In this document: positions 1 through 64,000 of the stretch, in pieces
How the letters are laid out: each line of letters starts with the position of its first letter
Numbering within the stretch: the first letter of the stretch is position 1
Assembly (NCBI RefSeq): GCF_030818015.1
Contig: NZ_JAUSZX010000001.1
Location: 4,154,001-4,218,000 of the forward strand
Direction of reading: 5' to 3'
From: Arthrobacter globiformis
GTDB taxonomy: Bacteria > Actinomycetota > Actinomycetes > Actinomycetales > Micrococcaceae
DNA length: 64,000 nt
Program-made: the position numbers and the translations under genes
Notes under the pieces: generated by a model
What the model was told of the DNA's origin: nothing
The model's input: the letters and a program-made list of their open reading frames with translations, nothing else
Database searches by the model: none

Positions 1-564
1 GTCAGCCTTATGGATACGCGCGGCCGGCGCACCAGCACGGCCTCCACGGATCCCGACATCCTGCAGGCTGACCAGCTCCAGTACGATCTCAGGCAGGGGC
101 CGTGCCTGACAGCCTGGGCCCAGCAGGCAACCATTATTGTCGCGGACAGCCGCACCGACCACCGCTGGCCAGCGTGGAGCCGCGCCATCGCAGATTTGCC
201 CGTGCGCTCGGTGATCAGCACGCCACTGTCCACTCCCGACGGCGCCATCGGTGCGCTGAAGGTCTACTCCCCGGTTCCCGGCGGCTTCGATTCCCGTGCC
301 GTCCACCTGGTCGAACTGCTGGCGCGTCCCGCTGCCCTGATGCTTGCCAATGCCCAGGCCCGCGACACCGCACAGCGCCTCAGCGACGGGCTCATCGGCG
401 CACTGGGCGCCCGCGATGCCATCGGAACCGCCACCGGGATGATCATGGAGCGGCTCCACGTCAACCGCGGCCAAGCCCTCTCCACCCTCATTAGCGCCGC
501 CCGCCGTCGGGAGGTACCGCTGCACCAGCTCTCCCAGGCCATCATCGGCGGCGGCGACCTGTAA
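1..564 (+). CDS. GAF-ANTAR transcription antitermination regulator, 5' partial
   Basis: The reading frame is open from base 1, so the gene starts upstream of the window; the ATG at 10 falls inside the GAF domain and is not a plausible start. The visible part holds the second half of a GAF sensor domain (the GPCLTAW stretch and the run to about residue 115) and then a C-terminal ANTAR domain (about residues 125-184, with the typical AIGTATGMIMERL entry). ANTAR domains bind paired stem-loops in nascent RNA and prevent termination. A truncated paralogue lies at 6515-6748. The ligand and RNA targets are unknown. Confidence 0.9.
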   Translation, partial: VSLMDTRGRRTSTASTDPDILQADQLQYDLRQGPCLTAWAQQATIIVADSRTDHRWPAWSRAIADLPVRSVISTPLSTPDGAIGALKVYSPVPGGFDSRAVHLVELLARPAALMLANAQARDTAQRLSDGLIGALGARDAIGTATGMIMERLHVNRGQALSTLISAARRREVPLHQLSQAIIGGGDL

Positions 565-787
565 CCCGCCGTCACAAAGCCGCCTCCGCACCGGCCGAAA
601 CGGCATGCACATGCGGGGGTGCCGCCGTCGGCCATTCCCTCACTCCGCATGTCCGGGACTGACACAATCCGGGTGGGACTACACCAATCACCTCCGCCGC
701 GCAACTTTGGCGCGCGGAACAATTCCAAGGAAAATAGCGAGTCAGCACACAATGCACCGCCCCGCTCACTTCAGGAGACAGAGAACC

Positions 788-943
788 ATGACTAACAACA
801 TTGCCCCGGGCGCCGGGTTGAACGCCGCCCCGATTGCAGCCATGGCCGCCTTGGACGACCTGGACCTCACGCCGCAGGGACTGTCCGACGCACCGGCGAG
901 CGAGCTGGATCCGGACACGCTCGTGCACCCCGGCGCCAGCTAA
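788..943 (+). CDS. Small acidic hypothetical protein (51 aa)
   Basis: An ATG at 788 follows an AGGAGA ribosome binding site (773-778) with good spacing, and gives 51 residues rich in Ala, Pro, Asp and Leu, with repeated Asp-Leu and Asp-Pro pairs (LDDLDLTP and ELDPDTL). No signal peptide or membrane segment is visible and I do not recognise a family. The gene ends 5 bases before the end of the convergent selO gene. The strong ribosome binding site is the main support. Confidence 0.55.
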   Translation: MTNNIAPGAGLNAAPIAAMAALDDLDLTPQGLSDAPASELDPDTLVHPGAS

Positions 944-948
944 CCCAC

Positions 949-2412
949 TCAGGTTCCGCAGAAGGTCCTATAGGGGCCAAAGCTTTCCGGCGCAGCCTCT
1001 GCATAGCGTTCGACGCCGGGACGCTCGTTATACGGGTCCGTCACCGCTTCGAGCAACTGCCGGAGCGGATCAAGGTCGCCGTCGGTCGCGGCGTCGAGTG
1101 CTTCCTCAACAAGGTGGTTGCGGGGCACATACGCGGGGTTGACCCGGTCCATTTTCTCCGCGTCCGGGTTCAGGGCCCGCCAGGGTTCCGCCCAGGCAAG
1201 GAAGGCGTCCGCTTCCGGGAACAGGTCCCGTGCAGGCTCGCCCTTGCCACGGGCTGCCATGCCGAGCCGCCGGAAGAACGACGTGTAGTCAATGCGCCAC
1301 TCCTGCATCAGCGCGAGCAGTTCGTCAATCATGGGAGACGCAACGTCGTCAGCGATGCTGGCGTCCAGTCCGAGCTTCGCCTTCATGCCGGCCAGCCAGG
1401 CGGCACTGTACTGCCGGCGGAACGCCCCCAGCGACTCCTGGGCCAGTGCGACCGCACGCTCCTCGTCGTCGTCGAACAGCGGAAGGAGCGCCTCCGCCAG
1501 GCGGGTCAGGTTCCACTCTGCTACCACCGGCTGGTTGGCGTAGGCGTAGCGGCCACTCTCGTCGATGGAGCTGTAGACGGTGGCGGGATCGAACGCGTCC
1601 ATGAAGGCGCACGGACCATAGTCGATGGTCTCGCCCGAGATGGCCATGTTGTCCGTGTTCATGACGCCGTGGATGAAACCCACCAGCATCCACTGTGCCA
1701 CCAGGGAAGCCTGGGCGGTTATGGCGGCCTCGAAGAGTCCGAGATACGGATTGTCCGCCTCCGCCGCACCGGGATAGTGGCGCGCGATGGCGTGGTCCGC
1801 GAGGCGGCGCAGCAACCCGGTGTCGCCGGCGACGCGGGCGTACTGGAAGCTGCCTACGCGCAGGTGGCTGCTTGCGACGCGGGTGAGTACGGCCCCCGGC
1901 AGCAGGGTTTCCCGCTGGATGGAACGGGCGGTGGCCACCACTGCGAGGGACCGCGTCGTGGGGATTCCCAGGGCGTGCATCGCTTCGCTGACGACATACT
2001 CGCGCAGCATCGGCCCCACGACGGCGAAGCCGTCGCCGCCGCGCGCGAAGGGCGTGCGGCCGGAGCCCTTCAGGTGGACGTCGCGGAGGCGGCCGGCGAC
2101 GTCGGTAATCTCGCCCAGCAGGAGCGCACGACCGTCACCCAGCCTCGGCGCAAACCAGCCGAACTGGTGGCCGGAGTATGCCTGCGCAACGGGAGTGGCG
2201 CCGTCGGGCACCGCGTTGCCGATCAGCAGCGGAAGCCCTTCCGGGCTCCCGAGGAAGTCCGGGTCAAAGCCCAGCTCGGCGGCCAGCGGCTCGTTCAGGA
2301 CCAGCAACTGCGGGTCAGGAACCTCCTCCGCCTTCCAGGGAATGGCCATCTCGGCAAGCTCCGTGGCGAAGCGGCTTTCAAAGGTGACGGTTGATGCGGC
2401 TGCAGCGCTCAT
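949..2412 (-). CDS. selO: Protein adenylyltransferase SelO (YdiU family)
   Basis: The 487-residue product matches the SelO/YdiU family in length and motifs: a [16 protein letters not shown] block near residue 80, [15 protein letters not shown] near 115, and the kinase-like catalytic [20 protein letters not shown] segment near residue 250 (the Asn and Asp-Tyr-Gly metal ligands are present). SelO is a pseudokinase that transfers AMP from ATP to Ser/Thr/Tyr of proteins in redox homeostasis. It is transcribed divergently from the stress operon at 2705, with the 32-bp repeat array between them. Confidence 0.93.
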
Positions 2413-2440
2413 CTTTCAAGCATACGTTCGACCCCTGTCC

Positions 2441-2544
2441 CCCAGCGCTTCCTCACCTTTCGCCGCCTCAAACCCAGCGCTTCCTCACCTTTCGCCGCCG
2501 GAACGGTGATGCTCCCGCAGCCGCGCGGTGAGGAAGCGTCTGGG
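2441..2544. repeat. 32-bp periodic intergenic repeat, array 1
   Basis: Two identical 27-bp copies, containing GCGCTTCCTCACCTTTCGCC, start at 2441 and 2473, an exact 32-bp period. An inverted copy of the core (GGTGAGGAAGCG) lies at 2527-2538. The same CTTCCTCAC core recurs at 12947-13165 and 42884-42949. The array lies upstream of both selO and the 2705 operon, so it is not simply a transcription terminator. Confidence 0.85.
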
Positions 2545-2622
2545 TTTTTCCTGCAGGAGGTGAGGCAGGATCGGCGCCGCCGTCTGGTCTCCAGCAATTT
2601 TTCAGCTGATGTAGGAAGTCTA

Positions 2623-2655
2623 CTTACTATTAGATGGTAACCATGCTTACTATTA
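2623..2655 (+). promoter_or_regulatory. Palindromic operator/promoter, site 1 of the TAGTAANCATGCTTACTA set
   Basis: GTAACCATGCTTAC (2637-2650) is an imperfect palindrome centred on CATG. It runs into TACTAT, which resembles a -10 box. CTTACTATTA occurs twice, at 2623 and 2646, 23 bp apart. The start codon of the stress operon is 55 bp downstream. Matching sites are at 18196, 24412 and 58342. The MarR-family protein encoded by this operon is the likely but unproven ligand. Confidence 0.65.
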
Positions 2656-2704
2656 CGGAGTGCTGGTTCATCAGCAGCAGCTAACCCTCAAAGGAAAGAG
2701 AGCA

Positions 2705-3550
2705 ATGATGACCGAGAACCCATACGGCACCGGACCGGGCACAACAGGGCTGGGCACCACCGACGCCGACATCGCCGGCGCAGGCACGGCCGGGTACACA
2801 GGAACCGTCGGCTACCAGGACGACGCTTCCTCGAAGAAGGACGTGGCGAAGGATGAGGCCGCGAATGTGGCTGGCCAGGCTGCCGGCGCCGCCCAGAACG
2901 TGGCGGAGACAGCGAAAACCGAGGCGAAGAACGTCGCCTACGAAGCAAAGAACAGCGCCCGGGATCTGCTGCATCAGGCGAAGTCGGACCTGACCAGCCA
3001 GGCCGGCACCCAGCAGACCAAGGCCGCCGAAGGCATCCGCACCATTTCCTCGCAGCTACGCACCATGGCCGACGCACCGGACCAGCAGGGCGTGGCCTCG
3101 GACCTGATCCGGCAGGCCGCCGACCGCTCCGAATCCGTCGCGTCCTGGCTGGACAACCGGGACCCGGGCTCACTGCTGAACGAAGTCAAGTCCTTCGCCC
3201 GCCAACGCCCCGGGACCTTCCTGCTCCTCGCGGCAGGCGCAGGACTCCTCGCCGGACGCCTCGGCCGCAGCCTGCAGGCCGGCGCCCCCGAAACCGGAAC
3301 CACAGCCGGCTATGGACCCACGAGCGGCACTGTTCCCCAGTACCCCGTCCAGCCGCCGGTCACCGAAAGCAGCCTGACGGCTGCACCGGCCGCTCCCCTG
3401 TATGACGCACCGCAGGCAACTCCGACGACATACGCAGAAACCGTGTACGGCGAGCCCGCCCGCCCGGGCTTTGAGGCGCCGGGTTCGGCAGGCGTCCCGC
3501 TGCGCGATCCCGAGGACCCGTATACCGAAGGTGGAGGTCGTCCCCTGTGA
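2705..3550 (+). CDS. Ala-rich coiled-coil membrane-anchored stress protein
   Basis: The start at ATG 2705 (or the adjacent 2708) follows AAAGGAAAG; an in-frame ATG at 2660 lacks this site. The 281-residue product has a Gly/Thr-rich N-terminus, a long amphipathic Ala/Lys/Glu helix region (about residues 40-110, apolipoprotein-like), and a short hydrophobic segment with a glycine zipper (TFLLLAAGAGLLAGRLG, about residues 180-200). A Pro/Thr/Tyr-rich tail follows. It is first in a translationally coupled operon; its stop overlaps the next start (GTGA). The function is unknown; a role in envelope stress is inferred from its neighbours. Confidence 0.8.
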   Translation: MMTENPYGTGPGTTGLGTTDADIAGAGTAGYTGTVGYQDDASSKKDVAKDEAANVAGQAAGAAQNVAETAKTEAKNVAYEAKNSARDLLHQAKSDLTSQAGTQQTKAAEGIRTISSQLRTMADAPDQQGVASDLIRQAADRSESVASWLDNRDPGSLLNEVKSFARQRPGTFLLLAAGAGLLAGRLGRSLQAGAPETGTTAGYGPTSGTVPQYPVQPPVTESSLTAAPAAPLYDAPQATPTTYAETVYGEPARPGFEAPGSAGVPLRDPEDPYTEGGGRPL

Positions 3551-3978
3551 GCAGCCAGATCCCCGATACCCCGCCGACGGCCGCGCACGCCAAGGCCGAC
3601 ACCACCTCCCTCGGTGACCTCCTGGGCGAGGTCACCCGGGACCTGTCCACCCTGATCCGGCAGGAAATCGAACTCGCCAAAGCCGAACTGAAACAGTCCG
3701 GCACCCGCGCCGGCAAAGGCGGCGGCATGCTCGCCGGCGCCGGCATCGCCGGGCACTTCGTGCTCCTGTTCCTCTCCATCGCCCTCTGGTACGCCCTGGG
3801 CGAGCTGACGGGACTGGGCTGGTCCGCCGTCATCGTCGCCGTGATCTGGGCCATCATCGCCGCGATCCTGGCCAGTGTGGGACGCAAGGAACTCAAAACC
3901 ATCAAGGGCATGCCCCAGACCGTCGAAACCGTCCAGGAAATCCCGCCCACCCTCAAACCGAACGGAGACCACCGATGA
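3547..3978 (+). CDS. Actinobacterial holin-X family membrane protein
   Basis: The 143-residue protein matches the actinobacterial holin-X (phage holin superfamily III) pattern: a cytosolic helix LIRQEIELAKAELKQSG (about residues 38-54), then two transmembrane helices (about 65-85 and 93-115) and a charged tail. Despite the name, these chromosomal proteins are not known to lyse cells and usually sit beside DUF3618 genes, as here. The GTG start overlaps the previous stop (GTGA) and the stop overlaps the next start (ATGA), so translation is coupled. Confidence 0.88.
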   Translation: MSSQIPDTPPTAAHAKADTTSLGDLLGEVTRDLSTLIRQEIELAKAELKQSGTRAGKGGGMLAGAGIAGHFVLLFLSIALWYALGELTGLGWSAVIVAVIWAIIAAILASVGRKELKTIKGMPQTVETVQEIPPTLKPNGDHR

Positions 3979-4616
3979 GTGAGAACCCGGACGCCATCCG
4001 CGCCGACATCGAAGCCACCCGCGAACGCCTGGGCACCAACGTGGACGCCGTGGCCGACAAAGTCACCCCGTCCAACATCGTCCACCGCCAGACCAGCAAG
4101 GTCAAAGACGCCGTCTTCGGAGTAAAGGACAAAGTCATGGGCACCGCAGACCACGCCACCCACAGCACCTCCGGCAGCCTCCACCACGCCACCCACAGCA
4201 CCACCGGCGGCCTCCACCAGGCCACCGACGCCGCCGGCAACGCCATCAGCACCGCCGGCGACGCGATCGCCGACGCACCCCACCAGGTCGCCGCCAAAAC
4301 CCAGGGCAACCCCCTCGCCGCCGGGCTGATCGCGTTCGGCGCCGGGCTGCTCGCCTCCTCCCTGATCCCGCCAAGCCAGAAGGAACGCGAAGCCGCCGAC
4401 GCCCTGAAAACCGCCGCCGAACCCATGACCAGCCAGCTCACCGAAGCAGCCAAGGACATGGCCCAGGGCTGGAAGGAACCCGCCCAGGACGCCATGGAAA
4501 ACGTCAAGGCCACCGCCACCGACGCCGCCCAGCACGTCAAGGACGAAGGCCAAACCGCCGCCTCCGACGTCAAAGCAACCGCCACGGACGCCAAGGACCA
4601 CGTCCAAAACACGTGA
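3975..4616 (+). CDS. DUF3618 domain protein
   Basis: The N-terminus (AIRADIEATRERLGTNVDAV, residues 7-26) is the DUF3618 signature. A His/Thr-rich stretch with repeated HATHSTTGGL-like units (about residues 55-80) follows, then a hydrophobic segment (LAAGLIAFGAGLLASSLIPP, about 114-133). The C-terminal helix repeats a KATATDA motif, as in CsbD/LEA-like proteins. It is 213 residues and coupled by ATGA to the holin-X gene. DUF3618 proteins have no proven function; the context suggests envelope or osmotic stress. Confidence 0.88.
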   Translation: MSENPDAIRADIEATRERLGTNVDAVADKVTPSNIVHRQTSKVKDAVFGVKDKVMGTADHATHSTSGSLHHATHSTTGGLHQATDAAGNAISTAGDAIADAPHQVAAKTQGNPLAAGLIAFGAGLLASSLIPPSQKEREAADALKTAAEPMTSQLTEAAKDMAQGWKEPAQDAMENVKATATDAAQHVKDEGQTAASDVKATATDAKDHVQNT

Positions 4617-4622
4617 GCCGGC

Positions 4623-5048
4623 ATGAGCCTGGCTCATTCGACAGGACCTGAAAGCTGGCCAACGCACCGGCTCCTCAGCATCGCTGCCCGTCTGAATGAG
4701 CTGCGGATCAACCGCAACCTCATGCATCTGGGCCTGACCAAGGGGTCCCTGGACGTCCTGGAGTCGGTCGCGGAGCTCGAACCGGTAACGGTCTCGGACC
4801 TGGCCACCCTGCTCTGCGTCAGCAAACAAAGCCTGGGCAGGGTGGTCCGCCGCCTTCAGGGACTTGGGTTGCTGAGCAGGGAACGCAGCGGCGACCGGCG
4901 CTATTCGGACATACGGGTTACGCACCAAGGCCGTAAGGTGCTGGCCACAGCCGAGGCACTCGTCCAGCGACTGACGCAGAACAAATCGGATATCGAACCT
5001 GCGCTGCACCACGATCTGGAACGCTACATCCGGGACCTCCGGATGTAG
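4623..5048 (+). CDS. MarR-family transcriptional regulator
   Basis: The 141-residue product has the MarR winged-helix layout: an N-terminal dimerisation helix, then LTKGSLDVLESVAEL, the recognition segment VSDLATLLCVSKQSLGRVVR (about residues 57-76), the wing RERSGDRRYSDIRVT (about 83-97) and a C-terminal dimerisation helix. The start is 6 bases after the DUF3618 stop, so it belongs to the operon that starts at 2705. MarR proteins bind 16-20 bp palindromes and often repress their own operon, which makes the palindrome at 2637 a natural autoregulatory site. The single Cys in the recognition region could sense redox state; this is speculative. Confidence 0.9.
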   Translation: MSLAHSTGPESWPTHRLLSIAARLNELRINRNLMHLGLTKGSLDVLESVAELEPVTVSDLATLLCVSKQSLGRVVRRLQGLGLLSRERSGDRRYSDIRVTHQGRKVLATAEALVQRLTQNKSDIEPALHHDLERYIRDLRM

Positions 5049-5061
5049 CGTTCCCGATACA

Positions 5062-5370
5062 GTGAAACTCACCGATGACATCCTCAACGATGACGACATC
5101 CAGCTCGCACTGTTTTGCCTTTACGAGCTGCACTATGGAGGCATTGAGGGCGTGGACGACGCCTGGGAATGGGAGCCCGGACTGATCGCGCTCCGCCGGC
5201 TGCTCGGGTCCCCTTCGAACGGGCCCTGCGCTCTGCCGCTCCTGTGGCTGCAGGACCCTCGCGGGTAGAGGGCCGCCCTTGCCATCGATGCCCGCCTCAC
5301 CGAGCACATCGTGGAAGCCTGGGAGGACGGAAGGTCCTCATTGCGGACGACCCTCCCTGAAGCCGCGTGA
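5062..5370 (+). pseudogene. Remnant of iron-containing redox enzyme (heme-oxygenase-like)
   Basis: The first frame (from GTG 5062) reads LALFCLYELHYGGIEGVDDA and WEWEPGLIALRRLL, characteristic of the actinobacterial iron-containing redox enzyme family (heme-oxygenase-like fold). Near 5205 the similarity moves to another frame (VPFERALRSAAP) and then to a third (IDARLTEHIVEAWEDGRSSL, ending about 5370). At least two frameshifts and a large C-terminal loss leave about 100 of the usual 300 or more residues. The family assignment is from memory of typical sequences. Confidence 0.65.
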
Positions 5371-6160
5371 GCGAGGATCCGGGACCCGGGCCGGACACCG
5401 AATACATTCTGCCTGTGCGCTGGACGGACGATGCCGGGCTGGAGGAACTCGTCGACTACCTCCGGGAGCTATGCGCTTGGACAAGAGTCACCGTTGTGGA
5501 CGGCTCCCCGACAGAACTGTTCACCCGGCACCGGGCCCTGTTTCCGCCGCCGGTCCGGCATATTCCCCCGGCGACGGGGAGCGGCGGAAACGGCAAGGTG
5601 GCAGGTGTGCTGACAGCGGCTCGCGTAGGTGACGCGGAGAGGCTTGTCATCGCCGACGACGACGTCCGCTACACACGCGGCCAGCTGGCCGTTGCCTTCG
5701 CCGGACTCGACGACGCCGAGGTGGTCCGCCCGCAGAATTTCTTCACGCCGCTGCCCTGACACGCGCGCTGGGACACCGCCCGGTCACTGATCAACAGGGC
5801 CCTCCGACGACTTCGCCCAGCCCATCCGGTTGTGCGCAGAACTCGCCCTATTGCCCGTCCTCGCGGCGGTGCCCGCGCACCGGCGAGTAGCGCGCATGCC
5901 GGCGCTCCTCGCGCTGGCCGGCACCGCCGTCGCCATAGCGGAAGCGGGAGGAGGCGCGACGGCGGGACGGCCGCCTTTCCGGCGGACACCGCTCTGTTCG
6001 CGCCGCTGTGGGTCCTGGAACGGGCAGTATGCATCTGGGTGGCCCTGGCTCTGCGCGCCCGCGGCGGGGCTCCCGATTCAGGCACCAGGCTGAAGATCGC
6101 GGCCACTTCCATGGCCACGCTCCGGCTCAAGCACCAAGGCAAAATCCGTCAGCCCCATTC
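5367..6160 (+). pseudogene. Decayed family 2 glycosyltransferase
   Basis: The N-terminal 130 residues (5367-5759) read as the start of a GT2-like transferase, with YILPVRWTDDAGLEEL, VTVVDGSP, GNGKVAGVLT and the DXD-like LVIADDDVRYT, ending VVRPQNFFTPLP followed by a stop. After the stop the same frame continues HARWDTARSLINRAL, then jumps by an internal deletion to FAQPIRLCAELALLP. After a further frameshift it reads LFAPLWVLERAVCIWVALAL. The normal C-terminal half is thus mostly missing. In relatives this gene neighbours the redox enzyme and CDGSH genes, which matches the remnants here. Confidence 0.7.
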
Positions 6161-6186
6161 CACCCAGCCAGAACGGAGCAATTTTC

Positions 6187-6444
6187 GTGAATCGTGCCCC
6201 TCAGCATCCGGCAGGCCCCAGCTCGGTGGTGCTCTGCCCCGACGGCCCGATCCTCATCCGCGGAGACTTTGAAATCGGCACTCCGTCAGGGGATCCGGTC
6301 CCCCGCCAAAGAACCACGGTTGCCCTCTGCCGGTGCGGCGCCTCGGCGATCAAACCCTACTGCGACGGCACCCACAAGCTGATCAACTTCCGCACCGGTG
6401 CCCCGGACGCGGCCGGCGGGTGTAGTTCCGGCTCGTGGTTATGA
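6187..6444 (+). CDS. CDGSH iron-sulfur domain protein
   Basis: The 85-residue protein carries the CDGSH Fe-S motif: CRCGASAIKPYCDGTH (about residues 49-64), with the three Cys and one His that bind a redox-active 2Fe-2S cluster. GTG 6187 follows GGAGC with acceptable spacing. The N-terminal part (PDGPILIRGDFEI) is typical of actinobacterial members. Unlike its upstream neighbours the frame is intact, so it may still be functional; it may act in electron transfer or Fe-S handling. The last ten residues look like random read-through, so the original stop may have been lost. Confidence 0.85.
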   Translation: MNRAPQHPAGPSSVVLCPDGPILIRGDFEIGTPSGDPVPRQRTTVALCRCGASAIKPYCDGTHKLINFRTGAPDAAGGCSSGSWL

Positions 6445-6514
6445 TGGGAAGCACCTGCCGAAGGCATCCCTGCACGAGGATGACAACGACCCTGATGACA
6501 TGTGAGGCCTGCCT

Positions 6515-6748
6515 GTGACGCGGAAGCACCGAATGGCAGGGGAACTGCCCGAGATCTTCGCGCCGGTCATGGGCCTCCTGCTCACGGAACCAGTGGTTGA
6601 CCGGGCGGTAGCCAATATCGCACGGGCGGCCCACGAAAGCCTGGCTGGCAGCGTCGGCGCCGGCTGCACGCTGATCGATACCCACGGCAGGCCCACGACC
6701 ACAGCTTCCACGAACAGCATCGTGAAGCATGCTGGTGGTCCATCTTGA
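6515..6748 (+). pseudogene. Truncated GAF-ANTAR regulator (N-terminal fragment)
   Basis: The 77-residue frame reads as the start of a GAF-ANTAR protein: an N-terminal helix (LPEIFAPVMGLLLTEPVVD), then ANIARAAHESL and the GAF strand TLIDTHGRPTTTASTNSIVKHA, and stops after HAGGPS. The aligned segment in the gene at 1-564 (LMDTRGRRTSTAST) continues into the rest of GAF and ANTAR, all of which is missing here. It is therefore a truncated paralogue. GTG 6515 is the likely original start. Confidence 0.65.
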
Positions 6749-6774
6749 CGGCGCCAGTCACACAGACTAAACAA

Positions 6775-6792
6775 TAAGTAGCCTTAGTAATT
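6775..6792 (-). promoter_or_regulatory. Possible diverged fifth copy of the TAA-N5-CTTA operator
   Basis: On the minus strand this AT-rich stretch reads TTACTAAGGCTACTTA, preserving the TAA-N5-CTTA spacing of the palindromes at 2637, 18196 and 24412 but not the central CATG. It ends 30 bases before the start codon of the small gene at 6822. The match is weak and could be chance in an AT-rich promoter. Confidence 0.3.
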
Positions 6793-6821
6793 GCTGTCGT
6801 CCTGCACGAGGAGGAACTGCC

Positions 6822-6971
6822 TTGAGTGACAAGCCTGGTAACGCGACACCGAACACCCCCGCGTTCAAAACGCTTGACGAGCGCCGCCTCAATCTCATCT
6901 ACAAGGAACAGCGTCCTAACGGAACGTCCAACTTCTTCCTGCTAGAAAACCCGGAACGTGAAGACGCCTAG
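6822..6971 (+). CDS. Small hypothetical protein (49 aa)
   Basis: TTG 6822 lies 6-8 bases after a strong AGGAGGA site (GAGGAGGAACTGCC). It opens 49 codons: a Pro/Thr-rich N-terminus, then FKTLDERRLNLIYKEQRPNG and SNFFLLENPEREDA. The C-terminal 13 bases overlap the start of the lipoprotein gene at 6958, suggesting coupling. No family is recognised; the ribosome binding site and overlap support it. Confidence 0.5.
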   Translation: MSDKPGNATPNTPAFKTLDERRLNLIYKEQRPNGTSNFFLLENPEREDA

Positions 6972-7383
6972 GGCCCTCAGGGGCCTGAGGCTGGGGATCC
7001 CCGCCCTGCTCGCGCTTACTGGTGGCGTCCTTTCGGGGTGTGCTGCTGACGGAACGGAGGCCGCACAGGCAGCGGCAGCGTTCCACCGGGACGTGGCCAG
7101 CTCCGACATGACGGCGGCCTGCTCGCTGCTGCAGTCCGAGACACGGGAGGAGACGGCCCGGTCCAGTGACGCCGGCACTTGCGAAAGTCAGTTGGAAAAG
7201 GCGAAAATCCCGGACGCGGGGAAGCTGTTGAGCACCGAGCAGTTCGGCCGTGACGCCTTCGTCGAGTTCGAGCACGACACCGTCTTCCTGGCCGCCTCCA
7301 ACGCGGGCTGGAGAATCACAGGCGCAGGCTGCACCCCCAAAGGGGAAGAAGCGCCGTACACCTGCGAAGTAGGAGGCAAATAG
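6958..7383 (+). CDS. Small lipoprotein of unknown function
   Basis: The 141-residue product begins with basic residues, a hydrophobic segment (LGIPALLALTGGVL) and a lipobox ending LSGC (Cys about residue 28), so it is predicted to be exported and lipid-anchored. The mature part has a helical start (AAQAAAAFHRDVASSD), several Cys residues and a C-terminal strand region with TGAGCTPKG and YTCEVGG; this resembles small secreted NTF2-like proteins, but the family is not certain. GTG 6958 overlaps the preceding small gene; the next small membrane gene starts 2 bases after the stop. Confidence 0.75.
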   Translation: MKTPRALRGLRLGIPALLALTGGVLSGCAADGTEAAQAAAAFHRDVASSDMTAACSLLQSETREETARSSDAGTCESQLEKAKIPDAGKLLSTEQFGRDAFVEFEHDTVFLAASNAGWRITGAGCTPKGEEAPYTCEVGGK

Positions 7384-7384
7384 C

Positions 7385-7468
7385 ATGCGCTGGACCTTCG
7401 CCCTGTATCTCATACTGATCTTCGGCGGACTGGCCTACATGGTCGCCGTCGGGCTCGTCAGGGGATAG
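7385..7468 (+). CDS. 27-aa single-pass membrane peptide
   Basis: ATG 7385, just after the lipoprotein stop, encodes MRWTFALYLILIFGGLAYMV and a further seven residues ending VRG. This is one transmembrane helix with basic residues at each end. It sits 7 bases before the DUF6766 gene and GGAGG lies just upstream (7374-7378), so it is probably co-translated. Conservation would be needed to prove it is a gene. Confidence 0.5.
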   Translation: MRWTFALYLILIFGGLAYMVAVGLVRG

Positions 7469-7475
7469 GCGGGCC

Positions 7476-8150
7476 GTGAAAAAAGCACTCAGAAACAACG
7501 GCCTCAGCCTCTTCTTTGGCCTCATCTTCCTCCTGGCCCTCCTGGGCCAGGCGCTCACCGGCCATGCCCTCTTCAATGAGGAGCAGGTAGCCTCCGGGCT
7601 GGAGGAAATCAGCCTCGGACAGTACCTGACGTCGTCGAACTTCGCCGTGGACGTCTCGGAAAACTGGCAGTCCGAGTACCTGCAGTTCCTGCTGTATATC
7701 TTCGCCACGATCTGGCTGGTCCAGAAGGGGTCCCCCGAGTCCAAGGAACTCAACGAGCCCGGCCCGGAGTCGGACAGGGAACAGCTCGTGGGCGAGTTCA
7801 GCAACGCCAAGTCGCCGAAGTGGGCCCGCGTTTCAGGCTGGCGGCGGACCCTCTACTCCAACTCGCTGGGGCTGACGATGGGGCTGATCTTCCTCCTGTC
7901 CTGGCTGGCCCAGTCCATTGCCGGAAACAGCAACTACAACCAGGAGCAGATCAAGAACTTCCAGCAGCCCGTCAGCTGGGCGGAGTACATCGTCTCGCCG
8001 GAGTTCTGGAACCGCACCCTGCAGAACTGGCAGTCCGAGTTCCTCGCCGTCGGTTCCATGGTTGTCCTGTCGATCTACCTGCGCCAGCGCGGCTCACCCG
8101 AATCCAAGCCCGTGGGCTCGGCGCACGACGACACGGGCACTACCGGCTAG
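7476..8150 (+). CDS. DUF6766 family membrane protein with internal duplication
   Basis: The 224-residue protein has four predicted transmembrane helices in two similar halves. Each half has a first helix (GLIFLLALLGQALTG; GLIFLLSWLAQSIAG), an Asn-x-Glu-Gln segment, a NWQSE motif and a second helix, ending in an identical GSPESK. The two halves (about residues 5-92 and 125-213) are clearly an ancient tandem duplication. The family has no known function. GTG 7476 is close behind the 27-aa membrane peptide. Confidence 0.87.
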   Translation: MKKALRNNGLSLFFGLIFLLALLGQALTGHALFNEEQVASGLEEISLGQYLTSSNFAVDVSENWQSEYLQFLLYIFATIWLVQKGSPESKELNEPGPESDREQLVGEFSNAKSPKWARVSGWRRTLYSNSLGLTMGLIFLLSWLAQSIAGNSNYNQEQIKNFQQPVSWAEYIVSPEFWNRTLQNWQSEFLAVGSMVVLSIYLRQRGSPESKPVGSAHDDTGTTG

Positions 8151-8216
8151 CGCCGGTTCGAGCGCCAGGCTCGGGCGGCGCCACGGGCGCCGGCACCCGC
8201 CGTCGACGGCCAAGCC

Positions 8217-8504
8217 CTACAGCCCGTCGACCTCCCAGCCTTCCTGGTAGTCGGGGTGGTCCTTGTAGACGGCGGCAAGGGACATCAGGACGTATTCGCT
8301 CGTGGCGCCGATCGCGGTGGCAACATCCGTGACTAACGGAACGTTTCCCAGGATCTTCCGTTTGGCCGCGCATTCTGAAAGTACGCGCCCGGGATTGAAC
8401 CAGCCGACGGCGGGTCCCGCCGTTCCTTCCGTCTCCAGTCCCTGCCGGGCATCCGCCTCGTCCTCGGCGATTCGCGCTTCCAGAAAATCGATCAGGTCGG
8501 CCAT
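8217..8504 (-). CDS. DUF6221 family protein
   Basis: The 95-residue product begins MADLIDFLEARIAEDEADA and continues with RVLSECAAKRKIL, the pattern of DUF6221, a small family found in actinobacterial chromosomes and phages. A GAGGGAC ribosome binding site precedes the ATG on the minus strand. No function is known. It may be a phage-derived remnant, but no other phage gene is nearby. Confidence 0.75.
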   Translation of the reverse strand: MADLIDFLEARIAEDEADARQGLETEGTAGPAVGWFNPGRVLSECAAKRKILGNVPLVTDVATAIGATSEYVLMSLAAVYKDHPDYQEGWEVDGL

Positions 8505-8579
8505 ATAAAGTCCCTCGCATTCATCTTGTATGGGTGGATGGTGTCCGTGGTCTGGACCGTCTGTGGCGCCGGAATAGCG

Positions 8580-9143
8580 TCAGGTTTCCTCCTTCGGGCG
8601 GTGCCGTCTCTCCGGGGCGAGCGGAACAACGACCACCGGCCGGGTCTGCCGGTGCGTGAGGTGGACGGCCACCGAGCCAAGCAACAGCTGCTCCAACCGC
8701 GCGCCCACCCTTCCTTCGCGGGTGCCCACCACGATGACCGAGGCATCCGCCGAATCGGCCAGCCGGCCCAAGGCGCGCGCGGGTTCCCCGACAAGGGTCA
8801 GGAGCGACCAGCGAATCCCGGCCTTGCCGAGGAGAGCCTGCAGGTGTTCCCTGAGATGGGCGCTGGTCTGCTCGACGTCGTCGACGGTTCCGTCCTGGCC
8901 TGCCGACTGCAGAAGGTCCTGGTCGTCCCGCTCATTGCTCAGGTATGAGGTGATGTCCACATAGGCGCAGATGAGCTTGACGTTCAGGGAGTAAGCCAAC
9001 CGGGCGGCATTTTGCACGACGGCCGGGGGCTGCCCTGGCACGACGCCAACCACCACCGGACCGGCTATCCGCTGGGGAACGAATTCGCCCTCCCGGTTCG
9101 GGAGCCCGGCCTTCTTCGCCGGCTCATTCATGAGTGCTGCCAT
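8580..9143 (-). CDS. Universal stress protein (UspA family)
   Basis: A single Usp domain fills the 187 residues: the first strand PVVVGVVPGQ, the second strand LICAYVDIT, and the ATP-binding signature VGTREGRVGARLEQLLLGSV followed by a TRPVVVVP strand. The G-x2-G-x9-G(S/T) nucleotide motif is present. The N-terminus has a short unconserved extension. AAGGAC precedes the ATG. Such proteins support survival in starvation and oxidative stress. Confidence 0.9.
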   Translation of the reverse strand: MAALMNEPAKKAGLPNREGEFVPQRIAGPVVVGVVPGQPPAVVQNAARLAYSLNVKLICAYVDITSYLSNERDDQDLLQSAGQDGTVDDVEQTSAHLREHLQALLGKAGIRWSLLTLVGEPARALGRLADSADASVIVVGTREGRVGARLEQLLLGSVAVHLTHRQTRPVVVVPLAPERRHRPKEET

Positions 9144-9237
9144 TCCACGCTGTCCTTACGGCAGATCGGGGTGACTCTCACTGTCAGCCTACTAGGACCC
9201 GCTGGCACCGGCGGGCAACCTGGTGGAGGATGGGCGC

Positions 9238-9708
9238 ATGGCGGAACGTAGACGTCGCAATCAGTTTGCTGTTGCCGGCTGGCTCTTCGGCTCCGTCAGT
9301 GTTGTCCTGGGCCTGGTCATCCACGGCGTGTCTGGGCATCCCGTGCCTGCGGCGCCGATCGTCGTCGCCACCGCCGCACTGCTCAGCCTGGCCGGCGCAG
9401 TCGTCACCCGGATCGGTGTTCCGAACTGGGCCCTGCTGGTACTGGCCGGTGTGGGACAGCAGGCCATTCACTGGGCTTTCGCATTCTTCTCAGATCCGCT
9501 GGCCACCACCCTGGACGGTCACGGACATGCCGCCGCCGCGCAGTTCAACGGCCCCGGTCTGCTGCTGGCCGGCGTGCCAACCCAGCCGCTGCACGTGCTG
9601 CTGTACGCGCACGTAGCGGCGGCGCTGCTGACATCTCTGCTGGTTCAGCGGCTGAAAACATCTGACCCGAAGCGGTTCAGCCCGGGCGCGGCCGCGTACC
9701 CGAGGTAG
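9238..9708 (+). CDS. Four-helix membrane protein of unknown function
   Basis: ATG 9238 is preferred over GTG 9223 because GGTGGAGG at 9222-9229 is correctly spaced from it. The 156-residue protein has four hydrophobic helices (about residues 12-31, 38-60, 65-85 and 120-138). A His-rich loop between helices 3 and 4 (TTLDGHGHAAA) might bind metal. No family is recognised with confidence. Its 3' end overlaps the convergent phosphoesterase gene by 64 bp. Confidence 0.7.
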   Translation: MAERRRRNQFAVAGWLFGSVSVVLGLVIHGVSGHPVPAAPIVVATAALLSLAGAVVTRIGVPNWALLVLAGVGQQAIHWAFAFFSDPLATTLDGHGHAAAAQFNGPGLLLAGVPTQPLHVLLYAHVAAALLTSLLVQRLKTSDPKRFSPGAAAYPR

Positions 9709-10760
9709 GGCAGGCCAAAGACGTCCTCGATGCTGGCCAGCAGGCTGTAGTGGTTGTACAAGCGGTCCGAGGTTGTGCCTGCTCTGGCCAGCGGTGACAG
9801 CACCAGCGTCCCAGTCAGTCCGCCGGCCGCTCCCCCAGGCAGTGCGGCACCCGCGCTTTCCTTCCCCTCCGCCTCGTCGAAGGTGATGACCAGCATCCCG
9901 TCCTGCTTGTACGCCGGGGAGGCCATAATTTCCGGGACATGCTTGCGGAGCCATACATCGGCCGAGACCAGGCCGCCCTCCCGCCCGTCAACGCACGGGC
10001 TGTCGTGCCCGTCGTTGCACAGGTTCGGGCTGATGTATGACAGGTTCGGTGTGGTTGCCACGGTTTTGAGGTCGGCGTGGAGGTTGGAGAAGTCGACGTC
10101 GTTGGCCTGGCACTCGGGCGACGATGTGATCCCGGCGAAGTACACGAACGGGTTGTGCCGGGTGGCGTACTGGTCGCCCTCCTGCGCTGCATGGTCAGAA
10201 TCCCTAGCGCCCGCCTCCGGATGGCGGCACGGGATGCCCATGTCCTCCATGTACCCTTTCCAGGTCTTGCCGGCCGCGCTCAGCTGGCCGGCAAGCGTCT
10301 GCACCGACTCGGGGTACACACAGCCCCTGCCCTGCGCCTGGCCCAACGATGCTGTGCCGCTCGAGTCAAACGCCTCATAGTCCGGGCAGTCGCCTTTGGT
10401 GACGGGGTTCGGGCCCTGCCCCGATATCTGGGCGATGTAGTTGGGAAGCGAGGCATGCCCGATTGCGTAGTACCGGCTCAGCAGCACGCCCTGCGGACGC
10501 AGGGTCTGGGACAGGTACTCTGCGTCGGACTGGTCGTTCCAGACATCCCGGAAGGACTTGTTCTCCAGGTTGATCACGAACACGTGTCCCGGCTTTGCCG
10601 CCGCTGTGGGCGAGGGCGACGGTCCAGTTCCGCAGGCAGCGAGACCCGTGAGGGCCACCGCCACCAGCGCAGCCGCGAGAAGCTTCCGGCCAGCCGGCCG
10701 GCGCCGGTGCCACCCGTGGAGGTCCCTGGAGTGCCAGCCGTGAATCGGAGCAGCTCTCAT
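9645..10760 (-). CDS. Lipoprotein phosphoesterase (alkaline phosphatase superfamily)
   Basis: The 371-residue product has a twin-basic N-terminus and a lipobox ending LAAC (Cys about 43). The phosphoesterase domain follows: HVFVINLENKSFRDVW, YYAIGHASLPNYIAQISGQ, and near the C-terminus LVITFDEAEG with NHYSLLASIEDVFGLPYLG. This is the PF04185-type phosphoesterase pattern (phospholipase C/acid phosphatase-like). It is probably an extracellular lipid-anchored phosphatase for phosphate or phospholipid scavenging. Its 3' end overlaps the convergent membrane gene. Confidence 0.85.
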   Translation of the reverse strand: MRAAPIHGWHSRDLHGWHRRRPAGRKLLAAALVAVALTGLAACGTGPSPSPTAAAKPGHVFVINLENKSFRDVWNDQSDAEYLSQTLRPQGVLLSRYYAIGHASLPNYIAQISGQGPNPVTKGDCPDYEAFDSSGTASLGQAQGRGCVYPESVQTLAGQLSAAGKTWKGYMEDMGIPCRHPEAGARDSDHAAQEGDQYATRHNPFVYFAGITSSPECQANDVDFSNLHADLKTVATTPNLSYISPNLCNDGHDSPCVDGREGGLVSADVWLRKHVPEIMASPAYKQDGMLVITFDEAEGKESAGAALPGGAAGGLTGTLVLSPLARAGTTSDRLYNHYSLLASIEDVFGLPYLGYAAAPGLNRFGSDVFSR

Positions 10761-10960
10761 TGGATCCTGCCTTCTGCAGCAATGTCGGTTCGCGGTCCCG
10801 GCTCCATGCTGGCATCCCTATCCCGGCAGAAGCATGAAGGAAAGCTGGGAGTTGGTTGGCAGGGCACACCGTGCTCCTGACGGAACGCCGGGCGGCTCAC
10901 ATGTTAAGTTGAATCGGTGGGACAGACCTGTCCTGCACACCAGCCTGAGAGAGCCAATAC

Positions 10961-11584
10961 GTGGAATCGCCTTCGCCAGTCCGAATCCTGACCGTCTGCA
11001 CGGGCAACATTTGCCGTTCCCCCGTGGCTGAACGCCTGCTCCAGGCAGGTCTGGACCAAGTGCTTCCGGGCGGCTTCGAGGTGCGCAGCGCCGGAACCCG
11101 CGCCCTGGTGGGCGACCCCGTCCAGCCGCTCTCCGCGGACATCATCCGCACCTTCGGCGGCACGGCGGAGGGCTTCGCGGCACGCCAACTGTCGGGCAAG
11201 ATCCTTCGGAACGTGGACTTGGTCCTCACCATGACCTCCGGACACCGGGGCGAGGTGCTCCAGCTGGATGCCTCCCTGCTGAAGCGCACCTTCACCATCC
11301 GCGAGTTTGCCAGGATGCTCAATGTTCTGGAGGAGCGTGAAGGGCATGCCCCTCAGGGCGCGGGCCTCAACGGTGAACGGCTCGCGGCCAACACCAAGCT
11401 CTGGCGCAGGCTTCCCGCCCGGGCCGCGTCGGTCCGGCACCTCGCGCTGGCCCCCGATGCCGCGGACAACGACGTCGTGGACCCCTACCGCCGCAGCGCC
11501 GATTACTACCGGCAGATGGAGGACGAACTGGCCCCGGCGATCATCTCTATCCTGCGTTTCGCCCGGCTGAACGCCCCCTCTTAA
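10961..11584 (+). CDS. Low-molecular-weight protein tyrosine phosphatase
   Basis: The catalytic P-loop CTGNICRS (Cys13 to Arg19, C-x5-R) is at the N-terminus after the LMW-PTP strand VRILTV, and DPYRRS (about residue 170) supplies the general-acid Asp of the family. At 207 residues it is longer than the usual 150, with an insertion in the middle, as in actinobacterial members linked to cell-wall polysaccharide control. The LCP ligase gene follows 53 bases downstream in the same direction, consistent with a wall-assembly role. Confidence 0.9.
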   Translation: MESPSPVRILTVCTGNICRSPVAERLLQAGLDQVLPGGFEVRSAGTRALVGDPVQPLSADIIRTFGGTAEGFAARQLSGKILRNVDLVLTMTSGHRGEVLQLDASLLKRTFTIREFARMLNVLEEREGHAPQGAGLNGERLAANTKLWRRLPARAASVRHLALAPDAADNDVVDPYRRSADYYRQMEDELAPAIISILRFARLNAPS

Positions 11585-11637
11585 ACCGGGCGGCCGCCGT
11601 CGTTCTCACGAGCGGCTTTTGGTGGTACGGTCCGATC

Positions 11638-12735
11638 ATGAAATCCCGGAACAGCCCGGGAGCCGGGGGCAACGGCGACCCCGCTCCAGGCGCCAATGGC
11701 GGCGCCAAACCCAAGCGGACCATACGCAACGTAGTTTTGGCAGGGCTGCTCGGGGTTGCCCTGGCGGCCGGCGGCTTCCTGTTCAGCCTGGCGCAGATCT
11801 GGAATACCCAGACCGCCAAGACGGAGATCACCGCGGCCGCAGAGAGCCCCACACAGACCGCAACCACCAAGCCCTCGCCCACCAAGAAGCCGGCGCCCAA
11901 ACCGGTGAAGCCGCCACCGGCGCCCACGCTGCCCATGAACATCCTGCTGATCGGCAGCGACCACCGCAAGGGAGATGCCCCGGCGCCGAACGGCCTGCCG
12001 AACCAGCGCGCGGACGTCCTCATGCTGGTGCATCTTTCGGCCGACGGGAAGCACGCCTACGGCATCTCGCTCATGCGCGACCTCTGGGTTCCGATCCCCG
12101 GGTACGGCGAAGCCAAGATCAACGCCTCGCTCGAGCAGGGCGGCATGCCGCTTGCCGTGAAGACCGTGGAGTCCCTGTTCGGGCAGAAGATCCAGCACGC
12201 CGTCATGATCGACTTCGAAGGTTTCAGGGGCATCACCGAGGCACTCGGCGGCGTGGACGTCAACAATCCGGAGGCCTTCACCTCCACGCACGACACGCAC
12301 CAGCATTTCCCCGCCGGAGTGAACCGGCTCAAGGGCCAGCGTGCCCTCGAGTTCGTCCGCGAGCGCTACACGTTTGTTGACGGCGACTACCGCCGGGTCG
12401 CGAACCAGCAGCTGTTCCTGCGTTCCACCCTGGCCAAGCTGCTCTCCGCCCGCACGCTGACCAACCCGGTGACGCTGTACAAGCTGGTCAACACGGCGTC
12501 GAAGTACATCACCGTGGATAAGGGGCTGAACGCGACCGCGCTGGCCAGCCTCGTGTACAGCCTGCGGAATGTCCGGATGCAGGACGCGGTGTTCTTCACG
12601 CTTCCGACGGCAGGATTTGGGACCAGCACCGACGGACAGTCAATTATCCTCCCGGACTACGGCGCCGCCGCCGCTGTCGGCGCCGCCCTGGGGCAGGACC
12701 GGCTGGGGCAGTACGCCGCGACGCTGGGGAAGTGA
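11638..12735 (+). CDS. LytR-CpsA-Psr (LCP) family cell-wall glycopolymer ligase
   Basis: The 365-residue protein has a cytosolic N-terminus, one transmembrane helix (about residues 25-45), a Lys/Pro-rich spacer and the LCP domain. Visible motifs are NILLIGSDHRKG, RADVLMLVHLS, SLMRDLWVPIPGYG with KINAS, GVDV near residue 205, and the Arg-rich ERYTFVDGDYRRVANQQ. LCP proteins transfer glycopolymers from lipid carriers to peptidoglycan at the outer membrane face. The stop codon lies inside a 14-bp tandem repeat. Confidence 0.92.
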   Translation: MKSRNSPGAGGNGDPAPGANGGAKPKRTIRNVVLAGLLGVALAAGGFLFSLAQIWNTQTAKTEITAAAESPTQTATTKPSPTKKPAPKPVKPPPAPTLPMNILLIGSDHRKGDAPAPNGLPNQRADVLMLVHLSADGKHAYGISLMRDLWVPIPGYGEAKINASLEQGGMPLAVKTVESLFGQKIQHAVMIDFEGFRGITEALGGVDVNNPEAFTSTHDTHQHFPAGVNRLKGQRALEFVRERYTFVDGDYRRVANQQLFLRSTLAKLLSARTLTNPVTLYKLVNTASKYITVDKGLNATALASLVYSLRNVRMQDAVFFTLPTAGFGTSTDGQSIILPDYGAAAAVGAALGQDRLGQYAATLGK

Positions 12736-12758
12736 TGTTCTAGAAGTGATGTTCTAGA
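12731..12758 (+). repeat. 14-bp perfect tandem duplication over the LCP stop codon
   Basis: AGTGATGTTCTAGA occurs twice back-to-back (12731-12744, 12745-12758), followed by a third partial start, AGTGACG. The LCP stop codon TGA lies in the first copy. It looks like a recent slippage duplication. Confidence 0.9.
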
Positions 12759-12782
12759 AGTGACGATCGTGAGGGATAGCCA

Positions 12783-12947
12783 GTGAAAAAACTGATCTGG
12801 ATCATCGCCGTTGTTGCGGTGCTGTTTTTCATCGCGGGCGTAACCATCAAGGCGGTGGCCTTCCTGCTGTGGGTGGCGCCTTTCCTCCTGCTGGCGGCCC
12901 TGCTGGCGTTCTTCCTCAACCGCTCGGGCGGCAAACGCATCCCCTGA
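12783..12947 (+). CDS. Small two-helix membrane protein (54 aa)
   Basis: GTG 12783 after GAGGGATAG encodes 54 residues with a Lys-Lys N-terminus, a first hydrophobic helix (LIWIIAVVAVLFFIAGV), a short turn and a second helix (LLWVAPFLLLAALLAFFL), and a basic tail. It follows the LCP gene by 47 bases in the same direction, so it may be co-expressed. Its stop codon TGA runs directly into the first unit of repeat array 2. Confidence 0.55.
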   Translation: MKKLIWIIAVVAVLFFIAGVTIKAVAFLLWVAPFLLLAALLAFFLNRSGGKRIP

Positions 12948-13165
12948 CGCTTCCTCACATCCCGTCGCCCTCCCCCAAACGCTTCCTCACATCCTGCGGG
13001 AAAAACGCCGACCCTCCTTCAGATTTTGCAGGTTTTGGGTCAACGCTTCCGCACAGATAACAGAGCAGGTTCCCTTTTGGCTGCAGGAATTGAGGAAGCG
13101 TAGCAAAGAAGGCCGCGAAAGCTGAGGAAGCATCCCAAAAAAGGCGACGAAAGCTGAGGAAGCGT
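12947..13165. repeat. 32-bp periodic intergenic repeat, array 2 (direct and inverted units)
   Basis: Direct units starting ACGCTTCCTCACATCC are at 12947 and 12979. A degenerate unit is at 13011 and another (ACGCTTCCGCACA) at 13043, all exactly 32 bp apart. On the far side, inverted units starting TGAGGAAGC lie at 13091, 13123 and 13155, again 32 bp apart. The array fills the gap between the small membrane protein and the histidine phosphatase, and no gene is visible inside it. Confidence 0.85.
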
Positions 13166-13261
13166 GCGGGGTGGTGCCGCGGGTGATTACTCTGCTGCCA
13201 TTCCGGGTACGGCACTAGTAACGTGAAAATTCGCACGCCTAGGCTGAACGGGAGCGCAATC

Positions 13262-14068
13262 GTGGGACAGAACGGAACCTCCGCTGACGGAACGCACAAG
13301 GATGCCCCAGTGCCCGCTGCGTGGACAGCCGGCGCCGTGGAACTCATCCTGATCCGGCACGGCGAGAGCCAGGGCAACGTGGCCGCCACCGATGCCACGA
13401 TTTCCGGCGCCGAGGTGATCGCGGTCCCGGCCCGTGATGCCGACGTCGAGCTTTCCTCCACGGGGCGGGAGCAGGTGACTGCCCTGGGCCGCGCACTGGC
13501 GGCGGTTCCCGAGGACCGGCGGCCCGACGTCGTTATCTCCTCCCCATACATGCGCGCCTACCAGACGGCAGAGATCGCCGTAGAGACGGCGGGCTGGCCC
13601 GTCCCCGTCCGCTCGGACGAGCGTCTCCGCGACCGTGAGCTGGGCATCCTGGACATGCTGACCGCCTTTGGTGTGGAAACCCGGCTTCCCCAGGAGGCAG
13701 AACGACGGCGGTGGCTGGGCAAGTTCTATTACCGTCCGCCGGGCGGGGAATCGTGGGCGGACGTGGCGCTGCGGCTCCGTTCCGTGATCGGGGAACTGAA
13801 CGTGCTGGGCAGCGGCCACCGGGTGATGCTGGTGTGCCACGACGCCGTCGTCATGCTGTTCCGCTACATCCTTGAGGGCATGTCCGAACGGGAGCTCCTG
13901 GACGTGGCGGCCAGCACTCCGATCCTGAACGCCTCGCTGACCCGCTATGTCCGGCCGGAGGGAGCGGGCCCGTGGACGCTGGAGAGCTTCAACGTGGCCG
14001 ACCACCTTATGGAGCAGGGCGTCGAAGTGACCGAACACGCCGGGGACGCCAATGTCCACCCGCGCTGA
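13262..14068 (+). CDS. Histidine phosphatase family protein (phosphoglycerate mutase-like)
   Basis: GTG 13262 is preferred to GTG 13223 because GGGAGCG lies just upstream of it. The domain begins VELILIRHGESQGNV (catalytic RHG, about residue 28) and contains ISSPYMRAYQTAEI and RDRELGILD. The second catalytic His is in VMLVCHDAVVML. The family hydrolyses phosphomonoesters through a phosphohistidine; the substrate is not predictable. The last 17 bases overlap the nnrD gene, so the two are probably translated together. Confidence 0.88.
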   Translation: MGQNGTSADGTHKDAPVPAAWTAGAVELILIRHGESQGNVAATDATISGAEVIAVPARDADVELSSTGREQVTALGRALAAVPEDRRPDVVISSPYMRAYQTAEIAVETAGWPVPVRSDERLRDRELGILDMLTAFGVETRLPQEAERRRWLGKFYYRPPGGESWADVALRLRSVIGELNVLGSGHRVMLVCHDAVVMLFRYILEGMSERELLDVAASTPILNASLTRYVRPEGAGPWTLESFNVADHLMEQGVEVTEHAGDANVHPR

Positions 14069-15050
14069 GCCCGCTGACACTGCCGCCACGGACTCCGCCA
14101 ACACTCCCGCCACCCTGATCACGCCGACGCTCCTGCGCAGCTGGCCGCTGCCCTCCGCGGGGTCCGACAAGTACTCCCGCGGCGCGGTGCTGGTCATCGG
14201 CGGCGGCCGGCGCACTCCGGGTGCTGCCTTGCTCGCCGGTACGGCCGCACTTCGCGCCGGAGCTGGCCGGGTGACCTTGGCTGTGGCGGAGTCAGTGGCC
14301 GTCCAGCTGGCCGTGACGCTGCCGGAAGCGGGAGTGATCGGTCTGCCTCAGTCCGCAGGCGGTTCCGTGGGTGGCGCGGGGCTCGAAAACCTTCTCGGGG
14401 ACTTTGATGCTGCTGATGCCGTGCTGATCGGCCCGGGGCTGGACGACATCGGGCAGACCGAGGCGCTGCTCCGCGGGCTGCTGCGGCATGATTCCTCCAA
14501 GGGTCCGGGTCAGAACGCTGGTCCGGCGGTGGTGCTCGATGCCTACGCCTTGGGTGCCCTCCCCCAACTGGCTGATGAGCTGGAACCTTGGGCGCGCCGG
14601 CTGATTCTCACGCCGAACCCCGCTGAGGCCGCGATCCTGCTGGGCCGGGACACCGGGGACTTGGCGGCCGACGTCGTCGAACTCGCCGGAAAGTACCGCG
14701 CGGTGGTGAGCTGCCAGGGCATGATTGCCGGGCCACCCGCCGTCAGCAACCCCGACGGCGGTTCTCCCGACGGCGGCGCGTCCGCCGCTGATTTCCCGGC
14801 TACCGGAGACCATTGGGAAATCACCACTGGCTACGGCGGGCTGGGAACTTCCGGCAGCGGTGACATTCTTGCCGGCGCCATCGCAGGGCTTCGGGCTCGA
14901 GGCACGAGCGACGCCCAGGCCGCCTGCTGGGGCACTCACCTGCACGCCGCTGCCGGCGACCGGCTCGCCAGCCGGGTGGGTAGCCTCGGCTACCTGGCGC
15001 GGGAACTGGCCGACGAACTGCCGCCCCTCATGATGGAACTGGCCACGTAG
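14052..15050 (+). CDS. nnrD: ADP-dependent (S)-NAD(P)H-hydrate dehydratase
   Basis: The 332-residue protein is a stand-alone YjeF C-terminal (ribokinase-like) domain: YSRGAVLVIGGGRRTPGAALL, then LIGPGL, VVLDAYAL, the LTPNPAEAAILLG block and the catalytic GYGGLGTSGSGDILAGAIAG segment. It repairs hydrated NAD(P)H at the expense of ADP. The epimerase partner NnrE (YjeF N-terminal domain) is absent here, so it must be encoded elsewhere. A Gly/Ser-rich loop (NPDGGSPDGGASAADF) is an insertion relative to compact homologues. Confidence 0.9.
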   Translation: MSTRAEPADTAATDSANTPATLITPTLLRSWPLPSAGSDKYSRGAVLVIGGGRRTPGAALLAGTAALRAGAGRVTLAVAESVAVQLAVTLPEAGVIGLPQSAGGSVGGAGLENLLGDFDAADAVLIGPGLDDIGQTEALLRGLLRHDSSKGPGQNAGPAVVLDAYALGALPQLADELEPWARRLILTPNPAEAAILLGRDTGDLAADVVELAGKYRAVVSCQGMIAGPPAVSNPDGGSPDGGASAADFPATGDHWEITTGYGGLGTSGSGDILAGAIAGLRARGTSDAQAACWGTHLHAAAGDRLASRVGSLGYLARELADELPPLMMELAT

Positions 15051-15156
15051 GTGGGGCTGGCTGGGCCGCCTGGGGTTTCGCGCTCCCCACCCGGCCCCTA
15101 ACCTCGCCAGCTCGGCGAGGGAACCCGGCGGTCGGGGCTCCGGCTCAACCAGCGGC

Positions 15157-16575
15157 TCACTTCGGCGACTTCAAGATGGACCGGAGCGACGCGGCAGCCT
15201 TGGTGGCTGCGGCTTGCGGCTGGGCCCGGCCCGCTGCAACGTCGCTGACGGCCTTGCCGATGGGCAACTCGGCCATCGCAGCGCCGGCCAGGTCGTCGTG
15301 GCCCTGGATAATCCCCCAGTGCTTCAGGTCGTTCGACCCCTGCAGCAGGGTGGAGAGAACATCCTCGGCATAAACGCTGCCGAGCCGCTCGGTCCTGCCC
15401 GCTGCCACGGGGGTGGACATCCAGGCATCCGCATACTCGGCCGGGTTGGCGGTGCTGCCCGAACGCACAGGAACGCGCTCCTCCGGGGCAATCGCGAGCC
15501 AGTCGGCATAGCCGTCAGTCAGGAAGTACTCCACGAAGCGGCGGGCAGGTTCGGCGTCTGAATCAGCCGTTACGGTCCACGAGTTCACTTCACCGAAGTG
15601 CGCCGGCCGGTGACCGTCCGGCCCCTGGAGGCCAGCCACCACTCCGGTGTTCCGCGCCAGGAACAGCGGATCCTTGGTGCATTCGGGGCAGCTGGGCCGC
15701 GCATCGGTCCGCGTGCCGGCCAGTTCATCCAGCATGTCCGTCGGCCAGACGGCCATGGCGGCCTTGCCGGCGAAGTAGGCCGACCGCACTGTATCAATGT
15801 CTTGTATGCCGGGCACGGAATAGTTTTTGAGCAGGTCGCGGTAGAACCCGAGCGCCGTCACACACTGGAAGCTGTCGAACGTAATGCCTCCCTGGGCATC
15901 CATCATCTCGCAGCCGTTTCCCAGCCCAATGTGCTCAAAGGACTGCTGTGTGAACGCCTGGCCAGCCTTGTTGGCCGCGACAATGCCCGCCAGCTCCGGG
16001 GAATCCAGTTTCCTGGCCGCGGCAACGATGTCCGCGTACGTCCGCGGCGCACTCAACCCTGCCATGGCGAAGAGGTCCTTGCGGTAATAGATCAGGTGAT
16101 GCCTGGCGGAGCCCGGAACGGCCAGCTGCTGGCCGTTGTCGCTCGTCAGTTCGAGCGCCCGGGCGGCCCACGTCTGCTCCCCGAGGCTTTGCACGATGGC
16201 CGCGTTGGTCTTGTAGTCGATGTGGCCGGAGGCCGCCAGGGTCCGGACCTGCCCCAGCGACAGGGAAGCCATCACGTCCGGAAGGTCGCCGGAGGCGGCC
16301 GATGACGTCAGGACCTGGTTGAAGCGGTGCGGAGGAACACCCACGAGGTCAGCCTTCACTCCAGTGGCAGCGGTGAAATCCTCGATCAAGACGCGAAGCT
16401 TGGCCATGCGGTCCGGAAGCGTCTCGGTAGTCCAGACAGTGATGTTGTGGTGGTCGGTGTCAGGGGCGGGTGGGGGTGGTTGACCATTGCCGGGAGTGCA
16501 GGACACCAGAAGGGCGGCCGCCAAGGACACCGCCGCTAGAAGGCCCGCCCTGACTTGGCCTCTGGTCCTATTCAC
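15157..16575 (-). CDS. Sugar-type ABC transporter substrate-binding lipoprotein (orphan)
   Basis: GTG 16575 is chosen because AGGAG sits 6 bases upstream on the minus strand. It gives a basic N-terminus, a hydrophobic segment and a lipobox ending VSC (Cys about 26). The mature part fits family 1 solute-binding proteins: ITVWTTETLPDRM, the hinge region ASLSLGQV, LIYYRKDLFAMAGL, and GKAAMAVWP. These capture oligosaccharides or sugars at the cell surface. No permease or ATPase gene is adjacent on either side, so the transporter partners must be elsewhere. Confidence 0.88.
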   Translation of the reverse strand: MNRTRGQVRAGLLAAVSLAAALLVSCTPGNGQPPPPAPDTDHHNITVWTTETLPDRMAKLRVLIEDFTAATGVKADLVGVPPHRFNQVLTSSAASGDLPDVMASLSLGQVRTLAASGHIDYKTNAAIVQSLGEQTWAARALELTSDNGQQLAVPGSARHHLIYYRKDLFAMAGLSAPRTYADIVAAARKLDSPELAGIVAANKAGQAFTQQSFEHIGLGNGCEMMDAQGGITFDSFQCVTALGFYRDLLKNYSVPGIQDIDTVRSAYFAGKAAMAVWPTDMLDELAGTRTDARPSCPECTKDPLFLARNTGVVAGLQGPDGHRPAHFGEVNSWTVTADSDAEPARRFVEYFLTDGYADWLAIAPEERVPVRSGSTANPAEYADAWMSTPVAAGRTERLGSVYAEDVLSTLLQGSNDLKHWGIIQGHDDLAGAAMAELPIGKAVSDVAAGRAQPQAAATKAAASLRSILKSPK

Positions 16576-17184
16576 CTGGCGCTCCTGCCACACCGTGTCC
16601 GCAGTACGGACGCACGCGGGGCGTCAAACCCCGCGTACAACTAGGAGACCTGTGTGACAAGCGTAACTAATTGGCGCCCGGCTGTCAGCAGGCCGTGTTG
16701 TCAGCAGGGCCCGGCTGCGCCGCGGATAATCGCCGCGGACAACAAGGCGCATACGAAGGGACGGCCTCCGCTCGTTGAGCCGGAGACCGTCCGCGAGAGG
16801 ATCCGGACGCTGCTGCCGTGCGCTGTTTGGCGCGGTGGCGCGCTCCCGGGCTAACCGCCCCTTCTGGCAGCCAAATTGAAGCCCCGGGTCCTCCCGTTCA
16901 CCGCCAGCCGCGACGGCTGGCTGTAAATGTTTTATAGCACCGGCCCCGCCCCGCCACAAGGGTTCCGCCGCGGTTTCTTCCTTCCGGATTTCGCACCGTC
17001 AGGGCAGGGAATTCAGGGCTTGCGACGGCGAACGGACAGCTGTTCCGGCAGCGTCGCCGCAAGCTCGGGGTGCTGGCCGCAGGCTTTGGGTGCTATTGCT
17101 CGGCCCGGCGGCCCGGGAGTATTTTAAGCGTGGGATTGAGCTCAAGCAGCAGGGCACCGATGCCCCCTAACCAGGAGCACGTTA
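16576..17184. other. Gene-poor interval with one hairpin and a doubtful 66-aa frame
   Basis: No convincing gene lies here. GTG 16654, behind AGGAGA, opens a 66-codon frame to 16854 with no recognisable family. Inside it is an inverted repeat, GGACGGCCTCCG at 16759-16770 and CGGAGACCGTCC at 16781-16792, without a T-run. The rest probably holds the promoters of the genes at 16575 (minus) and 17185 (plus). Confidence 0.4.
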
Positions 17185-17607
17185 ATGACGACTATCTCCA
17201 ATGCCCACCTGCCCGGCGAAGCGCAGCGCCCCTCCGGCGACCCCTTGTGGTGCTCCCAGTGCCAGACGGATGAACACCTTATCGTCGAATCGATTGAGGC
17301 CCTTCATCCGGCACAAGAAGGCATGGTGGACGTGTCCTACACCTGCGTGGAATGCGACCAGTTCTACGCCCACCCGGCCGGAGTCCACGACGTGGCAGGC
17401 GTCCTGAACCGCCACGGTCAGGTGATGGGCGTGCTGCAGTTCGGCGGCGAATACTTCCATTGTGGAACGCCGATGGCCTCGGTCAGCTCGGGAACCAGCA
17501 GCATCTACGGCACGGAGCTCGGCCGGCGCCGCACCATCCACGACGTGCACCTGCCCACCCGGCTGCTGCGCTGCGGCTGCGGGTTCCAAATGGAAGTGCC
17601 GGACTGA
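17185..17607 (+). CDS. Cys-rich putative zinc-ribbon protein (140 aa)
   Basis: ATG 17185 follows AGGAGC with good spacing. The product has paired cysteines CSQC (about residue 23), CVEC (about 53), HCG and a C-terminal CGCG, spaced as in zinc-ribbon folds, with no membrane segment. I do not recognise a named family. It may be a small zinc-binding regulatory or structural protein. A CBS-domain gene follows in the same direction 69 bases later. Confidence 0.75.
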   Translation: MTTISNAHLPGEAQRPSGDPLWCSQCQTDEHLIVESIEALHPAQEGMVDVSYTCVECDQFYAHPAGVHDVAGVLNRHGQVMGVLQFGGEYFHCGTPMASVSSGTSSIYGTELGRRRTIHDVHLPTRLLRCGCGFQMEVPD

Positions 17608-17676
17608 ACGGGTGCCGAACTGAACGAAGCGCGGCAGCCCGCCGTCGTACGAGCACCAAACGTGAGGAGAACGGCA

Positions 17677-18093
17677 ATGTCGATCCTGGCACGCGACATC
17701 ATGACCGGCGGCGCAGAATGCATTGGCGTCAATGAAACCCTTGAGCAGGCGGCCAGGAAGATGAAGGATCTCGACGTCGGATCCCTCCCGATCTGCGGCG
17801 AGGACAACCGGCTCAAGGGCATGCTCACCGACCGGGATATCGTGGTCCGCTGCCTGGCCGACGGCGGCGACCCCAAGAGCACCAAGGCCGGCGACCTCGC
17901 CGAGGGAAAACCGGTGACCATCGGCGCCGACGACACCATTGAGGAAGCCATCAGGACCATGCAGCAGCACCAGGTGAGGAGGCTGCCGGTCATCGACGGC
18001 CACGACCTGGTCGGGATGCTCAGCCAGGCCGACATCGCCCGGAACTACCCGGAGGACCGGGTGGGCGAACTGGTGGAGTTCATTTCCTTCTAA
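17677..18093 (+). CDS. CBS-pair domain protein
   Basis: ATG 17677 follows GAGGAGA and is preferred to GTG 17662, which overlaps that site. The 138 residues are two CBS motifs: one opens ILARDIMTGG and runs to TDRDIVVRCLADG (about 5-62), the other starts AGDLAEGKPVTIGADD and runs to LVGMLSQADIARNYPED (about 70-132). CBS pairs bind adenosine nucleotides; in actinobacteria stand-alone forms are often general-stress or dormancy proteins. No catalytic domain is attached. Confidence 0.9.
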   Translation: MSILARDIMTGGAECIGVNETLEQAARKMKDLDVGSLPICGEDNRLKGMLTDRDIVVRCLADGGDPKSTKAGDLAEGKPVTIGADDTIEEAIRTMQQHQVRRLPVIDGHDLVGMLSQADIARNYPEDRVGELVEFISF

Positions 18094-18195
18094 GCGCCGG
18101 CGTCGGACGCGTATTCATGAACCTTCCGCCGAAACTCCGAAGCGAGCAAGTTATAAGCGGCGGCACACAGGTTACAAATGTTGCTTATCCTGAGA

Positions 18196-18213
18196 TACTA
18201 ATCATGCTTACTA
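18196..18213 (+). promoter_or_regulatory. Palindromic operator/promoter, site 2
   Basis: TACTAATCATGCTTACTA is an 18-bp imperfect palindrome centred on CATG, and its right end forms the -10-like TACTAT. It lies 36 bp upstream of the start codon at 18249. It matches sites 1, 3 and 4 at 2637, 24412 and 58342. Confidence 0.65.
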
Positions 18214-18248
18214 TATTCATGCCAGCATCGGACAACGCAGGAGAGCCT

Positions 18249-18614
18249 ATGCGCAGACTGCTCGCTACTTTCACCGCCATACTCGCCCTCGCCGGTGCCG
18301 GGCTTTCGCTCGCTGCGCCGTCCAACGCAGCGCCCGTCCCGGGTTCCTCGGCACTGTCCGCCGTCCCGGCGGGCAGCTCTGTGCAGGTTCATGCGGGCAC
18401 GTCCGATGCGGCCGGAACACCCTCGCCCACCGGAACGTCTTCACCGTCTGCTACGCCGTCCGAGCCTCCTGCCAACCCAGGCACAGGAGAACCGGCAGAG
18501 TCGGAAACCAACCGCCTCGAATACGCCCCGTACGTTATCGCGGCGGTATTGATCATCACTCTCCTCGTCGTTTTTATCTGGCGCCGCCGCCGCGGGAACA
18601 AAACCGTGGTCTAA
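18249..18614 (+). CDS. Small secreted or type I membrane protein (Ser/Thr/Pro-rich)
   Basis: ATG 18249 follows AGGAGAG and gives a clean signal peptide (MRRLLATFTAILALAGAGLS and cleavage near SNAAP). The upstream in-frame ATG at 18117 would place the palindromic operator inside the gene and is rejected. The 121-residue protein has a Ser/Thr/Pro/Gly-rich extracellular linker, one C-terminal transmembrane helix (YVIAAVLIITLLVVFIW) and an RRRR stop-transfer signal. There is no LPXTG motif. Its function is unknown; the operator links it to the stress set. Confidence 0.72.
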   Translation: MRRLLATFTAILALAGAGLSLAAPSNAAPVPGSSALSAVPAGSSVQVHAGTSDAAGTPSPTGTSSPSATPSEPPANPGTGEPAESETNRLEYAPYVIAAVLIITLLVVFIWRRRRGNKTVV

Positions 18615-18698
18615 GCGCCGCAGAAAACGGGCGTCCTTAATAAGGCACATCAAAGTCAATTCCCGTTTCAACCAATTCCAATTGAAGGAGTAGGCGCC

Positions 18699-19163
18699 AT
18701 GACCACCATGGGCAGCGCGGCCGGTGCAAGGTCCCGGCTGCAACGGGCGGCACAGGTCGTCGGAGCAGTTTTCGTGCTCGTCGGCATCCTGGGGTTCATT
18801 CCCGGCATCACCTCGAACTACGCGTCACTGGGAATGGCCGGTCCCGCCTCCGACGCCCTGCTTCTGGGCGTCTTCCAGGTATCGATCCTGCACAACATCG
18901 TCCACCTCCTCTTCGGCGTGGCCGGCCTGCTCATGGGACGGACGCCGGGACAGGCAAGGAGCTACCTGTTGTATGGCGGCGTCATCTACCTGGTCCTCTG
19001 GCTGTACGGCCTGCTGATCGGCCACGAGACCGCGGCGAACTTCGTTCCCGTCAACACCGCTGACAACTGGCTGCACTTCCTGCTGGGCGTTGGGATGATC
19101 GGACTCGCCCTGCTGCTGTCCCGCGACACCAGGAGGGTCCACGGTCCCGCCACGGGCCATTAA
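18699..19163 (+). CDS. DUF4383 family membrane protein
   Basis: The 154-residue protein has four transmembrane helices and the DUF4383 pattern: VVGAVFVLVGILGFIPGIT, ILHNIVHLLFGVAGLLMGR with its HN-x2-H motif, YGGVIYLVLWLYGLL, and NWLHFLLGVGMIGLALLL with NWLH. The function is unknown; the family is common in stress-responsive gene sets of actinobacteria. It lies 84 bases after the gene at 18249 in the same direction. CCTTAATAAGG, a small palindrome, is in the spacer. Confidence 0.9.
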   Translation: MTTMGSAAGARSRLQRAAQVVGAVFVLVGILGFIPGITSNYASLGMAGPASDALLLGVFQVSILHNIVHLLFGVAGLLMGRTPGQARSYLLYGGVIYLVLWLYGLLIGHETAANFVPVNTADNWLHFLLGVGMIGLALLLSRDTRRVHGPATGH

Positions 19164-19293
19164 CCAGTAAACCTTTTGCGGGGGTGCCGCAGGCGCTATC
19201 CTGATGCCGTCGGTTCTGTGAACCGCTCACGGTCCGGCCGGCACCCTCGCCCCAAACGGGGCGTCGAAGCGCGATGCCGGGGAGTGGCAGACG

Positions 19294-21042
19294 ATGACCG
19301 CATATCAGCAACCAGCAGGCACCACCACTGAGGCCCCCAGAGTAGTGCCCCGCCGCAAGGGCAACATGGTGGTCAAGTGGATCACGTCCACCGACCACAA
19401 GACGATCGGTTACATGTACCTGATCGCATCCTTCGTGTTCTTCTGCCTGGGCGGTGTGATGGCTTTGCTCATCCGCGCCGAACTCTTCGAACCCGGCATG
19501 CAAGTTCTGGTGACGAAGGAGCAGTACAACCAGCTGTTCACCATGCATGGCACGGTCATGCTGCTGATGTTCGCCACCCCGCTGTTCGCCGGGTTCACCA
19601 ATGTGATCATGCCCCTGCAGATCGGCGCGCCCGACGTCGCGTTCCCCCGCCTTAACGCGCTGGCCTTCTGGTTTTTCCTGTTCGGCTCAACGATTGCGGT
19701 GTCCGGCTTCATCACCCCGCAGGGATCCGCATCCTTCGGCTGGACGGTGTACGCGCCACTTAACAACACCACGTTCACACCCGGCATCGGCGGTGACCTG
19801 TGGGTCTTCGGCCTGGCACTGTCCGGCTTCGGCACCATCCTGGGTGCGGTCAACTTCATCACCACGGTGGTCTGCATGCGGGCCCCCGGCATGACCATGT
19901 GGCGCATGCCGATCTTCACCTGGAACGTCTTCATCACATCCGTCCTAGTACTGATGGCCTTCCCGCCGCTGGCCGCAGCACTCTTCGCCATCGGCGCGGA
20001 CCGCCGTTTCGGCGCCCACATCTATGACCCGGAGAACGGCGGGGCGTTGTTGTTCCAGCACCTGTTCTGGTTCTTCGGGCACCCCGAGGTGTACATCATC
20101 GCGCTGCCGTTCTTCGGCATCGTGTCCGAGATCTTCCCGGTCTTCAGCCGCAAGCCGATCTTCGGCTACAAGGGCCTGGTCTACGCGACCATCGCCATCG
20201 CCGCCCTGTCGGCCACGGTCTGGGCCCACCACATGTACGTCACCGGCTCCGTGCTGCTGCCGTTCTTCGCGCTCATGACCATGTTCATCGCCGTTCCCAC
20301 CGGCGTGAAGTTCTTCAACTGGATCGGCACCATGTGGGGCGGCTCACTGACCTTTGAGACCCCGATGCTGTGGGCCATCGGCTTCCTCATCACGTTCCTC
20401 TTCGGCGGTCTGACTGGCATTATCCTGGCCTCGCCGCCGCTGGACTTCCATGTCTCCGACTCCTACTTCGTGGTGGCCCATTTCCACTACGTGGTGTTCG
20501 GCACCGTGGTGTTCGCTATGTTCGCCGGCTTCTACTTCTGGTGGCCGAAGTGGACGGGAAAGATGCTCAACGAGCGCCTCGGCAAAATCCACTTCTGGAT
20601 GCTGCTCGTGGGCTTCCACGCCACGTTCCTGATCCAGCACTGGCTCGGCGTTGAAGGCATGCCCCGCCGCTACGCCGACTACATGCCGCAGGACAACTTC
20701 ACGGCCATGAACCAGTTCTCGACCTTTGGTTCCTTCCTGCTGGGCGCCTCGCTGATTCCGTTTTTCTGGAATGTCTTTATTACGGCCCGCAGCAAGGAAA
20801 AGGTGGAAGTCGACGATCCGTGGGGTTTCGGGGCTTCCCTGGAATGGGCCACGTCCTGCCCGCCGCCCCGGCACAATTTCACCTCTCTGCCGCGCATCCG
20901 CTCCGAGCGTCCGGCCCTGGACCTTCACCATCCCGAGTTGCGCGTCCGCGAACATGACCCCGTGCACTCGCCGGCCGCCGACGTTCTGGGCGCGGCGGAC
21001 ATCGGCGAGCGCGACGTGCGGGACCCCAACCCCGACCGCTAG
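19294..21042 (+). CDS. ctaD: Cytochrome c oxidase subunit I (aa3-type)
   Basis: The 582-residue protein is a full-length subunit I. Heme a and a3/CuB ligands are visible in TMHGTVMLL (about residue 85), [17 protein letters not shown] (CuB His with the cross-linked Tyr), WAHHMYVTG and [11 protein letters not shown]. These residues define the proton-pumping oxygen-reduction core. Subunits II, III and IV are not adjacent, so this is either an additional copy or a separated ctaD. Ribosome binding is by GGGGAGTGG upstream. A strong terminator follows. Confidence 0.95.
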
Positions 21043-21080
21043 CAGGCGCTTTTCGCCGAGGCCCCCGAGGCTCCTCCGGC

Positions 21081-21128
21081 ACACGCTGAGGCCCCGGACT
21101 CCATCGAGAGTCCGGGGCCTCAGCGTGT
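21081..21128. terminator. Long-stem hairpin terminator after ctaD
   Basis: A perfect 21-bp inverted repeat (21081-21101 and 21108-21128, with core GAGGCCCCGGACTC) encloses a 6-base loop. It lies 39 bases after the ctaD stop, and only a loose T-rich stretch follows. It can also serve the convergent gene at 21164. Confidence 0.85.
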
Positions 21129-21163
21129 ATTCAGTTCTATTTCAACTTAACCAGCGGCCCGCC

Positions 21164-21508
21164 TCAAGCAGCCGCGGCGACCGCGTAGCGGCTGGCTGCG
21201 GCGCCGTCGGCCGGGGCCAGGACGCGGACGTTGCATTCGGACTGCTGCGGATCGATGGAACGTGGAAGGTGGTGCGTTTTGGAGCATTCCCGCAGCTGTT
21301 CAAGTGCGACGGGTTCGACACGGGCGTGGCTGACATCGACGACGAGCTGCAGGCCCTGACGGAGGTGGTTGGCGCGTTTCATAACGACGTAAAGAGCTTG
21401 GATGCTTTGGGCGGTTACATGTCCCTGGGCGGCGACCTGAGCCTCGCCGCAGTCGAGGTCCACGCGGACCAGTACCTTGAGCTTCTGGTTCAAAACTTCT
21501 CCCCTCAT
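21164..21508 (-). CDS. Hypothetical STAS-like protein (114 aa)
   Basis: The minus-strand frame has a beta/alpha pattern similar to STAS domains: KLKVLVRVDLDCGEAQVAAQ, GHVTAQSIQALYVVMKRAN, GLQLVVDVSHARVEPVALEQL. This is the strand-helix-strand-helix order of anti-sigma antagonists. A low-complexity Ala-rich C-terminus follows. It is convergent with ctaD across the hairpin terminator. The STAS assignment is by pattern only; it might bind a partner switch protein. Confidence 0.5.
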   Translation of the reverse strand: MRGEVLNQKLKVLVRVDLDCGEAQVAAQGHVTAQSIQALYVVMKRANHLRQGLQLVVDVSHARVEPVALEQLRECSKTHHLPRSIDPQQSECNVRVLAPADGAAASRYAVAAAA

Positions 21509-21603
21509 GCGCGGCCGCGACGCTGCGACCGGATATAACCCTAGCGTGCATGTGACTCAGGTAACAGGAAAATTCTGAATGTTGCAGAAATGGGACTTTC
21601 GCG

Positions 21604-21671
21604 AATGGTCCCCGGACACGCAAATGGTCCGGGGACGCGTGGATTCCAGCGTCCCCGGACCATTTGTGCGT
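21604..21671. repeat. Intergenic inverted repeat (AATGGTCCGGGGACGC)
   Basis: CAAATGGTCCGGGGACGC (21621-21638) is mirrored perfectly at 21649-21666 around a 10-base loop, an 18-bp stem that extends imperfectly outward. A further direct copy of AATGGTCC lies at 21604. The unit differs in sequence from the 32-bp arrays. It could terminate transcription on either strand. Confidence 0.85.
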
Positions 21672-21711
21672 CCTTACGTGTTCGACGACGACGGTCGCCC
21701 TCGTGGGCTGC

Positions 21712-21894
21712 TCAGCTGCGGGTCGGGTCCGGACGCAGCGGCTCAGGGCCGGGGTCGGGCACCGGAAGCGGGCCGGGCGGCTCCGGCGCGGGGATGGGGT
21801 TGGGCGGTGCGGGACGGGACGGGTCCGGCCGCATGGGATCGGGCCCTGGCTCCGGCGGGAACGGCTCTGGTTCGTGCACTGGCGGGATGGTCAT
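21712..21894 (-). CDS. Small proline-rich protein (60 aa)
   Basis: The minus-strand ATG follows a strong GAGGGGG site. The product is about 45% proline, beginning MTIPPVHEPEPFPPEPGPDP and continuing in P-x-P units with Glu, Asp and Arg, with no signal peptide or membrane helix. It lies wholly between the STAS-like gene and the divergent peptidase gene. I do not know a function; the ribosome binding site and isolated position are the evidence. Confidence 0.5.
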   Translation of the reverse strand: MTIPPVHEPEPFPPEPGPDPMRPDPSRPAPPNPIPAPEPPGPLPVPDPGPEPLRPDPTRS

Positions 21895-22064
21895 GCTTCC
21901 CCCTCAAAGGCTCGTGTGGGTTCCTATTGCTAACGCGTTCAGGATACGCCCGGCGCCGGAGCGGGGACAGGGCCCCGGCCGGCTTGCGGGAGCGTCAAAA
22001 GCCAGCCTCTCCCCCGGTAGCGAACGGCCGCCCAAATGTCAGAGCGGCTCTATATATTGAGGGA

Positions 22065-24290
22065 ATGACCCACACTCCGCTGCAGCAACCCGCAAGCTCC
22101 TCCGCCGTTGCCACGCCCCGGCCGCCCGTCGCCAAGAGGGTGCCCACAGAGCGCACGCACCACGGGGATACTTTCGTGGACCAGTACGAGTGGCTGCGGG
22201 ACAAGGAGTCCGAGGAGGTCGTGGCGCACCTGAAGGCCGAGAACGCATACCAGGAGGCCCTCACGGCACACCAGGAACCGCTGCGCGAGGCCATCTTCCA
22301 GGAGATCAAGGGCCGGACCAAAGAGACAGACCTGTCCGTTCCGAACCGTAAGGACGACTGGTGGTACTTCAGCCGCTCCGTCGAGGGCAAGGAATACGGC
22401 ATCCAGTGCCGCGTCCGGGCCCAAAACGCTGGCAACCCGGTGGCGGACTGGACTCCGCCGGCGGTAGAGGCCGGCGTCGAAATCCCTGGCGAAGAAGTCC
22501 TGCTGGACGGCAACGTCGAAGCCGAAGGCAAGCCGTTCTTCTCGGTGGGCGGCACAGCTGTGACCATCGACGGACACCTTTACGCCTACGCCGTGGACAA
22601 CGCTGGCGACGAGCGGTTCACCCTGCGGATCAAGGACCTGCGGACCGGGGAACTGCTGCCGGATGTCATTGAGAACGTCTTCTACGGCGTGTCCTTCTCC
22701 CCGGACGGCACCCGCATCTTTTACACCGTGGTGGATGACTCGTGGCGGCCATACCAGGTCAAATCCCACGTCCTGGGAACTCCGGTCACCGACGATGAGG
22801 TGATTTACCAGGAGGACGACGCCGCCATGTGGCTGGGCTTTGAGCTCTCCTCAGACCGGCGCCACCTCGTCCTCGGCATTGGCTGCTCCGAGTACAGCGA
22901 GACGCGCCTGCTGCGCTTTGACGACCCCGACGCCGGCCTGTCCACCGTCATTTCCCGCAACGAACGCGTGCTGTATGAGGCCGAGCCGTTCCTGCTCGAT
23001 GGCCAGGAACGCATCCTGATCACCCACAACCGCGGCGCCGTGAACTCGATGGTCTCGCTTGTGGATCCGGCCGAGCTGTCCAAGCCGCTGGCCGAGCAGC
23101 ACTGGACCACCGTCGTCGAGCATTCCGACGACGTCCGGGTCAACGGTGCGGGGGTCACTTCCACCCACCTCGTGGTCTCGATCCGGAAGGACACCATCGA
23201 GCGCGTCCAGGTGATGTCGCTGTCCGGGCTGGGGACCCCAGCCCAGCAGGCGCCGGTGGAACCCGCGTTCGACGAGGAACTGTACACCGCGGGGGTCGGT
23301 GGCTCCGACTACGAGGCTCCCGTGATCCGACTGGGCTACACGTCCTACTTCACGCCGTCGCGCGTGTATGACTTCGTGCTGCCCACCCCGGAGCAGCCAG
23401 CCGGCGAACTCCTGCTGCGCAAGGAAAGTCCGGTGCTGGGCGGCTACGATGGCTCGGATTACGTGGCCACGCGCGAATGGGCCGAGGCCGCCGACGGCAC
23501 CCGCGTCCCCCTGTCGGTGCTGCGGCACAAAGCCGTCAAGCAGGACTCGACGGCGGCCGGACTGGTTTATGGCTACGGCTCGTACGAGCTCAGCATGGAT
23601 CCGGGTTTCGGCATAGCCCGGCTTTCGCTGCTGGACCGCGGAGTTGTGTTCGTGATTGCCCACATCCGCGGAGGCGGTGAACTCGGCCGGCACTGGTACG
23701 AGGACGGCAAGAAGCTCAGCAAGAAAAACACGTTCACGGACTTCATCGCGGCCACAGACTGGCTGGCGCAGTCCGGCTGGGTGGCTCCGGACCGGATCGC
23801 CGCGCTGGGCGGGTCCGCCGGCGGGCTCCTCATGGGCGCCGTGGCCAACCTCGCCCCGGAGAAGTACGCCGCCATTGTGGCGCAGGTTCCGTTCGTGGAC
23901 GCGCTGAACTCCATCCTGGACCCGGAGCTGCCGCTGTCTGCCCTTGAGTGGGAGGAATGGGGCAACCCCATCACCGATCCCGGGGTGTATGAGTACATGA
24001 AGTCGTACACCCCGTACGAGAACGTCCGCGAGGTGGCCTATCCCAAGATTGCTGCGGTCACATCCTTCAACGACACCCGGGTGCTCTACGTGGAGCCGGC
24101 CAAGTGGGTGCAGGAACTCCGCAACAAGACCACGGGCAGCGAGCCGATCCTCATGAAAATCGAGATGGACGGCGGCCACGGCGGGGCCTCCGGCCGCTAT
24201 GTGCAGTGGCGCGAGCGGGCCTGGGACTACGCTTTCATCGCGGATTCGCTGGGTGCCAAGGAATTGCTGCCAGACGCCGGGCTCAAGTAA
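22065..24290 (+). CDS. ptrB: Prolyl oligopeptidase family (S9) peptidase, oligopeptidase B type
   Basis: ATG 22065 is preferred: the frame runs back to 21579, but that stretch crosses the inverted repeat and the proline-rich minus gene. The 741-residue protein has a seven-bladed propeller (about residues 65-410) and an alpha/beta hydrolase domain with VIAHIRGGGELGRHWYEDGK, the nucleophile in ALGGSAGGLLMGAVAN (Ser), FNDTRVLYVEPAKW (Asp) and GGHGGASGRY (His). This is the S9A oligopeptidase B pattern, cleaving peptides after basic residues in the cytosol. No signal peptide is present. Confidence 0.9.
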   Translation: MTHTPLQQPASSSAVATPRPPVAKRVPTERTHHGDTFVDQYEWLRDKESEEVVAHLKAENAYQEALTAHQEPLREAIFQEIKGRTKETDLSVPNRKDDWWYFSRSVEGKEYGIQCRVRAQNAGNPVADWTPPAVEAGVEIPGEEVLLDGNVEAEGKPFFSVGGTAVTIDGHLYAYAVDNAGDERFTLRIKDLRTGELLPDVIENVFYGVSFSPDGTRIFYTVVDDSWRPYQVKSHVLGTPVTDDEVIYQEDDAAMWLGFELSSDRRHLVLGIGCSEYSETRLLRFDDPDAGLSTVISRNERVLYEAEPFLLDGQERILITHNRGAVNSMVSLVDPAELSKPLAEQHWTTVVEHSDDVRVNGAGVTSTHLVVSIRKDTIERVQVMSLSGLGTPAQQAPVEPAFDEELYTAGVGGSDYEAPVIRLGYTSYFTPSRVYDFVLPTPEQPAGELLLRKESPVLGGYDGSDYVATREWAEAADGTRVPLSVLRHKAVKQDSTAAGLVYGYGSYELSMDPGFGIARLSLLDRGVVFVIAHIRGGGELGRHWYEDGKKLSKKNTFTDFIAATDWLAQSGWVAPDRIAALGGSAGGLLMGAVANLAPEKYAAIVAQVPFVDALNSILDPELPLSALEWEEWGNPITDPGVYEYMKSYTPYENVREVAYPKIAAVTSFNDTRVLYVEPAKWVQELRNKTTGSEPILMKIEMDGGHGGASGRYVQWRERAWDYAFIADSLGAKELLPDAGLK

Positions 24291-24411
24291 GTCTCCGGGC
24301 TCAAGCTCAGCCGACTCCGTGAGGGGTGACGGCGCTGCGAACCAGACTCCCCGTGCGGCGGAAGGGTTTGCCTGGATTCCGCTCTATCCGGAGCCCGGTG
24401 TTTCCAGAAAT

Positions 24412-24429
24412 TAGTAATCCTGCTTACTA
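24412..24429 (+). promoter_or_regulatory. Palindromic operator/promoter, site 3
   Basis: TAGTAATCCTGCTTACTA is an 18-bp imperfect palindrome (centre CCTG in place of CATG), again running into TACTAT. It is 73 bp upstream of the leader-bearing repeat protein gene. It is the best symmetrical match to sites 1, 2 and 4. Confidence 0.65.
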
Positions 24430-24501
24430 TTGACGGGCATACGGGCTCGGTGCAGCTGTCCGCTGGGGGCGGCGAATCCGGCGCCGGAACTGGAGCATAG
24501 C

Positions 24502-25266
24502 GTGAGCAATGAACAGGGACTGACCCCGCTTTCCGACGACGAACTGAATGCGCAGGGGGGCACTGCCCTGCCGGACAAGGAAGTCGCGTCCGTACTCGAC
24601 CTCAACGCCGACCTCGACCTGGGCATCAGCGCAGCTGCGCCGATCGACCTCGCCGTGGCGGCCAACGCGAACGTCGCAGCCCCCATCGACGCCGCGGCCT
24701 CGGCGAACGTTCTGTCCTTCGGTTCAGAGTCGCAGGCCCTCGCTGACCAGGGAGTCATCATCGACCAGGGAATCACCGCCGACGCCACGGCAGACTCCGT
24801 CCAGGACAGCACCATCACCCAAGGGTCAGGCGCAGAGGGCGGGACTGCAGATGCCGGCGGGACTTCGGATGCCGCGGGCACGGGTACCGCCGCAACTGGC
24901 GCCGAGGCAGCCGGTGCAGGCACCGCCGATGCTGCGCCCCTGCCCGACGGGACGCTTCCCGACGGGACCATTCCGGACGGGACAGGTGTCGGCGCCCTTC
25001 CCGTGGATCCGTCCACTGCCCTCGACGGAGACCTCCTCAACGTCAACGTGGACCTCGCGGCCGACGCCGACATCGCCGCCCCGATCAACGGCGCCGTGGC
25101 CGCGAACGCCAACGTCGCAGCGCCCATTGACGCCGCAGTGGCAGCCAACATCGGCTCGATCGACAGCGACGCCTTCGCCGTGGCCCAGCAGGACGCCATC
25201 ATCACCCAGGATATCGACGGCGAGGCCACCGCATCGGCAGATCAGCAGTCCGATCTGCAGCAGTAG
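24502..25266 (+). CDS. Repeat protein with double-glycine-like leader (candidate protease substrate)
   Basis: GTG 24502 begins a 254-residue protein. Residues 7-20 read LTPLSDDELNAQGG, close to the LSxxEL...GG leader of double-glycine exported peptides; there is no Sec signal. After the GG are two homologous Ala/Asp/Asn-rich repeats (about residues 33-100 and 178-250), each with NANVAAPIDAA and an (V/A)II(D/T)Q element, joined by a Gly/Ala/Thr linker with DGTLPDGTIPDGTG. It has no Cys or aromatic-rich core, so it may be fibrous or extended. The next gene begins 7 bases later and encodes an M50 protease with a PqqD-like domain. The role as substrate is inferred. Confidence 0.75.
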   Translation: MSNEQGLTPLSDDELNAQGGTALPDKEVASVLDLNADLDLGISAAAPIDLAVAANANVAAPIDAAASANVLSFGSESQALADQGVIIDQGITADATADSVQDSTITQGSGAEGGTADAGGTSDAAGTGTAATGAEAAGAGTADAAPLPDGTLPDGTIPDGTGVGALPVDPSTALDGDLLNVNVDLAADADIAAPINGAVAANANVAAPIDAAVAANIGSIDSDAFAVAQQDAIITQDIDGEATASADQQSDLQQ

Positions 25267-25273
25267 TTCCTGA

Positions 25274-27868
25274 ATGAGCGCCAAACACAGCGGGCCGCCC
25301 GGCAGGGGCGGCCCGCCGGCCTCCCCTTCACCAACACCCGATGCGAATCCCGCAACCGGCCCGATTCCATCACCCGGTCCGACGGCGGCGGGTTCCTCCC
25401 CCGCCCAAGGCGAGCGGACCGCCGTCGTAATGAGTCCTGGCACCAATCACGGCGAAGCGCCCGTGCGGGCGGAGGGAATCCAGCTCATTGGCGAGGCCAA
25501 GGGATCGGGCTACCGTGAGGCCCCCTCGCTGGTCCGCCGTGCGGACGGCCAGACCATCCAGCTCACGCGGCTGCTTTTTCAGGTCCTTGACGCCATCGAC
25601 GGTGTGCGGGATCTCGATGAGATCGCCGAGGTGGCGAGCACGCGGTCCGGCCGGCTCATCAGCGAGGACAACGTCAGGACACTGATCGAGGGCCAACTGC
25701 TCCCCCTCGGCCTGCTGCGGCTGGCGGACGGGTCGCAGCCCGAGGTCCGCAGGGCGAATCCGCTGCTGGGCATGCGGTTCCGGTACACGGTCACGGACCC
25801 CGCGCTCACCCGGAAGCTGACAGCGCCGTTCGCTGTGCTGTTCAATCCACTGATCGTGGCAGTTGTCGCCGCGGGATTTCTGGCCTCGTGCTGGTGGGTT
25901 TTGATGGTCAAGGGCCTGGCGTCCGCCACGCACGACGCCTTCGCGAACCCGTGGCTGCTCCTGTTGATTTTCGCCGTGACGGTCCTGTCGGCCGGCTTCC
26001 ACGAATTCGGCCACGCGGCGGCCGCACGCCGGGGCGGCGCCACTCCGGGCGCGATGGGTGCCGGGCTCTACCTCGTCTGGCCCGCCTTCTACACGGACGT
26101 CACCGATTCCTACCGGCTGGGGCGCGGCGGCAGGCTTCGCACGGATATCGGCGGGCTGTACTTCAACGCCATGGTTGCCGTTGCCACCATGGGTGCCTGG
26201 TGGGCCACGGGTCTCGATGCGCTGCTCCTGGTGGTGCTCACGCAGATCCTGCAGATGGTGCGCCAGTTGCTGCCCCTGGTCCGCTTCGACGGCTACCACA
26301 TCCTTGCCGATGCCACGGGCGTGCCGGACCTGTTCCAGCGGATCCGTCCCACTTTGCTCGGGCTCCTGCCATGGCGGTGGGGCAAGCCCGAACCCGAGGC
26401 GCGGGCCCTCAAGCCGTGGGCGCGCGCCGTCATCACGGTCTGGGTCCTGGTCACTGTCCCGATGCTGCTGGTCAGCCTGGTGCTGACGGCCGTCTCCTTT
26501 CCGCGGCTCCTGGGCACCGCGTGGGCGAGCCTGCAGCACCAGCAGGCCCTGCTGTCCGGCAGCCTGGCGGATGGGAACTTTGCCGACGCTGCTGTGCGGT
26601 TCCTGGCGATTGCCGCCGTCGTCCTTCCTGTGGCTGGCATGGTGTACATGCTGCTCCGGCTGGCGCGGCAGCTCATCACCGGGCTCTGGACCAAGACCCG
26701 GGGCAAGCCGCTGCAGCGCGCCACCGCGATGGCAGCGGCCGGCGCCGTCGTTGCCGGGCTGGCGTGGGCCTGGTGGCCGCTGCCTGACAACTACCGCCCG
26801 GTGCAGCCGTACGAACGCGGGACACTCCTCGACGCCACGGCCACCGTCTATCCCGCCCTGGCTGCCCCAGACGGAGCCCTTCAGGAAGGCCGGAGTGGGC
26901 AGACGGTGGCGCTGTGGCCGGACGGCACGGCGCTGCCCACCCGGGAGCAGCCGCAGCTCAGCATGGTCCTCGTGCCGAGGCAGGCAGCGGAACCGGCTTC
27001 CGCGCCCGGCGAGCCGGAGCCGGACGAGGGCGCGGATAAAGCAGCCGGCGGCGCCGCGCCTCCGTCGTGGGTCTTTCCATTCGACAAGCCCCCGGCCCCG
27101 GAGGAGTACGGCAACCAGGCACTCGCGGTGAACACGACCGACGGATCCATCACCTACGATGTCGCGTTCGCGCTGGTGTGGGCAGAGGAGGGACCGGTGG
27201 ACACTCGCAACGAGGCGTACGCATTCGCTAACTGCGCGGACTGCGCAGCGGTGGCCATCGGATTCCAAGTGGTACTCATCGTTGGTCAGGCGGATGTGGT
27301 GGTGCCCGAGAACCTTTCCGCCGCCGCGAACTACAACTGCGTCCGGTGCCTGACATACGCCCTGGCCAGCCAGCTGGTGCTCACGCTGGAAGGGCCGCTC
27401 AGCGGGGATGGCATGGCCCGGCTCAATGCGCTGTGGCAGGAGATCGCTGAGTTCGGACGCACCCTGCAGGGTGTTCCCCTGTCCGAGATCGAGGGACGGT
27501 TGAGCGCCTACAAGGCACAGCTGATGGACATCATCCGGACCGACCCCAGCGCCAATCCCCAGGCCGGCACCAGCACTCAGTCGCCGGGCTCCACGCCATC
27601 GCCCGGGGCTGGTGACGGGGCTGACACGGACCCGGGATCCGAGTCAGGTGAACCGACGCCGGGTGGGAGGTCGCCGGGTGGGCCGCCACCGGGTGTGCCA
27701 TCTCCAGGAACGACGGCGGACCCCGCGGTTCCCACGCAAGGAACGGGAACGACGCCGGTCCGCGCCACTCCTGCGCCGGCCAGCACTGGCGCCGCACCTG
27801 CCCCCACTACTGGGGCTCCCGGCACCGCAGCGGCTGCGTCACCGGCCCAGGAGCCGGCAGCACCGTAG
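25274..27868 (+). CDS. PqqD-like domain / M50 zinc metalloprotease fusion with C-terminal Cys-pair domain
   Basis: The 864-residue protein has a Pro/Ser-rich start, a PqqD-like winged-helix domain (about 65-155; APSLVRRADGQTIQL to GQLLPLGLL), and then several transmembrane helices. Within these are the zinc motif HEFGH (residues 243-247) and VRFDGYHILAD (Asp339), the M50/site-2-type active site. After more membrane helices comes a soluble domain with C654-x2-C657 and C689-x2-C692 (NCADCAA, NCVRCLT), possibly a metal site. A long Gly/Ser/Pro/Thr tail ends it. PqqD-like domains bind leader peptides, which fits the leader-bearing product of the upstream gene, 7 bases away. Substrate and outcome are unproven. 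Confidence 0.82.
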   Translation: MSAKHSGPPGRGGPPASPSPTPDANPATGPIPSPGPTAAGSSPAQGERTAVVMSPGTNHGEAPVRAEGIQLIGEAKGSGYREAPSLVRRADGQTIQLTRLLFQVLDAIDGVRDLDEIAEVASTRSGRLISEDNVRTLIEGQLLPLGLLRLADGSQPEVRRANPLLGMRFRYTVTDPALTRKLTAPFAVLFNPLIVAVVAAGFLASCWWVLMVKGLASATHDAFANPWLLLLIFAVTVLSAGFHEFGHAAAARRGGATPGAMGAGLYLVWPAFYTDVTDSYRLGRGGRLRTDIGGLYFNAMVAVATMGAWWATGLDALLLVVLTQILQMVRQLLPLVRFDGYHILADATGVPDLFQRIRPTLLGLLPWRWGKPEPEARALKPWARAVITVWVLVTVPMLLVSLVLTAVSFPRLLGTAWASLQHQQALLSGSLADGNFADAAVRFLAIAAVVLPVAGMVYMLLRLARQLITGLWTKTRGKPLQRATAMAAAGAVVAGLAWAWWPLPDNYRPVQPYERGTLLDATATVYPALAAPDGALQEGRSGQTVALWPDGTALPTREQPQLSMVLVPRQAAEPASAPGEPEPDEGADKAAGGAAPPSWVFPFDKPPAPEEYGNQALAVNTTDGSITYDVAFALVWAEEGPVDTRNEAYAFANCADCAAVAIGFQVVLIVGQADVVVPENLSAAANYNCVRCLTYALASQLVLTLEGPLSGDGMARLNALWQEIAEFGRTLQGVPLSEIEGRLSAYKAQLMDIIRTDPSANPQAGTSTQSPGSTPSPGAGDGADTDPGSESGEPTPGGRSPGGPPPGVPSPGTTADPAVPTQGTGTTPVRATPAPASTGAAPAPTTGAPGTAAAASPAQEPAAP

Positions 27869-27936
27869 GCGGCAACCCGTAGGCCAGTAAGTTCAAACTG
27901 AACGGTAACGTGTCCCAGGCAACATATATTTGAAAG

Positions 27937-28743
27937 ATGCTCTCGGCGCTCAAGAAATACCTGCTGCTTCCCAAACTGGTGAAGCTTTCCTCCAACGCGC
28001 CCAAGGACGCCAGCCTCGCCTGGGACCAGTACTGGGGCAGGGTCGGGGCAACCGGAGCGCGCGGCGACGTGCTGTGGGATTCTGGCAGCGACCACGAGCT
28101 GCAGGCGTATCTGGCGCACTTGACGCGGCAGCTGGACGCCAGCCTTCCCATCGTCGATGTCGGGTGCGGCAGCGGCGCCTTCAGCCGCGCGCTTGCCGCC
28201 TACTTTCCGCATGTTCTGGGGGTGGACGTGTCGGCCAACGCCATAGCCCGCGCAGCCGCCGAGTCCGAAGGGCTCGAGCGGGTCTCCTACGTGTCGGCCG
28301 ACATGACAGGACCCGCGGGCACCCGCGCTGTGACCGACGCCCTGGCCGCTGCCGGGTTCTCCGGTGAAGCCAACATCTTCATCCGGGGCGTCCTGCACGT
28401 ACTCAAGAGACCTGCGCAGGCGGCCCTGGCCGCGCAGCTGCACCCCCTGGTGGGCAAGCGGGGCCGCGTGTTCCTGGCCGAGACCGACTTCCGCGGGAAT
28501 CCGATCCAGTACGTCAGCCATCTCGGAGCCACGCTGCACTCCATCCCCGGGCCTCTCGAGAAGGCCATCCGCGGACTGCCCATGCCCGGGCGTTTCGGCA
28601 CCGAGCAGCGCAGGCGGGCGTTTCCCGAGGCCCGCTGGGATGTGGTGGAAGACGGTCCGGTGACCATCGAAACCCGCCCCCTCACATCCGTTGACCGCCC
28701 GGAAAAGATCCCGGGCTATTTCGCGGTGCTCCAGGCCCGCTGA
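27937..28743 (+). CDS. Class I SAM-dependent methyltransferase
   Basis: The 268-residue protein has the SAM-binding motif IVDVGCGSGAFSRAL (about residues 71-85), the acidic end of strand 2 (VLGVDVSANAI), motif II YVSADMTG and a later ANIFIRGVLHVL. The N-terminus (YLLLPKLVKLSSNAPKDA) is unusual. It follows the M50 gene by 68 bases, with GTTCAAACTGAAC palindrome at 27891-27903 in the gap, so it may be separately transcribed. Whether it modifies the repeat protein is unknown. Confidence 0.85.
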   Translation: MLSALKKYLLLPKLVKLSSNAPKDASLAWDQYWGRVGATGARGDVLWDSGSDHELQAYLAHLTRQLDASLPIVDVGCGSGAFSRALAAYFPHVLGVDVSANAIARAAAESEGLERVSYVSADMTGPAGTRAVTDALAAAGFSGEANIFIRGVLHVLKRPAQAALAAQLHPLVGKRGRVFLAETDFRGNPIQYVSHLGATLHSIPGPLEKAIRGLPMPGRFGTEQRRRAFPEARWDVVEDGPVTIETRPLTSVDRPEKIPGYFAVLQAR

Positions 28744-28784
28744 CCCCTCAGGCCCGCTGACGCATTTAGGGAGCCAGCAAAGGA

Positions 28785-29159
28785 CTACCGAACCTTCAGC
28801 CAGGCGTGGGCCTCGGCCTTGTCAGTGAAGAACCTCGTGGGGCAGGGGAGCTTGTTGATGCCAAGGATGAAGTTAGCAATCACCCGGTCCACCGGCGACG
28901 CACCGAGCAGCGCAATCCGTGAGGCCTGGCAGGGACGGCCGAACACCGCACGGGCCCCGCGGCTCACATCGGCGGTGGTGGCCATATCCACGAGCATGGG
29001 GTAACGGCTGTCGCCGCAGAGCGCATTGACCTGCGCCATGGCTGCCTGGGCGTCCGCCTCGGTGATGCTGGCGCCCCTGGCCCAAGTCAGGCGCAGCAGG
29101 CCTTCGGCATCCAATTCCAGGTTGAACAGCGTGTTCCGTCCGGTGCTGTTGGAATTCAA
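28785..29159 (-). CDS. STAS/SpoIIAA-like protein, paralogue A
   Basis: The 124-residue protein reads as a STAS-like fold: DAEGLLRLTWARGASITEAD, YPMLVDMATTADVSRGARAV, and RIALLGASPVDRVIANFILG followed by RFFTDKAEAHAWL. The LGxSPVDR and R(F/Y)FT motifs also occur in the product at 32536, so the two are paralogues. It is divergent from the histidine kinase gene at 29295. Such proteins may sense or relay stress through protein contacts, but no role has been shown. Confidence 0.75.
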   Translation of the reverse strand: MNSNSTGRNTLFNLELDAEGLLRLTWARGASITEADAQAAMAQVNALCGDSRYPMLVDMATTADVSRGARAVFGRPCQASRIALLGASPVDRVIANFILGINKLPCPTRFFTDKAEAHAWLKVR

Positions 29160-29294
29160 ATCAAACCTCCGCGGTGGCTAATGTGGACAAGTATCAAGGT
29201 ACATCCCTCCAGGACGCGGCCAGCGGCCCGCCGACTGATAATGTGAGTCCAAATTCACGGTAGCCTCAAAAGGCACTCGCAACACAGGGGGCAC

Positions 29295-31007
29295 ATGGTC
29301 CAGGCACCGGCGGAGTACCCCTCCGCACCTCGCGAAGCGGTGGTCGCACTCACGGATGCCGCCCGCCTGGCTTCCGTGGCGTCTGTCCTCACCCATGCCG
29401 GGTTCACCGTCCGCAAGGCGCCCGACTCCGGATCCCTCGCCCAAGAGCTGGAAGGCAACCGGCCCGCCGTCGTACTTCTTGATACGGCGCTGACGGACGG
29501 TTACCGGTGGGAAGGCACACCGGTGCTGCTCCTGGTGGACCTCGCCGGTGACTTCGACCTTGCCCAGCTTGAGCCCTGGGGCATCGCCGATTACATCTCC
29601 CGCGACGCGGCTCCCCCGGAGCTGACCCACCGGGTTGAGACCCTGATACGCCGGGCAAGGGAACGCCGCCGCATCCGGGCCGCAGCCGAGTTCCTGCGCG
29701 AAAGCCTCCGCAACGTCTCCGCCGCCATCCGCGGAACCAACAGCCCCCAGCAGATGGCCGGCCACCTGGTCCGCGGCTTTGGGGAGTCCCTCGCGGTGGA
29801 CCACGTCTGGTTCACCACCTTCCAGGATTCGCGCGTGCCACGGATCAGCGCCCAGTGGTCGCGGCCAGGCCATGCCAAGCTGCCGGACACGCTCCGAACA
29901 TTCGAGGACGCGGCCCGGGAGCAGACCACGTCGCTGTGGTCGGCCGCCGAGGCCCTGGCCGTTCCGGATCACCGGACGGACCAGTCTGCCGCCCTGGCCG
30001 AGGGACTGCGGAAATGGTCCGGCCTGGCCTCTGTCCGCGCTTCGGTTTGCTTGCCCGTGGGTGAGGGCGAGTCGGCGCTGGGGGTCATCTGGATCGCGCA
30101 GCTGAACGAGCCGCGTGACTGGACCAGGGCCGAGATTGCCCTCATCCAGCACGTGGCCGGCAACCTCGCCCACAGCCTCATCCAGGGTCATCTGATCAGC
30201 GCGCAGCTGCAGGTGCTGCAGCAGCTCCGGGAGCTGGACAAGGCAAAAACGGACTTCCTGGCCACGGTCAACCACGAGCTCCGCACGCCGCTCACTTCCA
30301 TCACGGCCTACCTCGACATGATCCGCGACGGCGCAGGCGGCCCCGTTCCCCCGGGCATCGAGTCCATGATGGACGTCATCTCGCGGAATTCAGACCGGCT
30401 CCGGCGGCTGATCGAGGACATGCTCACAGTCTCGCAGCAGGACGGGTCCGGCAACCTAAGCCTGAAGCAGGTGGAGCTCGGCCAGGTCCTGCGGATCGTC
30501 GTGGCCGCACTGCGCCCGCTCGCCGATTCGCGGAACGTCACCATCACCGGCGCCGACTCGCACGAGGACGTGAAGGTCCAGGCCGACGAGGCCCAGCTGG
30601 AGCAGGTCTTTACCAACATCGTTGCCAACGCCATCAAGTTCACCCCGAACGGCGGCCGAATCAGCATCAGCTTCATGACCGCCGCTTCCGAGGCCGGCAG
30701 TCCGTACGCCGTCGTCAACGTCACGGACACCGGCGTCGGAATTCCGGAGCAGGAAATCGCCCGGGTCTTTACCCGTTTCTACCGGGCGTCCAACGCCTCG
30801 TCCGCGGCCATTCCGGGCAGCGGACTGGGCCTCGCCATCGCGCATGACATCGTCCGGCGCCACGGCGGTTCTCTGGACCTGTCCTCCGAGCTGGGCGAGG
30901 GAACGATCGTCTCCGTGCGCCTTCCGGTCGACGGCCCCCAGGCCGAAGAAACGGACGACGACGAGGCCGACGGCGACGAAGCGGCCGGAGCGCCCCAAAC
31001 CGACTGA
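29295..31007 (+). CDS. Sensor histidine kinase with N-terminal receiver-like and GAF domains
   Basis: The 570 residues contain a degenerate receiver-like domain (about 10-115; VVALTDAARL, VVLLDTALTD, PVLLLVDL), a GAF domain (about 135-290), HisKA with phospho-acceptor His327 in ATVNHELRTPLTSI, and HATPase_c with N-box VANAIKFTPNGG, G1 VTDTGVGIP and G2 GSGLGLAIAHD. No transmembrane segment is visible, so it is cytosolic. No response regulator gene is adjacent; it is an orphan here. An acidic tail closes the protein. Confidence 0.92.
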   Translation: MVQAPAEYPSAPREAVVALTDAARLASVASVLTHAGFTVRKAPDSGSLAQELEGNRPAVVLLDTALTDGYRWEGTPVLLLVDLAGDFDLAQLEPWGIADYISRDAAPPELTHRVETLIRRARERRRIRAAAEFLRESLRNVSAAIRGTNSPQQMAGHLVRGFGESLAVDHVWFTTFQDSRVPRISAQWSRPGHAKLPDTLRTFEDAAREQTTSLWSAAEALAVPDHRTDQSAALAEGLRKWSGLASVRASVCLPVGEGESALGVIWIAQLNEPRDWTRAEIALIQHVAGNLAHSLIQGHLISAQLQVLQQLRELDKAKTDFLATVNHELRTPLTSITAYLDMIRDGAGGPVPPGIESMMDVISRNSDRLRRLIEDMLTVSQQDGSGNLSLKQVELGQVLRIVVAALRPLADSRNVTITGADSHEDVKVQADEAQLEQVFTNIVANAIKFTPNGGRISISFMTAASEAGSPYAVVNVTDTGVGIPEQEIARVFTRFYRASNASSAAIPGSGLGLAIAHDIVRRHGGSLDLSSELGEGTIVSVRLPVDGPQAEETDDDEADGDEAAGAPQTD

Positions 31008-31033
31008 CCGCCCTCGCCCATCTCACCCCAAAC

Positions 31034-31071
31034 GGAAACCGCCCCGGACCTGGAGGTCCGGGGCGGTTTCC
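31034..31071. terminator. Bidirectional hairpin terminator
   Basis: A perfect 17-bp inverted repeat (GGAAACCGCCCCGGACC at 31034 and its complement at 31055) with a 4-base loop lies between the kinase gene and a convergent small secreted-peptide gene. The stem is GC-rich with A/T at its ends, so it can work in both directions. Confidence 0.9.
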
Positions 31072-31096
31072 AGAATCTGGCTAGCTGCTGCCAACC

Positions 31097-31255
31097 TTAG
31101 TTGGGCCACCAGCCGATGGTTGCGTAGTTGACGTCGCTCTTGGAAGTGGAGGATGTGGTGGTGTCCTTGTCCTTCGGGGCGGCGTTTGCAGGAGCAGCGA
31201 AACCTGCCACTGCAAGGATGCCGGTCATAACAAGTGTTGCGGCAAGTTTCTTCAT
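31097..31255 (-). CDS. Small secreted peptide (52 aa)
   Basis: The minus-strand ATG at 31255 follows AAGGGAG with 8-base spacing. It encodes a signal peptide (MKKLAATLVMTGILAVAGFA, cleavage after ANA) and a mature part of about 26 residues with KDKDTTTSSTSKSD and the ending YATIGWWPN. It is convergent with the kinase gene across the terminator. I do not recognise a family; the tidy signal peptide, ribosome binding site and terminator support a real gene. Confidence 0.65.
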   Translation of the reverse strand: MKKLAATLVMTGILAVAGFAAPANAAPKDKDTTTSSTSKSDVNYATIGWWPN

Positions 31256-31473
31256 CCGCGCTCCCTTTCGTAGTTTGTAGCCTGAACCGAATTACACATT
31301 ACGGGCCACAGTATACGGTCACTGGATCAAGGTTTGGTCAAGTCATTTCCTGTCAATTCCATGGGATTTGCCATGTTTTTCCGTTGGCGTATTGCAATTG
31401 CCGTAACAAGCGGAGTTCGGCCCCATTCCGCGGTCTAACACGGCCCGGAGTATGGATAATTGGGAGCATGCCT

Positions 31474-32535
31474 ATGCAGCGCGACTTGTCACCATTCGTG
31501 ATCGCGGAGTTGGCTGCGCGCGAAAGCTGGAAGCGGCGGGACTACGCCGCAGGATATGCCGAGGCCAGGCACGCCGCCGAGCTTGCCCAGGAGGCCGGGG
31601 ACGAGCTGCGCTGGTGGAAGATGGTCCTGCTGCAGGCCGAATGCCTGCGGGACCAGGGATCCATCCAGGAGTGCCAGCAACTCGCCGGTGAACTGGCTGC
31701 CCATCCCGTTGCCAATTCCGCACCCGATCTGGGCGCCCGGGCAGCAATTCTGCTGGCACATTCACTGCAGGGCCTCGGCCGGCTCCCCGAAGCGGTGGAT
31801 GCCGCTTCCACGGCCGCCCGGCTCGTGGCCGGAGACTCTGAGAACGTCTACCTGCACATCCAGGCCCAGCAGGCCCTCATTGCGGCCCTCGCGGAAAGCG
31901 GCCGCCACGAGGAAGCCTGGCAGGAGTGCCTGGACCTGGAGTCGCTGCTCACCGACCACGTGGATGAGGACACGGCCGGCAAGGCCTATTGGGTGATCGG
32001 CAACGTCGCGTTCCTCAGTAACCGGGTCAACGAAGGCGGCCACTACCACGACCTCGCCGCCGGCAAACTCTCCCCCTCGCAGGACGTCGACCTGTGGGCG
32101 CGCTTCAACCGCGCTTCCGCGGAAATGCGCCTCCAGGCCAAGCTGGGTGACGCCGCAACGCTACGCTGCATCGAGCGCGCCGAGCTCGCTACCGAGGTGG
32201 TGGGCGGCAGCGAACGGGACATCCTGGAAATGTCCCTGGTCCGCGCCCACTGGTACTACCTCACCGGGGACATGGAAGCGGCGATCAGCCTCCTGACTCC
32301 GCTTCGGAGCAAGTTTCCCATCCTCGCCACCCAGACCGCGGCAGAGGCGACGTTCGTCCTGGGCAGGGCGCTGATGGCGCAGGGACACGAACCGGAATCA
32401 CTGCAGATACTTGACGAGGCCGCTACGCTGTTCGATACAGCTGCTGCACCGGAGCGTAGCGCCACCGTCCGTGGTTTCATCGCCTCAACGGAGCCTTCGG
32501 ACCGGCGCCAACAGCAATTTCTCCAGGGGGGGTAA
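31474..32535 (+). CDS. TPR-repeat protein
   Basis: ATG 31474 is preferred over 31468 because TGGGAG (31461-31466) is only 1 base from the latter; both are in frame. The 353-residue product is all-helical with TPR-like pairs such as AGYAEARHAAELAQEAGDEL, GLGRLPEAVDAASTAARL, AESGRHEEAWQECLDLESLL and TGDMEAAISLLTPLRS, and no catalytic motif. It is probably a protein-interaction scaffold. The next gene starts directly at its stop codon, with GGGGGG as ribosome binding site, so the three genes to 34492 form an operon. Confidence 0.82.
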   Translation: MQRDLSPFVIAELAARESWKRRDYAAGYAEARHAAELAQEAGDELRWWKMVLLQAECLRDQGSIQECQQLAGELAAHPVANSAPDLGARAAILLAHSLQGLGRLPEAVDAASTAARLVAGDSENVYLHIQAQQALIAALAESGRHEEAWQECLDLESLLTDHVDEDTAGKAYWVIGNVAFLSNRVNEGGHYHDLAAGKLSPSQDVDLWARFNRASAEMRLQAKLGDAATLRCIERAELATEVVGGSERDILEMSLVRAHWYYLTGDMEAAISLLTPLRSKFPILATQTAAEATFVLGRALMAQGHEPESLQILDEAATLFDTAAAPERSATVRGFIASTEPSDRRQQQFLQGG

Positions 32536-32967
32536 ATGCCAGAAGCGACAGTGTTTCCCGGTGCCGCACCGCTGCGGCCGGAGGCCTTGACTCGCCCGGC
32601 TCCCGCCCCCGTCGTTGCCTTCACTGTGCTGCCCGGCCCCGCCGTGAAGGCGGTGCTCCCGCGCGGCGCCGATCTGAACGAGACCGCGGCCGCCCAGCTG
32701 TACAGCCGCCTTGGTGAGCTGGCCGGGGACCGGAGGGTCGCCGTCGTGCTTGAACTGACCGGGGTGAGGTCGGTAAACCGCGCGGCGCGGGCCGCCTACG
32801 CGGCGATCCCCTCGGTGTCCGCCTGGGCGATCCTGGGCGAATCCCCCGTGGACAGGCTGCTGGGGCACTTTCTGCTGGGCGGCGAATTCAGCTCCGTGCC
32901 GGCCCGCTATTTCACCGCCGAAAACGACGCCCTGGACTGGTTGAGCTGCCTTGACGATGTTCTCTAA
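32536..32967 (+). CDS. STAS/SpoIIAA-like protein, paralogue B
   Basis: The 143-residue protein has a Pro/Ala-rich N-terminal extension and then the same fold as the product at 28785, with VAVVLELTGVRSVNRAARAA, WAILGESPVDRLLGHFLLG and RYFTAENDALDWL. The ATG follows the TPR stop with no gap. Its end overlaps the GGDEF-EAL gene. It may be a partner-switch component passing a signal to the c-di-GMP enzyme; this is inferred from position only. Confidence 0.75.
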   Translation: MPEATVFPGAAPLRPEALTRPAPAPVVAFTVLPGPAVKAVLPRGADLNETAAAQLYSRLGELAGDRRVAVVLELTGVRSVNRAARAAYAAIPSVSAWAILGESPVDRLLGHFLLGGEFSSVPARYFTAENDALDWLSCLDDVL

Positions 32968-34492
32968 CGACGACCCGCGGCTCGGGAAGCTGCTCGACGG
33001 CATCGTCCGACTGGCGGCCGGGGAACTGCACTCGCGCATTGAGATTTCCGAGGCTCGGGACGAGCTGGATGCGGTGATCATGGGCACCAACCTGCTCGCC
33101 GAGGACCTGCAGATCATCTACCAGGAGCTCGAGGAGCGCGTGGAATCGCGCACGCGGATGCTCAACGCGGCGCACAAAGAGCTCCAGCAGATGGCGCTCA
33201 CCGATTCCCTGACGGGACTCTACAACCGGTCGGCGCTGGTCAGCGCCGTCAACGGTGCCCAGGCGGAAGCGGCCGACGGCGGGCTGCCGCCGGCGCTGCT
33301 GTTGCTGGACCTGGACGCCTTCAAGAGCATCAACGATTCACTGGGCCACTCTGTGGGTGACCAGGTGCTGGCCACTGTGGGGGAACGGATCCGTGCGTGC
33401 GTGCGCGACGGCGACATGGTGGCCCGGCTGGGCGGCGACGAGTTCGCCGTCCTGCTCCCTGCCACCACCCCGGCCAAGGCGTCCGCCGTCGGAAACCGGA
33501 TCCTGGATTCCCTTAACGGGACCCTGGAAGTGGACGGCAAGACCATCCGCTGCGGCGCGAGCCTGGGCCTGAGGATTGCCGATCCCGGCGAGACGTCCGA
33601 GGAACTGCTGATGGAGGCAGACATCGCGATGTACGCCTCCAAGGCCGACGCCCGCAACAAGCTGCGGGTGTTCGAACCGGCCATGCTCCACGCCCGGCAG
33701 CTCCGCAACCAGCTGGTCGGGGAACTGCGCGAGGCCATCGCCACCGACCAGCTGGTGCTGTACTACCAGCCGGTCATCGAGCTTGCCTCAGGGAAAATCG
33801 AGGGTGTGGAGGCCCTGGTCCGCTGGGGACACCCCAAGCGCGGCCTGATCATGCCGGACGAATTCATCCCGGTCGCCGAGGAGACGGGACTCATTTCGGA
33901 GCTCGGCAACTGGGTGCTCAGGAACTCCGTGGAGCAGCTCCGGCGCTGGCGCAGTTCCCCGGAAACCGGCCGCCACAACTTCGACATGCGCATCAACGTC
34001 TCGGCCGCGGACCTGCAGCGGCTGGAGTTCATCGAGGACGTGCGGGACGCGCTCACCGCCGCGAACCTCGAGCCTGCGCTGCTGGTCCTGGAGCTGACGG
34101 AGAGCGACATCATCAAGGGCAACGAGCTCGACCGGTACACGCTCGCCAGCCTGCGGCAGCTCGGTGTGGGCCTGGAGATCGACGACTTCGGCACCGGGTA
34201 TTCCTCCATCAGCTACCTGCGGCGCCTGCCCGTGGACCGCGTCAAGGTGGACCGGACACTGCTCACGGCACTCGGCAGCGACCCCGCGCAGCCTGCACTG
34301 ATCGCGGCCATCCTGCAGCTCATCCGGGCCTGCGGGCTCGAGGCCGTGTGGGAGGGCGTGGAAAACGCGGAGCAGGCCGAGCATCTGCGGAACACCGGCT
34401 GCGTCAGCGGGCAGGGGTACTACTTCAGCCGCCCCCTCCCCGCGGCCGAGTTCACCGAACGCCTCGCGTGGCAGGACATCTGGCCCGGCTGA
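32957..34492 (+). CDS. GGDEF-EAL cyclic-di-GMP enzyme with N-terminal HAMP-like region
   Basis: The 511 residues start with a HAMP-like coiled region (GIVRLAAGELHSRIEISEA), then a GGDEF domain with intact GGDEF (159-163) and D(L/F)D-type metal site LLDLDAFKSIND. The EAL domain has EAL (285-287), INVSA, ELTESD, EIDDFGTGYSS, VKVDR and the EGVE loop, so all catalytic residues of a phosphodiesterase seem present. Both synthesis and hydrolysis of c-di-GMP are possible. No transmembrane helix is seen, so it is cytosolic. The ATG (TTG 32951 is an alternative) overlaps the STAS-like gene by 11 bases. Confidence 0.93.
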   Translation: MFSNDDPRLGKLLDGIVRLAAGELHSRIEISEARDELDAVIMGTNLLAEDLQIIYQELEERVESRTRMLNAAHKELQQMALTDSLTGLYNRSALVSAVNGAQAEAADGGLPPALLLLDLDAFKSINDSLGHSVGDQVLATVGERIRACVRDGDMVARLGGDEFAVLLPATTPAKASAVGNRILDSLNGTLEVDGKTIRCGASLGLRIADPGETSEELLMEADIAMYASKADARNKLRVFEPAMLHARQLRNQLVGELREAIATDQLVLYYQPVIELASGKIEGVEALVRWGHPKRGLIMPDEFIPVAEETGLISELGNWVLRNSVEQLRRWRSSPETGRHNFDMRINVSAADLQRLEFIEDVRDALTAANLEPALLVLELTESDIIKGNELDRYTLASLRQLGVGLEIDDFGTGYSSISYLRRLPVDRVKVDRTLLTALGSDPAQPALIAAILQLIRACGLEAVWEGVENAEQAEHLRNTGCVSGQGYYFSRPLPAAEFTERLAWQDIWPG

Positions 34493-34543
34493 GGCCGTTT
34501 GCTGCGGCCCGAGTTGTTGCGCCCCGAGCGCTTAGCCCCGAGC

Positions 34544-35698
34544 CTAGCCCCCGACGACGGCGGCTGTTGCCTCGGCGATGGCGCGCTCTTCGTCCGTGGG
34601 CACCACCAGCACGGGGATGGCGGACGCTTCGGTGGAAATCACGCGGGGTTCCTTGGACCGCTCGCTGTTCAGCCCGGCGTCGAGCTCGATGCCCAGCGCC
34701 CCCAGACGCTCCCCCACCAGAGAGCGGAACTGGTGCGAGTTCTCGCCGATCCCGGCGGTGAACACCAGCGCCTTGGCCCCGCCGACCGCCACGTGGTAGC
34801 CGCCGATGTACTTGGCGAGCCGGTAGGAGGTGACCGCCAGCGCGGTGGCCGCGCGGGAATCACCGGATTCGGCCGCCTCCACCACCGAGCGCATGTCGTT
34901 GTTGCCGGCGAGCCCCTTGAGCCCGGACTCGCGGTTGAGCATCGAATCGAGGTCCTCGGCGTTCCAGCCGGTGCGGGCCAGGAACACCAGGATGGACGGG
35001 TCCAGGTCGCCGGAGCGGGTGCCCATGACCAGGCCCTCCAGCGGCGTGAAGCCCATCGACGTGTCCACGGACTTGCCGCCCCGGATTGCCGTGACGGAGG
35101 CCCCGTTGCCGAGGTGGGCGATGACGCCGTCGAACTCCTCCACCGGGATATCCAGCAGCGCGGCGGCACGGGCGGTGACGTATTCGTGTGAGGTCCCGTG
35201 GAAGCCGTACCGGCGGATCCCGTGGTTGGTGTAGAGCTCATCCGGAACGGCGTAGCGCCAGGCGTGCTCGGGCAGGCTGCGGTGGAAGGCGGTATCGAAC
35301 ACGGCCACCTGCGGCATGTCCGGCCACTTCTTGGTGATGGCGCGGATGCCCAGCACGTTGGCGGGGTTGTGCAGCGGCGCGAGCGGGTTGAGCCGTTCGA
35401 TGGCGCGGGTGATCTCGTTGTCGATCAGCACGGGTTCGCCGAACCGCTCGCCGCCGTGCACCACGCGGTGCCCCACCGCGTCCAGCTGCCTTTCGCCCAG
35501 CACGTCGTGGATGGCCGCGTCCACCTGCTCGAGGGCTTCGGCGTGGTCTGCCGGGCCCACCACCTCGCCGTCGCCCTGGCCGCCGTTGGACACGCCGATC
35601 CGCTCGATCAGCCCTTCGGTGAGCACGCTGCCTTCGGCGACGTCGCGCACCTGGTACTTGAGCGAGGACGAGCCGGAGTTGATGACGAGCACGAGCAT
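34544..35698 (-). CDS. ackA: Acetate kinase
   Basis: The 384-residue protein has the acetokinase signatures VLVINSGSSSLKYQV at the N-terminus and later VAVFDTAFHRSLPEHAW, YGFHGTSHEYV, IAHLGNGASVTAIRGGKS and VFTAGIGENS. It transfers phosphate between ATP and acetate, making acetyl phosphate. The gene follows pta with an 8-base gap, forming the classical pta-ackA operon for acetate overflow and reuse. Confidence 0.97.
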   Translation of the reverse strand: MLVLVINSGSSSLKYQVRDVAEGSVLTEGLIERIGVSNGGQGDGEVVGPADHAEALEQVDAAIHDVLGERQLDAVGHRVVHGGERFGEPVLIDNEITRAIERLNPLAPLHNPANVLGIRAITKKWPDMPQVAVFDTAFHRSLPEHAWRYAVPDELYTNHGIRRYGFHGTSHEYVTARAAALLDIPVEEFDGVIAHLGNGASVTAIRGGKSVDTSMGFTPLEGLVMGTRSGDLDPSILVFLARTGWNAEDLDSMLNRESGLKGLAGNNDMRSVVEAAESGDSRAATALAVTSYRLAKYIGGYHVAVGGAKALVFTAGIGENSHQFRSLVGERLGALGIELDAGLNSERSKEPRVISTEASAIPVLVVPTDEERAIAEATAAVVGG

Positions 35699-35706
35699 GG
35701 GGCCTC

Positions 35707-37830
35707 CTAAGCCTTGACTGCTGAGACGGCGGACGGTTCTGTGGTGCCGGTGGCGGGTGCCGCTGTCTGCGCCTGGATCGCGGTGATGGCCACCGTGTTC
35801 ACGATGTCTTCCACGGTGCAGCCGCGGGAGAGGTCGTTGACGGGCTTGCGCAGCCCCTGCAGGACGGGCCCGACGGCGACCGCTCCGGAGCTCTGCTGCA
35901 CCGCCTTGTACGTGTTGTTGCCGGTGTTCAGGTCCGGGAAGATGAACACCGTCGCCTGCCCGGCGACGGACGAGCCGGGCATCTTGGACTCGGCGATGGA
36001 GGCGTCCACGGCGGCGTCGTACTGGATGGGGCCCTCGACGGCGAGATCCGGGCGGCGTTCCCTGACCAGGTCGGTGGCCTGCCGGACTTCCTCCACAGCC
36101 TCGCCCGAGCCGGAGCCGCCGGTGGAGTAGGACAGCATGGCCACGCGCGGCTCCACCCCGAACTGGGCCGCGGTCTCGGCGGAGGCCAGGGCTATGTCCG
36201 CGAGCTGCTCCACGTTGGGGTCCGGGTTCACCGCGCAGTCGCCGTAGACCAGCACGCGGTCCGGCATGAGCATGAGGAACACCGAGGAGACGATCTTCAC
36301 GCCCTGCCGGGTCTTCACGAACTCCAGGGCAGGCCGGATGGTGTGGGCCGTGGTGTGCGCGGCGCCGGAGACCATACCGTCCACCACGCCCAGCTGGACC
36401 ATCATGGTGCCGAAGTAGCTTTCGTCCTGCATGACCTCCAGCGCCCGGGCCAGGTCAACGCCCTTGTGCGCCCGGAGCTCGGCGTACCTGGCGGCGAAGT
36501 CCTGGCGCAGCTCGGAGGTGGCGGGGTCCACGATGTTGATGCCGGCGAGGTCGATGCCCCGGCTGGCGGCGAGCTCCCGGACGTCGGCTTCCCGGCCCAG
36601 CAGCGTGAGGTCGCAGACGTCCCGGCGGTGCAGGATCTCGGCGGCCTTCAGGATCCGGATGTCCTTGCCCTCCGGCAGGACGATGTGCCGGCGCTGGGAG
36701 CGGGCCCGCTCGATGAGGTCGTGCAGGAACCGCAGCGGGGTCATCCGTTCGGCGCGGGGCAGGTGCAGGCGCTCGAGCATCTCGGCCTCGTCCACCTGCC
36801 GGGACCACAGGCCCAGCGCGGACGCCACCTTCCGCCGGTGGCCGCTCCAGATCTCGCTGCGGACCTCGGACACGCGCCGGGCCGTGGTGTAGGTGTCATC
36901 CTCCGTGGCGAACACCGGGAACGGGGCGGAGGCCAGCAGCGGATAGATGTTGGCGTCCGGAGCCAGGCCGCCGGTGAGGATCAGCCCGGACGGCACCGGG
37001 AACTCGGGCGAGAAGGACGACGCCAGGCAGGCCACCATCACGTCCGCCCGGTCACCGGGCACGATCACCAGCGCGCCGTCGTCGAGCACGTTCAGGAAGT
37101 TGCCCACATTCATGGCGGCGACCTTGACGTCCCGGACGTCCCGCTCCATGTCAGCGCGGCCGGCGATCTGCCGCAGCGCCAGCGCCGTGCCCACCTCGCC
37201 GGTGGTGGGCCGGGCGATGTCCTCCAGCTCCGGGAAAACGTACACCGGCCGGCCGGACGCGCCCGGCTTTACGGCGGCAATGATGGCGTCCACGTCCTCC
37301 GGGTCCGCCCGGTTCACCATCATGGCCAGCAGCGAGCACTTTTCGGCGGCGAGTTCCTTACGGGCGACGTCGACGGCGGCCGCGGCCTCCGCCACGCTGC
37401 GCCCCTTGGCGCCCACCACCGCGACGACGGGCGCGGCCAGGTTGTTGGCCAGGCGTGCGTTGAGGTCGAATTCGACGGCGGCGTCGTGGCCGGTGAGGTC
37501 CGTCCCCTCCACGATGATCACGTCGCAGTGCCGGCCCATCTCGGCGAAGATCTCCACGCAGCGGGAGTCGATGTCCTCGCGCCTGCCCTCTGCGAGCAGG
37601 CCGCGGACCTCGGTGAACGTCAGCCCGCCGCGGCAGCGCTGGTCGTCCAGGTCGAAGCGGGACTTCATGAGCGCCACCATCGGATCCGCGCCGGCGTCGT
37701 CGCCGTGCACCACGGGTTTGAAGAATCCGATCCGGTCCGCGTGCCGGTGGAGCGTGTCCGCCAGGCCCAGCGCTATGAGCGACTTCCCCGATCCCGGAGT
37801 GGTCGCGCTGACATATATCCCTTTGGCCAT
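35707..37830 (-). CDS. pta: Phosphate acetyltransferase
   Basis: The 707-residue protein is the long form: an N-terminal P-loop ATPase-like region (IYVSATTPGSGKSLIALGLA), a central DRTGG domain (about 215-325; LILTGGLAPD) and a C-terminal PTA domain (about 375-690; RRHIVLPEGKDIRILKAAEIL, SYSTGGSGSGEAVEEV, GPVLQGLRKPVNDLSRG). It interconverts acetyl-CoA and acetyl phosphate. Long forms are usually allosterically controlled by their N-terminal domains. Confidence 0.97.
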   Translation of the reverse strand: MAKGIYVSATTPGSGKSLIALGLADTLHRHADRIGFFKPVVHGDDAGADPMVALMKSRFDLDDQRCRGGLTFTEVRGLLAEGRREDIDSRCVEIFAEMGRHCDVIIVEGTDLTGHDAAVEFDLNARLANNLAAPVVAVVGAKGRSVAEAAAAVDVARKELAAEKCSLLAMMVNRADPEDVDAIIAAVKPGASGRPVYVFPELEDIARPTTGEVGTALALRQIAGRADMERDVRDVKVAAMNVGNFLNVLDDGALVIVPGDRADVMVACLASSFSPEFPVPSGLILTGGLAPDANIYPLLASAPFPVFATEDDTYTTARRVSEVRSEIWSGHRRKVASALGLWSRQVDEAEMLERLHLPRAERMTPLRFLHDLIERARSQRRHIVLPEGKDIRILKAAEILHRRDVCDLTLLGREADVRELAASRGIDLAGINIVDPATSELRQDFAARYAELRAHKGVDLARALEVMQDESYFGTMMVQLGVVDGMVSGAAHTTAHTIRPALEFVKTRQGVKIVSSVFLMLMPDRVLVYGDCAVNPDPNVEQLADIALASAETAAQFGVEPRVAMLSYSTGGSGSGEAVEEVRQATDLVRERRPDLAVEGPIQYDAAVDASIAESKMPGSSVAGQATVFIFPDLNTGNNTYKAVQQSSGAVAVGPVLQGLRKPVNDLSRGCTVEDIVNTVAITAIQAQTAAPATGTTEPSAVSAVKA

Positions 37831-38070
37831 GGTCTGTCCTCTGGTTGGAAGCTCCTGCGTGGAACGTACTGCATTGGACGTGCCGGATTACTGACTGGGC
37901 GCGCCGAGGCCCGCCCACCCCCATACTTTCACTTGTTGCCGCGCTTCCGGGAGCACACAATGGTGTTGATTGCCACGTCGGCGCACATTCGCCGCCCCGG
38001 ACCCGGAGTGGGCCAGCGCCCCGGGACCGGCCCATCCGCAGCAGCACCCTGGGCTGCAACGTCCTGAACG

Positions 38071-38943
38071 ATGGTGGTCCCGATGAATCCCGCTGGCCGC
38101 GCTTCCGATCCATCCTCGCGGCGCGGAACCAAAGCGCGGCGCCGGGCCAAGGCCTGGGAGGCGGGCCACCGGCTCACGTTGTTCTTCGCCCTGGCCTTCG
38201 CTATTTCATGGCTGGTGTGGCCGCTGACCCTCCTCAACCCGAACAGCTCGCCCCTGATACCGTTCGGGCCTGCCCTGGCCGCGGCCATCACCGCCTTTCT
38301 CGCAGGCGGCAAGGCCGAGCTGCTGCAACTGCTCGGGCAGCTGGCCCGGTGGCGCGTGGCCGGCCGCTGGTATTTGGCCGCCGCGGGCCTGCCGTGCCTG
38401 CTGGTAACAGTAGCCACTGCCCTCACAGTCTCCGGCGGCGCACCCGCCCCGGAGCTCGGACCCAATCCGGGCTGGTTCATGCTGCTGGGCACCTTCGCGT
38501 TCACAATGGTGACCGTTGGCCTCTTCGAGGAGCTGGGCTGGCGCGGCTACGCCCTTCCGCTCCTGCAGCGGGACCGCCCGGCCCTGTCTGCGGCGCTGCT
38601 CCTCGGGCTGGTGTGGGCGGCGTGGCACCTGCCGGAGCTGCTGTCGGATCCCACCGGGCAGCGGCCGCCGCTGCCGTTCCTGCTGATGGTCCTGGCGCAG
38701 TCCGTGCTGCTGGCCTGGCTCTACAACAGCAGCGGCAGCGTTCCCATCTGCATGGTTTTCCACGCCGCGTTCAACACCTCCGGTGCCCTGGTCTTTCCCG
38801 CCCTGCTTGGGCCTGACTACCTCACGCTCTGGTGGACCGTGGCGCTTCTGCATGTCCTGGCCGCGCTGGTGGTCGTCGCTGTCGCCGGACCCCTAAGGCT
38901 GGCCCGCACCCTTGACACGAACCCCTCCAATGGGATTACCTAA
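38071..38943 (+). CDS. CPBP family intramembrane glutamic protease
   Basis: The 290-residue protein has about seven transmembrane helices and the three CPBP motifs: FEELGWRGYALPLLQ (EE-x3-R), WAAWHLPELL (His) and FHAAFNTSGAL (His and Asn). These line the intramembrane active site of Rce1/CAAX-type proteases. The N-terminus is rich in Arg and cytosolic. The gene ends only 2 bases before the PaaR-type operator of paaI, so it is upstream but unrelated in function. Confidence 0.9.
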   Translation: MVVPMNPAGRASDPSSRRGTKARRRAKAWEAGHRLTLFFALAFAISWLVWPLTLLNPNSSPLIPFGPALAAAITAFLAGGKAELLQLLGQLARWRVAGRWYLAAAGLPCLLVTVATALTVSGGAPAPELGPNPGWFMLLGTFAFTMVTVGLFEELGWRGYALPLLQRDRPALSAALLLGLVWAAWHLPELLSDPTGQRPPLPFLLMVLAQSVLLAWLYNSSGSVPICMVFHAAFNTSGALVFPALLGPDYLTLWWTVALLHVLAALVVVAVAGPLRLARTLDTNPSNGIT

Positions 38944-38944
38944 T

Positions 38945-38957
38945 GAACGATCGGTAA
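38945..38957 (-). promoter_or_regulatory. PaaR-type operator, site A (paaI-paaK promoter)
   Basis: On the minus strand the site reads TTACCGATCGTTC (complement of GAACGATCGGTAA), 23 bases before the paaI start. It shares the TTACCGAnCGTTC core with sites at 41351, 45723 and 57011, all at promoters of phenylacetate genes or the repressor gene itself. Confidence 0.7.
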
Positions 38958-38979
38958 ATAAAGCTGGAGGCAATGACGC

Positions 38980-39423
38980 ATGGCTGAAACAACAATCCCC
39001 GGGGTGTCCCACCCCATCCTCGAGAACGACTACGCCTCGGAATGGATGGGCATAGAAGTCCTTGCCCTGAGCGACGGCCACGCAACCGTCCGGATGACCC
39101 TCCGGCAGGAAATGCTCAACGGCTTCGGCATGGCCCACGGCGGAATGATCTTCGCCTTCGCAGACTCTGCGTTCGCTCTTGCCTGCAACCCAGCGTCCCC
39201 TGCCGACCTCGACAGCATCACCGTTGCCGCCGGCGTCGACATCAACTTCCTCAAGCCCGCCTACCAGGGCCAGGTGATCACCGCCGTCGCCGACCGCCGC
39301 TCCAGCGCGGGCCGCAGCGGCCTCTACGACATCCAGATCTTCGCTGCCGATCCCGGCGCCCAACTGCCGGGTGAGCTCATTGCCGAGTTCCGCGGGCGCA
39401 GCCGCACCATCCCCAAGAAGTAG
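38980..39423 (+). CDS. paaI: Phenylacetate-pathway thioesterase PaaI (hotdog fold)
   Basis: The 147-residue hotdog protein has the PaaI motif GFGMAHGGMIFAFADSAFAL (about residues 47-66), with the catalytic region HGG and Asp, then the VDINFLKPAYQGQ strand. PaaI releases CoA from dead-end hydroxyphenylacetyl-CoA and epoxide-derived thioesters, protecting the CoA pool. GGAGG lies just before the ATG. paaK follows 10 bases later in the same transcript. Confidence 0.93.
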   Translation: MAETTIPGVSHPILENDYASEWMGIEVLALSDGHATVRMTLRQEMLNGFGMAHGGMIFAFADSAFALACNPASPADLDSITVAAGVDINFLKPAYQGQVITAVADRRSSAGRSGLYDIQIFAADPGAQLPGELIAEFRGRSRTIPKK

Positions 39424-39433
39424 GAAACAGACC

Positions 39434-40789
39434 ATGACCCTCCACGCCCCTGAACCCACCGTCGCCGCCGCGCCTGCCGGCGCCGTGCTCGACCCCGAGG
39501 AGACCATGTCCCGGGACGAGCTGGAGGCGCTCCAGCTCAGCCGGCTCCAGCACACCGTCGCTTATGCCTACGACCGGGTTCCGCTCTACAAGCGCAAGTT
39601 CAACGACGCCGGCATCCACCCTTCGGACCTGCGCGAACTCGCCGACCTCGGCAACTTTCCCTTCACCACCAAGGAAGACCTTCGCCAGGAGTACCCGTTC
39701 GGTATGTTCGCCGTCCCGCAGAGCGAGGTGGCCCGTGTGCACGCCAGCTCCGGCACCACGGGCCGGCCCACCGTCGTCGGCTACACCAAGCAGGACCTTG
39801 CCGACTGGGCCAAACTGGTGGCCCGCTGCCTCCGGGCGTCCGGCGTCCGCCCCGGAATGAAGGTCCACAACGCCTACGGGTACGGCCTGTTCACCGGCGG
39901 GCTGGGCGCCCACGCCGGCGCCGAGGCCCTGGGCTGCACCGTGATTCCGATGTCCGGCGGGCAGACCGAGCGCCAGATCCAGCTCATCCAGGACTTCGAG
40001 CCGGACGCCATCCTGGCCACGCCCACGTACCTGCTCACCATCTCCGATGCCATGGCGCACATGGGCATCGACCCCACGTCCACCTCGCTGAAGTACGCGG
40101 TGCTCGGCGCCGAACCCTGGACGCAGGAGATGCGCCACGAGCTCGAAGTCACCATGAACATCAAGGCCTGCGACATCTACGGCCTCTCCGAGGTCATGGG
40201 TCCCGGCGTCGCGGGCGAATGTGTGGAGACCCAGGACGGCAGCCACATCTGGGAGGACCACTTCCGCCCGGAGATCATCGACCCCTTCAACCCGGCCCCG
40301 GGCAAGGAAAACGTGCTGGGCGACGGAGAACACGGCGAGCTGGTCTTCACCTCCCTCACCAAGGAAGCCCTGCCGATCATCCGGTACCGCACCAAGGACC
40401 TGACGCGTCTGCTCCCCGGCACCGCCCGCCCGGCACACCGACGGATGGGGCGCATCACCGGCCGCAGCGACGACATGATCATCCTCCGCGGCGTGAACCT
40501 CTTCCCCTCCCAGATTGAGGAAATCGCCCTCCGCATCCCCGAGCTCAGCCCGCACTTCCAGCTGGTGCTCACCCGGCCCGAGGGCCAGCGCATGGACCAG
40601 TTGACGGTGAAGATCGAGCGCCGTGAATCCGTCCCGGCAGAGGCAGTTAGGACGGCGGCCCGCGCCCTGCGCGAGCAGATCAAGATCCACGTAGGTTCTT
40701 CGTGCACGGTGGATGTGGTGGAGCCCGGCTCGCTCGAGCGTTCCAGCGGCAAGCTGCGCCGGATCTACGACCTGCGGCCGAAGGAATAG
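39434..40789 (+). CDS. paaK: Phenylacetate-CoA ligase
   Basis: ATG 39434 after AGGAAAC fits the family; the frame upstream to 39371 overlaps paaI. The 451-residue protein carries the AMP-binding signature VHASSGTTGRPTVVGYTKQD, YGLSEVMGPGVAGEC, YRTKDLTRLLPG, the RMGRITGRSDDMIILRGVNL block and the C-terminal Lys in RSSGKLRRIYD. It activates phenylacetate to phenylacetyl-CoA, the first step of the pathway. The epoxidase genes paaABCDE are not in this window. Confidence 0.96.
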   Translation: MTLHAPEPTVAAAPAGAVLDPEETMSRDELEALQLSRLQHTVAYAYDRVPLYKRKFNDAGIHPSDLRELADLGNFPFTTKEDLRQEYPFGMFAVPQSEVARVHASSGTTGRPTVVGYTKQDLADWAKLVARCLRASGVRPGMKVHNAYGYGLFTGGLGAHAGAEALGCTVIPMSGGQTERQIQLIQDFEPDAILATPTYLLTISDAMAHMGIDPTSTSLKYAVLGAEPWTQEMRHELEVTMNIKACDIYGLSEVMGPGVAGECVETQDGSHIWEDHFRPEIIDPFNPAPGKENVLGDGEHGELVFTSLTKEALPIIRYRTKDLTRLLPGTARPAHRRMGRITGRSDDMIILRGVNLFPSQIEEIALRIPELSPHFQLVLTRPEGQRMDQLTVKIERRESVPAEAVRTAARALREQIKIHVGSSCTVDVVEPGSLERSSGKLRRIYDLRPKE

Positions 40790-40799
40790 GCCTCCCGGG

Positions 40800-41213
40800 T
40801 TAGGGCGTGATCGACCAGCCGAACATCATGGCGTGGTCCTCGTGGGCCAGGTTGTGGCAGTGCGCCACGTACGGGCCCACGAAGTCCCGGAAGCCCCGGT
40901 AGAGGACCACCGACTCGCCGGGATCGAGCGCCGCCAGGTCTTCCTTCGAGACGTCGTCGGGGTGCCCGGGATCTCCTGCACGGGTCACGTCCTTGGCAGG
41001 GTCCTTGGCGGCCGGGAACTCACCCTGCACGGCGCTCGTCGCCCATGTCCATGCCGCCTTTCGGGTCATAGATCGGGTACAGGCCCACCATCCCCTTGTA
41101 CACATTCGAGCCGGTGTGGTCCATCGTGTGATCGTGGAACCAGAAGAAGCTCTGCTTCTCCCGGTCGTCGCCGCCGGCGGGCCAGTTGCCGCACCGATTC
41201 CCCTGGCGAAACT
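40800..41213 (-). pseudogene. Multicopper oxidase remnant with internal deletion
   Basis: One minus-strand frame (about 41213 to 41040) reads SFFWFHDHTMDHTGSNVYKG, then MVGLYPIYDPKGGMDMGDE, the HDH copper motif of three-domain multicopper oxidases. A second frame (40800-41030) reads FRDFVGPYVAHCHNLAHED and HAMMFGWSI, the C-terminal HCH type 1/type 3 site. The two are joined by a deletion with frameshift, and the N-terminal domain is gone. It lies between paaK and the repressor gene. Confidence 0.75.
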
Positions 41214-41350
41214 GTGGGGCTCGGACCTTGGGGAAGGCTGACGGCCAGCCGCGCAGACCCTCCGAATGGGCGGTCTGCCGACCGTCGCGGATGCCCGGCC
41301 CGCACGGGCGGGCCTGCCTGTGTCGTCTTGTTTTTCGGCGCGTGCCCGGA

Positions 41351-41363
41351 TTACCGAACGTTC
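41351..41363 (+). promoter_or_regulatory. PaaR-type operator, site B (repressor promoter)
   Basis: TTACCGAACGTTC lies 18 bases before the repressor start codon, so binding there would shut off the repressor's own gene. It matches the sites at 38945, 45723 and 57011. Confidence 0.7.
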
Positions 41364-41380
41364 ATGAGAAAATAGCCGGT

Positions 41381-41998
41381 ATGCCCAGCACAGCAGCCAG
41401 CACAGCAGCCACCACCAAACGCGGCCGTCCCGGCTACGACCAGCAGTCGGTGCTGCTGATCGCCGTCGACGTCTTCAACCGCCACGGCTACGATGCCACA
41501 TCCATGGGCATCCTCGCCGAAAATCTGGGCATCTCCAAGTCCGCGATCTACCATCATGTGCCGTCCAAGGGTGACCTGCTGAAGCTCGCACTGGACCACG
41601 CGCTCGGCGGGCTGGAGGCCATCCTGGACCAGCCCGGGGCCACCTCGGGGGCGGCTGATGCGCGGCTGGAGTTCGTGCTGCGCCAGACCATAGCCGTGCT
41701 GGTGGAGCGGCTGCCGTTCGTCACGCTGCTGCTGCGGCTGCGCGGCAATACGGACATCGAGCGGAACGCCATGGAACGCCGCCGCGCCTTCGACCACAAG
41801 GTCGCGGGGCTGATCTCCGCGGCCCGCGACGAGGGATCGCTGCGCCAGGACATCGACCCCCGCACCGTGACCCGGCTCCTCTTCGGAACCATCAACTCGA
41901 TCGTCGAGTGGTACAAACCGGGCGGTTCACTCTCGCCGGAAAAGCTGGCCGACGACGTCATCACCATGGCGTTCGACGGCCTGCACGCGAAACCCTGA
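41381..41998 (+). CDS. paaR: TetR-family repressor of the phenylacetate genes
   Basis: ATG 41381 is preferred; the upstream frame from 41186 lies in the multicopper oxidase remnant and crosses the operator. The 205-residue protein has the TetR helix-turn-helix YDATSMGILAENLGISKSAI and YHHVPSKGDLLK (about residues 36-67), then an all-helical ligand domain. The adjacent paa genes and four shared palindromic sites identify it as PaaR, whose known inducer is phenylacetyl-CoA. The inference about ligand comes from known homologues, not from this sequence. Confidence 0.88.
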   Translation: MPSTAASTAATTKRGRPGYDQQSVLLIAVDVFNRHGYDATSMGILAENLGISKSAIYHHVPSKGDLLKLALDHALGGLEAILDQPGATSGAADARLEFVLRQTIAVLVERLPFVTLLLRLRGNTDIERNAMERRRAFDHKVAGLISAARDEGSLRQDIDPRTVTRLLFGTINSIVEWYKPGGSLSPEKLADDVITMAFDGLHAKP

Positions 41999-42051
41999 CA
42001 GGCTAAAAATTAGGCGTTGACGCCGGGCCCCCGGATGCCCACCCTGAATGC

Positions 42052-42885
42052 ATGGCCACGAAACTGTCGGATCTTCTGTTCGGCGCATTTTCTGATCTCC
42101 GGTACCAGCCCACCTCCAAAAGGATCCGGGCGGGGATCGACGGAAGTCCCGTCGTCGACACCCAGGAAGCGCTCCTGATCTGGGAACCGAAACGTGTCAC
42201 CCCGGTGTACGCCGTTCCCGAGAAGGATCTGCTGGCACGGCTTGAGCCGCCCGCTGCCGAGCGGGACGGCCGCCCGGACGAGTATCCCGTCCGGCTGATG
42301 GCAGACGCCCCGCCGGCGCTGGACCCGAGGACCGGGTTCCGGCGGCACACGGCGGCGGGCGAGGAGCTCGACGTCGTGGCCTCCGCGTTCAGCGTGCCCC
42401 GGGCAGCCTTCCGGCCCTCGGATCCGGATCTTGCGGGGTACGTCGTGCTGGATTTCGGCGCGTTCCACTGGCTCGAGGACCACGAGGAGATCATCGGCCA
42501 CCCGCGGGACCCGTTCCACCGCGTGGACATCCGCGCCACGCTGCGCCACATCGAAGTGAAGCTCGATGGCGCGGTGCTGGCCGATACCGTCGGAGCCCAC
42601 CTGCTGTACGAGACGCTGCTTCCCGTGCGGTACTACATACCGCCCGAGGATGTCCGACTGGACCTGCTTGAGGCCAGCCCGCACAGGACCATCTGCCCTT
42701 ACAAGGGCGAGGCCAGGTATTGGAGCTATCCGGAGTCGGCTCGGGGCAAGAATATCGCCTGGGCCTACGATTCGCGGTTCATCGACGCGCGGCAGATCCA
42801 CGGCCTGGTCTGCTTCTTCAACGAGCGGGCCGATGTGTACGTGGACGGCGAGCCGCAGGAGCATCCGGTCACCCCCTGGTCCTAA
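42052..42885 (+). CDS. DUF427 protein (tandem domain)
   Basis: The 277-residue protein has two DUF427-type modules, the second with VDIRATLRHIEVKLDGAVLA, LPVRYYIPPEDVRLDLLEAS, TICPYKGEARYWSY and IAWAYDSRF. The first half is more divergent (VDTQEALLIWEPKRVTPVYA). The family has no proven activity. The stop codon lies inside the first unit of repeat array 3. Confidence 0.87.
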   Translation: MATKLSDLLFGAFSDLRYQPTSKRIRAGIDGSPVVDTQEALLIWEPKRVTPVYAVPEKDLLARLEPPAAERDGRPDEYPVRLMADAPPALDPRTGFRRHTAAGEELDVVASAFSVPRAAFRPSDPDLAGYVVLDFGAFHWLEDHEEIIGHPRDPFHRVDIRATLRHIEVKLDGAVLADTVGAHLLYETLLPVRYYIPPEDVRLDLLEASPHRTICPYKGEARYWSYPESARGKNIAWAYDSRFIDARQIHGLVCFFNERADVYVDGEPQEHPVTPWS

Positions 42886-42949
42886 ACCCTCCCTCACCTC
42901 TCGCCGCCCAAAACCAAACCCTTCCTCACCTAGGTGAGGAAGGGTTTGG
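42884..42949. repeat. 32-bp periodic repeat, array 3, with a perfect 36-bp palindrome
   Basis: A unit opening AAACCCTCCCTCACC at 42884 recurs as AAACCCTTCCTCACC at 42916, exactly 32 bp later. From 42914 to 42949 the sequence is a perfect loop-less palindrome (half-site CCAAACCCTTCCTCACCT). It belongs to the same CTTCCTCAC family as arrays 1 and 2 and separates two convergent genes. Confidence 0.88.
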
Positions 42950-42970
42950 GAACCTGCGATGGCGGGACGA

Positions 42971-43378
42971 TCAGAGCTGATACTCAGCCTGTGTTCCGAG
43001 CCTCTCGTGAATGCAGAGGATGTTGTTTTCGGTGTCCATGAACCAGGCGCATTTCTCGGCGTCGGTCGAACAGATGTGGTGTTCGGTCTTCAAATCGGGG
43101 AGGTCATAGTCCTGGAACCGAACGCCCTTGGACTCCATGTCCTGGACGGTCCGTTCAATGTCCGTGACCTCGAAACTCAAAGTGGTGTGATCGGAATGCT
43201 TTCCGTCTTTGACGGGCATCAGCTGCAGCATGGGGCCGTCAGGGTTGCCGAATAAATCGCTTCCATCATCAGCCTTGCCACGGTGTGGGAGGCCCAACGT
43301 ATCCGCGTAGAATCCGCGGGCGCGGTCCGGATCATCGACAGGCAGGATGGTTGTGGCTGTTCTTAGTGCTAGGGTCAT
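42971..43378 (-). CDS. VOC superfamily (glyoxalase-like) protein
   Basis: ATG 43378 is behind a near-perfect AGGAGGTGG site, which overrides the upstream in-frame ATG at 43486. The 135-residue product starts MTLALRTATTILPVDDPDRA and has ARGFYADTLGLPHRGKADDG, the second strand LSFEVTDIERTVQDMESKG and CAWFMDTENNILCIHE with its metal-type Glu. It is a single VOC module pair acting as dioxygenase, lyase or binding protein; the substrate is unknown. Confidence 0.87.
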   Translation of the reverse strand: MTLALRTATTILPVDDPDRARGFYADTLGLPHRGKADDGSDLFGNPDGPMLQLMPVKDGKHSDHTTLSFEVTDIERTVQDMESKGVRFQDYDLPDLKTEHHICSTDAEKCAWFMDTENNILCIHERLGTQAEYQL

Positions 43379-43459
43379 TTCGCCACCTCCTACGGGGGTC
43401 ATTTTACGCCCGCAAAACCCCGAAAGATCATGGGAAATTTCGCCCTGTCCGGCACGATT

Positions 43460-43555
43460 GAGGACGCGTCCCGACAAACCCGACAAGACCTGAGGACGCG
43501 TCCCGACAAACCCGACAAGACCTGAGGACGGGTCCCAATAAACCCGACGGGCGGG
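43460..43555. repeat. 32-bp perfect tandem repeat, array 4 (three units)
   Basis: Two identical 32-bp units (opening GAGGACGCGTCCCGACAAAC) at 43460-43491 and 43492-43523 are followed by a third degenerate unit at 43524-43555. Each contains the palindrome GGACGCGTCC, reduced to GGACGGGTCC in the third. The third unit abuts the paaZ stop codon. Sequence differs from arrays 1-3, but the period is the same. Confidence 0.92.
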
Positions 43556-43556
43556 G

Positions 43557-45668
43557 TTACTTCTCCACGAGGGTGAGGACGTCGTAGGTGGCCACGATTT
43601 CGTCGTTCTGGTTGGTGAGGACCGCGTCCCAGGCCACTTCGCCGTACTCGTCAGTCTCGCGCGGGGTGATCTTCTTGGCGGTCAGCGTCACCCGGATGGA
43701 GTCGCCCGCAGCCACAGGGGTGATGAAGCGCAGATTTTCCAGTCCGTAGTTGGCCAGGACCGGGCCCGGGGCAGGCTCCACGAACAGTCCCGCGGCCCAG
43801 CTCAGCAGCAGGTAGCCGTGCGCCACGATGCCCGGGAAGAACGGGTTGGCCTCGGCTGCCTCCTGGTTGGTGTGGGCGTAGAAGGTGTCGCCGGTCGAGT
43901 TGGCGAACGCGGAGATGTCCTCGAGCGACACCTGCCGCAGGTCCGAGCGGACGGCGTCACCAATGCGCAGCGTTTCCAGCGACTTGCGGAACGGGTGGGT
44001 ACCCTCGGTTTCCACCGTGAAGTTGCGGTCGGCGCCGGTGTGCCAGATCCCGGTCACGGCGGTCAGCATGTTGGGCGAGCCCTGGATGGCGGTGCGCTGC
44101 ATGTGGTGCATCACCGAGCGGATGCCGCCCAGCTCTTCGCCGCCACCGGCACGTCCCGGTCCGCCGTGGACCAGGTGCGGGACAGGCGAACCATGACCTG
44201 TGGACGACCGCGCGTCCTCGCGGTTCAGCATGAGTACGCGTCCGTGGTGGGCTGCGATCCCCGTGACCAGTTCCTGCGCCACGGACGGGTCGTTCGTGCA
44301 GACCGAGGCCACCAGCGAGCCGCCCCCGCGGGCGGCGAGCCGGACGGCGTCGGGAATGTCCTTGTACCCGATCACGGACGACACCGGTCCGAACGCCTCC
44401 AGCGAGTGGACCGGCTCGGCCTCAGCGTCGGCCCAGCTGAGCACCACGGGAGACATGAAGGCTCCGCCTTCGACGAGGCCCTTAGCGCCGTCCGCGCTGG
44501 TGACCGACGGCGAATCGAGGGTTCCGTACGCAAGCTCGCCGCCGGCGTCGAGCATTGACTGCACGGCAGCCCGGACATCGGCGAGCTGTTCCAGGGAGGC
44601 GAGCGCACCCATGGTCACACCCTCCGCGCGGGGATCGCCGAGCACCACGCGCTGCTCCACCCGGGCGCCGATGGCGGAAACGACGGCAGATACCAGGTCC
44701 TGCGGCACGATGGCACGGCGGATCGCGGTGCACTTCTGCCCGGCCTTGACCGTAATTTCGGTGACCACGGACTTGATGAACGCGTCGAATTCGGGCGTGC
44801 CCTCGACGGCGTCCGGGCCCAGGATCGCGGCGTTGAGCGAGTCGGTCTCCGACGTGAACCGCACGCCGCCCAGCACCACATTGGGGTGCGACTTCAGGGA
44901 CTGCGCGGTGGACGCCGAACCGGTGAAGGCCACGAGGTCGCGGTAGTCCAGCACGTCCAGCAGTCCGCGGACAGAGCCCGAAATCAGCTGCAGTGAGCCC
45001 TTGGGCAGGATGTTGGATTCGATGATGGCCTTGACCACGGCCGCAGCAACGTAGCCCGTGGGGGTGGCCGGCTTGACGATGGTGGGGACGCCGGCGATGA
45101 AAGCGGGAGCGAGCTTCTCCAGCATGCCCCAGACCGGGAAGTTGAAGGCGTTGATCTGCACGGCGACGCCGGGGATCCGGGTGTAGATGTGCTCGCCGGC
45201 AAAGGAACCGTCCTTGGACAGCACCTCCATGGGCCCATCCACCACCACCTGGGAGTTGGGCAGTTCACGCCGGCCCTTGGACCCAAACGTGAACAGCACG
45301 CCGATGCCGCCGTCGATGTCGATCATCGAGTCGATCCTGGTGGCGCCGGTCTGGGCGGAGAACGCGTAGAAGTGCTCGCGGCGGGCGTTCAGATACTGCG
45401 CCAACTCCTTGAGCTTGAGGGCACGCTGGTGGAAGGTCAGCTTGCCGAGTTCCGTTTGGCCGGTGGTGCGGCCGTAGTCCACGACAGCGGCCAGGTCGAG
45501 GCCGTCGGTGCTCACCTTGGCCAGGATCTCCCCCGTGCTGGCGTCCCGGACGGGGACGGCGGAAGCCGCCGAGCCGGCGTCGGGAGTCCACCAGGAATCC
45601 TGCACGAAACTGGGGACGGTTTCCACGGTGTCCAGGGTGGCTTCGGGGGCAGTGGCGGTGGTGGTCAT
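43557..45668 (-). CDS. paaZ: Bifunctional oxepin-CoA hydrolase / aldehyde dehydrogenase PaaZ
   Basis: The 703-residue protein joins an aldehyde dehydrogenase (about residues 10-530; INAFNFPVWGMLEKLAPAF, FTGSASTAQ, catalytic Cys in GQKCTAIRRAI) to a MaoC-like hotdog hydratase (about 555-690; FFPGIVAHGYLLLSWAAGLF). PaaZ opens the oxepin-CoA ring and oxidises the resulting semialdehyde. The gene is read away from the thioesterase at 45841, with one shared PaaR-type operator between. Confidence 0.96.
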   Translation of the reverse strand: MTTTATAPEATLDTVETVPSFVQDSWWTPDAGSAASAVPVRDASTGEILAKVSTDGLDLAAVVDYGRTTGQTELGKLTFHQRALKLKELAQYLNARREHFYAFSAQTGATRIDSMIDIDGGIGVLFTFGSKGRRELPNSQVVVDGPMEVLSKDGSFAGEHIYTRIPGVAVQINAFNFPVWGMLEKLAPAFIAGVPTIVKPATPTGYVAAAVVKAIIESNILPKGSLQLISGSVRGLLDVLDYRDLVAFTGSASTAQSLKSHPNVVLGGVRFTSETDSLNAAILGPDAVEGTPEFDAFIKSVVTEITVKAGQKCTAIRRAIVPQDLVSAVVSAIGARVEQRVVLGDPRAEGVTMGALASLEQLADVRAAVQSMLDAGGELAYGTLDSPSVTSADGAKGLVEGGAFMSPVVLSWADAEAEPVHSLEAFGPVSSVIGYKDIPDAVRLAARGGGSLVASVCTNDPSVAQELVTGIAAHHGRVLMLNREDARSSTGHGSPVPHLVHGGPGRAGGGEELGGIRSVMHHMQRTAIQGSPNMLTAVTGIWHTGADRNFTVETEGTHPFRKSLETLRIGDAVRSDLRQVSLEDISAFANSTGDTFYAHTNQEAAEANPFFPGIVAHGYLLLSWAAGLFVEPAPGPVLANYGLENLRFITPVAAGDSIRVTLTAKKITPRETDEYGEVAWDAVLTNQNDEIVATYDVLTLVEK

Positions 45669-45716
45669 CGTTGACGGGTCCTTCCAACGGGGGACAAATC
45701 TGATCCGGCCAGAACA

Positions 45717-45740
45717 TTACTGACCGTCCGTTCGGTAATA
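45717..45740. promoter_or_regulatory. PaaR-type operator, site C (divergent paaZ / thioesterase promoter)
   Basis: ACTGACCGTCCGTTCGGTAA is the most symmetric of the four sites, with ACCG-NN-CG-NN-CGGT at its centre (45723-45736). It lies between divergent paaZ and the thioesterase gene, so a single site can control both. From memory, the corynebacterial PaaR site has the same ACCG-NN-CG-NN-CGGT core. Confidence 0.75.
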
Positions 45741-45840
45741 TGTCTACAGTACATGAATGTGCCCCGCTGCACACTAGTGGCGATTTCCCACCGGCCACGG
45801 CGGACACCGCCGCGAATGAACACCAAACCGAGGAGAGCAC

Positions 45841-46356
45841 GTGACGCCCGAAGCCCGCGACGCAGAACGGACCGCCACCCACGCACCCGGGGAATCCCAG
45901 GCAGCGGCACCACCGGCACCCGGGGAAATCCGGAAGCCCGTTCCCGAGGGACCGGCACCCGGGGAACTGTGGAAGATCACCCTCGGCGAGCTCGACGAGA
46001 AGATGGGCGTGAAAATCGTCGAGGAGTCGGTCGAGCGCGTCGTGGCGACCATGCCGGTGGAGGGGAACCGCCAGTCGTTCGGCCTCTTGCACGGCGGCGC
46101 TTCCCTGGCCGTGGGCGAGGCCGTGGGATCATGGGCAGCGGTGATCCATGCCAGCACGCTCGGCAAGACCGCCGTCGGTGTGGACGTCTCCGCCACTCAT
46201 CACCGGTCCGCCCGGAGCGGCCTCATCACCATCACGGCCACCCCCATCCACCTCGGCGGCACCCTGACCACGCACGAAGTGCTGATCACCAATGAGGCCG
46301 GGCAGCGGCTGTGCACGCTCCGGATCACCAACCTGCTGCTTGCCCCGCGGCCCTGA
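45841..46356 (+). CDS. Hotdog-fold thioesterase, PaaI-like, second copy
   Basis: GTG 45841 follows GAGGAGAGC. The 171 residues have a Pro/Gly-rich N-terminus with repeated APGE units, then the hotdog domain with RQSFGLLHGGASLAVGEAVG (HGG motif near residue 82), TAVGVDVSATHHRSAR and the ITATPIHLGGT strand. This is the PaaI/EntH-type pattern, distinct from the paaI product at 38980. Its operator and position suggest a role in phenylacetate or menaquinone-type CoA metabolism. Confidence 0.82.
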   Translation: MTPEARDAERTATHAPGESQAAAPPAPGEIRKPVPEGPAPGELWKITLGELDEKMGVKIVEESVERVVATMPVEGNRQSFGLLHGGASLAVGEAVGSWAAVIHASTLGKTAVGVDVSATHHRSARSGLITITATPIHLGGTLTTHEVLITNEAGQRLCTLRITNLLLAPRP

Positions 46357-46448
46357 CGCGGTCCCTGACGGCGGCCGCCCTGACTGACGCCGCTGCCTGC
46401 AGCCGTTCCTACAGCCTGCCGCGGGCCCTCCCCGGCTAGGCTGATCTC

Positions 46449-47198
46449 GTGATCGAGCTTGGCAGCCTGGCCCCCACCGTGATCGCGGTGGGCCTCCTGA
46501 TGGCGCTGACGGCTGCAGTCCTCAAAGGTTTCCGGGTTCCGCACGCCTTCGCGCCCGCCCTTGCCATCCTCCGCGGCGCGGCGCAGCTCGCCGCGGTCAG
46601 CCTGATCCTCGGCGCCGTAATCGCGAGTGCCGAATGGGTGGCCGTGGCGCTGGGCGTCATGTTCACCGTCGCCGCCGTTACCGCCGCACGCCGCCTCGCC
46701 TGGTCCTGGCACCGCCTTGCTGTTGTAGCCGGCTCAATGGCCGCCGGCATCCTCGCGTCGCTGGTCATCGTGTTCGGCACCGGCGCCATCGAGTTCACCT
46801 CCCGCTACGCTCTGGCGATCGGCGGGATCGTCGTCGGCAATTCCATGGCGATTGCGGGGCTCGCGGGCCGCAGGTTCAACGAGGCCATGATCGACCGCTG
46901 GGACCAGGTGGAGGGCTGGCTCGCCCTGGGTGCCTCTCCCCGGCAGGCCACCCGCGAGATGGCACGCGGCGCCGTGTACTCCGCGCTCATTCCGACGGTG
47001 GACCAGACCAAGACGACGGGCCTGGTCACCCTTCCGGGGGCCTTTGTCGGGGCGATCTTCGGCGGGCTTTCACCGCTGGAGGCCGGCCGGTTCCAGATCG
47101 TGGTGCTGGCCTCGATAATGGCCGCCGGGTCCGTCACCGCCATCCTGCTCATCAGCCTGCTGGCCCCGGTCCGCGTGCGGCCCGCACCGCTCGCCTAG
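46449..47198 (+). CDS. fetB: FetB/YbbM family membrane permease
   Basis: The 249-residue protein has about seven transmembrane helices and the UPF0014/FetB pattern: VPHAFAPALAILRGAAQLAA, VVGNSMAIAGLAGRRF, EGWLALGASPRQATREMARG (the coupling-helix like EAA loop), TKTTGLVTLPGAFVGAIFGG. FetB works with the ATPase FetA in iron export in other bacteria. No ATPase gene is adjacent here, so the partner is unlinked or lost. Confidence 0.85.
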   Translation: MIELGSLAPTVIAVGLLMALTAAVLKGFRVPHAFAPALAILRGAAQLAAVSLILGAVIASAEWVAVALGVMFTVAAVTAARRLAWSWHRLAVVAGSMAAGILASLVIVFGTGAIEFTSRYALAIGGIVVGNSMAIAGLAGRRFNEAMIDRWDQVEGWLALGASPRQATREMARGAVYSALIPTVDQTKTTGLVTLPGAFVGAIFGGLSPLEAGRFQIVVLASIMAAGSVTAILLISLLAPVRVRPAPLA

Positions 47199-47408
47199 GC
47201 GGCTGCAGTCCGGCGGTTGGCCGGCGTGTGTCGGCACCGCCAGTCTGGCTTCCGACGGCGCCACAACCCAGTCCCACCACTCGCCTTTCGAGCCGCGCAC
47301 CGGGCCGTTGACATTGCACCGGGCGCTCTATAATCTGGCCGCTCCGGACCAGAGGCAGCGGCGCTGCTGGGCCGGGCCCTCATTGTCCGCCTCCCGGCAG
47401 GTGCAATC

Positions 47409-48758
47409 ATGAGCACACGTTCCAGAAGGGCCGCCGTCGCGCTGGCGGTTGTCGTCCTGGTGGTCCTGCTCGTGGGCTGTGTCTCCGAGCCGGCCCCTTC
47501 GGTCTCCAAGCCGGCCCCTTCGACGCCGTCCACCCACTACTTCGTGAGTGCAGTGGGAAGTGACACCAACTCCGGGACCACTCCGGATTCGCCCTGGCAG
47601 TCACTGATGAAGGTCAACGAAGTGGCCTTCAACCCTGGCGACTCCATCAGTTTCCGCAAGGGTGACGAATGGATCGGCAACGTCGTTTTGGATGAAAGCG
47701 GAACGACGGCGTCGGCCATCAGACTGGACAGCTACGGAAACGGGAACCTGCCAACAATATCCGGTGGAGAGGGCGGAGACTGCTTCCGGCTGAACGGCAG
47801 CCACATCGAGGTGGACGGGCTGCGGGCCATCGGCTGTGGTTACGCGGGCTTCAATGTCTACGGCGACCACGTGGTGGTTAAGAACTCGGAGGCCGCCGAC
47901 AACACGGCTGGCATCAGAGTGGGTACGGGCTCCGACTTCGGAAACTACTCCAACAATGTCCTGACGGACAACAACGTCATGAACGTCAATACGCCGGGAG
48001 ATCAGTGCGGCACTCGGGAGGCGGCCAACTGCACCGACGATTCGGGTGCGTTCGGCGTGCTGATCAACGGCAACGACAACGAGTTCTCCGGCAACACGGT
48101 CACCGGTTCCACAGCTTCCTCCTACGACTTTAGGCGGGATGGAAGCGCCTTCGAGATCTACAACGGCAGCCGCAACAACATCCACCACAACAAGGCCATC
48201 AATAACAACGTGTTTTCAGAGATCGGGCGCTCCGACGGAGCAGCAAACGGAAACGTTTTCCGCTACAACCTCATCCGTTCCGCGTGCGGCGCTGAATGCA
48301 CCGAGGCCGGCGGCCTGATCATCCGCGGCCCGGGTACCCGGTACGGCCCCGTAAAAAGGACCACTTTCGAATTCAACACGGTATGGCTCAACGGCAGCCA
48401 TTCGCGCGGCGTCGTTTGCCACGCATCCTGCCCCTCCTCGACCGTCATCCGCGCCAACATCCTTGTGGCCGTGCGGGATGCCCTGTGGATGGACGGATCC
48501 GGCTGGACGGAGCAGTCCAACGTCGTCAACGGCCCCAGCAACGTCCCGCTCGACAACAGTTCGACGACGGCTCCCGCGGAGTTCGTCAATCCTCCGGACG
48601 ATCTCCACCTCACCGGCGGCAGCCCGGCGATAGACCGCGCGGGCAGCAGCCCGTCCAAGGTGGACCTGGACCAGGCTTCCGTGCCGCAAAACGGTCAATG
48701 CTCAGGATCCGGACAGGCCGACGCCGGCGCGTACGAATACAAGCCGTCCAACTGTTAG
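47409..48758 (+). CDS. Right-handed beta-helix lipoprotein
   Basis: The 449-residue protein has a signal peptide with lipobox VGC (Cys about 24), a Pro/Ser linker, then a parallel beta-helix (about residues 45-410) with FVSAVGSDTNSGTTPDSPWQ, the typical start of polysaccharide-lyase-like helices, and many Asn-rich turns such as NGNDNEFSGNTVTGS. The end reads GQADAGAYEYKPSNC. It may bind or cut surface polysaccharide; no catalytic motif can be named with confidence. Confidence 0.85.
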   Translation: MSTRSRRAAVALAVVVLVVLLVGCVSEPAPSVSKPAPSTPSTHYFVSAVGSDTNSGTTPDSPWQSLMKVNEVAFNPGDSISFRKGDEWIGNVVLDESGTTASAIRLDSYGNGNLPTISGGEGGDCFRLNGSHIEVDGLRAIGCGYAGFNVYGDHVVVKNSEAADNTAGIRVGTGSDFGNYSNNVLTDNNVMNVNTPGDQCGTREAANCTDDSGAFGVLINGNDNEFSGNTVTGSTASSYDFRRDGSAFEIYNGSRNNIHHNKAINNNVFSEIGRSDGAANGNVFRYNLIRSACGAECTEAGGLIIRGPGTRYGPVKRTTFEFNTVWLNGSHSRGVVCHASCPSSTVIRANILVAVRDALWMDGSGWTEQSNVVNGPSNVPLDNSSTTAPAEFVNPPDDLHLTGGSPAIDRAGSSPSKVDLDQASVPQNGQCSGSGQADAGAYEYKPSNC

Positions 48759-48838
48759 CCCGGGTTAGCGTCTTCCGCCCGCCGCGGCGCGGGAAGATAA
48801 TCAGGTATCCGCTCTGCACACCAATGGAGGTGGTGGAT

Positions 48839-49135
48839 GTGTCTGTCTACACATTGGGAATCTGGCTCGTGAAGCCCGGCCACGAGGACGATTTCGTGAA
48901 GGCATGGAAGGACATGGCCGACCAAACGCACAAAGATTATCCGGGCGGGCGAGGCCTGCTGATGCGTGACCGCGACGTCCCTAACCGTTTCATCAGTACC
49001 GGGCCTTGGGCGTCACTCGAGCAGGTCGAACAATGGCGGGCCTCGGCGACGTTCACCGAGGGCCTCGCGTCGATCCGCGACATCATCGAGCACTTCGAGC
49101 CGCACACTCTGGACGAAGCCGCCACCATCGGCTGA
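48839..49135 (+). CDS. Antibiotic-biosynthesis-monooxygenase (ABM) fold protein
   Basis: GTG 48839 is the start decided by GGAGGTGG at 48827; an in-frame ATG at 48824 overlaps that site. The 98 residues form one ferredoxin-like ABM domain: VYTLGIWLVKPGHEDDFVKA, GGRGLLMRDRDVPNRFISTG, WASLEQVEQWRASATFTEGL. ABM proteins are small dimeric monooxygenases or heme-degrading enzymes; the function here is unassigned. Confidence 0.85.
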   Translation: MSVYTLGIWLVKPGHEDDFVKAWKDMADQTHKDYPGGRGLLMRDRDVPNRFISTGPWASLEQVEQWRASATFTEGLASIRDIIEHFEPHTLDEAATIG

Positions 49136-49217
49136 GCCGGTCCGGTTCCGTTACACCGAACCAGCGCACCGCATCGCGGCGACGCCATCTGTCGTTGCGC
49201 CGCCATCGCAACGTGGG

Positions 49218-51479
49218 CTAGCGCCTGCTGCGGCGTCGCACGATTACCAGCGACAAGACACCGAGCAGCAGAGCCACTCCCGCCCCAGCTACAGCAATAG
49301 TCAGGCCCGATACCCCGGTGTCGGCGAGCCCCATCGGCGCCGCATCCCGGCCCGGAACTCCAGCACCGTCCGGAACTGCAGCACCGTCAGGTCCTGCAGC
49401 CGCGGCGGGAAGCACGGCGACCACCGACGGCTGAGGCGCGGGCGTAAGCACCGCAGGCTCGCCGCCCTTCGCCGCGGCCGGCGGCGACGCAGCCGGGGAC
49501 CCGCCGGGGCCTGGCGTACCGGCGCCGGAACCGCCCGGCGCGGGCACCCCGGGCGCCGGCACTGTGCTGAAGTTACTCAGCTCGGAGCGGCTGAAGCCGT
49601 TCATCGCCTGGGCCGTGAACTCCGTGGCGGAGCCGGGCGCACTGAAGGCCCAGCTGCCCGTGGCGTCCACGTCCACGTCGAACGGTTCGCTGCCCGGAAA
49701 AGTGACCCGGACCTGGGTTCCCGCCGGAACGTCGGTGGCCGGGGCCGAGGCCAGCCGGCCGGTGATTCGCTGACCCGGAGCGATCGGCCCGGCCGGAAGT
49801 GACCCGGCCAGGACCGGCCTGTTCAGGAACAGCCTCAGCTGCACGCCTTGGAGGACTGACATCGAATCCTCAAGCGTCGCGGCAACGGCGAAGTTCTCTG
49901 TGGTGTCGCTGGAGTTTCCCGCGGAGTGCGTGCCCACGGCGTAGTTCCCGCTGATCCATGGTCCGCCAGAATCACCGCCGCTGGATTGCACCGATGTGGA
50001 GAGGAATCCGCTGAAGGATCGCAGGTCGGCAGGGTCCCCCGAGCCTCCGCCCACGATGTAGATCCCCACTTCGTCCACGGTGCCGCATGACCATCCGGCG
50101 GTCCGTCCGGAGCGGCAAACGGCCTGCCCCACAAACGGCGACGCCATGCCCACGATCTTCACGGAGCCGGTCCCGAGGCTCGTGGCGTCCTCCCACGTGG
50201 TGGTGGCCGGGAGCGGGTCAACGTCTGCGCGGATGGAGCCGATGACCGCGATGTCGTTCCCCGGCGTGCCGGGATTATCCGGATCAGTGACCCTCGAGTT
50301 GCCGGGCCCGCCGAACTGGCTGAAGCCGAATGTCCCGAGTTCCCCGGTGACCGCAGTTTCGGCCGCGAATCCTCCGGCGGGATCCCCGGCCGGCAGGGTC
50401 ACCTCGGCGAGCCGCGCGGCGCCGTCGTCGGCACAGTGGCCGGCAGTGAGGACCAACGGCTTGCCGTCGCGGCTGAACGCGCCGAAGCCGGCGGAACAGA
50501 CCACCGCGCCGTCGATCCGGTACCCCTGTCCGCCGAAGAAGTCCTCCTCCGGGGCCAGGGGTTCGCCGGTCTCAAGGACCACGTTGGCGTACTGCCCTAC
50601 GAATTCCGACGGCGACAGTCGCGCGCCGCTTGCCGGGTCCGCCGACGCCGGAGCCGGGTTGGTCGTCGGCCGGGCTCCGTCCGCTTGGGCTCCGTCCGAT
50701 TGGGTGCCGTCCGTTTCTGTTGCGGGCTGAGGCTCCGATTGGGCCTCGTTTACCCCGCCCGTGCGGATGATGAACTTGCCGTCCGCCTCGGCCACGGCCT
50801 GGAGTCCCGCGGGGCCCACCTCGCGGAGGTACGCCTGATAAAGCTGCTCGACGCTGGCGGCACGAAGGTCCTTCTCGGTTTGCCCGGCCGCCGAGTTCCG
50901 GGCACTTGGTTCAGGGGCAGGGGTCCCAGGGGCAGCGGTCGCAGGGGCGGTTTCAGGGGCAGCAGCTCCCGAAGGCGGCGCGAGCACAAATTCCTCCCGG
51001 GCCCCGGAGTCGGCCGCGTTGAGCGCATCTACCGCCTTGGCGAGTGCGGAGCCGGTACCTGTTACCGCGATCTTGCCGCCGTGCAGCCTGACGGCTTCAA
51101 AGCCGGGGACCACGCGGAGTGTGTCCAGGGCGGCGGCCGCGCGTTTTCCCTGCTCCCCTGCGGCGTCGAATTCCTCCAGCGTCATGCCCAGGTCGCGCAG
51201 AACGGCTTCAGCTAGGCCCTCCGCCGATGTGCCGGCCGCTGCCGGCGGTGCCGAGCTTGCCGGGGATGCGCCGCCCGTGACCGGCGCTCCGGAACCTCCT
51301 GCCGCCGGATCTGCAGCCTGGGGCGGCACCGCCGGCGAGGCGAGCGCGGCGCCGGACTCCGCCGTCGTGCTTTCCAAGGCAGCGTAAGCGGGTACTGACG
51401 CGAGCGGGGCGCCCAGCGCCACCGCAGCCGCCAGGGCGAGTGCGCGCCGGAGCGCCCGGCCGGATGCGGGAGAAGTCAC
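49218..51479 (-). CDS. Secreted S1-family serine protease with LADTG cell-wall anchor
   Basis: The 753-residue protein has a signal peptide (AAAVALGAPLASVPAYA), a long Ala/Pro/Gly-rich proregion (about 40-290, with the prodomain-like LRVVPGFEAVRLHGGKIAVT), and a trypsin-like domain with LTAGHC (His348), NDIAVIG (Asp) and GGDSGGP (Ser504). An Ig-like region (FPGSEPFDVDVDATGSWAFS) follows. The C-terminus has LADTG (about 716-720), a transmembrane helix and RRRSRR, the signal for class E sortases that recognise LAxTG. So it is probably a wall-anchored protease. Its ATG overlaps the upstream phosphatase stop. Confidence 0.88.
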   Translation of the reverse strand: MTSPASGRALRRALALAAAVALGAPLASVPAYAALESTTAESGAALASPAVPPQAADPAAGGSGAPVTGGASPASSAPPAAAGTSAEGLAEAVLRDLGMTLEEFDAAGEQGKRAAAALDTLRVVPGFEAVRLHGGKIAVTGTGSALAKAVDALNAADSGAREEFVLAPPSGAAAPETAPATAAPGTPAPEPSARNSAAGQTEKDLRAASVEQLYQAYLREVGPAGLQAVAEADGKFIIRTGGVNEAQSEPQPATETDGTQSDGAQADGARPTTNPAPASADPASGARLSPSEFVGQYANVVLETGEPLAPEEDFFGGQGYRIDGAVVCSAGFGAFSRDGKPLVLTAGHCADDGAARLAEVTLPAGDPAGGFAAETAVTGELGTFGFSQFGGPGNSRVTDPDNPGTPGNDIAVIGSIRADVDPLPATTTWEDATSLGTGSVKIVGMASPFVGQAVCRSGRTAGWSCGTVDEVGIYIVGGGSGDPADLRSFSGFLSTSVQSSGGDSGGPWISGNYAVGTHSAGNSSDTTENFAVAATLEDSMSVLQGVQLRLFLNRPVLAGSLPAGPIAPGQRITGRLASAPATDVPAGTQVRVTFPGSEPFDVDVDATGSWAFSAPGSATEFTAQAMNGFSRSELSNFSTVPAPGVPAPGGSGAGTPGPGGSPAASPPAAAKGGEPAVLTPAPQPSVVAVLPAAAAGPDGAAVPDGAGVPGRDAAPMGLADTGVSGLTIAVAGAGVALLLGVLSLVIVRRRSRR

Positions 51480-52201
51480 AGGGCAACCCTAGCGCCGAGG
51501 GCGGCCAGTACTGCTTCCAGCTCCGGCTCGGTGACGCCGTTCCGCAGCAGGAATTCCCTGGTCTTGAGCTGCCGCACGAAGCCCAGAACCCGGGCACCGC
51601 GGGTCTCCAGGAGGCGGGACAGGGTTTCCTCGTCGAGGTAGCGTTCATGCGGATGCGGCGGCCACATGGTCCGGTGGCGTTCGTTGATGCTGCGCATGGC
51701 GGCCTGATAGCTGGCCACGATCTCGGAATCACTGGCCCCTGCAAGGTCCTGGAGCATGGCCGCGACCATGCCGCTGCGGTCCCTGCCAGCCGAACAGTGG
51801 ATCACGACGCCCCCTGGCGCGGCAGCCACGGCCTTGAACACGGCGGCGAGCCGGTCAGGAAAGAGCCGGGCGTTGGCGGCATAGTGTGCGGGATCGTTCA
51901 GGTAAGGATCGCACAGGGCCTTGAACTCGGGATTTTCCGGATCCTCGGTGGGTGCCAGGACGACGTCGAACGCGGCGAGCGCCTCGCCCACCTCCGGATC
52001 GCCGGGTCGGCGCTGCCGTTCCCCGGGATTCCGAAGGTCAATGATCGTGCGGATCCCGTCGCGATAGGCTTCCTTCCAGCCGGCCTCTGTGAGCCATTCC
52101 CGCCGCCCCATCCGGTAGACAGAGCCAGCCACAAGCCAGGCGTTCACCGCCCCGTCCCAGCCGATTTGTCCCCTCGCGTTCACGGAGCCAGCTAACCACA
52201 C
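51476..52201 (-). CDS. Tyrosine protein phosphatase, Y_phosphatase3 type
   Basis: The 241-residue protein has the cysteine phosphatase loop VVIHCSAGRDRSGMVAAML (C-x5-R), preceded by TIIDLRNPGERQRRPGDPEV, the family's D-loop-like motif. The upstream start is GTG 52201; GTG 52183 is an alternative. Its stop overlaps the start of the protease gene by 4 bases (ATGA), so translation is coupled. No signal peptide is present, so it is cytosolic; a link to wall-protein processing is inferred from the coupling. Confidence 0.87.
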   Translation of the reverse strand: MWLAGSVNARGQIGWDGAVNAWLVAGSVYRMGRREWLTEAGWKEAYRDGIRTIIDLRNPGERQRRPGDPEVGEALAAFDVVLAPTEDPENPEFKALCDPYLNDPAHYAANARLFPDRLAAVFKAVAAAPGGVVIHCSAGRDRSGMVAAMLQDLAGASDSEIVASYQAAMRSINERHRTMWPPHPHERYLDEETLSRLLETRGARVLGFVRQLKTREFLLRNGVTEPELEAVLAALGARVAL

Positions 52202-52334
52202 CTTCCGCTTCGGTGCAGGGCTGAAAGCAGGTAGTGCCGGACAACAGGGCAGAAAAACGCGTACCCCGTGTGGGTTTTAGGCAGTCGGCGGGCGTACCCT
52301 AGGGCGATGAGCGCCGTTTCCGGCCTGAGCGAAT

Positions 52335-53198
52335 ATGGGGATGCAGATGACAGCCAGACAGCCTTTGCGACGGCGGATTGCACGTCTCACCGGTGTCCTC
52401 GCGGCGCTGGCCATCGCCGGCGTAACCGCCGCGCCGGCGTCCGCGGACCGGTTCGATTCCTATGTGGCGCTGGGCGATTCCTACGCCGCCGGCCAGGGCG
52501 CCGGACCGTACGCGGACGCCTGCCTGCGGAGCGGCCATAGCTATCCCGTGCTGCTGGATGCGACGCGCAAGATCGGCCTGACCGGGAATGCGGCGTGCAG
52601 CGGAGCCACCACCAGCACCGTCCGGGCAACCCAGATCCCCTCGCTGAGCAAGAAAGTGGACCTGGTGACCGTCACCGCCGGCGGCAACGACCTGGACTCC
52701 ATCGGCGCGCTGGTGATCTGTTCGCAGGACTCCGGTGCGGCGTGCACCGCCGCCCTGGCACAGCGGGCCGCCGTCCTGCAGACCGCCCTGACCAACCCGG
52801 CGGCGAGCCCGTTCTTCCAGGATCTGCTGGCCATGCTGAACGACGTCAAGGCAAAGGCACCGCGTGCTGACATCTACGTGACCGGGTATCCGCTGCTGTT
52901 CGAGCCGGGCGCCGGGCCCGCTGCTGATCCGATCAACGGGCTGACGCAGCAGCTGAACGCGGTCATTGCCAAGGCGGCCCGCCAGGCGGACGGCGGCCGC
53001 GCGAAGATTGAATACGTGGATGTGGCGCGCGCGTTCTCCGGCCACGGAATTGGGTCCGCGGAGCCGTGGATCGTGGGGCTGCCGCCGCTCTGCACTGCTT
53101 CCGCCACCTGCGGCAGCCAGACCGCCGATATCTTCCATCCGACGGCTGACGGCTATGCCAAGGGGTACGCCGCCTCCATCCGGGCGGCGGTCTACTAG
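52335..53198 (+). CDS. Secreted SGNH/GDSL hydrolase
   Basis: Three ATGs (52335, 52341, 52347) precede a twin-basic signal peptide (RRRIARLTGVLAALAIAGV, cleavage after ASA). The 287-residue protein has block I VALGDSYAAGQGAG (nucleophile Ser), block III GGNDLD, and block V near the end DIFHPTADGYAKGY (catalytic Asp/His). Several Cys pairs may form disulfides. It is probably an extracellular esterase or lipase. Confidence 0.88.
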   Translation: MGMQMTARQPLRRRIARLTGVLAALAIAGVTAAPASADRFDSYVALGDSYAAGQGAGPYADACLRSGHSYPVLLDATRKIGLTGNAACSGATTSTVRATQIPSLSKKVDLVTVTAGGNDLDSIGALVICSQDSGAACTAALAQRAAVLQTALTNPAASPFFQDLLAMLNDVKAKAPRADIYVTGYPLLFEPGAGPAADPINGLTQQLNAVIAKAARQADGGRAKIEYVDVARAFSGHGIGSAEPWIVGLPPLCTASATCGSQTADIFHPTADGYAKGYAASIRAAVY

Positions 53199-53249
53199 GC
53201 GCCTGCCCAACACCGTGTGCCCGGCGCCGCGCGTGGCTAGGCTGGTGTC

Positions 53250-53681
53250 ATGATCACAGTCTCGGGCACTGTCGCTTCATCCCTGCCGGCGCGGACTGCG
53301 TTCGCCTACCTGTCCGCCTTCGAGCACACCAGCGAGTGGGACCCCGGCACAGCGGTCATGGACAAGCTGACCGAGGGGCCTGTCGCCGTCGGCCACCGCT
53401 ACCATGCCGAGGCCGTGTTCCGTGGCAAGCGCCAGCCCATCGAGTACGAGGTCATCGAACTGTTCGACAACCACATCAAGCTCCGGGGCGAACACCGGAA
53501 CCTCGTAGCCTTCGACTCGATCGACGTGCGCTCGCTCAGCTCCGGCTCCGAAGTCCTCTACACGGCCCAGTTCAGCATCAACTGGCCGTACAAGCTGCTG
53601 CAGCCGTTCCTCACGCCGCAGTTCATGAAGCTGCGCGACCCCGCCCTGAACGGGCTGCGCCAGAAACTCGAATCGCTGTAG
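53250..53681 (+). CDS. SRPBCC (polyketide cyclase/dehydrase-like) protein
   Basis: The 143 residues form one helix-grip START-like domain: VSGTVASSLPARTAFAYLSA, EHTSEWDPGTAVMDKLTEGP, YEVIELFDNHIKLRGEHRNL, and the C-terminal helix MKLRDPALNGLRQKLESL. Such proteins bind small hydrophobic ligands or polar lipids; the ligand is unknown. The gene is followed 34 bases later by a DUF6480 gene. Confidence 0.82.
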   Translation: MITVSGTVASSLPARTAFAYLSAFEHTSEWDPGTAVMDKLTEGPVAVGHRYHAEAVFRGKRQPIEYEVIELFDNHIKLRGEHRNLVAFDSIDVRSLSSGSEVLYTAQFSINWPYKLLQPFLTPQFMKLRDPALNGLRQKLESL

Positions 53682-53715
53682 CCGGCCAGTCGCCAATCCA
53701 GCAAAGGAGGACCCC

Positions 53716-53946
53716 GTGAGCAGCCAGAACCCCGACCCCCTTGAAGACCACCTCACCGGGCTGGAACCGGGCGGCGGAGTGCCGCCCGGGGAAACACCGC
53801 CCGCTGAAAGCTCCACCGGAGGACCGCAGGGGCACGACGAGGGAGGACCACCGCGGGGAACCCAGGTGGCGGTGCTGGTCCTCATCGGACTGGTGGTGCT
53901 GCTGTGCCTGCTGTTCTTCGTCGGCTACATCGTCGGCCTGCTGTAG
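53716..53946 (+). CDS. DUF6480 family small membrane protein
   Basis: GTG 53716 follows AAAGGAGGACC, a very strong site. The 76-residue protein has an N-terminal NPDPLEDHLTGLEPGGGVPP stretch typical of DUF6480, a Gly/Pro/Glu-rich middle and one C-terminal transmembrane helix (VAVLVLIGLVVLLCLLFFVG). The family has no known function. It may be a general-stress membrane protein; no operator of the palindrome set lies upstream. Confidence 0.85.
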   Translation: MSSQNPDPLEDHLTGLEPGGGVPPGETPPAESSTGGPQGHDEGGPPRGTQVAVLVLIGLVVLLCLLFFVGYIVGLL

Positions 53947-54026
53947 GCGCCGCTCTGCTGTAATCGCTTGTAATCGCGTCGGTCCGCCGAAGGCGCACCT
54001 GCGGGCAGTCAGGCGCGCCCCCGCGG

Positions 54027-54881
54027 TCAGTCAGCCCAGTCGAAGAAACCCTTGCCGGTCTTGCGTCCCAGTTCGCCGCGGGCCACCTTGTCCCGCAGGA
54101 TCTGCGGCGGCGCGAAGCGCTCCCCCAGCGTGGAGTGCAGGTATTCGGCGATGCCGAGGCGGACGTCGAGGCCCACAATGTCGGTGGTCTTCAGCGGACC
54201 GGTGGGATGCTTGTAACCCAGCACCATGGCGGCGTCGATGTCCTCCGCGGAGGCCACGCCCTCCTCCACCATGCGCATCGCCTCCAGCGCAATCGCCACA
54301 CCCAGCCGCGAGGACGCGAACCCCGGGGCATCATTGACGACGACGGCGGTCTTGCCGAGCGCAGCCGTCCAGCCTTTCGCCTGGGCCGCCAGCTCGGGCG
54401 ACGTCTCCTTGGCCACCACCACCTCGATCAGGGTGGATGCGGGCACGGGATTGAAGAAGTGCAGCCCCACGAAGCTGGCCGGCCGCTGCAACTGGGCGGC
54501 GAGGTCGGTGACCGAGAGCGAGGACGTGTTCGAAGCCAGGAACGCGTCCGGTGCCAGCTGTTCCTCCACCGCTTTCAGGGCACTGACCTTCAGCTCGAAG
54601 TCCTCCGGAACCGCCTCCACCACGAGGCCGCAGCCGGCGAAGGCCGAGTAATCGGTGGACGTGCTGAACCGGGCCAGGACTTCCTCCGGGGTTCCGTCCA
54701 GGGCGCCGCGGGAAGCGGACTTGGCCACGGCGTCGGCGACCCGGGTGCGGGCCCCGGCGGCAGCATCGTCGTCGCGCTCCACCACCGCCACGTTGGCGCC
54801 CTTGATGAGGAAGGCGTGGGCGATTCCTGCGCCCATCCGGCCGCCGCCGAGAACTCCGACGTGCTGGGGAATGGCGGTCAT
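54027..54881 (-). CDS. paaH: 3-hydroxyacyl-CoA dehydrogenase (phenylacetate branch)
   Basis: The 284-residue protein has the NAD-binding loop VGVLGGGRMGAGIAHAFL, then VVEAVPEDFELKVSALKAVE, NTSSLSVTDLA, the catalytic His and Asn region VGLHFFNPVPASTLIEVV, and the C-terminal domain VNDAPGFASSRLGVAIALEA. In the pathway PaaH oxidises 3-hydroxyadipyl-CoA. Its ATG overlaps the hydratase stop (ATGA). Confidence 0.92.
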   Translation of the reverse strand: MTAIPQHVGVLGGGRMGAGIAHAFLIKGANVAVVERDDDAAAGARTRVADAVAKSASRGALDGTPEEVLARFSTSTDYSAFAGCGLVVEAVPEDFELKVSALKAVEEQLAPDAFLASNTSSLSVTDLAAQLQRPASFVGLHFFNPVPASTLIEVVVAKETSPELAAQAKGWTAALGKTAVVVNDAPGFASSRLGVAIALEAMRMVEEGVASAEDIDAAMVLGYKHPTGPLKTTDIVGLDVRLGIAEYLHSTLGERFAPPQILRDKVARGELGRKTGKGFFDWAD

Positions 54882-55753
54882 GGCTTGGTCCCGTCTGTGG
54901 TGGTGTTCTTCTTGCCTGAGTTCTTCTTGTCTGAGTTCTTCTTGTCCAGGAAGGCCTGCATCCGGTCGAACTTGGCCTGCGACTCGAACAGGATTCCCTG
55001 CGCCAGCTGGTCGATCAGCGGGTGCGCCTCCGCCGGGGCGTGGAACACCGACTTGGTGATCCGGACTGCCAGCGGGTCCTGCCGGGCGATGCGGTCGGCC
55101 AGCCGGTGGGCGGCGTCCATAAGGTCGGTAGGCTCGTGGAGTTCGGTGACCAGGTTGACGGCGAGGGCCTCCTCGGCCTTCAGCACCCGGCCGGCCAGCA
55201 GGATTTCCTTGGCCACGGGCTCCCCCACGAGTTCCTTCAGCCGCCAGCTGGCACCGGCTGCGGCCAGGATGCCGAGTCCCGTTTCCGGGTTGCCGATCCG
55301 AATGGCCGGGGTGCCGATCCGGAAGTCGGCAGCGTACGCCAGCTCGGCGCCGCCGCCCAGGCAGTAACCGTCCAGCGCGGCGATCACCGGCATGGGCAGT
55401 TTGGCGATCCGCACAAAGATGGTGGAGTTGATGCCGTGCAGTGCGTCGTCGCGGCGCCGTTCCCGCAGCTGGGCGATGTCCGCGCCGGAGGCGAAAACGC
55501 CCTCCGTGCCGGCAATAATGAGGACCTTCGGGTTCTTCTCCAGCTCGGCGCACACGGCATGGAGCTCATCCACCATCTGCTGGTCGATCGCGTTCCGGAC
55601 TTCGGGGCGGTTGAGGAGCACCACCACCCGGTCCCCGCGCTCCTCGACCAGGAGGGTGCTGAACTCCTGGGTGCCCAAGTGTCCGTTCGCGCTGGCCTGG
55701 CCCGTTTTGTCCTGGTTCGTGCCGTCCTGGTTCGCGTTCTCCTGCCCCGGCAC
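54878..55753 (-). CDS. paaF: Enoyl-CoA hydratase (PaaF-like)
   Basis: GTG 55753 is chosen because it overlaps the thiolase stop as TAGTG. The 291 residues have an Asn/Gln-rich N-terminus, then LNRPEVRNAIDQQMVDELHA, the oxyanion-hole segments ASGADIAQL and YCLGGGAELAYAADFRIG, and IGNPETGLGI with LVGEPVAKEILLAGR. Both catalytic Glu residues are kept, so it is a true hydratase rather than an isomerase. The C-terminus has a Lys/Asn-rich tail made by short repeats. Confidence 0.88.
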   Translation of the reverse strand: MPGQENANQDGTNQDKTGQASANGHLGTQEFSTLLVEERGDRVVVLLNRPEVRNAIDQQMVDELHAVCAELEKNPKVLIIAGTEGVFASGADIAQLRERRRDDALHGINSTIFVRIAKLPMPVIAALDGYCLGGGAELAYAADFRIGTPAIRIGNPETGLGILAAAGASWRLKELVGEPVAKEILLAGRVLKAEEALAVNLVTELHEPTDLMDAAHRLADRIARQDPLAVRITKSVFHAPAEAHPLIDQLAQGILFESQAKFDRMQAFLDKKNSDKKNSGKKNTTTDGTKP

Positions 55754-56964
55754 TAGACGCGCTCCAGCAGCATGGCCGTGCCCTGGCCCACGCCGATGCA
55801 CATGGTGGCCAGGCCGATCCGCGCGTCTTCGCGCTCCATCCGGCCCAGCAGGGTGATGGCAATCCGGGAGCCGCTGGAACCCAGCGGATGCCCCAAAGCG
55901 ATGGCACCGCCGTCGTTGTTGACGATGTCCGGGTCCAGCCCAAGGCGCCGAACACTCGCGAGGGACTGGGTGGCAAACGCTTCGTTGAGTTCGACCGCGC
56001 CCAGGTCACCGACGCTGAGCCCGCTCCGTTTGAGCACCTTCTGGGTTGCCGGAACCGGGCCGATGCCCATGATTTCCGGCTCGCAGCCGGCGGAGGCGCC
56101 GTCGATGATGCGGGCACGGGGCGTGAGGCCCAGCCGCTGGATTGCGGCCTCGGAGGCCACGATGATGGCGGAGGCGCCGTCGTTGAGGGAGGACGAGTTG
56201 CCGGCTGTGACCACCGAGCCGCCGGGCACGACCGGGCGGAGGCCGGCCAGAACGTCCATGGAGGTTCCCGCGCGCGGGCCCTCATCGGTGTCCACCACCG
56301 TCTCGGATTTCCGGGTCCTGACCGTCACCGGGACTATCTCGTCCTTGAAGCGGCCCGCCTCGATGGCCGCGAGCGCCCGTTCGTGGGAGCGGACGGCGAA
56401 GGCGTCGGCGTCCTCGCGGGAGATGTTGTCCACGCGGCCCACCTCCTCGGCCGTTTCCGGCATGGAGAACGTCATTTTGCCGTCGCGGGACAGCTCGCCC
56501 TTCGTGAACAGCGGGTTCACGAAGCGCCAGCCGATGGAGGTGTCGAAGATGTCGCCGGGCTTGGCGAAGGCCGTCTGCGGCTTCTCCTGGACCCACGGGG
56601 CACGGCTCATCGACTCCACGCCGCCGGCCACCACGATGTCCGCCGCACCGGACTTAATCATCTGGCTGGCCATGATGATGGCGCTCAGGCCGGAGGAGCA
56701 GAGCCGGTTCACGGTGATGCCCGGAATGTGCAGCGGAAGGCCGGCCAGGATGGTGGCCATGCGCGCCACGTTCCGGTTCTCCTCACCCGCGCCGTTGGCG
56801 TTGCCCAGGATGACCTCGTCGATCGCGTCCGGATCCACGCCGGCCCGGGCCACGGCCTCGCGGACCACCAGGGCACCCAGATCATCGGGCCGGACCGCCG
56901 AAAGCGCCCCGCCGTATCGTCCTACCGGGGTGCGGGCACCGCCGACCAGAAAAGCCTCGACCAT
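55753..56964 (-). CDS. paaJ: Acyl-CoA thiolase (beta-ketoadipyl-CoA type)
   Basis: ATG 56964 lies behind AAAGGATG. The 403-residue protein has VEAFLVGGARTPVGRYGGAL, nucleophile Cys in ITVNRLCSSGLSAIIMASQM, GHPLG near residue 360 and the second Cys in LATMCIGVGQGTAMLLERV. This is a biosynthetic/degradative thiolase; with the downstream hydratase and dehydrogenase it fits the last steps from 3-hydroxyadipyl-CoA to succinyl-CoA and acetyl-CoA. An operator for PaaR lies 47 bases upstream. Confidence 0.9.
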   Translation of the reverse strand: MVEAFLVGGARTPVGRYGGALSAVRPDDLGALVVREAVARAGVDPDAIDEVILGNANGAGEENRNVARMATILAGLPLHIPGITVNRLCSSGLSAIIMASQMIKSGAADIVVAGGVESMSRAPWVQEKPQTAFAKPGDIFDTSIGWRFVNPLFTKGELSRDGKMTFSMPETAEEVGRVDNISREDADAFAVRSHERALAAIEAGRFKDEIVPVTVRTRKSETVVDTDEGPRAGTSMDVLAGLRPVVPGGSVVTAGNSSSLNDGASAIIVASEAAIQRLGLTPRARIIDGASAGCEPEIMGIGPVPATQKVLKRSGLSVGDLGAVELNEAFATQSLASVRRLGLDPDIVNNDGGAIALGHPLGSSGSRIAITLLGRMEREDARIGLATMCIGVGQGTAMLLERV

Positions 56965-57010
56965 GAGAACATCCTTTTTCGCAGAAGCTGGGCGGTCGGA
57001 AGCGAATAAA

Positions 57011-57027
57011 TTACCGACCGTTCGTTC
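57011..57027 (+). promoter_or_regulatory. PaaR-type operator, site D (thiolase operon promoter)
   Basis: TTACCGACCGTTCGTTC at 57011-57027 lies 47 bases upstream of the thiolase start on the minus strand. It shares the TTACCGAnCGTTC core with the sites at 38945, 41351 and 45723, tying the distant three-gene operon to the same repressor. Confidence 0.7.
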
Positions 57028-57067
57028 TATAAAGATTACACGGTGCGGGCAAGCGGTCAACGGGACG

Positions 57068-57132
57068 GGAGTTTTTGTCCATTTGTCGCGAGTTAGCGAG
57101 CCTCGAAGTCGTGACAAGTGGACAAAAACTCC
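57068..57132. repeat. Inverted repeat of the GAGTTTTTGT family, copy 1
   Basis: GGAGTTTTTGTCCATTTGTC (57068-57087) is mirrored, with one mismatch, by GACAAGTGGACAAAAACTCC (57113-57132). The core GAGTTTTTGT also ends the pair at 61160-61222. It lies between the thiolase operon promoter and the convergent end of the pentapeptide gene. Confidence 0.88.
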
Positions 57133-57145
57133 GAGCCTCCAAGCC

Positions 57146-57835
57146 TCAGGCGATGACTACGCCCAGGTGGGCCGCAAGGAGTGGGGCCAGGAGTCCCAGT
57201 TGGTACTCGTCGATCACGACGCCGGCCAGGCTGCCCAGGCCGCTGAGGCTCCGGAAGTCCGTGCCGCGCAGATCGAAGTCCTTCAGCCTGGCGCCGGCAA
57301 GGTCCAGGCTCCCGATGGTGCAGTTTTTCAGCGCAACCCGGACGGCGGTAGCGGAACCGAGGTCCAGTTCGCTGATGATGCAGTCGCTGATCTGCACGTC
57401 TGCCAGCCGCGATCCCCGCAGGTTCAGGTAGTCGATTTTGCCGCCGTCGATCCGCACCGACTGCCAGCCGCCCTCGTACAGCTCCGCCGACCCCCACCTG
57501 GGGTTGCTGAAGACGACGTCGTGCATGGTGGACCGGGCCGCGTTCAGGACGGGGGCAAAGGCCTCAGCCACAACGCAGTCCCGGAACGTGGCGCCGCGCA
57601 GCTGGGCGTCGTTGAAGGAGACGCCGGCGAATTCGCACTCGGCGAAGGTGATGCCGCTGAGCTCCAGCCCGTCGGCTTCCGCGCGGCTGTACCGCATGCC
57701 TTCATACCGGTCGGCACGCCTGAAGTCCGGCGCACCGTCATCCCGGAGGCCTTCCAGGGTGACCGGCGCCAGCCTCGGCGGCGTGACCTTCGACGCCGCA
57801 CCCTGCCGGGGTTTGCCCGCAGACCGCCCCGCCAC
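57146..57835 (-). CDS. Pentapeptide-repeat protein
   Basis: GTG 57835 overlaps the stop of the upstream SRPBCC gene (TAGTG). After a basic N-terminus the 229 residues are pentapeptide repeats of the A(D/N)LxX type: EADGLELSGITFAECEFAGV, FNDAQLRGATFRDCVVAEAF, DGGKIDYLNLRGSRLADVQI and DLAGARLKDFDLRGTDFRSL. These fold as a square beta-helix. Some act as DNA mimics that protect gyrase, but many have other roles; this one is unassigned. Confidence 0.88.
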   Translation of the reverse strand: MAGRSAGKPRQGAASKVTPPRLAPVTLEGLRDDGAPDFRRADRYEGMRYSRAEADGLELSGITFAECEFAGVSFNDAQLRGATFRDCVVAEAFAPVLNAARSTMHDVVFSNPRWGSAELYEGGWQSVRIDGGKIDYLNLRGSRLADVQISDCIISELDLGSATAVRVALKNCTIGSLDLAGARLKDFDLRGTDFRSLSGLGSLAGVVIDEYQLGLLAPLLAAHLGVVIA

Positions 57836-58293
57836 TAGAGCTGCTCCGCTTTCGCGGCTATTTCGGCGAGGTCCTTCGCCAGGGCCTTCCGCGTCACGCT
57901 CATCCCCAACCGCCCGAACACGGCGAGCATCAGCCGGCTGAATACGGTGGGCCTGAGGACCTCGGCGCCGAAGGTCATGGTCAGGTCGGTCCCGCCGCCC
58001 CGCTCCTCCAGCGTGAACCGGGACGTGTAGTCCGCGCCGCCCTGCAGCGCCTTGACCGTGGTGCTGTGCGGGGGATCCGCCTGGGACACCCACATTTCCA
58101 CGGTTTCGCGCCGGCCCATCATGGACCGCGTCTCCTTCCAGCGGGTGCCCTCGCCGTACGGGCCCTCGCTGACCATCTGGATGGACTCGACCCCGGACAG
58201 CGTGGCGGCGGACCCCGGAACATCCGAGATCACCTGCCAGACTTTCTCCGGGCTGGCGTTGACATGCTGACTCAGGGTGAGGCTGTGATCCAT
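57835..58293 (-). CDS. SRPBCC family protein
   Basis: The 152-residue protein has the coenzyme Q-binding/START-like pattern: LSQHVNASPEKVWQVISDVP, GVESIQMVSEGPYGEGTRWK, HSTTVKALQGGADYTSRFTL, and the C-terminal helix RLGMSVTRKALAKDLAEIAA. It is translationally coupled to the pentapeptide gene. The ligand is unknown. Confidence 0.85.
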   Translation of the reverse strand: MDHSLTLSQHVNASPEKVWQVISDVPGSAATLSGVESIQMVSEGPYGEGTRWKETRSMMGRRETVEMWVSQADPPHSTTVKALQGGADYTSRFTLEERGGGTDLTMTFGAEVLRPTVFSRLMLAVFGRLGMSVTRKALAKDLAEIAAKAEQL

Positions 58294-58341
58294 CCTTCGA
58301 GCCTAGCCGCGCCACGGACATTTTTGCCGCACCGCTTGAAA

Positions 58342-58358
58342 TAGTAAGCATGCTTCGT
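58342..58358 (+). promoter_or_regulatory. Palindromic operator/promoter, site 4
   Basis: TAGTAAGCATGCTT is a near-perfect palindrome at 58342-58355, the left three-quarters of the consensus. The right end diverges (CGTG), so the TACTAT box is lost. It lies 56 bp upstream of the CsbD gene. Confidence 0.6.
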
Positions 58359-58413
58359 GTTAGGCTGGAATGGCTTTGTCAGATCAACCGGCAACGGAAG
58401 GTGGTGCCCCCTG

Positions 58414-58590
58414 ATGGGTATCGGAGACAAGATCCAGAACGCTGCAGAGGACTTCGGCGGCAAGGCCAAGGAAGCCGCAGGCAACGCAACGGACAATGAC
58501 CGCCTGAAGGCAGAAGGCCAGAAGGACCAGGTGGTTGCCGACGCCAAGAAGGTCGGCGAAGACGTCAAGGACGAATTCAAGCGGGATTAG
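58414..58590 (+). CDS. CsbD family general-stress protein
   Basis: The 58-residue protein is a canonical short CsbD: GIGDKIQNAAEDFGGKAKEA, then AAGNATDNDRLKAEGQKDQV and DAKKVGEDVKDEF. CsbD proteins are intrinsically disordered stress proteins, induced by the general stress response in Bacillus. ATG 58414 follows GGAAGGTGG. A strong terminator follows. Confidence 0.92.
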   Translation: MGIGDKIQNAAEDFGGKAKEAAGNATDNDRLKAEGQKDQVVADAKKVGEDVKDEFKRD

Positions 58591-58602
58591 TACACCACCG
58601 CC

Positions 58603-58651
58603 AAACGGCGACGCCGGACTCCCTTGGGGGGAGCCCGGCGTCGCCGTTTTT
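58603..58651 (+). terminator. Rho-independent terminator after CsbD
   Basis: A 15-bp stem (AAACGGCGACGCCGG at 58603-58617 and complement at 58635-58649) is followed by a T-run. It lies 13 bases past the CsbD stop. Confidence 0.88.
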
Positions 58652-58726
58652 GTGGGCCGGGACGGCCGCCCCGCAAAGAAGATGGCACAGACAAGACCGC
58701 AAGCAGGCCCGTGCGAGACTGGGCCC

Positions 58727-59452
58727 ATGACGCACGTAGACCTGGGCGGGACAGGCGCTGCTGCCGGCGGATCCAGGAACCTTCGGGGATACCTCGCCAC
58801 ACCGGCCGGAGCGGGCCCCTTTCCCGGCGTCGTGATGATCCACGAGGCATTCGGCCTCAACGACCAGATCCGCCGCCACGCCGACAGGCTGGCCGCGGCG
58901 GGCTACCTCACCCTCGCCGTCGATCTCTACAGCGACGGCGGCCCGCGCCGCTGCCTGGTCGGCGCCATGAAGTCCATGATCACCGGCGAAGGGCGCGTCT
59001 TCGCCGACATCGCCGCGGCGCGCAGCTGGCTGAAGGCGTCGCCCCTCTGCACCGGCAGGACGGGCGTCATCGGCTTCTGCATGGGCGGAGGGTTCGCGCT
59101 GCTGGCGGCCAACGACGGCTTTGACGCGGCGTCCGTGAACTACGGCAGGCTCCCCCGCGACCCCGAGACATCGCTCCGCGGCGCCTGCCCGCTGGTTGCG
59201 AACTACGGCGCCCGGGACCGCACCCTGCGGGGCGCCGCCGTGAGGCTGGAATCCGCGCTGGACGCCGTGGGCGTCGAACACGACGTCAAGGAGTTCCCGA
59301 CGGCGGGCCACTCCTTCGTGAACGACCAGGAGGAGGGCCCGCGGGCGCTGCGCCCGCTGATGCGCGTGATGGGCATCGGCCCGGATCCGGCCGCCGCTCC
59401 GGAAGCGTGGCGCCGGATCGAGGACCACTTCGCGAAGCACCTCAGGGACTAG
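58727..59452 (+). CDS. Dienelactone hydrolase family protein
   Basis: ATG 58727 is preferred; the frame upstream to 58535 runs through the terminator. The 241-residue protein has VVMIHEAFGLNDQIRRHADR, the catalytic Cys in VIGFCMGGGFAL (about residue 115), Asp in NYGARDRTLRGAA and His in FPTAGHSFVN. This is the dienelactone hydrolase triad Cys-Asp-His. It is an alpha/beta hydrolase of the dienelactone type; the natural substrate is not predictable. Confidence 0.88.
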   Translation: MTHVDLGGTGAAAGGSRNLRGYLATPAGAGPFPGVVMIHEAFGLNDQIRRHADRLAAAGYLTLAVDLYSDGGPRRCLVGAMKSMITGEGRVFADIAAARSWLKASPLCTGRTGVIGFCMGGGFALLAANDGFDAASVNYGRLPRDPETSLRGACPLVANYGARDRTLRGAAVRLESALDAVGVEHDVKEFPTAGHSFVNDQEEGPRALRPLMRVMGIGPDPAAAPEAWRRIEDHFAKHLRD

Positions 59453-59459
59453 CCCCTCT

Positions 59460-59557
59460 GCGCGAACGGACACTCGTGGCCCTTCAATGGGCGCCCCCAA
59501 GGGCCACAAGTGTATGTTCGCGCTTAACCCAGGGGCCACAAGTGTACGTTCGCGCTT
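59460..59557. repeat. 32-bp periodic repeat, array 5, with an inverted copy
   Basis: A 25-bp unit reading GGGCCACAAGTGTATGTTCG and onward starts at 59501 and recurs at 59533, exactly 32 bp later with one substitution (TGTACG). An inverted copy (complement starting GCGCGAACGGACACT) lies at 59460-59484. It separates two convergent genes and is unrelated in sequence to arrays 1-4. Confidence 0.88.
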
Positions 59558-59637
59558 TCCGGGGAACGACGACGGCGGGCGCCTCCGGAAAGGAGGGCCC
59601 GCCGTCGTGATCAAAACAGTGTGATCAAAACAGGACG

Positions 59638-61101
59638 CTAGCTGAAGAGCTCGCTCTTCGGCTCGTTGTTCTTGACCTTCTGCCAGCCCAGCCACAGCAC
59701 CAAGGCGAAGAACGGGATGCTGGCCAGCGTCCAGAGGCCCAGCAGGAAGACCTCGCCCGTGGCCTTGTCAGTCATGGTGTCGAAGCCAATCAGCACGGTG
59801 ATGGCCAGCAGCGCAATCAGTCCGGCCCAGCTGGTCCACGGCGAACCCGGCATCGGCAGGCTGGAGACGTTGCCTTTCTTCTTTCGCAGCGCGATCTGGC
59901 TGGCAAAGATGGAGCCCCAGGTGAAGATGACGCCGATCGAGGCGGTGTTCAGCGCAAGGTCGAACGCGTGCGAGCCGCCGAGCCAGATGTTCAGCAGGAT
60001 GCCCACGAGGTACACGGTGGCGATGGCCAGGATGGCGGCGTACGGCACGTGGCGGCTGGACATCTTGGTCAGCCACTGCGGGGCGTGGCCGTTGTTGGCC
60101 ATGGTGCGGAAGATCCGGCCGATCGAATAAAGGCCCGAGTTGCAGGAGGACAGCGCGGCAGTGATGACGATCATGTTCATGACGTCGCCCATCCACGGCA
60201 GGCCCATCTGCCCGAAGACGGTGACGAACGGCGAGGTGCCGGCCTTGTACTGGTCGGAGGGCAGCAGCATGGCCAGCAGGGTCACGGAACCGACGTAGAA
60301 CACCACGATGCGGATCACGACGGCGCGGATCGCCTTGGGCACTTCACGTTCCGGGTTTTCCATCTCGCCGGCGGTGATGCCCACGAGTTCGATGGCGTTG
60401 TAGGCGAAGATGACGGCGTTGAGCACCAGGATCATCACCAGGGCGCCCTTGGGGAACATGCCGCCGTCGCCAGCGAAGAGGTTGGCCGGCGACGCGTGGC
60501 CGGCGCCTACCTTGGCGTTGGTGACCACCATGAACGTGCCCACGGCCAGGAAGATCACGATGGCGCTGACCTTGAGGCAGGACGCCCAGAACTCGAATTC
60601 GCCGAATGCCTTGACGCTGAGCAGGTTCACGGCCACCAGCAGCACCAGCGCTGCGATGGCGGAGAGCTCCACGGGGACGTTGGGGAAGAAGAACTGGAAG
60701 TACAGGCCGATTGCGATCAGTTCCGCGATGCCGGTCATGGCCCAGTTGATGAAGTACATCCACCCTGACAGGTAGGCGCCCTTCTTGCCGAACAGCTCGC
60801 CGGCGTAGCTCACGAACGAGCCTGACGTCTGGCGGTACATGATGAGCTCGCCGAGGGCGCGCATCAGCAGGTAGGCGATGACGCCGGCGATGGCGTAGGA
60901 GAAGATCAGCGCGGGGCCGGTGGAGGCCAGCCGGCCGCCTGCTCCCATGAAGAGGCCGACGCCGATCGCGCCGCCCATCGCGATCATCGTGACGTGGCGC
61001 CGGCCCAGGGTCTTCTTGTAGCCCTCGGCGCTGAGGGTGGAGTCGACGGCGGTGGATGGAGCCGTCGGGCTCATAAGTTCTGTGGGGGTACTTTGAGGCA
61101 C
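59638..61101 (-). CDS. Amino-acid permease (AnsP/CycA-like APC transporter)
   Basis: GTG 61101 is chosen because AAGGAACAG lies just upstream on the minus strand; the frame extends to 61461 but crosses the inverted repeat. The 487-residue protein has about 12 transmembrane helices and the APC signature MIAMGGAIGVGLFMGAGGRL, then SFVSYAGELFGKKGAYLSGW, NAVIFAYNAIELVGITAGEM and the conserved SIGRIFRTMANNGHAPQWL. It resembles L-asparagine and glycine/alanine permeases; the exact substrate is unknown. Confidence 0.9.
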   Translation of the reverse strand: MPQSTPTELMSPTAPSTAVDSTLSAEGYKKTLGRRHVTMIAMGGAIGVGLFMGAGGRLASTGPALIFSYAIAGVIAYLLMRALGELIMYRQTSGSFVSYAGELFGKKGAYLSGWMYFINWAMTGIAELIAIGLYFQFFFPNVPVELSAIAALVLLVAVNLLSVKAFGEFEFWASCLKVSAIVIFLAVGTFMVVTNAKVGAGHASPANLFAGDGGMFPKGALVMILVLNAVIFAYNAIELVGITAGEMENPEREVPKAIRAVVIRIVVFYVGSVTLLAMLLPSDQYKAGTSPFVTVFGQMGLPWMGDVMNMIVITAALSSCNSGLYSIGRIFRTMANNGHAPQWLTKMSSRHVPYAAILAIATVYLVGILLNIWLGGSHAFDLALNTASIGVIFTWGSIFASQIALRKKKGNVSSLPMPGSPWTSWAGLIALLAITVLIGFDTMTDKATGEVFLLGLWTLASIPFFALVLWLGWQKVKNNEPKSELFS

Positions 61102-61159
61102 AACTGTTCCTTGTAGGTCGGGGGTTGCCTTGGATGGGCACTGCCGGTTCCGGAACCTG

Positions 61160-61222
61160 GAGTTTTTGTACAGATAATTCGACTTCAGGCCCCTCTTGAG
61201 GACCGTATGCGTACAAAAACTC
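61160..61222. repeat. Inverted repeat of the GAGTTTTTGT family, copy 2
   Basis: GAGTTTTTGTAC (61160-61171) is mirrored by GTACAAAAACTC (61211-61222), a perfect 12-bp pair with a 39-base spacer. It lies 58 bases upstream of the permease start. The GAGTTTTTGT core also occurs at 57068-57132. Confidence 0.85.
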
Positions 61223-61499
61223 GTGGAGCATCGAAGGTTCGCACGGCCCATCCATCGTACAAGATTTCCGGACTGCTCCGTGACGCGGGCAACATTCCGC
61301 AGGTCCGGCCCGGTTTTGCACCGGTTTGACGGCGTCCCCACGCCGCGGTGCGAAACAGTAACTCGAATGGACAAAAGGCTCCCTCTGGTGCCCGGTTTGG
61401 GGCTACTCTGAGCACCATGGCCGGGGATCCGTTCCCGGCCGTGGCGTCCGCACCGTCTCATGCGGACGCCGGCACTTGCGCCATTTTTCAGGGGGGACT
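61223..61499. other. Gene-free upstream region with a GC-rich hairpin
   Basis: No gene is visible here. A perfect 10-bp inverted repeat (GGCGTCCGCA at 61443-61452, TGCGGACGCC at 61461-61470) with an 8-base loop lies just ahead of the lipoprotein start, followed 15 bases later by ATTTTTC. It could be a 5' leader hairpin or attenuator; the T-run is too far away for a standard terminator. Confidence 0.5.
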
Positions 61500-61973
61500 A
61501 TGAGAAAGAGAGCACTACTGCTGCCTGCGGCCTTGCTGTTGGCAGCCTCGGGGTGTTCCGGCGGGGGATCAGACCCTTCCGGATCCAGCCCCAGCGCTTC
61601 ACCATCGGCAACCAGTACGACGGCGGTGTCCCAGCCGCCGTCGGAATCCTCACCACCCACTACGGCCCCTTCCCTCCCCACCGATGTGTCCACATCGCTG
61701 AACGCGATCGACGCCCTGCAGGAGCACACCTGCGCGGCCGGTCCGGACGGCCAGTGGACGTTCAAGGGAACCCTGGTCAACTCATCGGACAAAGCCAAGA
61801 AGTACACCGTGGCCATTGCGGTCACCGTCGGCGCGGCTGTCCAGGGCCACACCCTGATCACGGAAACGGTCCAGGCAGGGAAATCGGCTGAAGTGTCTGC
61901 AGAGAACTTCGCCAAAACCACGGGCCAGACCGGCACGTGCGAACCGGTTGTGTCGGTGGAGGACGCTTCGTGA
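61500..61973 (+). CDS. Small lipoprotein with Ser/Pro/Thr-rich linker
   Basis: ATG 61500 follows GGGGGG with good spacing. The 157-residue product has a signal peptide and lipobox ending ASGC (Cys about 19), a disordered Ser/Pro/Thr linker to about residue 62, and a small domain with NAIDALQEHTCAAGPDGQWT, KKYTVAIAVTVGAAVQGHT and GTCEPVVSV. Its stop overlaps the next gene's GTG (GTGA). It may work with the L,D-transpeptidase at the cell surface; the function is unknown. Confidence 0.8.
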   Translation: MRKRALLLPAALLLAASGCSGGGSDPSGSSPSASPSATSTTAVSQPPSESSPPTTAPSLPTDVSTSLNAIDALQEHTCAAGPDGQWTFKGTLVNSSDKAKKYTVAIAVTVGAAVQGHTLITETVQAGKSAEVSAENFAKTTGQTGTCEPVVSVEDAS

Positions 61974-63757
61974 AAAAACCAATACTTGCGGCTGCCCTGC
62001 TCCTGAGCCTGGCGGCCGGACCACTCGCGTCCTCTCCTGCCCTCGCCGTCGGTTCCGAGACTCCGCCGCCCGTCCAGGCGACCGACTCTGCAGACGCCTC
62101 CATGGCAGAAGCGGAAACCCCGGGCACGGCCACGGCGATGCCAAGCCCCAGCGCGACCACCGCTGAAGCGCCTCAGCCCACAACGTCCGTTGCGCCCCCG
62201 CCCTCAGAGCCCGCGTCGCCGTCAGTGGCATCTTCGTCGTCCGTGACGCCCTCACCGCCAGCCATTCCCGCGCCGCCGCCTGCAGCGGAAGTCAAGGAAC
62301 CGCCCGCGCCTGCCCCTATCGTCGCCAAAGGTGCCATCGGCGTGAAATGGCGGGCCATGAAGGGGGCTGCCGGTGTCCTCGGCACGCCAGTGGCGAACGA
62401 AACGTGCGGTGCGGGCCTTTGCGCCCAGACGTTCAAGGGCGGAACGATGTATTGGACCGCTGCCTCTGGGGCCCACCCTGTGCTCCTGACAGCAGGACAT
62501 ACAGGCCCGTACTGGCACGCCAATGGCCGCGGTAAGGTCCTAGGCTACCCAATCACAGATGAAGTGGCGGTTCCGGGAGGAACAGTTCAGAAACTGTCCA
62601 CCGGCAGGCTCATCACGTGGTCGGCCGCGGGCACGTACCAAGTTTGGTTACGCGGAGCCATCGGGAGACACTGGGATGCGCTCGGAGCAGTGAGTGCTCT
62701 GGGCCTGCCCCAGTCCAGGGAAACCTGCGGCCAGCGGAACGGCGGCTGCTACCAAAAGTTTGCCAAAGGCTACGTTTACTGGAGCCCCGCCAGCGGAGCG
62801 CGGGCGGTGCGTCCGGGGAACTACGCCAAATGGGTAAGCGTGGGGGGACTGGCCGGTGCGTTGGGGTACCCCACGAGCAGCGAAACCTGTAACCAGCCGG
62901 CCTGGGGCTGTATACAGCGGTTCCAGGGCGGAACCATCTATTGGTCGGCAAGAAGCGGCACCTGGGCCACAAAGGGCGGCATCGGCGCGCGGTACGCCGC
63001 CGCCGGTTCAACCCACAGCGGGCTGGGTTATCCCACGGCCAACGAAAAATGCGTCACCGGACAATGCATCCAGTCATTCCAGTCGGGCTATATCGGCTGG
63101 TCGAAGACAGGCGGCACCCGCATCTATTCCATGACCGAGTGTGCCAAGCTCAACAACGGACGGTCCAGGTACCCCACGTACGGCGCCAACCGGGTCCTGC
63201 TCACGTTCACCCAGGGCTACAGGCAGTCGCACGCGACAAATGTCTACTGCGTCCGGGTGGCAGGGTTGTACGTTGCAGACTGGCGGACGGACGGCTATGT
63301 GGGCGCCTCAGGCTTCAAGGCTCCGGGCGTCCCCTCGGGCCCCACCCGCTACCTGTACTCGCCCACGGGCTCATACTCGGTGACGGAAGCCTTCGGCCTG
63401 GGCAACCCGGGAACGGCGCTCCCCTACCGCACGCTGAATCCCCGCTCCCGCTGGGGCGGCAACCCGTGGACCGCGACGTACAACAAGTACTTCGAGTCCT
63501 CATCGTGGGTGGGCTGGGACGAGAACATGTGGTACTTCGCCACCCGCGCCACGCATGACTACCGCCAGGGCGTGGTGGTCAACTACAACCGTCCCAACAT
63601 CGTGCAGGACGCCGGATTCGCCATCTTCCTGCACATGAACAAGGTCCCGACGGCGGGCTGCATCTCGCTGGACGACTGGGCAGTGGTGGACTACATCAGG
63701 AAGTCCCGGCCCGGCGACCGGATCATCATGGGAACCTACAGCGCCCTGTTCCGGTAG
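61970..63757 (+). CDS. LGFP-repeat L,D-transpeptidase
   Basis: GTG 61970 overlaps the lipoprotein stop. The 595-residue protein has a signal peptide (AAALLLSLAAGPLASSPALA), a Pro/Ser/Ala-rich linker, five LGFP-like repeats (about residues 120-385; each with a VLGTPVANETC or ALGYPTSSETC type core), and a C-terminal YkuD-like catalytic domain with His555 and Cys564 in LHMNKVPTAGCISLDD. LGFP repeats bind cell-wall material; L,D-transpeptidases form 3-3 peptidoglycan cross-links or anchor proteins. The Cys-x-S order fits the active site. Confidence 0.9.
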   Translation: MKKPILAAALLLSLAAGPLASSPALAVGSETPPPVQATDSADASMAEAETPGTATAMPSPSATTAEAPQPTTSVAPPPSEPASPSVASSSSVTPSPPAIPAPPPAAEVKEPPAPAPIVAKGAIGVKWRAMKGAAGVLGTPVANETCGAGLCAQTFKGGTMYWTAASGAHPVLLTAGHTGPYWHANGRGKVLGYPITDEVAVPGGTVQKLSTGRLITWSAAGTYQVWLRGAIGRHWDALGAVSALGLPQSRETCGQRNGGCYQKFAKGYVYWSPASGARAVRPGNYAKWVSVGGLAGALGYPTSSETCNQPAWGCIQRFQGGTIYWSARSGTWATKGGIGARYAAAGSTHSGLGYPTANEKCVTGQCIQSFQSGYIGWSKTGGTRIYSMTECAKLNNGRSRYPTYGANRVLLTFTQGYRQSHATNVYCVRVAGLYVADWRTDGYVGASGFKAPGVPSGPTRYLYSPTGSYSVTEAFGLGNPGTALPYRTLNPRSRWGGNPWTATYNKYFESSSWVGWDENMWYFATRATHDYRQGVVVNYNRPNIVQDAGFAIFLHMNKVPTAGCISLDDWAVVDYIRKSRPGDRIIMGTYSALFR

Positions 63758-63804
63758 CTTTCCAGTCCCCGCTACCGTTTGCGGCGCCACACCCAGGCGG
63801 TGTG

Positions 63805-63841
63805 AAAACCCAGGCCCGGCAACCCGCCGGGCCTGGGTTTT
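63805..63841. terminator. Bidirectional terminator after the L,D-transpeptidase gene
   Basis: A 16-bp inverted repeat (AAAACCCAGGCCCGGC at 63805 and its complement at 63826) has a 5-base loop and T-rich flanks on the right and A-rich on the left. It can end both the L,D-transpeptidase gene and the convergent gene beyond 63913. Confidence 0.9.
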
Positions 63842-63856
63842 CTCTTTGCTTGCACA

Positions 63857-63890
63857 GACTTGGGGGCAGTTTGGACTTGGGGGCAGTTTG
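63857..63890. repeat. 17-bp direct duplication
   Basis: GACTTGGGGGCAGTTTG occurs twice back-to-back (63857-63873, 63874-63890). It lies between two convergent genes. Confidence 0.9.
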
Positions 63891-63912
63891 GACCGCACCT
63901 GCTTCGTGTGGC

Positions 63913-64000
63913 TCAGGCTGGCAGCGCCACCTTTTCCAGCATGCCGTCCGCCATCGTGTACCTAAGCCATCTCCCGGAAACGCCTTCGCCCGCACGGCCG
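63913..64000 (-). CDS. C-terminal end of a protein, partial at the window edge
   Basis: Read from the right edge, one minus-strand frame stays open for 28 codons and ends GRWLRYTMADGMLEKVALPA then a stop at 63913. The convergent terminator at 63805-63841 fits the end of a gene here. The product cannot be identified from so little. Confidence 0.4.
   Translation of the reverse strand, partial: GRAGEGVSGRWLRYTMADGMLEKVALPA

Follow-up and report, generated by a model that had tools for sequence, protein, structure and literature searches.

Organization of the locus

Within the window, a stretch of 64,000 nucleotides from the genome of the soil actinobacterium Arthrobacter globiformis, a gene encoding a leader-bearing protein of two repeat units (hereafter the precursor) is followed by a gene encoding a fusion of an RRE, or PqqD-like, domain with a membrane M50 core and a CxxC domain (Table 1). 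The first-pass annotation had noticed the repeat protein and its PqqD-like/M50 neighbour, and our analysis bears out that both are real. The palindrome TAGTAATCCTGCTTACTA in front of the precursor gene occurs at two sites genome-wide, against none for the reversed pattern, and a similar site lies upstream of the precursor in 4 relatives (L115, L116, L137, and L155) of the 60 scanned among the 80 GTDB loci described below. A promoter scan of the locus found none, and terminator-like sites were close in number to expectation (2 observed versus 1.3 expected).

Table 1. Positions of the genes, domains, and motifs in the window.
Feature	Position	Strand	Basis
Leader-bearing two-unit repeat protein (precursor), 254 aa, GTG start	24502..25266	+	ORF
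Leader motif E-L-x7-L-P-D-K, precursor residues 14-26	24541..24579	+	
Repeat unit 1, precursor residues 31-107	24592..24822	+	
Repeat unit 2, precursor residues 178-254	25033..25263	+	
RRE-M50-CxxC fusion protein, 864 aa	25274..27868	+	
RRE / PqqD-like domain, fusion residues 60-152	25451..25729	+	AlphaFold2, VIA-align, Foldseek; weak Pfam PqqD
Membrane M50 core, about 7 predicted TM helices, fusion residues 176-499	25799..26770	+	
Zinc motif HEFGH	26000..26014	+	conserved in alignment
FDGYH, presumed third zinc ligand Asp339	26285..26299	+	conserved in alignment
CxxC domain, predicted extracytoplasmic, about residues 610-757	27101..27544	+	hhalign, HMM scan
Palindrome TAGTAATCCTGCTTACTA, candidate operator 5' of the precursor gene	24412..24429	.	

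The precursor and protease genes are paired across Actinomycetota

The protease clade is present across Actinomycetota. Among its best 80 GTDB relatives, a repeat protein is encoded 5' of the protease in 78 loci and a broken piece of one in the other two, so that the adjacency extends to 80/80 loci when the two broken copies are included. Common loss of the neighbouring PqqD-M50 gene, which the first-pass annotation had named as evidence against its proposal, was not seen. Approached from the other gene, the repeat protein was matched in 26 of the 296 genomes of the class. Of these 26, 23 also contain a strong M50 match, and in a 24th an M50 fragment lies where the contig ends; G213 (E 7e-4) and G275 (E 7e-6), whose matches to the repeat protein were marginal, were left out. 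Among 8000 sequences scored, 3526 were homologues of the precursor with E<=0.01. Many Arthrobacter-type relatives carry the name 'peptidoglycan-binding protein' without a domain match.

When the window was compared with 40 loci, only the precursor, the protease, and the CxxC gene kept a constant position, as judged from crude gene calls based on codon GC content. The methyltransferase (27937-28743) and the S9 peptidase (21579-24290) that flank the pair were considered as parts of the module and rejected. They look like lineage-specific neighbours, because only 5/80 and 32/80 relatives, respectively, have a match to them in their flanking DNA (3.5 kb, or less near contig ends).

Predicted folds of the protease and its CxxC domain

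The N-terminal domain of the 864-aa protein is predicted to adopt a winged-helix-type fold with three strands followed by three helices, which matches the PqqD/RRE fold as the first-pass annotation had supposed, while Pfam PqqD recognizes it weakly by sequence, in 6/8 members. The M50 assignment also held: the core model matches 3b4r, RseP, and SpoIVFB, i.e., the S2P fold, and in 52 aligned sequences H243, E244, G246, and H247 of HEFGH as well as D339, G340, and Y341 of FDGYH are invariant, with Pfam Peptidase_M50 scoring below its cut-off (13 bits versus 27.2). The predicted topology places the N-terminus inside and the C-terminus outside, and the loop charges broadly agree. The top Foldseek match of the protease model was a weak one to FapC (E 0.015, probability 0.33, rmsd 14.7), which probably concerns the beta part of the protease, namely the CxxC domain. 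Among PDB sequences, the protease, the RRE, and the separate CxxC protein had no more than weak matches, to chains that seem unrelated, and a PHROGs search gave no convincing match.

The CxxC domain, predicted to be extracytoplasmic, is fused to the protease in all 15 full-length long-repeat loci and occupies a separate frame in 13 others. The fused and separate forms align with high confidence (hhalign 99.8%, E 1.2e-28); the HMM used for scanning was built from 10 sequences (5 fused and 5 separate), all among the scanned loci. In the sister lineages the separate gene follows the protease and, where read, begins with a signal-peptide-like segment as judged by eye.

RseP and SpoIVFB act in regulation. 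The likeness of the M50 core to these two proteins, together with a histidine kinase 1.4 kb and a GGDEF-EAL protein 5 kb downstream in the window, could point to regulated intramembrane proteolysis, in which cleavage by the M50 protein would send part of the repeat protein into the cytoplasm as a signal. We regard this as very unlikely: neither Pfam nor NCBIfam recognizes the precursor, the separate CxxC partner has a signal-peptide-like start, and histidine-kinase-like ORFs, present in 6/41 loci, lie at differing places.

A conserved leader motif other than double glycine

The leaders of the long precursors follow the consensus L-[ST]-x-x-E-L-x-x-[EQ]-x-x-T-A-L-P-D-K-E, with L at -13 in 77/78 and E at -9 in 78/78. 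A motif of exact spacing, [EDQ][LIMF]-x7-LP-x-[RK], is common to 44 of 50 further loci with divergent cores and to 8/9 outside the class, against a background of 9 matches in 825,298 control residues. The six misses comprise four loci with the protease at the contig start and two near-variants, L104 and L106, which resemble the motif and fail the exact rule. Loci L214-L221, first inspected after the rule had been fixed, matched in 8/8 cases, all within the already represented f36 clade and therefore not independent. The motif was found in none of the eight scoreable loci among ten weaker M50 relatives, most of which reach only about 1.5 kb upstream (the other two had no scoreable match).

The first-pass annotation had read this leader as a double-glycine leader. 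At this locus it does read ELNAQGG, which would suit a C39-type ABC exporter as the cleaving enzyme and make the M50 protein an incidental neighbour. The leader has the acidic/hydrophobic character with E-L of double-glycine bacteriocin leaders, and some members carry GG. GG stands at the proposed position in only 15/78 leaders, however, and Peptidase_C39 had no match in this 99.9% complete genome, whereas the same search was positive in 8/14 control genomes. Double glycine was therefore rejected as the processing signal. The precursor is moreover constantly adjacent to the M50 gene, and a C39 exporter, contradicted as far as the genome shows, is given almost no weight here. Loss of the leader start in homologues, the other observation that was to count against the original proposal, applies to GG and not to the LSDDEL part, which is kept. 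The conserved leader element is [EDQ][LIMF]-x7-LP-x-[RK] instead of GG. Leader-guided processing by the M50 protein, as distinct from its double-glycine component, is well supported, because a PqqD/RRE fold and an M50 fold are combined in one protein with a near-invariable leader-bearing neighbour.

Comparison with daptides and other systems

The layout of a leader-core precursor beside a leader-binding maturation enzyme, which characterizes RiPPs, is present here as gene order and predicted fold. The family was not found described in the main text of open-licence PMC papers. The architecture has a precedent in the daptide protease MpaP, in which an RRE is joined to an intramembrane site-2 protease (PMC10036551). 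As in MpaP/DapP (NF041824), the RRE is N-terminal to the site-2 protease and several leader-bearing precursors can adjoin it, with sister loci carrying 2-3 tandem peptides, mostly of 66-82 aa, whose cores vary strongly under a constant leader. The daptide leader ELExMEAP (PMC10036551) shares E-L...P with the leader here, which has another motif and spacing.

These likenesses would suit a daptide-like factory of secreted antimicrobial or membrane-active peptides, with the long repeat protein as a concatenated version. Daptide membership was nonetheless rejected. The 864-aa protein scores 101.3 bits against NF041824 (cut-off 300; residues 82-384), and none of the nine precursors scanned was placed in a family, by a daptide precursor model or otherwise, while the daptide peptide of locus L114 matches NF041808. 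Daptide precursors have a C-terminal Thr, and the precursor of the window ends in Gln. An NCBIfam scan of 11 more of the larger ORFs, located between 17.7 and 34.5 kb in the window, brought no daptide model to its cut-off; the methyltransferase gave 26.2 bits against NF041820 (cut-off 175). ABC-ATPase-signature ORFs occur in only 4/41 loci, and the recurring genes are confined to the three named above. In a quick tree with several long branches, L114 and three other weak relatives, chosen by us as the outgroup, lie beyond long branches. Daptide action is ascribed to positive charge at both ends (PMC10036551), whereas the long precursors are acidic and contain 0.20% Lys+Arg after the leader motif (78 precursors). 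A daptide-like factory is thus unlikely, although less so than the regulatory alternative. The system is new relative to daptides in its leader, its lack of recurring tailoring genes, its CxxC partner, and its Lys/Arg-poor repeat precursors of up to 254 aa.

A second group is the epipeptide protease EpeP/YydH/LiaK (NF058609), against which the 864-aa protein scores 30 bits (cut-off 225), with the match confined to residues 220-347. EpeP has a radical-SAM partner. As a precedent for the mechanism proposed below, EpeP too is an M50 protease with a ribosomal peptide to mature, and it is proposed to cleave and export that peptide (PMC10885120).

Periodicity of the repeat protein

Both anchor strings could be located in 72 of the 78 precursors, and in these 72 the repeat units show an 18-residue period with alternation at every second residue in an Ala/Ser/Gln/Ile pattern. 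Its value was reached by 0/500 column shuffles in either unit and, over all lags, by 5/500 (unit 1) and 0/500 (unit 2). The precursor has no match among PDB sequences; its AlphaFold2 model was discarded for poor quality. The pattern suggests, from sequence, beta-strand stacking outside the cell, and the repeats may stack into a sheet-like polymer there. This pattern and the weak FapC match recall curli and FapC amyloids with their nucleator; no curli export genes were seen, and the precursor has no Pfam curlin repeat.

Proposed mechanism

The two genes probably form one module that, guided by a leader, cleaves a protein within the membrane and releases it outside the cell, where it perhaps self-assembles. 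The N-terminal RRE would bind the leader of the repeat protein and pass it on to the zinc site in the M50 part of the fusion, which would cut the leader off at LP-x-[K/R] or shortly beyond. The cleaved product, presumably untailored by nearby modifying enzymes, would exit on the outer face of the membrane, where the outward CxxC domain could catch, cap, or nucleate it and its beta-strands could stack. A bolder version is rather unlikely: the RRE-guided protease itself would cut the Lys/Arg-free beta-stacking protein and pass it across the membrane, without Sec or an ABC exporter; the CxxC domain, fused or co-encoded and built on a similar pattern, would nucleate or cap a Gram-positive extracellular polymer; and small leader peptides, duplicated and fused, would have been its evolutionary starting point.

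These results connect many Arthrobacter-type proteins with a protease and a partner domain, and suggest that the combination of leader and RRE, familiar from small modified peptides, is used for whole repeat proteins as well. The long products are nearly without Lys and Arg and are therefore hardly visible to tryptic proteomics; with its exact spacing, the leader motif allows candidate substrates to be searched for in the genomes of actinobacteria. If the polymer reading is true, the module would give Actinomycetota a way of building surface fibres or coats.

The gene pair and its conservation

The window (G000:C1:4154001-4218000) comes from an actinobacterial genome that is nearly complete (99.91%). 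It encodes a repeat protein and a protease in tandem, both with Arthrobacter proteins as their nearest named relatives. The repeat protein consists of two related units of about 77 residues joined by a linker rich in Gly, Thr, and Asp, with a unit-versus-unit alignment score of 173 against a mean of 53.1 and a maximum of 84 in 300 shuffles. The predicted structure of the protease runs from a low-confidence start through an RRE/PqqD-like domain, a membrane M50 core, and a CxxC domain to a low-confidence tail, and the RRE-M50 reading given in the first-pass annotation stands.

Features of the gene pair and of the protease
Feature	Position	Strand	Description
Repeat protein	GTG start 24502, stop 25266	+	254 aa
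Protease	25274-27868	+	864 aa; gap of 7 bases to the repeat-protein gene
RRE/PqqD-like domain	protease residues 60-152		predicted structure
M50 core, membrane	between RRE and CxxC domains		motifs HEFGH, FDGYH
CxxC domain	protease residues ~610-757		predicted structure

Among 296 genomes sampled evenly from the class, the repeat-protein profile matched in 26 and the RRE-M50 core in 88, the core matches being split into 51 places with E ≤5.5e-65 and all others with E ≥5.7e-20. Of the 26 genomes matching the repeat-protein profile, 23 also have a strong core match; in G178 this is reduced to an M50 fragment at the end of a contig, and the repeat-protein matches of G213 and G275 are marginal. A search of the GTDB species genomes gave 470 stretches coding for a relative; the best 80 of these 470 were analyzed, spanning Arthrobacter, Pseudarthrobacter, Sinomonas, Nocardioides, Phycicoccus, Kribbella, Mycolicibacterium, Georgenia, Blastococcus, and others. 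The repeat protein is encoded upstream of the protease in 78 of the 80, with a spacing of 6-9 bases to the first possible protease start in 58 of these 78, and the remaining two loci retain upstream pieces, cut by the contig start (L169) or broken in frame (L173), bearing out the adjacency that had been noted in the window. All 80 proteases have two CxxC pairs and 79 have HExGH, the exception being the broken L173. The processing module is real and widespread.

Upstream of the precursor gene, a palindrome, TAGTAATCCTGCTTACTA, is located at 24412-24429. Its sole other copy in the genome (C1:755942-755959) precedes an ORF (locus L195) whose small product combines a membrane start with a long charged part, and a shared regulator of the two sites is possible. 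An oligopeptidase-B-like S9 peptidase is also encoded upstream (21579-24290), the ORF as listed probably starting too early because the domain match begins at residue 183; 32 of 80 relatives have S9 peptidase matches in their flanks.

A leader motif shared by dissimilar precursors

The double-glycine leader previously proposed for the repeat protein has to be abandoned, as GG occurs at that site in only 15 of 78 long-type leaders, the others having QA, AG, GA, GI, etc. The positions that are kept are L(-13) (77/78), E(-9) (78/78), and L(-8) (77/78), together with LP, K, E, V, S(+7), and L(+9), each in 78/78. Leaders were compared at each of the 51 strong places in the class sample (39 and 11 fetched loci plus the window), where several dissimilar kinds of gene lie upstream of the protease: long two-unit proteins, two to three tandem peptides of mostly 66-82 aa (...EELPDREAMSLINANLAAPVNAAVAANVLSDNS...), the f37 family group (...AELLPGREALGKLKFSFNKTTNV...), and the f36 family group (...AELLPDRLTLAAVEINRHEF...). 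Common to these kinds is the motif [EDQ][LIMF]-x7-LP-x-[RK], which, as a fixed rule, was found upstream in 44 of 50 loci (window excluded). In four of the six misses the protease match lies ≤216 bases from the contig start (L076, L212, L213, and L222), and the other two, L104 and L106, are near-variants. The motif was present in 8/8 of the loci L214-L221 with upstream sequence, uninspected before the rule was fixed but not independent, as all are from the already represented f36 clade, and in eight of nine loci outside the class (absent from L205), including L208-L211 with strongly divergent cores. The background was nine matches in 825,298 residues (the rest of the 50 loci, all frames), and the motif was carried by none of the eight loci scored among the weaker M50 relatives, a group that includes the daptide locus L114, whose precursor matches the daptide precursor model NF041808. 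A constant leader, variable cores, and an adjoining domain of putative leader-binding type form the layout of RiPP precursor systems.

Lineages of the module and the CxxC domain

In a rapidly built tree of 62 RRE-M50 cores, with L114 and three weak relatives as the chosen outgroup, separated by long branches, all 16 long-repeat rows fall within one starred clade (100) and the f37 group forms its own (100). The long-repeat form is one lineage among several with short peptides, so that enlargement of the precursor may have gone hand in hand with fusion of the CxxC domain, in a direction that the tree does not prove.

At short-peptide loci, the protease stops short of the CxxC domain. The protease gene of L075-L077 is directly followed by a gene for a separate protein (233-240 aa) whose start resembles a Sec signal peptide (judged by eye). 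In profile comparison this protein matches the fused CxxC domain (probability 99.8%, E 1.2e-28), and a more remote version from the f37 group matches as well (probability 97.4%, E 9e-12). By the signal-like start of the separate form, the CxxC domain would act outside the cell. An HMM built from 10 sequences, themselves among those scanned, found the domain fused to the protease in every full-length long-repeat locus (15 of 15, window included) and in L094, encoded in its own frame at 13 loci, and missing from L080, L081, L092, L096 (cut), L097, L098, L100, L101, L105, L106, L113 (cut), and L114; it thus accompanies some precursor types. Neither the CxxC domain nor the precursors gave a convincing Pfam or NCBIfam match. 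The gene after the separate CxxC gene is lipoprotein-like (~260 aa) in L076 (2525-3316) and L077 (8437-9222, both in protease orientation); the L077 copy has no match in Pfam.

Across 40 loci and the window, no gene other than the module parts keeps a constant position next to the protease; histidine-kinase-like ORFs (6 loci) and an ABC-ATPase-like cluster (7 loci) occur at varying distances. Nine further neighbors in the window, none matching a daptide model, include a CBS protein, cytochrome oxidase subunit I, a histidine kinase, and a GGDEF-EAL protein, the last two (cyclic di-GMP for the latter) lying downstream at 29295-31007 and 32951-34492. The nearby histidine kinase would fit a role of the M50 protein in signalling by regulated intramembrane proteolysis, which we regard as very improbable.

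The product of the long precursors

After the motif, Lys and Arg make up 34 of 16,904 residues (0.20%) in the 78 long precursors, with none in 45 and at most one in 77, and Cys is absent from all 78. The corresponding Lys+Arg values are 1.84% in 64 precursors of L075-L113 (a mixed set that includes long ones), 2.93% outside the class (n=13), and 5.10% in L214-L221 (n=12); the scarcity is limited to the long type. The window's protein has neither residue past the leader motif (24580-25263), so tryptic proteomics would yield hardly any usable peptide from this region. C-terminal Gln is found in 67 of the 78 long precursors and in 17/64, 2/13, and 0/12 of the other sets.

The stretch after each NANVAAPIDAA segment has an 18-residue period in which every second residue is conserved (A-x-A-x3-Q-x-S-x-I-x-Q-x-I). 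In 72 precursors, identity at lag 18 was 0.29 for unit 1 and 0.36 for unit 2, equalled at this lag by 0/500 column shuffles per unit. We favor an extracellular beta polymer as the product. AlphaFold2 placed long strands (77-106 and 224-253) at the periodic stretches, at a pLDDT of 48.9 and a pTM of 0.22 that deprive the model of weight, and the weak top Foldseek match of the protease model, FapC (E 0.015, probability 0.33), is at most a hint of such a polymer. Many relatives of the repeat protein (P0001-P0120) are publicly named 'peptidoglycan-binding protein'; despite these names, the window's protein has no Pfam or NCBIfam match.

Relation to known systems

In daptides, an RRE is N-terminally fused to an intramembrane site-2 protease, MpaP, which removes the leader; the clusters have a mean of 2.3 short ORFs and the leader motif is ELExMEAP (Ren et al. 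2023, PMC10036551). M50 proteases are also listed for epipeptides and pearlins, EpeP being thought to cleave and export (Eslami and van der Donk 2023, PMC10885120). An RRE-M50 fusion that removes a leader is thus already known in kind. The available text of a 2025 daptide preprint (PMC12338566) says nothing about the protease, and the term M50 is absent from the main texts of the RRE-Finder paper (PMC7470986) and a 2025 structure-based RRE paper (PMC12710340). Within the open-licence PMC literature, as far as searched, the processing module is undescribed, and four aspects appear new: this RRE-M50 clade, its exactly spaced leader, the CxxC partner of the core, and whole repeat proteins serving as precursors with no recurring tailoring genes. 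A polymer system in which the RRE-guided protease cuts and exports a Lys/Arg-free beta-stacking protein that the outward CxxC domain nucleates or caps is a tentative and rather unlikely elaboration. The module probably performs leader-guided intramembrane cleavage and releases an extracellular, perhaps self-assembling, protein.
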